This document shows, piece by piece, positions 1 to 32,269 of a stretch of DNA of 32,269 nucleotides. Under the pieces are notes generated by a model. The model saw only the letters and a list, made by a program, of their open reading frames with translations. It was not told the DNA's origin and searched no databases. The DNA lies in the NCBI GenBank assembly GCA_015484845.1, contig WFUT01000162.1, positions 1 to 32,269 of the forward strand. The letters are read 5' to 3'. The position numbers and the translations under genes were made by a program. Source of the stretch: Desulfobulbaceae bacterium (GTDB taxonomy: Bacteria; Desulfobacterota; Desulfobulbia; Desulfobulbales; Desulfobulbaceae). Position 1 is the stretch's first letter. Each line of letters opens with the position of its first letter.

Positions 1-1
1 C

Positions 2-3000
2 GCGCAGGCCGAGAATGCGGGTCCGTCAACCTTTACCCTCACCTCCAGCGCGACGGTCGAGCCGTCTGCCAACCTGACGGTCTCCTACCGGGCAGCCAGC
101 GAGGTCGGTGACACGGCGACAGCCGGCAGTGACTACGTCTCCACCAGCAGCAGCGTTCCCTTTACGGGCACCAGTGGAGTGATCAGCGTCCCCCTCATCG
201 ACGACAGCAACGTGGAGGGGAACGAGACCTTCACCGTGACCCTGACTGGTGCAAGTGATTCCGATGTGACGGCCAGCGCCAGTGCCCGGGCCACCATAAC
301 CGATGATGATACGGCATCGCTTTCCATCGATGATGTCACTGTCTCCGAAGGAGATGGCACGGTGCAGTTTACGGTGAGTTCCGATCGGTACATCGAGAGC
401 AGTGCAACGGTAACCGTTGATTTTGCCACCCAGGACGACACCGCCGTTGCCGGGGAGGATTACACTGCCACCACTGGAAACCTTGCCATCAGTGATGGTG
501 ACCGGACCACATTTACGGTCCCCATTCTCGAAGACAGCCCTGCCATTGTCGAGGGAGATGAGACCTTCAACGTTCTTCTGAGCAATACGAGTGCCAACGC
601 CGGCATTGCCGACGGCACAGGAACAGCCACCATCACCGATAACGACGTTCCAGACATAAGCATCAGCGATGCAGCCGCCGTGGCAGAGGGTAATGGCACC
701 GACACCCCTGTCTCTTTTCTTGTGAGCAGTTCCTTGCCTGTGGCTACCAATGCGAGCCTCACTGTTACCTATGCTGTTTCCGCCGGCAAAACGGAGGCGG
801 ATGATTTCTCGGGTTCCACATCCGGGACTGTCACCATCAGCAACGGTTCCACGGCCACGATACCCTTGACCTATGTTGGTGATCGGATTGTGGAAACCGA
901 CGAACACTATACTGTCGAACTCAGCAATCCCGTTATCTCTTCCAGCAGCGTTGTCCCTGTCCTCCTGGATCCATCGGGAAGTGGCGTCATTCTGAATGAT
1001 GACAGTCCCCGGTTGACCATCGACGATGTTGCCAAGTCCGAAGGAGACAGTGGAACCACCACCATGACCTTCACTGTCACCAGTGACCTTCAGGTTGCCT
1101 CGGATGCCGCAGTGAATTTTGATTACGCTGTCAATGCTGTCGATACGGAGCCAGGGGACCTGAGCGGCACGCTGGCCGGATCCGTGACCCTGAGCGGTGG
1201 CAACACGGCGCAGATAGCGGTTGATGTGGCCGGCGATGTCACTGTCGAGCCCGACGAGACCTATACCGTTGATATCAGCAACCCCACCATCCCTTCAAGT
1301 ACTGCCGGCGCATCGATCGTCGACAGCTCCGGCCTGGGCACCATCCTCAACGACGACAGTTATACCGTGTCCATAGATGCCACCCTCAAATCGGCCCTTG
1401 AAGACATGGGGCCCCTTGTCTGGACCGTTACCTTGAGCAATCCCGTAGAGTGGCAGGTCGAGGTGCCATATACCTTCAATGCCGGCTCCGCGGATACTGC
1501 TCTCGAGGGTTCCGACTATACGGATGCGGCTTCTTCTCCCCTGGTTTTTGCACCCGGTACGACCTCGCAGGATATAACGATCAACCTCGTCAACGATACG
1601 GTCATCGAGCCCGACGAGACCTTTACCATTACATTGGATACGCCCAGTCCCGCCACATCCGGATCTCTCGGCAACCGGGTGGGAACAGGCGAGATACTCA
1701 ATGATGAACACCTGATCACCATGAGTGCGGGCTCGCAGGGTACCCTGTCCACCGCGTACGGTGGCGGTGCATCCATCTCCGACGGCACGACCACCGTGCA
1801 GGTGGATCATGAGGCAACCCCTGCCTTTGATGTCGCAATTACAGACACCTGTTTCCACATTGACGATCTCTCGGTTGACGGCGTCTCCCAGGGAGCCGTT
1901 TCCAGTTACACCTTTGCGCCAGTGACCACTGATCACAGTATAAGTGTGGATTTTGCCCGTAATACCTATACCATTACCGCCACTGTCCTTGGATCGCACG
2001 GTACCCTTACCCCGACCCAGACGGTCCCTTGCGGGAGTAGTGGTTATGCCTATATCGCCCAGGCCGAGTCCGGCTACCATATCTCGTGGCTGAAGGTCAA
2101 CGGTGCCGATGTCCCGGCCGCAGCCGGACAGGAGAGCTATACCTATACCTTCGGCACCATTACCTCGGACCAGACCATCGAGGTCGCCTATACCCAGTTG
2201 ATCACGGTAACGGAGGATTCGCCCTTTGGTGATATAACACCTGCCGCGGGCAAGGTTCCCATCGAGGTGAATTACGGCGATAACCTGACCTTTGATATAA
2301 CCGCCGCCTCGTCATGTCCCAACGGGCTTGGTCACGACGGCCAGGTCCACCATATTTCCGATGTCATTGTGGATGGCGCTTCCGTCCCCGGGGTAAAGGG
2401 GAGTGGCTTGACCACCTACAGCTATACTTTCAGCAATATAACCTCTGATCACAGCATCGAGGCCCTGTTCACCGCCTATATCGATATGACAGTGAACGGT
2501 AACGGCAGCACGGATCCCCTGGGGGTCACAACCACTGGCTCGCTGGAGGTTGATGCCCATGACAGTCCGACCATTACCGCGGTTCCGGACCCTGGCTTTC
2601 ATGTCTCTGCAGTGGAGATTGACGGAACGCCGGTGGGGCAGCCGGAGAGCTACACGTTCAGCGACATGTACGATGAAGACCATACCTACGAGGTCTGGTT
2701 CAGTATTGATACCTTTACCCTGAAGCCTGTTTCCAGGTTCGGCACCGTGTACGATACCGCAGCCCAGTCCGTGGTGGCAACGGACCGGGAAGTCTCCTAC
2801 CACGACACCAGCTCCTTTTACGTGGACCTGGACGACCCGGATCATTCGGTCATGGGTATCCTGATCGACAATATCTCCTATCCGATCCCTGCAGCCGGTG
2901 ACACGGTCACCTATCCTGCCTTCACCCTTATCAACAATGCAGATGATTATCTCGAGGTCAGGTTCACCAACGTCGAGGTCGGACACCGGCTTGAGGTTCA

Positions 3001-6000
3001 GGACTATGATACAAGCCCCATATCTGATGTCCCCCTTGATGCCAGGTTACGCCCGAAACCCGCGTCCCTGATGTTCGTTCTCGATGATTCGGGCAGTATG
3101 GACTGGGAATTCATCGTGCCGGGCAATGGGTTGTTCAATGGGAGGTATTATGTCTACAGCTATCCTTCCGTAGATGCGGCACGGGTGTATTCAAACAACA
3201 GTATCCAGGCCAATAGAGAACAGGATGAGTGGCGGTCCCAGTGGGCCGGGGTCAACAAGATGTTTTACAATCCTGACGTTGAGTATGTCCCCTGGCCGAC
3301 ATTTACCGGAACGCCCAGCTCAAACCTGCCGGCGGCGGACAGCTCCATCGCCGGGCAGGCCGATGGCCAGGCCCATGCCAATATCTACCGGCCGCGGTAT
3401 CATCCCTGGCACAGCCAGGACTGCACCGAGGCCCTGAACAAGGCCCTGGGCAAGACGCCGGATAACCTGGCCAACTGCAGCAACACTGAAACCTTTGATA
3501 TGGACGGTACCTTTCTTTCCCTGGACGGCGCAAGTGATGACCATGGCAATACCATCGGTACCGCGACCCCGGTCAGCCTGAATAACAGTTACACCGCTGA
3601 TCTGGAGACAGCGGGCGATCACGATGTGTTCAGGATCGAGCTCACCAGCCCCGGAGACCTCCTGGTGCGGACCCTGCGTACCTCAGAGTGTACCGACACA
3701 GAGGCCAGGATCCTTGATTCGTCGGGCAACACCTACAGGTATTCGGATTATGCTCCCTACAACCAGTACCTGGACAACCCCTATGCGGACGACTGCGGGT
3801 CTGATTCCCGGTGTGACCTGAGTTGCGGTCGCGACCAGGACCCCTACATCTTCCTGACCAATGTTCCCGCTGGCACCTACTACATCGATGTTCGTGGTTA
3901 CGGCAACAGAACCGGTACCTATATCCTTGACCTGGCCTTCACCGGCAGCAGCAATACATTTCCGAACCCGCCGCCACCCTCGAAGGGAATCATCAATGCC
4001 CATTATTTTACCTGGGAGGATGTCAACGGGAATGGTGTTATTGACTTCGTGGACAGCAACCACAACGGCCAGCTGGACGTCAATGAGACAGTGAACGAAA
4101 ATATCTGGCTGGTCAACCTGACCGACCCCATCGAGTATTACCGGGTTCTTGACAACAGCCAGAACGTGAGCGCGGCAAATCTTCAGCGCGTGGATGCGGC
4201 CTCGGTTCCCGCAACGGTGAAGACCTTTGCCTCGCCCACGGATCCGGACGCCTGGCGAAAGGAACGGCAGAACTGGGCCGACTGGTTCTCTTACTATCGC
4301 AAGAGGATTTATTCCGCCACCGCCGCTGTGGCCCGGGTAATCGCACGGATGGAAGATATCGAGGTCGGCTACCGGACCATCAACTACCGAAACGGTGGCT
4401 ATGAAAATGGCGGCTACGGGTTCAGCCAGTCCGTGCTGCCGGTCAAGGTTTCGGGTGTCGGCGATCAGACCAATCGCCTGCTCGAGATCCTCTATGATTT
4501 CCAGATTGGTCAAAAAGGCACGCCGTTACGTAACGGCCTCAACGCCGTGGGCCAGTATTATGACGACACCGATGGCGGTGCGGACGGCGGCATTGGCACC
4601 TCTCCCTTCCATGCCCGGGAGGATGGTGACGAGTGCAAGCAGGCTTTCACCATTGTCATGACCGACGGTTACTGGAACGGTGACAGTCCGGGCGTCGGCA
4701 ACGCCGACGGTGACAATGGCGCACCCTATGCCGATGGCTTCAGCAATACGCTGGCCGATGTCGCCATGCACTATTTTGAAAAAGATCTTTCGACCTTGGA
4801 TGACCTGGTTCCTGACGGCACCAACACCCACCAGCACATGATAACCTATACCGTGGCCTTCGGGGTCAACGGGACCTTGAACCCGGACGACTATGATTTC
4901 AAAAACGGTGTCTATCCCGACTGGCCCAATCCGACCTCCAGCGATGAGGCCCGTGTCGATGATCTCTGGCATGCGGCGGTCAACGGTCACGGCAAGTACA
5001 TGAACGCGGCCCGGCCTGATGAACTGGTTGCCTCGCTGCTGGATATCATGACCGATATCGGCAGTCGCATCGGCTCGGGAGCGTCGGTCTCTGTCAACGG
5101 CGACGAGATGTATGAAAACGTCAACGGCCAGGTCCGCATGTTCCAGACCACCTACAACTCCGGCGACTGGCATGGTGACCTGAGGGCCTACCAGCTGAAC
5201 ACCACCACCGGCGAGGTACTCAAGAACAGTCCTGTCTGGTCGGCGGAGGAGAAGCTGCGTAACCTGCTCATGACGAGCGGTCCCGACGCCCGGATCATCG
5301 CCACCTATGACGGCCACAAGGGTGTACCATTCCGCTGGCTGGACGGCTATGGCAATCCGTACCTGGCGGCATGGCAGCAGAAGATGCTGCAACCCTACTT
5401 TGCCCAGTCGCTGACAGCTGAAGACATGTTGAACTATCTCCGCGGCGATGCCAGCAATGAGGGAAGCCTCAGGGGGCGGGACCCGCAGCATCCACTGGGT
5501 GATTTCGTCCATTCCCAGGCCCGCTTTGAAGATGGCATCCTTTACGTGGGCGGCAACGATGGTATGCTGCATGCCTTCTCGGCCACCGATGCGAACGGAG
5601 GCGAGGAGCTCTTCGCCTACGTGCCTGGCCTGGTATACCAGAACCTGCGGGAGCTCGGTGATCCGCTCTATGGTCACAAGTTCTATGTGGACAACACTCC
5701 CTATACAAAGAAGATCGGCGATACAACGCTGCTGGTCGGCGGCCTCGGCAAGGGTGGCAAGGGGTATTATTGCCTTAATATCACCGACGCCGGTTCCATC
5801 AGCAGTGAGGCGGACCTGGCCTCCCGTGTCCTGTGGGAATACCCGGCCCCTCCGGCCACCCTGGTGTCCGGAACCACCTTCACCTTCTCCAGTGGTACCG
5901 GCACCAACGGCGCCGACGAGATCAGGGACAGCGCCCACGGTTTCACTGCTGCCAATGGTTTCGAGGTCGGCAGATGGATCACGGTCATCGGCGCCAATTA

Positions 6001-7759
6001 CAACGATGGCAGCAACTCCGGCAGTAATGACGGCACGTACCGGATCAAGGCCGTGGCCGGGGATGGCAGTGCCATCGAGCTTGAGGCCGGCAGCCTGATC
6101 AATGGCTACGGTGACGGCGAGGATATCACCATTACAGCGGCAACCAGTGACCGTGACATGGGATATTCCTTCAGCAAGGCCTATATCGTGAAAACATACG
6201 ACTCCACCATCAATGCCGGCACAGATCTGGAGGGATACGTGGTCATCTTCGGCAATGGCTATTCCAGCGAAAACGGAAACGCTGTTCTCTATATTCTCAA
6301 TCCCCTGGATGGCAGTGTGATCAAAAAGATCAAGACCCGTGTCGGGCCGTTCAATGGCCTGTCGACTCCCAAGATCGTTGACGTGAACAATGATCTGAAG
6401 GCTGATTATGTCTATGCCGGCGATCTGCTCGGTAACATGTGGAAGTTCGATCTCACCAGCAGCGACCACGCAGACTGGCAGGTCGCCTTCTGTGACAATG
6501 CCAGCCCGACCGATCACTGCAAGGACACCGACGACCTGGATGACACCGATGATCCGGTCCCTTCGTTCACCGCCGAACCCCTGTTCGGCGGCCTGGCCAA
6601 CCAGGCCATCACCGGGGCCCCGGATGTCATGTTCCACCGCGGTGGTCCGGGGTACATGGTAATCTTTGGTACTGGTAAATATATTGGCGAGCCGGATCTC
6701 ACCAATTTTGCGGTGCAGTCCCTCTATGGCATATGGGACTGGGCCCCGGACAACACGGATGACGGATATAATGGTGTCCGGGTGGATACGGTGACAACCC
6801 CGTCCGTGGCTACCCTGTCCAACTGGCCGGAAACCGATACCAGTGGAGGCCAGGCGACCCATACCCTGTTGAAACAGGTCATCCGGGTCGAGGGCGTGAT
6901 AACCGAGGATACGGACGGAGACGGTCATCTGGATGTCGACGAGGATCTTAACAAGAATGGTGTCCTTGATCCTGGTGAGGATGTGGACGGAGATGGCCGC
7001 CTGGATGTGGAAGAGGATTCCAACGGGAACAAGGAGATCGATACTTATTCCTACTATCGTATACCTTCCAACTACAAGGGCGACTGGGACACCATTGCGA
7101 CAAAGGATCTGCCCCCGGGCCACCGTTTTTACAACCGGGATCTCAACGGTGACGGCTCTGTCGACGATCATGACAGGATTCCGGTGGCCAACGTGGGGTG
7201 GTACTTTGACCTGCCCGGTAAGCTCGATCTGGTGGGTGACGGGCAGGACAATGACAAGGACGGTCTTGTCGATGAAGATGATAATGGCGACGATATCATT
7301 GATGAGCGTATGCCGGGCGAGCGGGTGGTCAGTGATACCATTATCCGCGATGGCAAGGCGATCATGATCTCCTTTGGTGTCACCGGCACCCGGTGTAATG
7401 CCGGCGCCTACTCCTTTGTCAATGAACGTGACCCGGACACCGGTGGCATGCTGGAACAGCCCGCCTTTGATGTCGATGGTGACGGCGAGGTCAATGGCAA
7501 TGATGCCTACTATATTCGGGTCAACGAGGATGTGAATGGAGACGGGAAAATTGACGATAACGATGTTGTCCGTGGTGTGCCGACGGACAAGTCATACGAG
7601 GGGCGGCTCCATAACCCGGCTATCCTGCGTGAGAGCACGCAGTCAGGAGACGATCACCCGGAAGAGACCAAGTACTTCAGTTCTTCTGGCGGAACCATCG
7701 AGACCCTGACTGAACGGGCGGAGCGTCGAGGTGTCTATTTCTGGCAGCAGGTGGAGTAG
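2..7759 (+). CDS. PilY1-like type IV pilus tip adhesin, 5' partial
   Basis: The reading frame is open to the left edge, so the true start is outside; about 2585 residues are visible. In order: five Calx-beta repeats (about 2-1710), each ending in a (D/N)D(D/N) turn; five repeats of about 80 residues resembling InlB-B-type bacterial repeats (about 1711-2960); a von Willebrand A-type region opening with a DDSGS MIDAS motif at 3083-3097; the YNPDVEYVPWP segment typical of PilY1; a pre-peptidase C-terminal (PPC)-like domain at about 3580-3950; a Ca-loop segment at 4018-4090; the rest of the vWA fold (WADWFSYYR, then FTIVMTDGYW near 4650); and the PilY1 beta-propeller from about 5490, with a DVNNDLKAD calcium loop at 6380. 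Further DxDGDG loops fall at about 6910-7050, 7140-7310 and 7470-7570. PilY1 proteins cap or prime type IV pili and bind surfaces in a Ca-dependent way. Minor pilin genes would be expected to the left. Confidence 0.93.
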   Translation, partial: AQAENAGPSTFTLTSSATVEPSANLTVSYRAASEVGDTATAGSDYVSTSSSVPFTGTSGVISVPLIDDSNVEGNETFTVTLTGASDSDVTASASARATITDDDTASLSIDDVTVSEGDGTVQFTVSSDRYIESSATVTVDFATQDDTAVAGEDYTATTGNLAISDGDRTTFTVPILEDSPAIVEGDETFNVLLSNTSANAGIADGTGTATITDNDVPDISISDAAAVAEGNGTDTPVSFLVSSSLPVATNASLTVTYAVSAGKTEADDFSGSTSGTVTISNGSTATIPLTYVGDRIVETDEHYTVELSNPVISSSSVVPVLLDPSGSGVILNDDSPRLTIDDVAKSEGDSGTTTMTFTVTSDLQVASDAAVNFDYAVNAVDTEPGDLSGTLAGSVTLSGGNTAQIAVDVAGDVTVEPDETYTVDISNPTIPSSTAGASIVDSSGLGTILNDDSYTVSIDATLKSALEDMGPLVWTVTLSNPVEWQVEVPYTFNAGSADTALEGSDYTDAASSPLVFAPGTTSQDITINLVNDTVIEPDETFTITLDTPSPATSGSLGNRVGTGEILNDEHLITMSAGSQGTLSTAYGGGASISDGTTTVQVDHEATPAFDVAITDTCFHIDDLSVDGVSQGAVSSYTFAPVTTDHSISVDFARNTYTITATVLGSHGTLTPTQTVPCGSSGYAYIAQAESGYHISWLKVNGADVPAAAGQESYTYTFGTITSDQTIEVAYTQLITVTEDSPFGDITPAAGKVPIEVNYGDNLTFDITAASSCPNGLGHDGQVHHISDVIVDGASVPGVKGSGLTTYSYTFSNITSDHSIEALFTAYIDMTVNGNGSTDPLGVTTTGSLEVDAHDSPTITAVPDPGFHVSAVEIDGTPVGQPESYTFSDMYDEDHTYEVWFSIDTFTLKPVSRFGTVYDTAAQSVVATDREVSYHDTSSFYVDLDDPDHSVMGILIDNISYPIPAAGDTVTYPAFTLINNADDYLEVRFTNVEVGHRLEVQDYDTSPISDVPLDARLRPKPASLMFVLDDSGSMDWEFIVPGNGLFNGRYYVYSYPSVDAARVYSNNSIQANREQDEWRSQWAGVNKMFYNPDVEYVPWPTFTGTPSSNLPAADSSIAGQADGQAHANIYRPRYHPWHSQDCTEALNKALGKTPDNLANCSNTETFDMDGTFLSLDGASDDHGNTIGTATPVSLNNSYTADLETAGDHDVFRIELTSPGDLLVRTLRTSECTDTEARILDSSGNTYRYSDYAPYNQYLDNPYADDCGSDSRCDLSCGRDQDPYIFLTNVPAGTYYIDVRGYGNRTGTYILDLAFTGSSNTFPNPPPPSKGIINAHYFTWEDVNGNGVIDFVDSNHNGQLDVNETVNENIWLVNLTDPIEYYRVLDNSQNVSAANLQRVDAASVPATVKTFASPTDPDAWRKERQNWADWFSYYRKRIYSATAAVARVIARMEDIEVGYRTINYRNGGYENGGYGFSQSVLPVKVSGVGDQTNRLLEILYDFQIGQKGTPLRNGLNAVGQYYDDTDGGADGGIGTSPFHAREDGDECKQAFTIVMTDGYWNGDSPGVGNADGDNGAPYADGFSNTLADVAMHYFEKDLSTLDDLVPDGTNTHQHMITYTVAFGVNGTLNPDDYDFKNGVYPDWPNPTSSDEARVDDLWHAAVNGHGKYMNAARPDELVASLLDIMTDIGSRIGSGASVSVNGDEMYENVNGQVRMFQTTYNSGDWHGDLRAYQLNTTTGEVLKNSPVWSAEEKLRNLLMTSGPDARIIATYDGHKGVPFRWLDGYGNPYLAAWQQKMLQPYFAQSLTAEDMLNYLRGDASNEGSLRGRDPQHPLGDFVHSQARFEDGILYVGGNDGMLHAFSATDANGGEELFAYVPGLVYQNLRELGDPLYGHKFYVDNTPYTKKIGDTTLLVGGLGKGGKGYYCLNITDAGSISSEADLASRVLWEYPAPPATLVSGTTFTFSSGTGTNGADEIRDSAHGFTAANGFEVGRWITVIGANYNDGSNSGSNDGTYRIKAVAGDGSAIELEAGSLINGYGDGEDITITAATSDRDMGYSFSKAYIVKTYDSTINAGTDLEGYVVIFGNGYSSENGNAVLYILNPLDGSVIKKIKTRVGPFNGLSTPKIVDVNNDLKADYVYAGDLLGNMWKFDLTSSDHADWQVAFCDNASPTDHCKDTDDLDDTDDPVPSFTAEPLFGGLANQAITGAPDVMFHRGGPGYMVIFGTGKYIGEPDLTNFAVQSLYGIWDWAPDNTDDGYNGVRVDTVTTPSVATLSNWPETDTSGGQATHTLLKQVIRVEGVITEDTDGDGHLDVDEDLNKNGVLDPGEDVDGDGRLDVEEDSNGNKEIDTYSYYRIPSNYKGDWDTIATKDLPPGHRFYNRDLNGDGSVDDHDRIPVANVGWYFDLPGKLDLVGDGQDNDKDGLVDEDDNGDDIIDERMPGERVVSDTIIRDGKAIMISFGVTGTRCNAGAYSFVNERDPDTGGMLEQPAFDVDGDGEVNGNDAYYIRVNEDVNGDGKIDDNDVVRGVPTDKSYEGRLHNPAILRESTQSGDDHPEETKYFSSSGGTIETLTERAERRGVYFWQQVE

Positions 7760-7885
7760 TTGGCGGCCGGCCAGATTTCGTCGCAGGGAAACAGGTCGGC
7801 TTGGCCCCTGGTTCCCTGGCGGCAGGCCCCGACCCGTTGGAACCTTATCGGAAAGCAGAACGAGTCTAACCATGAGAGGTGGTTC

Positions 7886-8296
7886 ATGAAGCGATACACA
7901 TTGTTTTCGATCCTGGTCCTGGCAGTGGCAATGACCATGGCCTGGCAGGGGCTCCTGCCACAGGCCGGTTATGGCAGGGATGGGGGAGGAACGCATCCTG
8001 TCCTGCGCAGGGGATGGGTCGATCAGATCGATGCCGGAACACTGGTTATTGATGACATGTCCTACCGCACCACGAAAAAAACCCGTTATTATGGCAGGAA
8101 TGGCAAGGAGTGCGGTCTTTCCGCTTTCCGGGTTGGTCAATTTGTCGGTTTTCTTTCGGAACAGAGTCTGCTGACCGATGTCTACCTTCTCAAACCCGGG
8201 AAAGAGGATATGCGGACCGAGGTCAGGACGCCTTCGCGGGCCAAGCAGCCCAAAAATACAGAGATCATCCTCCAGGATGGCGTCTGGCGTAACTAG
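7886..8296 (+). CDS. small secreted protein, possible PilY2-like
   Basis: A protein of 136 residues starting MKRYTLF. It has a clear signal peptide (hydrophobic residues 4-20) and a mature part of mostly beta-type sequence containing WVDQIDAGTLVIDDMSYR. The start is chosen because GAGAGGTGG lies just upstream and a signal peptide begins exactly there; a longer in-frame start at 7760 would put the signal peptide internally. It follows the PilY1-like gene by 126 bases on the same strand. In Pseudomonas a small secreted protein, PilY2, follows pilY1 and has a similar size and layout, so a PilY2-like role in pilus assembly is a reasonable guess from position and architecture. I could not establish homology by eye. 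Confidence 0.72.
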   Translation: MKRYTLFSILVLAVAMTMAWQGLLPQAGYGRDGGGTHPVLRRGWVDQIDAGTLVIDDMSYRTTKKTRYYGRNGKECGLSAFRVGQFVGFLSEQSLLTDVYLLKPGKEDMRTEVRTPSRAKQPKNTEIILQDGVWRN

Positions 8297-8396
8297 ATAG
8301 ACGATGACGCAGTTGACGCCCCGGGCGGGATTATGTTCAGGTGTCTCCGGCCGGGGTGACGCATTCCATGCGCCGGGCGCGACCGCGTAATGATGG

Positions 8397-8428
8397 GGCA
8401 ACCCCTGAAGGTCTCTTCAGGGGTTGCC
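8397..8428 (+). terminator. hairpin terminator after the PilY1 pair
   Basis: GGCAACCCCTGAA (8397-8409) pairs perfectly with TTCAGGGGTTGCC (8416-8428) around a six-base loop, giving a 13-bp stem. It lies 100 bases after the stop of the small secreted protein. There is no immediate T-run, so it may be a Rho-assisted or processing hairpin rather than a classic intrinsic terminator. Confidence 0.65.
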
Positions 8429-8605
8429 TCCTCGTTACGCAATGCGTACGTTAGCCTTTTTCGCGTTCCTCTGTGCTCTGTAGATTGTCAGGTTCACTGC
8501 GGTCTTGTCCCTGAAAATGTGAAAATGGCAGGGGTTGTTCTGCCGCTGCTGCGCACGTCTGCCCCGGCCGCGGAATTTTCGCCGTTTTCTTCGTTCCTTT
8601 CCTGT

Positions 8606-8642
8606 CCGGTTATGCAGTGTGACCAGCGGCCTGCATAACCGG
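8606..8642. promoter_or_regulatory. 12-bp perfect stem-loop upstream of sat
   Basis: CCGGTTATGCAG (8606-8617) is perfectly complementary to CTGCATAACCGG (8631-8642), with a 13-base loop. It sits about 105 bases before the candidate sat -35 box and has no T-run on either strand. It could be an operator-like palindrome, a transcript end or an RNA element; the sequence does not decide between these. Confidence 0.5.
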
Positions 8643-8747
8643 ATACCTCTTTCCGGCAGAGCCGTCCCTCCGGATACCATCACCATTCCCTCTCTCCATT
8701 CATGAAATTTATGGATTGCTTCGATCGGGCAGATAAGGTTTTTTTCC

Positions 8748-8777
8748 TTGACTTCTCACAGTACGGGTCTATATATA
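8748..8777 (+). promoter_or_regulatory. sigma70-type promoter for sat
   Basis: TTGACT (8748-8753) is followed by a TATATATATTA run starting at 8770. TATATA at 8770 or 8772 gives spacers of 16 or 18 bases. A T-rich tract lies just upstream. Transcription would begin near 8785 and leave a leader of roughly 130 bases before the sat start. Confidence 0.65.
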
Positions 8778-8913
8778 TTACTGTTTTTTTCTGAATACCG
8801 ATTCAGTTGGTTTGCTGTCGGTAAGGCGTAGCCGGGGAGCGGGAATCCCTCCGGAAGTTACGTACGTAGGTTATCTCTTTATTTCGGTAATTTAACACAA
8901 GAGAGGGAAAGTT

Positions 8914-10194
8914 ATGGCAAAGTTGGTTGAACCGCATGGTGGTAAAGGTCTTGTCTGTGCCCTGCTGCACGGTAGTGAGCTGGAGGCAGAGAAGGAAAAG
9001 GCGGCAGGTCTGAAAAAAGTGCAGGTCAGTGCCCGCGCCAAGGGTGACCTGATCATGATGGGTATCGGCGGATTCTCCCCCCTGAGCGGTTTCATGGGCC
9101 GTGACGACTGGAAGGGCGTCTGCGAGAATTTCCAGCTCGCCGACGGCACCTTCTGGCCTGTGCCGATCACCCTGGATATCTCCAAGGAAGATGCCGACGC
9201 CATCTCTGCCGGTGACGAGATCGCCCTTGAGGCAGACGGCGAGATCATGGCCACCATGAAGGTCACCGAGAAGTACGAGATGACCGAAGCCGACAAGAGG
9301 TGGGAGTGCGAGAAGGTCTTCAAGGGCGAGGGCGAGGACTCTGCCGATGACAAGTTCTGGGAGATCGCCATGGAGGATCATCCCGGTGTCATCATGGTCA
9401 TGAACCAGAAGGAGTACAACATCGCCGGCCCGGTCAAGGTCCTGTCCCAGGGCGAGTATCCGAACGAGTACCCCGGTGTTTACCTGACCCCGGCCGAGAC
9501 CCGCGCCATGTTCGAGGAGAGGGGCTGGAGCAATGTTGCCGCCCTGCAGCTGCGCAACCCCATGCACCGTTCCCACGAGTTCCTGGCCAAGATCGCCATC
9601 GAGGTCTGTGACGGTGTCCTGATCCATTCCCTGATCGGTAACCTGAAGCCCGGCGATATCCCGGCCGATGTCCGTGTAAAGGCCATCGAGATCCTGATCG
9701 ACAACTACTTTGTCAAGGACAACGTCATCAACGCCGGCTACCCGCTGGACATGCGGTATGCCGGTCCCCGTGAAGGCCTGCTCCATGCCACCTTCCGCCA
9801 GAACTACGGTATCAACAACATGCTGATCGGCCGTGACCATGCCGGTGTCGGCGACTTCTACGGCCTGTTCGAGGCCCAGGAGATCTTTGACCGCATCCCC
9901 ACCACCGGTGATCCGGGCAAGGACCTGCAGTGCAAGCCCATGAAGATCGACTGGACCTTCTACTGCCATAAGTGCGACGGCATGGCCTCCATGCGCACCT
10001 GCCCGCACAGCAAGGAGGACCGCGTCATCCTGTCCGGTACCAAGCTGCGCAAGGCCCTGTCCGAGGGTGGCGATATTCCGGATCACTTCGGTCGTGACGA
10101 GGTCCTGGAGCATCTCAAGAAGTACTATGCCGGCCTGACCGAGAAGGTCGAGGTCAAGATGCAGAAGGCGGCTTCCGGTGCAGACATGAAGTAA
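8914..10194 (+). CDS. sat: ATP sulfurylase (sulfate adenylyltransferase), dissimilatory type
   Basis: A full-length enzyme of 426 residues that makes adenosine 5'-phosphosulfate and pyrophosphate from ATP and sulfate in the cytoplasm. This is the activating step of sulfate reduction, or the ATP-forming step when run backwards in sulfur oxidation or disproportionation. Nucleotide and sulfate binding motifs are intact: [10 protein letters not shown] at 212-221 and IGRDHAG at 305-311. A C-terminal cysteine group (CHKC at 351-354, C363, H365) matches the zinc-binding site of homomeric sulfate-reducer and archaeal enzymes. The start follows GAGAGGG. Codon choice is strongly biased to C- and G-ending codons, as expected for a highly expressed gene. 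It stands alone between its own promoter and a strong terminator; aprAB and qmo genes are not in the window. Confidence 0.97.
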
Positions 10195-10220
10195 TCTCCG
10201 CCTGCAAGCGTTGATGTATC

Positions 10221-10250
10221 GAGGAGGCACCCTGGGTGCCTCCTTTTTTA
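10221..10250 (+). terminator. intrinsic terminator of sat
   Basis: GGAGGCACCC (10223-10232) and GGGTGCCTCC (10234-10243) form a GC-rich hairpin followed by TTTTTTA. It lies 27 bases after the sat stop codon, so sat is probably a single-gene transcript. Confidence 0.92.
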
Positions 10251-10296
10251 TTGCCGGATCGGCCTTTTTGAGTTTCAGCAGGGAGGACAAGGAAAG

Positions 10297-11394
10297 ATGG
10301 CGGACAGCACGAGCCCGGTGACCGTGCAGGTCGGACTGGGAGAGCGGAGTTATCCCATCCGCATCGCGGCGGGAATCCTGGACCGGGTAGGGGAGGACCT
10401 GCGAAAGCGTTCCCTGGCCAGGAGATACTGCGTGATCAGCGATGACCACGTGGCCGACCTTTACGGCGAGCGTCTCATGCGCTCCCTGGCAGGGGCGGGC
10501 ATCACCGCGGGGCTGCTCTCCTTTGCCAGGGGAGAGGAGAGCAAGAACCTGCAGACCATTGCGGAGCTGGCCAGTGCACTGGCGCGGCAGGGCTATGACC
10601 GCGGCGACGGCCTGATAGCCCTGGGTGGCGGTGTCACGGGGGATATCACCGGCTTTCTCGCTTCGATCTACATGCGGGGAATTCCCTTTGTCCAGGTGCC
10701 CACCACCCTCCTGGCCCAGGTCGATTCCTCGGTGGGCGGCAAGACCGGCGTGGATATCCCCGAGGGCAAGAACCTGGTGGGGACCTTTTACCAGCCCTGG
10801 GCCGTGTACATCGACACCGACTGTCTCGCCACGCTGCCAGGCCGGGAACTGCTGGGCGGGCTGGCAGAGGTGATCAAGTACGGCGTGATCCGTGATGCCG
10901 GTTTCTTCGACTATCTCGAGGCGCAGCGCGAGGCCGTCCTGGCCCTGGACAGTGATGCCGTCTCCCGGGTGATCGCCCGCTGCTGTGAGATCAAGGCGCG
11001 GGTGGTGGAGGAGGATGAGCGGGAAGGGGGACTGCGGCGGATCCTCAACTTTGGTCACACCCTGGGCCACGCCATCGAGGCCGCCTCCCGCTTTCGCATC
11101 ATCCACGGCCTGGCCATTGCCATGGGCATGCGGGCCGCGGCAGACCTGGCGGTGCGGGGAGGCATGCTGGCAGCAGGCGATGCCGCCCGAATCCGTGCCC
11201 TGCTCGAGGCCTATGGCATGCCGGTGGTGGTGCCCCCGGAGCTGGATCGGCAGGAGATCCGTTCCTACCTGCAGACCGACAAGAAGACCGTGGCCGGCCG
11301 TGTTTTTTTTGTGCTGCCCGAGGCCATCGGCCGGGTGTGCATCACCGATGCGGTGCGGCCCGAGGATATTGACGCAGTGCTTGACAGTGATTAA
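10297..11394 (+). CDS. aroB: 3-dehydroquinate synthase
   Basis: A protein of 365 residues, the usual family length. It converts DAHP to 3-dehydroquinate, the second step of the shikimate pathway, in the cytoplasm with NAD and a divalent metal. The nucleotide-binding segment GGGVTGDITGFLAS, the PTTLLAQVDSSVGGKTGVD region and the metal-binding NFGHTLGHAIE motif are all intact. A purine-rich GGGAGGACAAGG precedes the ATG. The gene lies after the sat terminator and before a non-coding repeat region, and no other shikimate genes are in the window. Confidence 0.96.
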   Translation: MADSTSPVTVQVGLGERSYPIRIAAGILDRVGEDLRKRSLARRYCVISDDHVADLYGERLMRSLAGAGITAGLLSFARGEESKNLQTIAELASALARQGYDRGDGLIALGGGVTGDITGFLASIYMRGIPFVQVPTTLLAQVDSSVGGKTGVDIPEGKNLVGTFYQPWAVYIDTDCLATLPGRELLGGLAEVIKYGVIRDAGFFDYLEAQREAVLALDSDAVSRVIARCCEIKARVVEEDEREGGLRRILNFGHTLGHAIEAASRFRIIHGLAIAMGMRAAADLAVRGGMLAAGDAARIRALLEAYGMPVVVPPELDRQEIRSYLQTDKKTVAGRVFFVLPEAIGRVCITDAVRPEDIDAVLDSD

Positions 11395-11590
11395 ATTGCA
11401 TCCGCCCACTGGTGTCCCTGCCTGGGGGGGGCGTGGTTTATTCGAAAGTGGCGCAGAGCGCCCGGTGGGGTGTTGCACCGCAGAGCGGTGCAACAAGAGC
11501 AACCATCCTTTGGGTTCCACCGCACACTCTGGGCGCCTTCTCAACCTCGTGACACTGCTCTGCGGTGTCACGTAATTTGTTGTGGCTGTG
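11395..11590. other. non-coding hairpin cluster after aroB
   Basis: Three hairpins follow one another. H1 is GGCGC-AGA-GCGCC (11450-11462). H2 is GTTGCACCG-CAGAG-CGGTGCAAC (11472-11494), 9 bp perfect. H3 is CGTGACAC (11548-11555) with GTGTCACG (11565-11572). The loop region of H1 and of H2 reads GCAGAGC, while that of H3 reads the exact complement GCTCTGC (11557-11563). A fragment GGTTTATTCGAAA at about 11435 resembles part of the tandem repeat that follows. Open frames across this region have no ribosome binding site or known relatives. Confidence 0.6.
11472..11494 (+). terminator. hairpin after aroB (H2)
   Basis: A 9-bp perfect stem with a five-base loop, 78 bases after the aroB stop. No T-run follows, so terminator function is only one option; it may be part of a larger RNA structure with H3. 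Confidence 0.4.
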
Positions 11591-11812
11591 ACCTGAAAAC
11601 CTGGTCCAGCCGTGTTGGTTTATCCGAAAACGTCTGTCCGCAGCGCAAGGAGTGGCGGTATTTTCATGGTTCGTTGGGCTGCAACCTGAAAACCTGGTCC
11701 AGCCGTGCTGGTTTATCCGAAAACGTCTGTCCGCAGCGCAAGGAGTGGCGGTATTTTCATGGTTTGTTGGGCTGCAACCCGAAAACCTGGTCCAGCCATG
11801 CTGGTTTATCCG
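11591..11812. repeat. 93-bp tandem repeat, 2.4 copies
   Basis: Units start at 11591, 11684 and 11777; the third stops after 36 bases at 11812. The first two units differ at only two positions. Each begins ACC(T/C)GAAAACCTGGTCCAGC and contains a small hairpin CCAGC-cgt-GCTGG; differences among the copies fall in the loop or give a G-U pair. The period is 31 codons, so long frames run through the array in more than one frame, but none has a start signal. The array ends 15 bases before the next gene. Confidence 0.9.
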
Positions 11813-11827
11813 TGAGACGAGGTTATC

Positions 11828-12322
11828 ATGCCGATCTACGAATTTTTCTGTGCCGACTGCAACACGATTTTCAACTTCTATTCCAGCCGGATCAACACCG
11901 AAGCAAGGCCTGATTGCCCCAAGTGCGGACGCAAGGGGCTCGACAAGATGATGTCCACCTTTGCCACCGTTGGCAAGACAGGCGAGGACGAGGCCGATGA
12001 TCCCCTGGCCGGGCTCGACGAGAGCAGGATGGAGCAGGCCTTTGCCGGCCTGATGCGGGAAGCGGAGAGCATCAACGAGGAGGACCCGCGGCAGATGGCC
12101 CGGCTCATGCGTCGCTTTTCCGAACAGACCGGAATTTCACTCGGCGAGCAGATGGAAGAGGCCCTGTCGCGCATGGAGGCAGGCGAGGATCCGGACCAGA
12201 TCGAACAGGAGATGGGCGACCTGCTCGACTCCGACGATGCCTTTACCCTGGAGGCCATGAAAAAAAAGATCCGGACCGGTCCCAGGCCGCCGGCCCACGA
12301 CGACACGCTCTACATGCTCTGA
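11828..12322 (+). CDS. FmdB-type zinc-ribbon protein
   Basis: A protein of 164 residues. The N-terminus MPIYEFFCADC with CPKC about 20 residues later is the FmdB/CxxC small zinc-ribbon family signature. The rest (about residues 45-164) is an acidic, helix-rich tail with many Glu, Asp and Met, longer than in most family members, which are often 70-110 residues. GAGG lies a few bases before the ATG. FmdB proteins are proposed regulatory zinc ribbons, first noted beside formamidase and amidase genes, and their exact role is poorly known. It stands alone after the tandem repeat; the upstream non-coding array could affect its expression. Confidence 0.85.
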   Translation: MPIYEFFCADCNTIFNFYSSRINTEARPDCPKCGRKGLDKMMSTFATVGKTGEDEADDPLAGLDESRMEQAFAGLMREAESINEEDPRQMARLMRRFSEQTGISLGEQMEEALSRMEAGEDPDQIEQEMGDLLDSDDAFTLEAMKKKIRTGPRPPAHDDTLYML

Positions 12323-12504
12323 CCAGGGTATTGCCGGCCAGTGAGCAGGGCCATCGTCTCCTCGAGGCGATCACCCCTGCCTGCAGGAGAGAGCCGCCGG
12401 AGCCTCGGTCGTGGCTTGCCAGCCAGCGGGCGATCGCTCTGGCGCGGTCCATGCTCACCTGGCAGGACCGGTATGGCGGGTGGTCGTAAGGGGGGTGCCC
12501 TGCC

Positions 12505-12517
12505 GTTAACCGTTAAC
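12505..12517. promoter_or_regulatory. twin GTTAAC palindromes upstream of the porin
   Basis: Two adjacent copies of the palindrome GTTAAC (12505-12510 and 12512-12517), one base apart, lie about 56 bases before the porin start and next to the AT-rich stretch TTTGCATATTG. The position fits an operator or promoter element, but no regulator can be named. Confidence 0.35.
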
Positions 12518-12572
12518 TTTGCATATTGCCCCGTGCCGGACGACCCAACAGGAAAATTTTTAGAGGATGATT

Positions 12573-13832
12573 ATGAACAGGAAAAAGTGCATGGACGGAA
12601 TCGGTCGGGGCAGGGGCATGGCGCTCTGTGCCGCCCTGGTGGCAACGATCATGGTTCCAGCGGCAGCCGGGGCCGCAGACATCAACGATACCATAGCCAA
12701 CGCCCTGCAGGGCGACTGGGGACGGATCACCCTTGACCTCCGCTACCGTTACGAACACGTGGACCAGGACGGCCTCAAGACCGCCAACGGCGACCCCCTC
12801 CGCATCCGGCTGGGGTACCTGACGCCGAAGTTCTCCGGCCTGCAGGCATTTGCCGAGTTCGAGGGCAACAACTCCGTCTTTCTCGACGACTACAACAACA
12901 CCGATAACAACAAGACCGACTACGCGGTCATCGCCGATCCCAACAAGGGGGAGCTGAACCAGGCCTGGCTTTCCTGGTCCGGGTATGAGGGCACGGTGGT
13001 CAAGGCGGGCAGGCAGCGGATGAACTGGGACGACCAGCGGTTCATCGGCGCGGTGGGCTGGCGGCAGATGGAGCAGACTTTTGACGCGGTCTCGGTCTTT
13101 TCCACCCCGCTGCCCAACCTGGACCTCAAGCTCTCCTATGTCTGGAACGTGCGCAACATCAAGAGCCGCGACGTGAACATGTCCTCGCCGCTCGTCAATA
13201 TCGCCTATACCTTCAGCGGCATCGGCAGGCTGAGTGCCTATGCCTACCTGCTCGACTACAACGACGAGGCCGATTACGGGTTATCTTCCCAGACCTACGG
13301 CCTCCGGTTCAACGGCACCGCACCGGTGAGCGATGCCCTGCGTCTTCTCTACACCGCCGAGTACGCGGTCCAGTCCGATTACCAGGACAATCCTGCCGAT
13401 TACAGCGCCGATTACTACCATTTCATCGGCGGGATCACCTACAAGGACGTCTGTCCCCTGGTGAGCAGCCTGTCGGCCTCTGTGGCCTGGATGCTCCAGT
13501 CTGCTGACAACGGGGTCTCCTTCAAGACGCCGCTGGGCACCAACCACAAGTTCAATGGCTGGGCCGACCAGTTCCTGACCACGCCGGACACGGGGCTCAG
13601 GGATCTCTATGGCACCGTGGGCGCCATGATCCATGGCCACAAGGTGCAGGTGGTCTACCACCAGTTCGATGCCGACCAGGGCGGGGCCGACTATGGTGAT
13701 GAGTGGGATTTCCTGGTCCAGAAGAAGATCAACGAGCATTACAGCGTTCTCATGGGCTATGCCGCTTACAATGCCGACGAGTACAGGACCGACACCAGGA
13801 AGTTCTGGCTGCAGCTGACGGCCAGGTTCTGA
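12573..13832 (+). CDS. outer-membrane porin, alginate-export-like beta-barrel
   Basis: A protein of 419 residues. Residues 1-36 form a signal peptide ending AAAGA before ADIND. The mature protein alternates short amphipathic strands with Asp/Asn/Gly turns and ends in a strand finishing WLQLTARF, with the terminal Phe typical of BAM-folded barrels. Segments such as RYRYEHVDQDGL, KAGRQRMNWDDQRFIGAVGWRQ and TFDAVSVF resemble the alginate_exp/porin superfamily, which is not evidence of alginate transport here. The ATG at 12573 is preferred over 12567 because AGAGG at 12562-12566 would directly abut the earlier codon. The likely role is passive uptake or efflux of small solutes across the outer membrane. 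Confidence 0.88.
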   Translation: MNRKKCMDGIGRGRGMALCAALVATIMVPAAAGAADINDTIANALQGDWGRITLDLRYRYEHVDQDGLKTANGDPLRIRLGYLTPKFSGLQAFAEFEGNNSVFLDDYNNTDNNKTDYAVIADPNKGELNQAWLSWSGYEGTVVKAGRQRMNWDDQRFIGAVGWRQMEQTFDAVSVFSTPLPNLDLKLSYVWNVRNIKSRDVNMSSPLVNIAYTFSGIGRLSAYAYLLDYNDEADYGLSSQTYGLRFNGTAPVSDALRLLYTAEYAVQSDYQDNPADYSADYYHFIGGITYKDVCPLVSSLSASVAWMLQSADNGVSFKTPLGTNHKFNGWADQFLTTPDTGLRDLYGTVGAMIHGHKVQVVYHQFDADQGGADYGDEWDFLVQKKINEHYSVLMGYAAYNADEYRTDTRKFWLQLTARF

Positions 13833-13859
13833 TCCCCCGGCAGGATCGTTTGTGCCGCC

Positions 13860-13893
13860 AGGGGCCATGCTGCGGATGCCGGCCATGGCCCCT
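13860..13893. terminator. convergent terminator-like hairpin
   Basis: AGGGGCCATG (13860-13869) pairs with CATGGCCCCT (13884-13893) around a 14-base loop. It lies between the convergent porin and the minus-strand gene that ends at 13982. There is no T-run. Confidence 0.5.
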
Positions 13894-13981
13894 GCTTGTC
13901 TCTGCGCGCTGGACATGCTGTTCCCGGCCCTTGTCACGACCCTTTCCCCTGGCGGAAATCGCTGTTTCCCTTCTCTTCGGC

Positions 13982-14332
13982 CTACTGGATCTTGTGGGTC
14001 TCGTCCCTGTCAAACAGCTGCCGCATGCCGTGCCGCATCTCTTTTTCCGCCACCATCCTGGCGGCCTCTTCTTCGCTGATGTTCAGTGACCTGGCAATGT
14101 CACCAATGTCGTAGCAGGGCTGGCCGTCCGGGGTGAATCCGGTGGGCCTGAGATCGGGGAAACTCTCCCTGGTGGCATGGCCGGATGCCTCCTGCAGCAG
14201 TTGCTGGATCTCCGGCGGACCATAGAGGAGGAGCCATTCCACGGCATCGGCCCAGGTCCGGCTGTCCACCGTGGGATGGCGGAGGATCTCCAGGGCCGCC
14301 TCCAGGGTCCATTGCTCTTTGAAATCTGTCAT
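13982..14332 (-). CDS. small acidic protein of unknown function
   Basis: A protein of 116 residues beginning MTDFKEQWTLEAALEIL. It is helix-rich and acidic. Near residues 70-92 the sequence DGQPCYDIGDIARSLNISEEEAARM reads like a small helix-turn-helix (a tryptophan-rich or MerR-like DNA-binding helix pair), but this is only a resemblance; I do not recognise the family. The start is chosen at 14332 because AAAGAG precedes it and the coding character begins there; the open frame extends further upstream without support. It is divergent from the SPFH gene, and its candidate promoter overlaps that gene's promoter. Confidence 0.65.
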   Translation of the reverse strand: MTDFKEQWTLEAALEILRHPTVDSRTWADAVEWLLLYGPPEIQQLLQEASGHATRESFPDLRPTGFTPDGQPCYDIGDIARSLNISEEEAARMVAEKEMRHGMRQLFDRDETHKIQ

Positions 14333-14379
14333 GTGTCGCTCTTTCTGAAGTGGTTGGCCCGGTTTCCTGTTGTTTCCAC

Positions 14380-14409
14380 TTGGTACGCAGGCAGGTGATA
14401 TCATATACT
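14380..14409 (+). promoter_or_regulatory. candidate promoter for the SPFH operon
   Basis: TTGGTA (14380-14385) and TATACT (14404-14409) are separated by 18 bases, 146 bases before the SPFH start codon. Confidence 0.45.
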
Positions 14410-14428
14410 GAAGCATGGGGCAGGGCAA
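14400..14428 (-). promoter_or_regulatory. candidate promoter for the divergent small gene
   Basis: On the minus strand TTGCCC (14423-14428) and TATGAT (14400-14405) are 17 bases apart, 68 bases upstream of the start at 14332. Its -10 box overlaps that of the plus-strand promoter, so the two could compete. Confidence 0.4.
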
Positions 14429-14554
14429 CCCCCTCCGCCACCGGCACGACACGGCATGCAACCAGGGGGACAGGGAGGCCTTTTCCCTGTTTTCCCGCCG
14501 CAGGCGCAAATCGAGAAGGCTTTTGTCTTCTGTCTTCTGACAAGGGAGTATCCC

Positions 14555-15688
14555 ATGGGCGTTGACAACATCATTTTCCTCGAATCCCTGGAATGGTTTG
14601 ACGAGACAGGCAGGGAGCTGCTGCACCGGCTGCCGGAACACGGCTCCGGCGAGATCAAGTACGGGGCCCAGCTCACGGTCCGGGAATCCCAGGCCGCGGT
14701 CCTGTTCTACAAGGGCCGGGCCTGCGACGCCTTTGCCCCTGGCCGGCATACATTAAAAACCGGTAATATCCCCATCCTGACCAAGATCCTGTCCGCGCCC
14801 TGGGGCATGACCAGTCCCCTGCGCGCCGAGGTCTACTTTGTCAACCTCAAGGTTTTCCCGAACCTGAAATGGGGCACCCGCGATCCGGTGGCCTTCCGGG
14901 ACGCCGAGCTCGGCCTGGTCCGGTTGCGGGCGCACGGCATCTTCAATATCCGGGTGGTGCAGCCGGTGCTCTTCATCAATACCCTGGCCGGCACCATGGG
15001 CAAGTTCACCACCGCGCAGGTGGAGGAGTACCTGCGGCGGGTGATCGTCTCCCGTCTCAACGATTTCCTGGGCGAGGTCCTGGAGACCCTGCTTGACCTG
15101 CCCGGTCGGTTCGACGAGATGGCGCTGGCCCTGAAAAAACGGCTGGTCCATGACTTCAGCCGTTTCGGCCTGGCCCTGGACGAACTCTACATCACCTCCA
15201 TCACCCCGCCCGAGGAGGTGCAGGCGGCCATTGACGACCGCGGCCGGCTGAGCGTGATCCGCGACATGGACAACTTTGTCCGCATGAAGGCGGCCATGGC
15301 CATGGAAAAGGCCGCCGATGCCGGGGGCGAGGCCGGGGCCGGCCTGGGCCTGGGTATGGGGATGATGATGCCGGCCATGTTCGGCGGCCTTGGCCAGGCA
15401 GCCGCAGGCACGGTCGGTGGCGCGGCCGGCGCAACAGAGACCACCTGCCCGGACTGCGAGCAGCAGATCCCGGCCAATGCCCGCTTCTGTCCCTTCTGCG
15501 GCCACCAGCAGCTGGTACTGCACCAGTGCGGCAACTGCGGCAAGAACCTGACCCCGGGCGCCCGCTTCTGTCCCCGGTGCGGCCAGCCGACCTCGGAGCG
15601 GCCCCGGGTGCTTTCCTGTCCGCACTGCGGAACCGAGAACCTGCCCGGCTCCAGCTTCTGCAACCACTGCGGCCGCAAGATCGGCTGA
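14555..15688 (+). CDS. SPFH-domain protein with three C-terminal zinc ribbons (YdjI-like)
   Basis: A protein of 377 residues. Residues 1 to about 255 form an SPFH/Band-7-type domain of the YdjI 'virion core-like' group (GEIKYGAQLTVRESQAAVLFYKG, later LYITSITPPEEVQAAI). A flexible Gly/Ala/Met linker spans about 258-292. Three zinc ribbons follow: CPDC/CPFC, CGNC/CPRC and CPHC/CNHC. The ATG at 14555 is used because AAGGGAG lies six bases upstream; the open frame extends further 5' without a better start. In Bacillus the related YdjI works with zinc-ribbon proteins YdjG/H and a PspA homologue in envelope stress. Here the next gene, 12 bases on, is also a zinc-ribbon protein, but no PspA gene is present. 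A membrane-stress or scaffold role is inferred. Confidence 0.88.
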   Translation: MGVDNIIFLESLEWFDETGRELLHRLPEHGSGEIKYGAQLTVRESQAAVLFYKGRACDAFAPGRHTLKTGNIPILTKILSAPWGMTSPLRAEVYFVNLKVFPNLKWGTRDPVAFRDAELGLVRLRAHGIFNIRVVQPVLFINTLAGTMGKFTTAQVEEYLRRVIVSRLNDFLGEVLETLLDLPGRFDEMALALKKRLVHDFSRFGLALDELYITSITPPEEVQAAIDDRGRLSVIRDMDNFVRMKAAMAMEKAADAGGEAGAGLGLGMGMMMPAMFGGLGQAAAGTVGGAAGATETTCPDCEQQIPANARFCPFCGHQQLVLHQCGNCGKNLTPGARFCPRCGQPTSERPRVLSCPHCGTENLPGSSFCNHCGRKIG

Positions 15689-15700
15689 TACGCCACACGT

Positions 15701-16921
15701 ATGGAGATCAGGATCGAGCAGTCCTGTCCCCAGTGCGGCGGGCCGGTGGTGCTCTCCGAGTCGGACCGGCTGTTGACCTGTTCTTACTGCGGGGTCAGGA
15801 ATTTCCTGCGCAGCCGCGGCCTGTTCCGCTACGTCCTGCCGGTGGCCGGCCGGGAGGAGATGGTCCATGCCCCCTACCTGCGCTTCAAGGGCACCATCTT
15901 CCTGGTCCGGGAAGAGGGGATCGAACACCGGCTGGTGGACACCACCCAGGTGGCAGTGGACCATGCCGGTCTGCCGCCCTCTCTCGGATTGCGGCCCCAG
16001 GCCATGCGGCTGGGCCGCCTCGCTGCGGCCACCGGCGGCCGGTTCCTGCGCCCCGCCATCCGTGCCACCGCAGTCCTGGAAAAGGCGGCCCGCCTCTCCA
16101 CCCTCCTGCGGCAGGAGCGGGCTGTGCTCTACCACCGGGCCTTTATCGGCGAGACGGTCAGCTGTATCTACCTGCCCCTGCAGCAGCGGCGTGACGGCCT
16201 GTTTGACGCGGTCCAGGACAGGCTGCTGGTGAAGGGCCGGGCAAGAGGGCTCGAGGGCTTCCCCTTTTCCCCGCGCTGGCAGGTTGATTTCCTGCCCACC
16301 CTCTGTCCCCATTGCGGCTGGACCCTGGACGGGGAGGGCGACTGTCTCCTGCTCACCTGTGGCAACTGCGACCGCGCCTGGCTGGTGGACAACAGCGGCC
16401 TGCAACCCGTGCCCTGGCAGGTGGTGGCCGGTGATGAGCGCACCCGGCTCTACATCGGTTTCTGGCGGATAACGGCCCGGATCCCGACCCTGGCCATGGA
16501 GAGCTTTGCCGATTTCATCGAGCTGACCAACCAGCCCATGCTGCCCCGGCCCGAGTGGCAGCGCCGGGCCATGCAGTTCTGGATCCCCGCCTTCCGTATC
16601 CGGCCGCGAATCTTTCTTCGTCTCGGCCGCCAGGCCACCATCGGCCAGCACCGGTTGCGACCGGAGCCGGGCACGGTGCGGCCCGGCCTCTATCCCGTGA
16701 CCCTGCCCCCGACCGAGGCCCGGCAGGCCATCAAGGTGATCCTGGCCGCCTCGGCGGCAAGCCCGAAACGGATCTTTCCGTCCCTGCCCGGGGTCCGTCC
16801 CGCCGGGCTCTCGTTTGCCCTGGTCTATCTGCCCTTTGTCTCCACGGGCCAGGAGTGGCTGCAGCCCCATACCGGCATGGTGATCAACAAGCGGGTCCTC
16901 GGTTTCGGACGTAGCCTGTAA
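15701..16921 (+). CDS. zinc-ribbon protein paired with the SPFH protein
   Basis: A protein of 406 residues. A TFIIB-like zinc ribbon opens the protein (CPQC at about 9-12, CSYC at about 28-31), and a second ribbon lies in the middle (CPHC and CGNC, about 206-229). There is no signal peptide or clear membrane helix. Between and after the ribbons the sequence is Arg- and Leu-rich without a recognised fold. It starts 12 bases after the SPFH stop and has no obvious ribosome binding site, so translation may be coupled. By layout it could be a counterpart of the YdjG-type zinc-ribbon partners of YdjI, but direct homology is not established. Confidence 0.82.
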   Translation: MEIRIEQSCPQCGGPVVLSESDRLLTCSYCGVRNFLRSRGLFRYVLPVAGREEMVHAPYLRFKGTIFLVREEGIEHRLVDTTQVAVDHAGLPPSLGLRPQAMRLGRLAAATGGRFLRPAIRATAVLEKAARLSTLLRQERAVLYHRAFIGETVSCIYLPLQQRRDGLFDAVQDRLLVKGRARGLEGFPFSPRWQVDFLPTLCPHCGWTLDGEGDCLLLTCGNCDRAWLVDNSGLQPVPWQVVAGDERTRLYIGFWRITARIPTLAMESFADFIELTNQPMLPRPEWQRRAMQFWIPAFRIRPRIFLRLGRQATIGQHRLRPEPGTVRPGLYPVTLPPTEARQAIKVILAASAASPKRIFPSLPGVRPAGLSFALVYLPFVSTGQEWLQPHTGMVINKRVLGFGRSL

Positions 16922-16924
16922 CTG

Positions 16925-16954
16925 TTGACGCGGCACGGGATTCTGGTTTACCAT
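16925..16954 (+). promoter_or_regulatory. candidate internal promoter before the deaminase gene
   Basis: TTGACG (16925-16930) and TACCAT (16949-16954) are 18 bases apart in the 101-base gap before the next gene. This suggests the deaminase-radical SAM-methyltransferase set can be transcribed separately. Confidence 0.4.
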
Positions 16955-17022
16955 GGGCCACCGGTAGCCGACGACAGGCGGGATGGCCGGAACCGGACCA
17001 GGGAGGAAAGGGGAGGAGAGGG

Positions 17023-17541
17023 GTGACAACAGCGGATGAACGGTTCATGGCCGAGGCCCTGGCCGAGGCAGAGAGCGCCCTTGCCGCGGGCGAGTTCCCG
17101 GTGGGCTGTGTCCTGGTGGGGGATGGCCGCATCCTGGCGCGGGGGCATCGGGAAAACTCCCGGGGCCCCCATTTCAACGAGCTGGACCATGCCGAGGTGG
17201 TCACCTTGCGCACCCTGCTGCGGCGGCAGCCGGGCATCGACTGCGCCTCTCTCACGCTCTACTCCACCATGGAGCCCTGCCTGATGTGCTATGCCACCAT
17301 GCTGCTCTCCGGCATCCGGCGCTTTGTCTGGGCCTACGAGGACGTGATGGGTGGCGGCACCTCCCTGGAACTCTCGCGGCTCGCGCCCCTCTATGCCGCC
17401 ATGGAGGTGGAGGTGCGGGGCAGGGTTCTGCGCAAGCGCAGCCTGCGCCTCTTTGCCCGGTTTTTCCGTACATGGACCTACTGGCAGGACAGCCTGCTGG
17501 CCACCTATACCCTGGAACAGGCCGACGAGGTAGACAGATGA
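17023..17541 (+). CDS. CDA-fold nucleoside/nucleotide deaminase
   Basis: A protein of 172 residues of the cytidine deaminase-like fold. It has the zinc-binding DHAEV motif (about residue 48) and EPCLMCYATML (about 85-95), matching H/CAE...PCxxC. TadA-like features are partial: the usual NDPTAHAE is replaced by FNELDHAE, and the C-terminal region is different and longer (KRSLRLFARFFRTWTYWQD), so I do not call it tadA. It uses a GTG start with a strong GGAGGAGAGGGG upstream; the next in-frame Met is too far from that site. The stop overlaps the start of the radical SAM gene (ATGA), which implies translational coupling and a shared pathway. The substrate is unknown. Confidence 0.87.
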   Translation: MTTADERFMAEALAEAESALAAGEFPVGCVLVGDGRILARGHRENSRGPHFNELDHAEVVTLRTLLRRQPGIDCASLTLYSTMEPCLMCYATMLLSGIRRFVWAYEDVMGGGTSLELSRLAPLYAAMEVEVRGRVLRKRSLRLFARFFRTWTYWQDSLLATYTLEQADEVDR

Positions 17542-18560
17542 CCAGTCCCCCCAAGGCGCGAACCGTCGGCTTCCAGGCCGGCGAGCGCAATGTTTTCCTG
17601 CACCTGCTCACGGCCTGCAACCTCTCCTGCCGCCACTGCTACATCAATCCCTCCCAGCACGGCACCGCCACCCTGCCCCTGGACACGGCCCTTGCCTGGC
17701 TTCGCCTCTTTGCCCGCCCGGACGTGCAGAGCAACCTGGTCCTGCTCGGCGGCGAGCCCACCATGCATCCCGACCTTGCCGCCATCATCCGCGCGGCCCG
17801 GGCCATGCGCTTTGCCGTCACCGTGGACTCCAACGGCTACCTGTTCCATGATTTTCTCGATCGCGTGGCGCCGGACGAGCTCGATTACCTGAGTTTCAGC
17901 CTCGATGGCCCGGACCCGGAGGTCAACGACCCCATCCGCGGCCAGGGCGTCTTTGCCACCTGTACCGCAAACCTGCAGAGAGCGGTGCGCCTGGGCTTCC
18001 ACACCAGCCTGATCTACACGGTCTCGGCACTCAATATCGATCACCTGCACCGGATGCCGGACCTGCTGGCAGAACTCGGGGTGGAGCGGTTCTTCATACA
18101 GGTGATCGGCCTGCGCGGCAAACCCGCAACCGGCGGACCAGGGCCGGGAAGCGGCTGGCAGGTGGACCCGGACCGCTGGCTGGAGGTGGTGCCGCAGGTG
18201 GCGGCCAGGGCCGCGGCCCTGGGGATCCACGTCACCTATCCCAAGGTCTACCTCGACCCCGGCGAACCCTTTGAGTGCGCGGGCCTGGTGGCGGAGAATT
18301 TTTTTATTTTTCCCAACGGCCGGGTCTACCGCTGCCCGCTCTGCGAGGACTACCCGGTCCACAGCCTGGTCATCGAGGGCGACCGGCTGCGCGCCCGCAC
18401 CGGCCTCAACGAGGACCGCTTCTTCACCCTCACCATCCCGGAAGGGTGCGTGATGAACAAGCTGCTGCAGCCCGATGCCATCCGCTACCAGGAGGACGGT
18501 ACGCCCCTGCACCGCATCTCCTGCTGCCTGCTCAAGCAGGAGATGCCCCCTTCCACCTGA
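17538..18560 (+). CDS. radical SAM protein with extra C-terminal cysteines
   Basis: A protein of 340 residues. The radical SAM cluster motif is CNLSCRHC (C27, C31, C34). It is followed by LGGEPTMHPD, the usual GGEP motif for SAM binding, and LSFSLDGPDPEVND. The C-terminal third holds six more cysteines (FECAG, RCPLC, GCV, SCC), as in SPASM or twitch-type enzymes that carry auxiliary Fe-S clusters. Such enzymes often modify peptides, but MoaA-like and other roles also occur. The start overlaps the deaminase stop by four bases. The gene is followed 37 bases later by a TPR-methyltransferase. No peptide substrate gene is visible nearby, so the product is unknown. Confidence 0.87.
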   Translation: MTSPPKARTVGFQAGERNVFLHLLTACNLSCRHCYINPSQHGTATLPLDTALAWLRLFARPDVQSNLVLLGGEPTMHPDLAAIIRAARAMRFAVTVDSNGYLFHDFLDRVAPDELDYLSFSLDGPDPEVNDPIRGQGVFATCTANLQRAVRLGFHTSLIYTVSALNIDHLHRMPDLLAELGVERFFIQVIGLRGKPATGGPGPGSGWQVDPDRWLEVVPQVAARAAALGIHVTYPKVYLDPGEPFECAGLVAENFFIFPNGRVYRCPLCEDYPVHSLVIEGDRLRARTGLNEDRFFTLTIPEGCVMNKLLQPDAIRYQEDGTPLHRISCCLLKQEMPPST

Positions 18561-18597
18561 CGGCCTGTTTTTTTGCTTGATCCCCTGTTTTTCCGCC

Positions 18598-19803
18598 ATG
18601 CAACGAAAAAAAGATATCCAGAGACTGCAGAAGATCTATGTCCAGGCCGTGGCCCTGCACGAGCAGGGCGCGCTCGAGGAGGCCGGACGCTGCTACGGAC
18701 GCATCGTGGCAGAGCTGCCAGATGCCGACGTGGTCCACTACAACCTGGGCCTGGTCCAGTACGAACTGAACCGGACCGGCGAGGCGGCGGCCTCCTTCAG
18801 GCGGGCCGCGGAGCTGCGGCCCGATGACCCGGACACCTGGTACAACCTGGGCCTTGCCCTCAAGCAGAGCCGGAGTTTTGCCGAGGCCGAACAGGCCTAC
18901 CTGCGCGCCCTGGAGCTGAGCCCGGACGACTCCGACATCCTCTACAACCTGGGCTGTTGCCACAAGGACGGCGGCGAGCCGGAAAAGGCGGTGGCGGTCT
19001 ACGAGGAGCTGCTGCAGAAGGATCCCGGCTATACCCCGGCTCTGAACAACCTGGCCTACCTGCACCACCTGCTCGGCAACCATGACCGGGCCCGCGAGCT
19101 CTACCAGCGGCTGCTGGCGGCCCGGCCGGATCACCCGGCCGCACGCCACATGCTGGCCGCCCTGGAGGGCAGGGCCGTGCCCGAGCCACCCAGGGACTAC
19201 GTGCGCGACCTCTTTGACCAGTTCAGTGAACACTTCGAGGAAAAGCTCCTGGAGCAGCTCGGCTACCGGGTGCCGTTTCTGCTCCATGAACTGGTGGTCG
19301 GGCTGGCCGGCGATGGAGCACGGTACGAGCGGGCCATTGACCTTGGCTGCGGCACCGGCATTGTCGGCGAGACGTTCCGTGATCTCTGCTGCCACCTGAC
19401 CGGTATTGATCTCTCGCCGCGTATGATCGAGGTGGCGGCCGGCAAGCAGGTCTACGACCGGCTGGCGGTCAGCGACCTGGTCCCCTACCTGGAGGAGAGC
19501 CGGGAGCCCTTTGACCTGCTGGTCGCCGCCGATGTCCTCATCTATCTCGGCGACCTCGGCCCCCTGTTCAGTGCCGCGGCCGGCGCGGCCGCCCGGGGAG
19601 CGCTCTTTGCCTTTTCAACGGAACGAAATGATGGTACCGGCTGGTCGCTTCGGCCAACGGGACGGTATGCCCATGCCAGGGAGGATATCATGGCCAAGGC
19701 TACTGCCACCGGCTGGCAGGTGGTGCAACACCAGGCATCGGGCCTGCGGCGGGAGGGGGGACAGTGGCTCGAAGGCGATCTCTGGCTCCTGCAGCGCTGC
19801 TGA
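18598..19803 (+). CDS. TPR-repeat SAM-dependent methyltransferase
   Basis: A protein of 401 residues. Residues about 10-180 are four or five tetratricopeptide repeats (for example VHYNLGLVQYELNRTGEAAASF and TWYNLGLALKQSRSFAEAEQAY). From about 200 a class I methyltransferase follows, with motif I AIDLGCGTGIVGETF, then LTGIDLSPRMIEVA and LLVAADVLIYLGD. This matches the COG4976-type 'TPR-containing methyltransferase' layout. The ATG at 18598 is used because the TPR region begins there; no clear ribosome binding site is seen. The stop codon abuts the stop of convergent tatC (TGATCA). It is probably the third gene of the deaminase and radical SAM set; the target is unknown. Confidence 0.87.
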   Translation: MQRKKDIQRLQKIYVQAVALHEQGALEEAGRCYGRIVAELPDADVVHYNLGLVQYELNRTGEAAASFRRAAELRPDDPDTWYNLGLALKQSRSFAEAEQAYLRALELSPDDSDILYNLGCCHKDGGEPEKAVAVYEELLQKDPGYTPALNNLAYLHHLLGNHDRARELYQRLLAARPDHPAARHMLAALEGRAVPEPPRDYVRDLFDQFSEHFEEKLLEQLGYRVPFLLHELVVGLAGDGARYERAIDLGCGTGIVGETFRDLCCHLTGIDLSPRMIEVAAGKQVYDRLAVSDLVPYLEESREPFDLLVAADVLIYLGDLGPLFSAAAGAAARGALFAFSTERNDGTGWSLRPTGRYAHAREDIMAKATATGWQVVQHQASGLRREGGQWLEGDLWLLQRC

Positions 19804-20556
19804 TCAGTCGGCCGCGGCGCTGTTGTCATCCTCTGTCCGGCTGGTGCCGGAAAAGACCTTGCCCGCGATGATTCCGGCCTCGTAGAGACCGAACAGGGGT
19901 AGGCAGAGGAGGGCGGTGGCAGTGATGTCACCGGCGGCAAGGAGAAAGGAGAGCGCGACGATGACCATGTAGAAGTACTTGCGTCTGCTCCTGAAGTGGT
20001 CCCGCTGCACCAGGCCGGTACGCACGGCCATGACCATGAGAAAGGGGACCTCGAAGGCGATGCCGAAGGCCATGACCATGCGGGCGACAAAGGTGAGATA
20101 GAGGCCCAGCTTGGGCATCGGCTGCAGGCCGGGCCCGGCGTAGCTCATGAAGAAGTGGAGCGTCCGGGGCAGGACAACGAAAAAGGCGAACACGGCGCCG
20201 GCGGCAAAGAGCATGGTGGCCCAGAAGACCACCTGGCGGGCGATCCGTTTCTCGTGCTCCAGCAGGCCCGGGGCCACGAACATCCAGACCTGGTAGAGAA
20301 GAAAGGGCGATGAGACCAGGATCCCCACCAGCAGGGAGAGCTTGATGTAGCTGATGAAGGCCTCGGTGAGCTTGGTATAGACCAGGTGGCCCAAGGGCGG
20401 GTAGGCGATGAAGAGCGGCCGCATGCAGAAGGCGGCGATCTGGTCGACAAACAGGTAGGCCCCCACCGTGCAGATCCCGATGGCCAGGAAGCTGCGGATC
20501 AGGCGGGTACGCAGTTCCTGGTGGTGGGGCGCGTAGTGTTCAAGGGCGGCGATCAT
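19804..20556 (-). CDS. tatC: Sec-independent protein translocase TatC
   Basis: A protein of 250 residues with the six hydrophobic segments expected of TatC. The conserved N-terminal HHQELRTRLIRS region and the SPFLLYQVWMFVAPGL motif after the second helix are present. TatC binds the twin-arginine signal peptide and, with TatB, forms the receptor for exporting folded proteins to the periplasm. Its start overlaps the tatB stop (ATGA), so the two are co-translated. Convergent with the methyltransferase gene, with no bases between stop codons. Sulfate reducers use Tat for hydrogenases and other cofactor-bearing enzymes. Confidence 0.96.
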   Translation of the reverse strand: MIAALEHYAPHHQELRTRLIRSFLAIGICTVGAYLFVDQIAAFCMRPLFIAYPPLGHLVYTKLTEAFISYIKLSLLVGILVSSPFLLYQVWMFVAPGLLEHEKRIARQVVFWATMLFAAGAVFAFFVVLPRTLHFFMSYAGPGLQPMPKLGLYLTFVARMVMAFGIAFEVPFLMVMAVRTGLVQRDHFRSRRKYFYMVIVALSFLLAAGDITATALLCLPLFGLYEAGIIAGKVFSGTSRTEDDNSAAAD

Positions 20557-21002
20557 GCGGCCGCGGCGGGCGGGTTGCCGGTCGTGTTGTCGTTCTGCCG
20601 GTCCGCACCGGCCTCGCTGTCTGCTGACTGGTCCGGATCAGGACCGGTGGAGCCGGGCGGAACTTTCAGGCGGTCGGCCTCCCAGGGACGTTCTTTGACC
20701 GGCTGCATGTCAATGGTGCCGTCCCCCGGGCCGGTGGGGGGCTGGGGCCGGCGCCAGGTCTGGGTGCCCGTATCCAGCAGGTGCTCCTGCACCTCGCCGG
20801 CGGCTTTCCTGATTTCGTCCTGCACCTCGCCGAAGACCTCGTTCTCCTCGGTCAGGCTGTGCTTGACCTGGTTCATGGTCCGCTTGAACTCCACCATGCC
20901 CTTGGCCAGGGAACGGGCAAGGTCCGGCAGTTTGTCCGGGCCGACCACGATCAGGGCCACGGCAAGGATCACCAGCATCTCCGGAAAGCCGATACCAAAC
21001 AT
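20553..21002 (-). CDS. tatB: Tat translocase subunit TatB
   Basis: A protein of 149 residues with one N-terminal membrane helix (FPEMLVILAVALIVVGPDKLP), then an amphipathic helix (DLARSLAKGMVEFKRTMNQV) and a long acidic, Pro-rich tail. The FGIGFPE start and the GPDKLP hinge identify the TatA/B family, and the length and tail favour TatB. The start at 21002 is preferred to an upstream in-frame Met at 21071 because the conserved N-terminus begins there and GGCAGG precedes it. It overlaps tatC by four bases. A separate tatA is not in the window. Confidence 0.92.
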   Translation of the reverse strand: MFGIGFPEMLVILAVALIVVGPDKLPDLARSLAKGMVEFKRTMNQVKHSLTEENEVFGEVQDEIRKAAGEVQEHLLDTGTQTWRRPQPPTGPGDGTIDMQPVKERPWEADRLKVPPGSTGPDPDQSADSEAGADRQNDNTTGNPPAAAA

Positions 21003-21121
21003 GTATACCTGCCAGGGGGTAGAGGGGAGGAAGAGGCGGCCATCACCGATGGTTGCCGGCAAGAAACTCACCTGACAATGTAAGGAATTTTCCGGTCCCT
21101 GTCAAGGTGGGCGTGGATCTG

Positions 21122-21475
21122 TCAGCGGTCCCGCCTGCGGGGCTTTTTGCGCAGGCCGTCCAGGAAATGGCACAGGCTGAGGAACGGATTGGTCAACAGC
21201 ATGCGCGGACCGACGTAACGCATCACCTCCTGGATCTTTTCCCTCCTGCCGGGCCGGTAGCAGTGGACAGGGCACTTGCCGCAGGTGGTCTTGCCTTCCT
21301 GGAAGGGGCACCGGGACAGCCGGAGCAGGGCATACTGCAGCAGGTCCCTGCACTCGTCGCACAGCTCCCGGCTGCCGCCATGGTGGTCACGGCAGTAGCG
21401 GCGGATCATCACCTCCACCGTGGCGGCCTCCCGCTGCATGCGGCGCGATCTTTTTTTTCTTTTTTCCTGCGCCAT
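21122..21475 (-). CDS. YgbA family protein (nitric-oxide/nitrous-oxide-linked)
   Basis: A protein of 117 residues, the same length as E. coli YgbA. It matches that family in its cysteine pattern: YCRDHHG, LCDECRDLL, RCPFQEGKTTCGKCPVHCY, then REKIQEVMRYVGPRML. In enterobacteria ygbA belongs to the NsrR nitric oxide-stress regulon and the family carries the name 'nitrous oxide-stimulated promoter'; its biochemistry is not settled. The many Cys and His suggest metal or Fe-S binding. The basic N-terminal segment (KRKKRSRR) is unusual. The ATG at 21475 has a weak ribosome binding site; a Met about 12 residues in is an alternative. It lies just upstream of tatB on the same strand. Confidence 0.86.
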   Translation of the reverse strand: MAQEKRKKRSRRMQREAATVEVMIRRYCRDHHGGSRELCDECRDLLQYALLRLSRCPFQEGKTTCGKCPVHCYRPGRREKIQEVMRYVGPRMLLTNPFLSLCHFLDGLRKKPRRRDR

Positions 21476-21578
21476 GGTCTGTCGAGCCGGAAAAACAGGC
21501 GCCAGAGGACAGAAACCGGATCAGAGTGCATCCGCGGCCCGATGGCCTCGGCCTCATGACACCGTGGGATTTTTTTTA

Positions 21579-21613
21579 CCTCAATCCTGCCGGCAGTTTC
21601 ACCGGATTTGCTT
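21579..21613 (+). repeat. dispersed repeat, copy E1 (left half)
   Basis: ACCTCAATCCTGC followed by GGCAGTTTCACCGGATTTGC, aligning with copy E4 (GGCAATTTCGCCGGAGATGC, 16 of 20 identical). The right end is not clear; CAGGATC near 21690 might be a decayed partner. Confidence 0.55.
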
Positions 21614-21784
21614 TGCTGTCAGGGGGTTGGAGTGTTTTTTGTCCGCCTGCGCCCTTGGTGCCCTGCAGTACCGGCGAATCCGCCAGGTGCAGGATCTATC
21701 TCCCATGTTACCGAAACTGTACCGCGGCCGCCTTGATTCATGTCAATATTTTTCTGGCCCCAGCCGTCTCCCGGTCTTCGTCAT

Positions 21785-21838
21785 ACCTGAATCCTGTATT
21801 TTCCCGCCCTGCGGGATTGCCGACTGCAGGATTGAGGT
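21785..21838 (-). repeat. dispersed repeat, copy E2 (complete inverted-repeat form)
   Basis: ACCTGAATCCTG (21785-21796) pairs with CAGGATTGAGGT (21827-21838), 11 of 12 positions. An inner hairpin TCCCGC-cct-GCGGGA lies at 21802-21816. Read on the minus strand it aligns with E4: CCTnAATCCTGC, then GGCAAT and CGC.GG. Confidence 0.65.
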
Positions 21839-21889
21839 GATAGTAATTCCAGTCTGTTGCGATTCTTTCTGTCTTTTTACCGACTTTAT

Positions 21890-21918
21890 TTGACTTTTGC
21901 ATCCTTCTTGGCTATATT
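21890..21918 (+). promoter_or_regulatory. strong sigma70-type promoter upstream of purA
   Basis: TTGACT (21890-21895), a 17-base spacer and TATATT (21913-21918). It would give either a purA transcript with a leader of about 400 bases or a separate small RNA reading through the structured element at 22065-22167. Confidence 0.65.
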
Positions 21919-22064
21919 TTTTCGGTTTTGATCGGCTGCCGTGGTCTGGCGGCCGACCCGTCGTTTTTCGGCACCAGGTGGTGCCGCCCTGTTGCCGCCG
22001 GCCGGTAGTTTTGTCTCAACGTTCATGCGTTGCGGCACACCAAGTTGCCAGTTCCGAAAGGCGG

Positions 22065-22167
22065 GAAAGTGAAGAAAAAATGTGGCCGCACGGCCAGTGC
22101 GTCGAACAATACGAACAGCATCGTATGATCCGACGAGACGGTAAAAGAAAATTTTTTCTTCATTTTC
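22065..22167 (+). ncRNA. candidate structured RNA, 17-bp closing stem with two inner hairpins
   Basis: Left arm 22065-22081 (GAAAGTGAAGAAAAAAT) pairs over its full length with 22151-22167 (ATTTTTTCTTCATTTTC), with one G-U pair. Inside lie hairpin A, TGGCC-gcac-GGCCA (22083-22096), and hairpin B, GTCG(22101)...ATACGA-acagca-TCGTAT...CGAC(22134), with a symmetric 4x4 internal loop. It is downstream of a good promoter and 164 bases before purA. No known riboswitch was recognised. Confidence 0.45.
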
Positions 22168-22185
22168 GAAGTACAGGATTTAGGT
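22151..22185 (+). repeat. dispersed repeat, copy E3 (right end)
   Basis: TTTTTTCTTCATTTTCGAAG followed by TACAGGATTTAGGT closely matches the right end of copy E4 at 23702-23734 in the same orientation. The right arm of the structured element above is part of this repeat. Confidence 0.6.
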
Positions 22186-22207
22186 TTCATGTTGCTTGAC
22201 CTTTTAA

Positions 22208-23635
<1,428 letters not shown>

Positions 23636-23659
23636 CGGCAGGACCAGGCTATTGCTCAC

Positions 23660-23734
23660 GCCTAAATCCTGCGACTGGCAATTTCGCCGGAGATGCGAAA
23701 GTTTTTTTCATCCTCGAAGTGCAGGGTCCAAGGT
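23660..23734 (+). repeat. dispersed repeat, copy E4
   Basis: It begins GCCTAAATCCTGC and ends GCAGGGTCCAAGGT, an imperfect inverted pair. Between them lie GGCAATTTCGCCGGAGATGC and the terminator T-run. Its left part matches E1 and E2 and its right part matches E3, so this copy links the whole family. Confidence 0.65.
23682..23708 (+). terminator. intrinsic terminator of purA
   Basis: TTTCGC (23682-23687) pairs with GCGAAA (23695-23700), followed by GTTTTTTT. It is 47 bases after the purA stop and embedded in repeat copy E4. Confidence 0.75.
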
Positions 23735-23772
23735 AACAGGGGAATTTTGCGGGAAATTCATACAGGGCCCCC

Positions 23773-23801
23773 TTGTCTGCTCCGGCAGCAGGACATACAA
23801 T
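23773..23801 (+). promoter_or_regulatory. sigma70-type promoter for the rpoZ operon
   Basis: TTGTCT (23773-23778), a 17-base spacer and TACAAT (23796-23801), placing the start of transcription about 170 bases before rpoZ. Confidence 0.6.
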
Positions 23802-23977
23802 AGAGAAACAAGGCACGTCCGCGAGGGGGACAGGGATGCGCGGCATCCGGCGTCCCCGGTGGCAGACGGGACTGCAAACCGGGGCCGCCGCCTCCGGTCA
23901 CACGGGGTTGTGGCGGAGCGGGCGCCGGATTTCCCGATCAGAGTTTTTTCGAGACAGACATTGGAGAGTACAGAAAC

Positions 23978-24262
23978 ATGGCACGTATCACCGTAGAAGA
24001 CTGTCTGGCCAGGATTGGTGACGACAACCGTTTTGCCCTGGTGCACCTGGCCGTTGAAAGGATACGGCAGCACCGCAACGGCGAACCCTTCCTGGTGGAG
24101 GGAAAGAACAAGGAGATCGTCATGACCCTGCGCGAGATTGCCGCCGGCAAGGTCAGTTTTGACAACATCTTTGATCTGCCTGAACAGCGAAGGGCGCAGC
24201 TGGAGGCCGAGGCCGCTGCGGCAACAGAGACTGAACCCGAGAACGGAGAAGAGGCGGCGTAG
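23978..24262 (+). CDS. rpoZ: RNA polymerase omega subunit
   Basis: A protein of 94 residues beginning MARITVEDCLARIGDDNRFALVHL, the conserved omega N-terminus that contacts the beta-prime subunit. The middle part keeps the EIVMTLREIAAGKVSFD segment, and the tail is acidic and Ala/Glu-rich. Omega helps fold and assemble RNA polymerase and, together with DksA and ppGpp, takes part in the stringent response. GGAGAG lies nine bases before the ATG. It heads a run of five closely spaced genes that also includes dksA. Confidence 0.95.
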   Translation: MARITVEDCLARIGDDNRFALVHLAVERIRQHRNGEPFLVEGKNKEIVMTLREIAAGKVSFDNIFDLPEQRRAQLEAEAAAATETEPENGEEAA

Positions 24263-24283
24263 CCCGGCTGCGAAGCAACTGCC

Positions 24284-25432
24284 ATGAGTACCGTGACAAA
24301 GTGCTATTACGAGATACTGGGTGTTTCGCGTGATGCCAGCGGCGAGACCATCAAGAAGGCCTACCGCAAGCTGGCCATGAAGTACCATCCGGACCGCAAC
24401 CCGGACGACCCCGAGGCCGAGGCCCTGTTCAAGGAGGCTGCCGAGGCCTACGAGGTCCTAAGCGACGAGCGCAAGCGGCAGATCTACGATACCTACGGCC
24501 ACGAGGGACTGAAGAACAACGGCTACAGCGGTCCTGCCAGCAGCGAGGATATCTTTTCCCACATCAATGACCTGTTCGGCGATCTCTTCGGCTTTGGAGG
24601 CCGCGGTCGCCGGCACGACCCCAATGCGCCCATCCAGGGGGACGACCTGCGCTACGATATCGAGATCAGCTTCATGGAGGCGGTGCAGGGTGTGACCCGC
24701 GAGGTGGAGATCACCAAGCGGGAGACCTGCTGGACCTGCGAGGGCACGGGCGCCCGGCCCGGCTACCGGCCGCAGACCTGCCCCACCTGCCACGGCCGGG
24801 GCCAGGTGATCCGCTCGCAGGGTTTCTTCCAGGTCAGTTCCACCTGTCCCCAGTGCCACGGGAGCGGCCAGGTCATCTCGGATCCCTGCCAGGACTGTGA
24901 CGGCACCGGCCTGGTCAACCGCCGCAAGACAGTGAGCATCAGGATCCCGGCCGGTGTGGACACCGGTTCCCGGATGCGGCTTTCCGGGGAAGGGGAGGGC
25001 GGTCGCCGCGGCGGCCGTTCCGGTGATCTCTACGTGGTCATCCATGTGCGGCCGCACGAGTTTTTCCAGCGCGACGGCCAGACCATCTTCCTCCGCTATC
25101 CCCTCTCCATGGTCCGGGCCGCCCTGGGCTGCGAGGTGGATGTGCCGACCATCGAAGGGACGGCGAAACTGAAGATCCCGGCCGGGACCCAGTCGGGCGA
25201 ACGGTTCACCCTGCGTGGCGAAGGCGTGCCGAGCCTGCGCGGCGGCGGCCGTGGCGACATGATCGTCGAGATCCAGGTCCAGACCCCGACCAGGCTGAGC
25301 AAGCGGCAGAAGGAACTGTTGCAGGAGTTCGAGGAGCTGACCGGCGAAGAGGAGGAAGGTTTCTTTGCCAGGCTCTTTCATGGTCACCTGGGCAAGCATA
25401 AGAAAAAAGACGAGAGCCGGGACGACCACTGA
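24284..25432 (+). CDS. dnaJ: chaperone DnaJ
   Basis: A protein of 382 residues. J domain at about 7-72 with the HPD tripeptide at 35-37, which stimulates DnaK ATP hydrolysis. A short Gly/Phe segment lies near 98-110. The zinc-finger region has four CxxCxGxG motifs (C149/C152, C166/C169, C188/C191, C202/C205), so it is a full type I DnaJ. The C-terminal substrate-binding domain follows. It starts 21 bases after rpoZ, and its stop overlaps the moaC start by one base (TGATG). dnaK and grpE are not in the window. Confidence 0.97.
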
Positions 25433-25920
25433 TGTCGGACGGGTTCACCCATTTCGACGGCCAGGGCAACGCCAGGATGGTGGATGTCGGCGGCAAGTCC
25501 GAGACTGTCCGCCAGGCCACCGCCGCCGGCCGGATATCCATGTCGCCGGAGGCCTTTGCCATGGTCCGGCAGGGGACCATGAAGAAGGGGGATGTTCTCG
25601 GTGTGGCCAGGATCGGCGCCATCATGGCCGCCAAGAAGGTGGACGACCTGATCCCGCTCTGTCATCCGCTGGCCATCACCTCCGTGGACGTGGGGTTCTC
25701 GTTTGTTGAAGAATTCCATGCCATTGATATCAGGGCCACCGTGGGAATCACCGGCAGGACCGGTGTGGAGATGGAGGCGCTCACCGCTGTTTCCGTCGCC
25801 GCCCTGACCATCTACGACATGTGCAAGGCCGTTGACAAGGGGATGGTGATCTCGGACATCCGGTTGCTTGAGAAAAGTGGCGGCAAGAGCGGTGACTTTA
25901 CCAGATCCCCCGGACCATAG
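25432..25920 (+). CDS. moaC: cyclic pyranopterin monophosphate synthase MoaC
   Basis: A protein of 162 residues, typical for MoaC. With MoaA it turns GTP into cyclic pyranopterin monophosphate, the first step of molybdenum and tungsten cofactor synthesis. Diagnostic segments are [34 protein letters not shown] and the C-terminal [20 protein letters not shown]. The start shares a base with the dnaJ stop. The radical SAM gene near 17.5 kb is not an obvious MoaA, so the partner is probably elsewhere. Cofactor enzymes such as formate dehydrogenase would be Tat substrates. Confidence 0.96.
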
Positions 25921-25939
25921 AAAGAGAGCAGGTGATTGT

Positions 25940-26302
25940 ATGGACGAAAAGCAACTGCTGCAGTTGAAGGAACAGCTCGAGCAGATGAAGGCTGATATCT
26001 ACGCCGACGTGGAACAGACCCTGAGCGAGATGACCAACCAGAGCGGCAATATTCCCGATCCCAACGATCGGGCCAGCATGGAATCCGACCGGAGCTTTGA
26101 GCTGCGTCTGCGCGGCAGGGAGCGCAAGCTCATGGACAAGATCAACGAGGCCCTCCTGCGGATCAAGGAGGGCACCTATGGCATCTGTGACGGCTGTGGC
26201 GAGGAGATAGGTGTCAAGCGGCTGCAGGCCCGGCCGGTGGCCAAGTTCTGTATCGACTGCAAGACCAGGCAGGAACAGAAGGAAAAGGAACAGGGGCGAT
26301 AG
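25940..26302 (+). CDS. DksA/TraR-type zinc-finger transcription factor
   Basis: A protein of 120 residues. An N-terminal coiled coil spans about 1-75 and contains DPNDRA at 40-45, which fits the DxxDxA tip motif that DksA uses inside the RNA polymerase secondary channel. The zinc finger is C83/C86 and C104/C107 (CDGC, CIDC). The length is between E. coli DksA (151) and TraR (73), common in deltaproteobacterial DksA-like proteins. It starts 19 bases after moaC and ends six bases before the next gene. Being co-transcribed with rpoZ is notable because omega and DksA both serve ppGpp-dependent control. Confidence 0.93.
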   Translation: MDEKQLLQLKEQLEQMKADIYADVEQTLSEMTNQSGNIPDPNDRASMESDRSFELRLRGRERKLMDKINEALLRIKEGTYGICDGCGEEIGVKRLQARPVAKFCIDCKTRQEQKEKEQGR

Positions 26303-26308
26303 AACGCC

Positions 26309-27310
26309 ATGCCTGAATTACGGAAGGATCCGATCCTCGGGCGCTGGATCATCATCGCCAAGGAGCGGAGCAAGCGGCCAACGGACTTTGTTGTCGATGA
26401 CGTCAAGACCAGGGGTGGGTTCTGCCCCCTCTGCCCGGGCAACGAAAAGACGACCCCGGGCGAGGTCCTGGTCTATGGCCGGGAGCCCGGCATGCCGGCA
26501 AATTCGTCGAGCTGGAAACTGCGGGTGGTGCCCAACAAGTACCCGGCCCTGGTCATCGAGGGAGAGCTGGACAAGCAGGCCGAGGGTCTCTACGACCGTA
26601 TGAACGGTATTGGCGCGCACGAGGTCGTTATCGAGAGTCCCAACCATGACGACCGGTTCTCGGACCTGCCCCACGACCAGATGATCCTGACCTTTCGCGC
26701 CTTTCGCGACAGGATCCGCGACCTGGCCAAGGACAGCCGCTTTCGCTACGTGATGGTCTTCAAGAACCATGGCCGCGCCGCCGGCGCCTCGCTGGAGCAT
26801 TCCCATTCGCAGCTGGTCGCCCTGCCCATACTGCCCCGGATGGTGACCTCGGAGCTGGATGGCAGTCTCAAGTATTTCAGGTACAAGGACCGGTGTGTCT
26901 TCTGCGACATCATCCACCAGGAGATCCAGCAGAACGTGCGCCTGGTCTGCGAGAATTCACTTTTTGTCACCCTGGCCCCCTTTGCGCCGCGTTCCCCCTT
27001 CGAGATGTGGATCATGCCGCGGCGGCACAGTTCCTCCTATGTCGCCATCGACGAGGAGACCCTGGCCGGGCTGACCGATATCTTTTCGGAGAGCCTGCGG
27101 CGGCTGGATACCTGCATTCCCAATGTGCCGTACAACTTTGTTCTGCATACCCAGCCCCTGGGATCCGAACTGCTTGACCACTATCACTGGCATTTCGAGA
27201 TTGTCCCGAAGCTGACCAGTATTGCCGGTTTTGAATGGGGATCCGGATTCTACATCAACCCCATGCCCCCGGAAGAGGCGTGCCGGTACCTGCGCGAGGT
27301 TGAGCTGTAG
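26309..27310 (+). CDS. galT: galactose-1-phosphate uridylyltransferase family protein
   Basis: A protein of 333 residues of the HIT superfamily. The N-terminus (RKDPILGRWIIIAKER), the first zinc cysteines CPLCPGNE, the active-site LEHSHSQL with the HxHxQ pattern, and the later HYHWHFEIVPKL are as in GalT. The family exchanges hexose-1-phosphate and UMP between UDP-glucose and galactose-1-phosphate. Some members prefer ADP-glucose or other sugars, so the exact substrate is uncertain. It begins six bases after dksA and closes the rpoZ-dnaJ-moaC-dksA-galT run. Confidence 0.9.
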   Translation: MPELRKDPILGRWIIIAKERSKRPTDFVVDDVKTRGGFCPLCPGNEKTTPGEVLVYGREPGMPANSSSWKLRVVPNKYPALVIEGELDKQAEGLYDRMNGIGAHEVVIESPNHDDRFSDLPHDQMILTFRAFRDRIRDLAKDSRFRYVMVFKNHGRAAGASLEHSHSQLVALPILPRMVTSELDGSLKYFRYKDRCVFCDIIHQEIQQNVRLVCENSLFVTLAPFAPRSPFEMWIMPRRHSSSYVAIDEETLAGLTDIFSESLRRLDTCIPNVPYNFVLHTQPLGSELLDHYHWHFEIVPKLTSIAGFEWGSGFYINPMPPEEACRYLREVEL

Positions 27311-27396
27311 GCACCAGTGGTCCGCTGTCGGGGGACGGCCGGACAATCCGCCGGGATGGAGTGCATTCCCGGCTTACGAGGTAAGGGGGGAAACAA

Positions 27397-27753
27397 ATGG
27401 ATAAGAAACGCATACTGCTGGTGGATGACGAGGACGGTATTCAACTGCTCTACCGCGAGGAGTTCGAGGACGAGGGCTTTGCCGTTGATTCGGCCTACAA
27501 TGGCGAGGAGGCCCTGGAGAAGTTCCGGGAACGGCAGCCGGACCTGGTGATCCTGGATATCAACATGCCCGGCATGAACGGTATCGAGGTCCTGCGGCAG
27601 ATGAAGGAGATCAACCCCGACCTTCCCGTGATCCTCAGCTCGGCCTACCAGGAATACAAGCAGGATTTCGGTACCTGGGCCTCGGAGGAGTATATCGTCA
27701 AGTCCGCCAACCTTGATGAACTGAAGGCCGCGGTGCACAAGTACCTGGACTGA
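27397..27753 (+). CDS. stand-alone response-regulator receiver protein
   Basis: A protein of 118 residues consisting of one receiver domain. The acid pocket is D10/D11, the phosphorylation site is D54 (VILDINMPG), the switch residue is S82 and the conserved lysine is K102, so it should be phosphorylated. There is no output domain, so it probably acts by protein contact, as CheY or Spo0F do. A strong AAGGGGGG precedes the ATG. No histidine kinase is in the window. A gap of 86 bases separates it from galT. Confidence 0.92.
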   Translation: MDKKRILLVDDEDGIQLLYREEFEDEGFAVDSAYNGEEALEKFRERQPDLVILDINMPGMNGIEVLRQMKEINPDLPVILSSAYQEYKQDFGTWASEEYIVKSANLDELKAAVHKYLD

Positions 27754-27779
27754 GGTCCCGGACGGGTCTCCGATCACCG

Positions 27780-27812
27780 GCCATGCCTGCGCCGGCCCCG
27801 GGCAGGCATGGC
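27780..27812. terminator. hairpin after the receiver gene
   Basis: GCCATGCCTGC (27780-27790) pairs perfectly with GCAGGCATGGC (27802-27812), an 11-bp stem 27 bases after the stop. There is no T-run. Confidence 0.55.
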
Positions 27813-27988
27813 TGCCGGTACCAGGCCGTTTTCGCGGCCATGGCCCCGGAAGGTGCAGAGGGACTTCTCTGTCCGCCATCTCACTGCGCCCTGTCCCCCC
27901 TCCAGCCGGCTGCCGGTCCGGCGGGTCAGGGAAGTGCTGGTAAACGTAACTTTCTGTTTTCATTCCGCTGTTCTCCCTTTCCAGGTCC

Positions 27989-28717
27989 ATGAAAGATATC
28001 CAGAGCCTGCGCGATGACCGGCGTATCAATATCAGGAAGGTCGGCGTCAAGACGATCTCCTATCCCGTCACCGTGCTGGACAGGGAGCACAAGACGCAGC
28101 AGACGGTTGCCACCGTCAACATGTATGTCAACCTGCCACACCGGTTCAAGGGCACGCACATGAGCCGGTTCGTTGATATCCTTAACCGTTTTCACGGCCG
28201 GTTCAACCTGCGCAGTTTCCACCTGATCCTGGAAGAGATGAAAGAGCGGCTGGAGGCCGAGGCCGCCCATCTCGAGATCGGGTTTCCCTATTTCCTGCAG
28301 AAGGACGCCGGGGCCGGCAGCATCGGCCTGGAGCGCTACGAATGCACGATGCACGGTTCCCTGCAGGACCGCGATGACCTTGTCCTGGCCATCGAGGTGC
28401 CCATCTCCCTGCCCCGCGGCCGGGAGAGCGCCGAGGGGATGCCCCGCTCCATGGGCAGGTGGGGCAACGTGCAGGTGGCGGTGCGGTTCAACCATTTCAT
28501 CTGGATCGAGGACTTGATCGCGATTATCGAGGATGGCCTGGGCCTCGGCGCCCGGCTGCCGGATTCGGTGGAGTCGGTATGCTGCCGGCTGGGCGAGGTC
28601 CTGGCCGGAAATCCCGCCATTCGCTGGTACAACGTGATCGTCGAAAACCTGGCCGACGGCTATTCAACCTTTGCATCGCTGCAGGGGCCGGAGGGCGGCG
28701 CGCAGGCGGGTTCGTGA
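27989..28717 (+). CDS. FolE2-like GTP cyclohydrolase homologue, catalytic residues apparently lost
   Basis: A protein of 242 residues of the FolE2/MptA (COG1469) family. The N-terminal DIQSLRDDRRINIRKVGVKTISYPV, TVATVNMYVNLPHRFKGTHMSRF and VDILN regions are well kept. Active FolE2 enzymes carry a CPCSK motif followed by GAHNQR in the segment after the central strand; here that place reads ISLPRGRESAEGMPRSMGRWGN (about 139-160), with no Cys or His. The C-terminal ENxxSxHxH segment is also changed (ENLADGYSTFAS). Thus the metal ligands appear missing. The frame is continuous, so this is not an obvious frameshift. It may bind GTP-like ligands or partners without canonical catalysis. It precedes glyS by 138 bases. 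Confidence 0.82.
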   Translation: MKDIQSLRDDRRINIRKVGVKTISYPVTVLDREHKTQQTVATVNMYVNLPHRFKGTHMSRFVDILNRFHGRFNLRSFHLILEEMKERLEAEAAHLEIGFPYFLQKDAGAGSIGLERYECTMHGSLQDRDDLVLAIEVPISLPRGRESAEGMPRSMGRWGNVQVAVRFNHFIWIEDLIAIIEDGLGLGARLPDSVESVCCRLGEVLAGNPAIRWYNVIVENLADGYSTFASLQGPEGGAQAGS

Positions 28718-28855
28718 AGTCTCCGGCCCCTGCCTGGTACCGTTGTTTCTCCCTGCCCGTCCCTGCCGGCCATATCCGAGAGGGCTGTGCCATCTCGAGC
28801 CCGTGGTGAACCTGTTCCGGGTTCATCGATAACAGAACAACCGAAAAAAAGGACC

Positions 28856-30931
28856 ATGAGCGAATTACTTTTCGAGATCGGAACCGAGGAGATCCCGGCC
28901 GGCTATATCCGGCCCGCGCTCCGCTTCCTGGAAACGGCCTCGGCCGCGCGCTTCAAGGAACTGGAGCTGCGGCATGGCCGCCTGACCACTGTCGGCACGC
29001 CCCGGCGCCTGACCCTGGTGGTGGAGGATCTCCAGGACAGGCAGCCGGACCGGTGCCTGGAGCACATCGGGCCGCCGAAAAAAGCCGGTTTCGATGCCGA
29101 GGGCAACCCGACAAAGGCTGCCATGGGATTTGCCCGTTCGCGAGGGGTTGATGTCTCGGACCTGCAGGTAGTGACCACGGACAAGGGAGAATACCTGATG
29201 GCCGTGGAAGAGGTCCGGGGCCGGGGAACCGGCGAGCTGCTGCCAGGGATCCTGGCCGACCTGGTCCGGGAGATGCCCTTTCCCAAGTCCATGCGCTGGG
29301 GTGATTCCACCCTGGCCTTTGCCCGGCCCATCCAGTGGTTGCTGGCTCTCTATGGCGGCAAGGTGGTGGAGCTCGAGATCGAGGACGTGAAAAGCGGCAA
29401 CAGCACGCGCGGACACCGTTTCATGGCACCGGAATCATTTCCGGTGGCGGATTTTGCCGACTATGTGGTCAGGCTCGGCGAGCACTCGGTGATTGTTGAT
29501 CCCAACCAGCGGCGGCAGATGGTGATCCAGGAGGTGGAAGAGGCGGTGCGGCGGCGCGCCGGTCAGTCCGGCGCCAGGCCGGTCCTGCACGAGGGGCTGC
29601 TCGATACGGTCACCAACCTGGTCGAGCTTCCGTCCGGCGTCTGCGGCACCTTTGACGAGAAATTCCTCGAGCTGCCCGACGAGGCCCTGATCACCTCCAT
29701 GCGCGAACACCAGAAGTACTTTTCAGTGGTGGACGGCGACGGCAACCTGCTGCCGCTCTTTGTCGCGGTCAACAACACCAGGATCGAGGACACGGAGCTG
29801 GCAGCCAGCGGCCATGAACGGGTGCTGCGGGCCCGGCTTGAAGACGGGCTTTTCTTCTTCCACGAGGACCGGAAACAGCGGCTGGCCGATCGCCTGGAGG
29901 ACCTGGAGGGGATCATTTTCCAGGCCCGGCTCGGTACCATGGCGGCCAAGAGCCGGCGGATCGCCGAACTTGCCGCCGAGCTCGCCGAGCGGCTGAAGCC
30001 CGGGATCAAGGACCTGGTGGTGCGGGCGGCTCTGCTTGCCAAGGCTGACCTGCTCACCGAGATGGTGGGAGAGTTCCCTTCCCTGCAGGGCATCATGGGC
30101 CGCGAGTATGCCCTGCTCGATGGCGAACCCGAGGCCGTGGCCGTGGCCATCTACGAACATTACCTGCCGGTGCGGGCCGGCGACGCCCTGCCGCAGACCC
30201 TGGCCGGGGCCATTGTCGGCCTCGCCGACCGCATGGATACCCTGGTCGGCTGTTTTGCCATCGGTGAAAAACCCACCGGCACCAAGGATTCCTTTGGCCT
30301 GCGGCGGCAGGCCATCGGCCTGATCAATATCATCCGCGGCCTGAACCTCTCCCTGTCCCTGCGGGAGCTGATCACTGCCGCCATGGCCGGCTACCGGGGT
30401 GTGGTGGACGTGGCTGACGGGGTCCGCCAGGAACTGCTCGACTTCATCCGGCTCCGGTTCGCCAATGAGCTGACTGCAGGCGGTGTGGCCCAGGATGTGG
30501 TCGAGGCCGTTATCTCGGTGGCGTTCGATGACATTACCGACTGCATGGCCAGGATCAGGGCCCTGGAGGATATCAGGCGCCAGGAGAAGTTTGCCGTTCT
30601 TGCCGGCTCCTTCAAGCGGATCCGGAACATCACCCGGGAGAACACCTCCACTGCCGTGGACACCGGCCTGTTGCGGGAAGACGCGGAAAAGGCCCTTTAT
30701 GAGACCCTGGCGCGGGTCAGGGAGCAGGCCGAGCCCCTTCTCGAGGCGCGCGACTATGGCCGGGCCCTGGAGGTCATGCTGCAGATGAAGGAACCTGTGG
30801 ACTTATTTTTTGACCAGGTGATGGTCATGGACGAGGATGCCGGTGTGCGCGCGAACCGGCTCAATCTCCTGACCGCCCTCGGCAGGCTGGTTCTGCGGGT
30901 GGGGGATATCTCGCGCATGCACAGGGGATGA
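28856..30931 (+). CDS. glyS: glycine-tRNA ligase beta subunit
   Basis: A protein of 691 residues, usual for the beta chain of the alpha2-beta2 glycyl-tRNA synthetase. The opening LLFEIGTEEIPAGYI and the internal FPKSMRWGDSTLAFARPIQWL and ALITSMREHQKYFSV segments are characteristic. The C-terminal half has the HD-like and DALR anticodon-binding regions. AAAGGA precedes the ATG at 28856; an earlier in-frame start at 28787 has no support. The partner gene glyQ, often just upstream, is not adjacent here; a FolE2-like gene takes that position. A strong terminator follows. Confidence 0.96.
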   Translation: MSELLFEIGTEEIPAGYIRPALRFLETASAARFKELELRHGRLTTVGTPRRLTLVVEDLQDRQPDRCLEHIGPPKKAGFDAEGNPTKAAMGFARSRGVDVSDLQVVTTDKGEYLMAVEEVRGRGTGELLPGILADLVREMPFPKSMRWGDSTLAFARPIQWLLALYGGKVVELEIEDVKSGNSTRGHRFMAPESFPVADFADYVVRLGEHSVIVDPNQRRQMVIQEVEEAVRRRAGQSGARPVLHEGLLDTVTNLVELPSGVCGTFDEKFLELPDEALITSMREHQKYFSVVDGDGNLLPLFVAVNNTRIEDTELAASGHERVLRARLEDGLFFFHEDRKQRLADRLEDLEGIIFQARLGTMAAKSRRIAELAAELAERLKPGIKDLVVRAALLAKADLLTEMVGEFPSLQGIMGREYALLDGEPEAVAVAIYEHYLPVRAGDALPQTLAGAIVGLADRMDTLVGCFAIGEKPTGTKDSFGLRRQAIGLINIIRGLNLSLSLRELITAAMAGYRGVVDVADGVRQELLDFIRLRFANELTAGGVAQDVVEAVISVAFDDITDCMARIRALEDIRRQEKFAVLAGSFKRIRNITRENTSTAVDTGLLREDAEKALYETLARVREQAEPLLEARDYGRALEVMLQMKEPVDLFFDQVMVMDEDAGVRANRLNLLTALGRLVLRVGDISRMHRG

Positions 30932-31047
30932 GCATGCTCTGAACCTCCCCGGATCTGCCTCGTTATCAAGGGGTTGACGTATTTTTGGTTTCTGCCCCTG
31001 ATGTCCCGCCTTTCGGTGAGATTGCCATATGCGGTATGTGGGTGATA

Positions 31048-31083
31048 AGAAAAAAGGCTGCCCTGGTGGGCAGCCTTTTTTCT
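31048..31083. terminator. bidirectional intrinsic terminator
   Basis: A 16-bp perfect stem, AGAAAAAAGGCTGCCC (31048-31063) with GGGCAGCCTTTTTTCT (31068-31083), around a TGGT loop. The A- and T-runs at the base make it work on both strands, ending glyS from the left and the cytochrome c3 gene from the right. Confidence 0.93.
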
Positions 31084-31138
31084 CACCGGTCGGTCAGGAC
31101 AGTCGGGGCCGCTGACACTGGACAACAGGCGGAAAGAA

Positions 31139-31531
31139 TTATTTTTTCAGACCCTTCTTGTGGCAGGTGCTACACATGGTCAGCTTCCTGTCGGTCTCCC
31201 TGTGACAGCCCTTGCACTTCTTGTGGGCGACATCTTTCAGGCTGGTCAGGCCCTTGGGCATACCATCGTTCTTGTTGTGGCAGGTCTCGCATTTCTGGAT
31301 CTTCATGCCCTTGGTGTAGGGGACCTGTTTGCCGTCCGGTCCCTTGGAGTGGTGGCAGACACCGCATTGCAGCCGTGCCTGGTGGTCGGCATGGGGGAAG
31401 AGGGCCGGCTTAAAGCCCTTGCCCCCCAGGATAATCTCCGCCGGTCCCTTGTCCTGGGCCATGGAGAGCGCGGCCAGGCCTGTGGTGCAGAGAAACGCCA
31501 AGGCTACGCTACAGATCAGCGTCTTTTTCAT
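31139..31531 (-). CDS. tetraheme cytochrome c3 (class III), periplasmic
   Basis: A protein of 130 residues with a signal peptide (about 1-25) and a mature part of about 105 residues, the usual cytochrome c3 size. Four heme-binding motifs are visible: CGVCH at 56-60, CETCH at 81-85, CKGCH at 106-110 and CSTCH at 120-124. Four extra histidines (H47, H50, H61, H103) can serve as the second axial ligands, giving bis-histidine hemes. All four sites are CxxCH, whereas some Desulfovibrio c3 sites have four residues between cysteines. Cytochrome c3 carries electrons between periplasmic hydrogenases or formate dehydrogenases and membrane complexes. AAGGAG lies eight bases before the ATG. Confidence 0.94.
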   Translation of the reverse strand: MKKTLICSVALAFLCTTGLAALSMAQDKGPAEIILGGKGFKPALFPHADHQARLQCGVCHHSKGPDGKQVPYTKGMKIQKCETCHNKNDGMPKGLTSLKDVAHKKCKGCHRETDRKLTMCSTCHKKGLKK

Positions 31532-31583
31532 CGTGGGTCTCCTTTGTCTACGTTTGGTAAGCGTCCTCACCAGTAACTGATCA

Positions 31584-31607
31584 CAGGGTGAGCTTCGCTT
31601 CACCCTG
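31584..31607. promoter_or_regulatory. hairpin in the cytochrome c3 leader
   Basis: CAGGGTGA (31584-31591) pairs with TCACCCTG (31600-31607), with possible further pairing in the GCTTCGCT loop. It is 53 bases upstream of the cytochrome c3 start on the minus strand, where an attenuator, operator or RNA-stability element would fit. Confidence 0.4.
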
Positions 31608-32040
31608 CCAGCCCGGTCCGCCCGGGTTCAGGCTGCTGCTCTTTGCCGGAACTCTCCATGGGAGCAGGTCACAACCCGGCCTGCCTGCAGCCAGCAGCCC
31701 CGGCGGAGCGGCAGTTATCCTTCCGCCAGCGCTTTTCCGCCACCTCCGGGCAGTACAAGCCGCAAGGCTCGAAAGTACCGTCCATGTCAGGCGAAAGCCG
31801 TCCCCGGATCCCGCCTGTACCATGGATGTCGGAACTCGCTGCCAACATGCCCAAGATCACCCCGGACATACGCTCCAGGCCGGTGGAGGAAACCATATCC
31901 ACGATTATAACCATGTACAACCACGAAGAGAAGGCACCGGGCCGCGATTTCGGCACCGGGCGTGCGGGAGGGGAGGGGAAAGGAAAAAACAACACCGACC
32001 GACGGACACCCGGTACCTTGATCCAGGAGTCCGCCGGTCT

Positions 32041-32073
32041 GCCGGCCGTTAGCTTACGTTAACGGCTGCCGGC
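32041..32073 (-). terminator. hairpin after the right-hand cytochrome
   Basis: GCCGGC (32041-32046) with GCCGGC (32068-32073) and CGTTA (32047-32051) with TAACG (32060-32064) form a bulged stem immediately after the stop codon. No T-run follows on the minus strand, so the call is tentative. Confidence 0.45.
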
Positions 32074-32269
32074 TTACTTTTTCTTGTGGCATGCCCGGCA
32101 CGAGGTGGGGCCGGTCTTCTCGCCCTTGGCCTTGCGAGCCTTGTGGCACTTCACGCATTCCTTCATGACCGCCTTCTTCTTCAGGGTGCCGTCGGCAATG
32201 AGTTTTCCAATGGCTCCCTCTTTCTCGGGGAACAGCTTGTGGCAGACCTTGCAGTCCTTCAGGGTATCC
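32074..32269 (-). CDS. multiheme cytochrome c, 5' partial
   Basis: The gene runs off the right edge; 65 C-terminal residues are visible. They contain three CxxCH motifs (CKVCH, CVKCH and CRACH near the end) and many lysines, ending CRACHKKK. The segment with KLFPEKEGAIGKLIADGTLKKK between the first two heme sites resembles class III/c7-type cytochromes of sulfate and metal reducers. No other histidine occurs in this part, so the sixth ligands must lie upstream, outside the window. It is on the same strand as the cytochrome c3 gene and 542 bases away. Confidence 0.88.
   Translation of the reverse strand, partial: DTLKDCKVCHKLFPEKEGAIGKLIADGTLKKKAVMKECVKCHKARKAKGEKTGPTSCRACHKKK

Follow-up and report, generated by a model that had tools for sequence, protein, structure and literature searches.

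A FolE2 paralogue stripped of its catalytic motifs in a Desulfobulbaceae bacterium, a probable subunit of a heteromeric GTP cyclohydrolase IB

The locus analysed here raises the question of what a FolE2 homologue without the catalytic motifs of its family does for the bacteria that keep it. The gene lies at 27989..28717 on the forward strand of the window, the whole 32,269-nucleotide stretch of DNA under analysis, and its product is referred to below as deg (P0001; assigned by ORF, PF02649, clade, and dN/dS). The reading frame starts with ATG, contains zero internal stops, and encodes 242 aa. The PF02649 (GCHY-1) profile matched deg with an E value of 3.6e-39 and 135.3 bits (cut-off 25), which places it in the family by sequence; the match covered only residues 1-182 of deg and positions 1-194 of the 260 in the profile. 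The NCBIfam FolE2 equivalog model returned 111.8 bits for deg versus the 215 needed. Residues 3-67 also matched the model of MptA, GTP cyclohydrolase IV (TIGR00294, NF010204; E 1.3e-10 for TIGR00294), but the score was 40.9 bits against a cut-off of 220, and the C-terminal catalytic part was absent.

By sequence, the closest solved relatives of deg were the FolE2 structures 2r5r, 8g6c, and 3d2o, over approximately the first 180 residues. A Foldseek search with an AlphaFold2 model of deg (pLDDT 81.0, pTM 0.79) disclosed FolE2s as the top PDB matches, spanning 236-252 alignment columns with a TM score of 0.76, followed by urate oxidases. This full-length match of the model argues that deg is a complete FolE2 homologue with two T-fold domains, and that its predicted second domain has been stripped of its catalytic motifs. 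The same two-domain T-fold is that of FolE2/GTP cyclohydrolase IB (COG1469, PF02649; 2r5r, 8g6c, 3d2o, 5k95), with which deg has the N-terminal half and the FKGTHMSRF motif in common. In seven homologue pairs, dN/dS ranged from 0.035 to 0.18, with values of 0.007-0.064 for the N-terminal part where measurable. The frame is therefore under purifying selection, in agreement with the preliminary description of this DNA, which had called it intact and the protein maintained.

Alignment revealed which elements of the family were preserved. The conserved N-terminus MKDIQ..DxRxIxIxKV (residues 1-18; 27989..28042, + strand) is present in deg and mostly missing from a partner FolE2, canonC, described below; D9 and R11 appeared in 43/43 deg homologues and in 0/21 canonC proteins. 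FKGTHMSRF (residues 53-61; 28145..28171, + strand), comprising the loop before helix 1 and the start of that helix in T-fold domain 1, is the FolE2 signature that the first half of deg had been said to keep. Further along the chain, the beta5-beta6 loop (residues 141-159; 28409..28465, + strand) reads LPRGRESAEGMPRSMGRWG at the site of CPCSK..GAHNQR in complete FolE2s, so that a new pattern ending in SxGxWG replaces CPCSK and GAHNQR; Gly156 and Trp158 of this pattern were found in 42/43 homologues. Glu195 (28571..28573, + strand), the Glu of the FVED/FVE(D) motif, is retained by both paralogues and is conserved in 98% of the 43 deg homologues. Towards the C-terminus, VENLADGYSTFA (residues 218-229; 28640..28675, + strand) stands where AENFESIHNHSAYA was expected, and ENFESIHNHSAYA of complete FolE2s has become ENLADGYSTFA in deg. 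The ESIHxH region has thus been replaced, and the C-terminal block is altered as first described. Within this region, Asn220 is conserved in 98% of deg sequences, and the position is Ser in 100% of canonC sequences.

The LKRPDEKxVTE segment, which presumably carries the metal-ligand Glu of FolE2, is missing from deg, the DEKxVTE stretch being gapped in most of the 43 homologues. We take CPC, GAHNQR, DEKxVTE, and ESIHxH to represent the metal ligands and the catalytic Cys/His of FolE2. CPCSK, GAHNQR, LKRPDEKxVTE, and ESIHxH were gone from all 43 aligned deg homologues. Among the best 80 of 293 confirmed loci from named species, KGTHMSRF was preserved in 80/80 and CPC/HNQ/IHxH in 0/80, which upholds the original claim of a FolE2 homologue without CPCSK, GAHNQR, and the catalytic Cys/His they hold. 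Relocated ligand residues, named in the preliminary description as evidence that would count against it, were not found in deg in an alignment with 20 complete FolE2s. Four residues, Gly156, Trp158, Gly224, and Phe228, are newly fixed in deg. In descent and in fold, deg is homologous to FolE2, but it lacks the catalytic features of the family; deg alone should therefore not be annotated as the GTP cyclohydrolase FolE2.

How widely this protein is kept was evident from its distribution. Deg homologues scoring better than 1e-50 with deg as the query, some of them fragments at contig ends, were detected in 237/257 genomes of its class, which we take to be Desulfobulbia. Among 297 genomes across the phylum, full-length deg matches were confined to this Desulfobulbales-type class; outside it, genomes as a rule carried one FolE2, with approximately 50% identity to deg residues 1-183. 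The C-terminal half of the deg clade (14 rows) was used to scan the genomes of 84,980 named species, and in the best 80 of the 293 confirmed matches the titles that named a taxon gave Desulfobulbaceae, Desulfocapsa, Desulfobulbus, Electrothrix, Desulfurivibrio, or Desulfobia, or else a broader Desulfobacteraceae, Deltaproteobacteria, Proteobacteria, or uncultured label. In the tree, the 43 deg and 21 canonC sequences each formed one clade (100/100 each), with the root and the order of duplication left unfixed. A distinct clade sharing the same loss, as the preliminary description envisaged, does exist: deg with its 43 homologues is monophyletic.

Deg is located in a conserved block. In the window, by inspection and all on the + strand, this block comprises rpoZ (23978-24262), dnaJ (24284-25432), moaC (25432-25920), dksA (25940-26302), galT (26309-27310), a single-domain response regulator directly upstream of deg (27397..27753; also by inspection in 39/39 class loci), deg itself, and, downstream, glyS for glycyl-tRNA synthetase beta (28856..30931). 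The order and strand were the same in 39/39 class loci, a count in which the gene names come from inspection and some genes of a few loci fall beyond the stretch read. GlyS was present in 36/39 loci and was not found within the stretch available in the other 3. The stand-alone response regulator before deg was as constant as the rest of the block. The outgroup FolE2 lay in such a block in 0/16 loci. Genome context was considered as a clue to function and set aside, as the block consists of unrelated housekeeping genes and does not contain the outgroup FolE2; it names no partner. Elsewhere in the window, inspection revealed a very long, repeat-rich open frame resembling a surface protein, which runs off the window start (2-7756, + strand, 2585 codons), and a small multihaem cytochrome-like ORF with several CxxCH motifs downstream of glyS (31142-31627, - strand).

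Does the genome hold a normal folE or folE2, as the preliminary description asked? The answer is divided: FolE (PF01227) was not detected, and a second FolE2 is present that has the catalytic motifs and is without the N-terminus and FKGTHMSRF. Only two PF02649 proteins occur in the window's genome (G000), deg and this second protein, canonC, encoded on contig C171 (9277-10023, - strand). CanonC carries CPCSK, GAHNQR, LKRPDEK, and ESIHKH and scored 233.5 bits with the NCBIfam FolE2 equivalog model, above the cut-off of 215; on this score, canonC may be active without deg. Its N-terminus and FKGTHMSRF, both invariant in complete FolE2s, are missing. Among 34 canonC proteins, including the 21 aligned earlier, CPC, GAHNQR, and SIHxH were present in 34/34 and KGTH in 0/34. 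The equivalent of His57 is Cys45 in 20/21 canonC sequences, and the newly fixed residues of canonC are Cys45 and Ser226. Foldseek TM scores of canonC to FolE2 structures were 0.85-0.88, and both deg and canonC are predicted to fold as full-length FolE2s. The two genes are not adjacent in the genome; in most loci canonC adjoins purH and a gene for an S4-domain protein, purH not being a neighbour in every genome. Type IA FolE (PF01227) was detected in 0/57 genomes, the window's own included, and the same search matched 11/14 control genomes. The window's genome encodes HPPK for folate and QueC for queuosine, and it should therefore need the product of GTP cyclohydrolase I.

To compare the losses of the two paralogues, we aligned 43 deg and 21 canonC sequences with complete FolE2s, 16 from the phylum and 4 from a genus designated g9. 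Sites shared by at least 90% of these 20 complete FolE2s were scored as conserved, which gave 96 sites. Of these, 41 were lost in deg and 21 in canonC, but only 2 in both, with 9.0 expected if the losses were independent. The hypergeometric p for this complementarity was 3e-4, and nine threshold settings gave p values of 2e-5 to 0.04; as conserved sites lie in clusters along the chain, these values overstate independence and serve as a guide only. The sites lost from canonC map to the N-terminal tail, to strands 1 and 2, and to the loop and helix 1, plus single sites in helices 2 and 4 and in strand 7. Those lost from deg fall mainly in the beta5-beta6 and helix 3-4 loops, in strand 6 and helix 4, and in the beta7-beta8 turn. 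Both motif sets were present in the complete single-copy FolE2s (16 outgroup genomes of the phylum and 4 g9 genomes). No second case of reciprocal loss was found in G423 and G286, two outgroup genomes in which the extra FolE2 copy is only a fragment. In G423 (L241), the fragment is a 112-aa FolE2 piece near a contig feature and beside the complete copy; in G286 (L242), it is a 50-codon FolE2 piece with stops, likewise beside the complete copy.

This reciprocal loss is conserved, and the two paralogues co-occur almost universally. Both deg and canonC were present in all 17 class genomes of at most five contigs. The genus g9 lacks both: in four genomes (L102-L105, L208-L211), the block is present through the response regulator and is followed by neither deg nor glyS, and none of the g9 genomes has canonC. 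A complete FolE2 on a long branch was found in 4/5 g9 genomes, probably acquired by transfer; G097, which is 69% complete, shows none. The joint absence of deg and canonC in g9 counts as one event. In the same genus, glyS has been moved or lost from its place after the response regulator.

The exceptions to co-occurrence were examined in a quality set of 148 genomes with completeness of 90% or more and contamination of 5% or less; 3 of these genomes belong to g9. CanonC occurred without a full deg in 2/148, namely G031, with a 25-aa deg piece, and G254, in which the contig stops inside galT. Deg occurred without a detected canonC in 6/148 (G041, G045, G049, G068, G238, and G249). PurH, beside which canonC usually lies, is missing from G041 and G238 as well. 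The contigs of G045 and G068 stop at most 0.3 kb from the S4 gene, and in G239 a contig end is likewise too near to judge. CanonC was not seen at its usual place beyond the S4 gene in G049 and G249, where more than 0.8 kb of sequence is present; it may be elsewhere, lost, or unassembled. Since canonC is not always beside purH, it could lie in an assembly gap elsewhere. Once contig ends and purH were checked, these genomes gave a mixed picture and were not accepted as a clean refutation of the pairing of deg with canonC.

A third, MptA-like FolE2 was detected in 58/257 class genomes (E <1e-70), in 7/21 genomes of any completeness without canonC, and in four of the six deg-only genomes of the quality set (G045, G049, G068, and G238). 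Its sequences (L231-L234, L243, L244) matched TIGR00294 best, at 125-144 bits and under the cut-off of 220, and their motifs, GIHMSR, CPCTQ, THSQR, and SIHIHD, make them complete in both motif sets. In the loci read, genes named by inspection lie close to it, for an HD/polyA-polymerase-like protein, a family 2 glycosyltransferase, and a QueC-like ATP pyrophosphatase; together they may form a small cluster concerned with pterins or deazapurines. Deg keeps KGTHMSRF in the deg-only genomes that carry this third protein, which is not what a strict partner model would predict. It is chiefly this retention of FKGTHMSRF where canonC may be gone that speaks against a strict two-partner model; the deg-only genomes may reflect a recent loss of canonC, or a second partner or role for deg.

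Covariation of evolutionary rates was evaluated on 55 branches, using the 29 of 34 genomes with all genes and five control genes. Given the control genes, branch rates of deg and canonC were correlated with a partial r of 0.53 (Spearman 0.45, p 5e-4). A correlation of deg with glyS was present before canonC was included and fell to r 0.14 once it was; some unrelated pairs, for example dnaJ and glyS, correlate as strongly without such correction. The covariation of deg and canonC is supportive of a partnership and is not decisive, because deg-glyS and unrelated pairs also covary.

The architecture of the family suggests how one site could be divided in this way. The type IB enzyme is described as a homotetramer with its active sites at the interfaces of three adjacent subunits and with all motifs in one chain (PMC6718149); here, in contrast, the motifs are divided between two paralogues. 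Type IB enzymes are reported to maintain a phosphate-binding basic patch, although the subunits that supply it differ from those in type I (PMC4790348). With each FolE2 active site drawing on more than a single subunit, one gene copy could lose one part of it and the other copy the opposite part. Urate oxidase, described as a two-domain T-fold homotetramer of the same fold class (PMC8199477, PMC7792999), offers a structural guide only, as it is a homomer with no metal and a different reaction. Its site is described as formed by helix 4 and the beta5-beta6 loop of one subunit together with beta1 and helix 1 of the other (PMC8199477), and its Thr57 and Asn254, which hold the catalytic water, as sitting on different protomers (PMC7792999). 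Read by this analogy, the split between deg and canonC matches the subunit division of urate oxidase, and homology points to a FKGTHMSRF loop of FolE2 supplied by the neighbouring chain.

We propose that deg is probably one subunit of a heteromeric GTP cyclohydrolase IB whose composite active site is shared with canonC, an arrangement that would resemble the 'prozyme' enzymes of trypanosomes. CanonC has lost exactly what deg keeps, and this, together with their co-occurrence and joint absence from g9, argues for deg and canonC as complementary subunits of one enzyme. The two would go back to a duplication, around the base of the class, of an ancestral gene for a homo-oligomeric FolE2. Deg would have retained Asn220 together with the N-terminal tail, helix 1, and the FKGTHMSRF loop before it, and canonC the metal site, the catalytic Cys/His (CPCSK, GAHNQR), LKRPDEKxVTE, and ESIHxH. 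The T-fold domain 1 face of deg would meet the domain 2 face of canonC in one working composite site, in which K54, H57, R60, and R11 of deg may bind the GTP triphosphate or place it over the metal site of canonC. The reciprocal pairing would be dead, residues being gone from both of its faces. Because these faces carry newly fixed residues, the dead site may have taken on a structural or regulatory function. We infer a physical complex of deg and canonC, its stoichiometry, and a lack of proper activity in either subunit alone. A stronger form can be put forward tentatively and with low confidence: an obligate heteromer in which the single paralogues are inactive, each dimer has one catalytic site, and the dead site, with SxGxWG of deg against the [ST]C loop of canonC, both newly fixed, is a regulatory ligand pocket. 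No report of a heteromeric FolE2, or of FolE2 joined with Desulfobulb-, was found in the literature searched.

The co-occurrence, co-loss, and rate data would fit equally well if deg were an allosteric prozyme that binds and activates or stabilises canonC, its FKGTHMSRF loop not completing the site in trans. There is a precedent in the deoxyhypusine synthase of trypanosomatids, an enzyme unrelated in reaction and fold: a homotetrameric ancestor with interface sites is described as having given rise to an impaired and a dead paralogue in a 2:2 heterotetramer, for which allosteric activation was proposed, the dead paralogue of the trypanosome enzyme bringing a 3000-fold gain in activity (PMC3663545). 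The hallmark of such a system, a conserved dead paralogue co-occurring with an impaired-looking one, is found here, with exceptions among drafts. Unlike in deoxyhypusine synthase, motifs have been lost reciprocally from both subunits of the deg/canonC pair, whose complex is inferred. We regard allosteric activation as unlikely, as it leaves unexplained both the retention of KGTHMSRF in deg (80/80 in the best 80 of 293) with its loss from canonC, and the partition along the two faces of the two-domain T-fold interface.

The preliminary description had favoured another role for deg, as a regulator, ligand binder, or new enzyme. Deg would then stand alone, and canonC would be a complete enzyme that tolerates the loss of FKGTHMSRF. 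This would suit the newly fixed Gly156, Trp158, Gly224, and Phe228, the retention of Glu195 and of elements of the pterin-fold pocket, the position of deg among unrelated housekeeping genes and a response regulator in an operon that is itself conserved, and its persistence without canonC in some drafts; canonC, for its part, has newly fixed Cys45 in place of His57 (20/21). However, the two paralogues complement each other in the sites they have lost and kept, both genes vanish in g9, and a canonC acting by itself would do so without residues that never vary among 20 complete FolE2s. A separate role is therefore not the best reading, given the complementary loss in canonC, the co-occurrence, and g9, and we consider it quite improbable.

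The third, MptA-like FolE2 raises the possibility that deg pairs with another T-fold protein and not with canonC, a suggestion that draws on the four of six deg-only genomes (at least 90% complete) in which it occurs. This is very unlikely, as 199/257 genomes, the window's own included, are without a strong match to the third protein, which is itself complete in both motif sets. Displacement of a native copy by a foreign FolE2 had been suggested by outgroup FolE2s that are nearer to deg over residues 1-183 than canonC is; it was dropped, as canonC is also 44-50% identical to the outgroup and each copy lost a different part. That deg is a decaying pseudogene, for which the loss of catalytic motifs and nothing else speaks, is ruled out for practical purposes by the intact frame, the low dN/dS (0.035-0.18; 0.007-0.064 for the N-terminal part), and the presence of deg in 237/257 genomes.

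If deg and canonC do share one active site, this environmentally important class of sulfate reducers, sulfur disproportionators, and cable bacteria would need a two-gene enzyme to begin the synthesis of folate and queuosine. Current annotation would then misread the pair, canonC being named 'FolE2' as though complete and deg falling below the FolE2 cut-off. An Escherichia coli folE mutant would be rescued by both genes together, and either alone would be expected to fail. The genus g9, with both paralogues lost and a complete enzyme present, would be a natural control. The FKGTHMSRF loop would gain a role, acting in trans on the metal site of the neighbouring subunit, and bacteria would offer, in this pair, a clear example of one active site partitioned between paralogous subunits that are kept class-wide.
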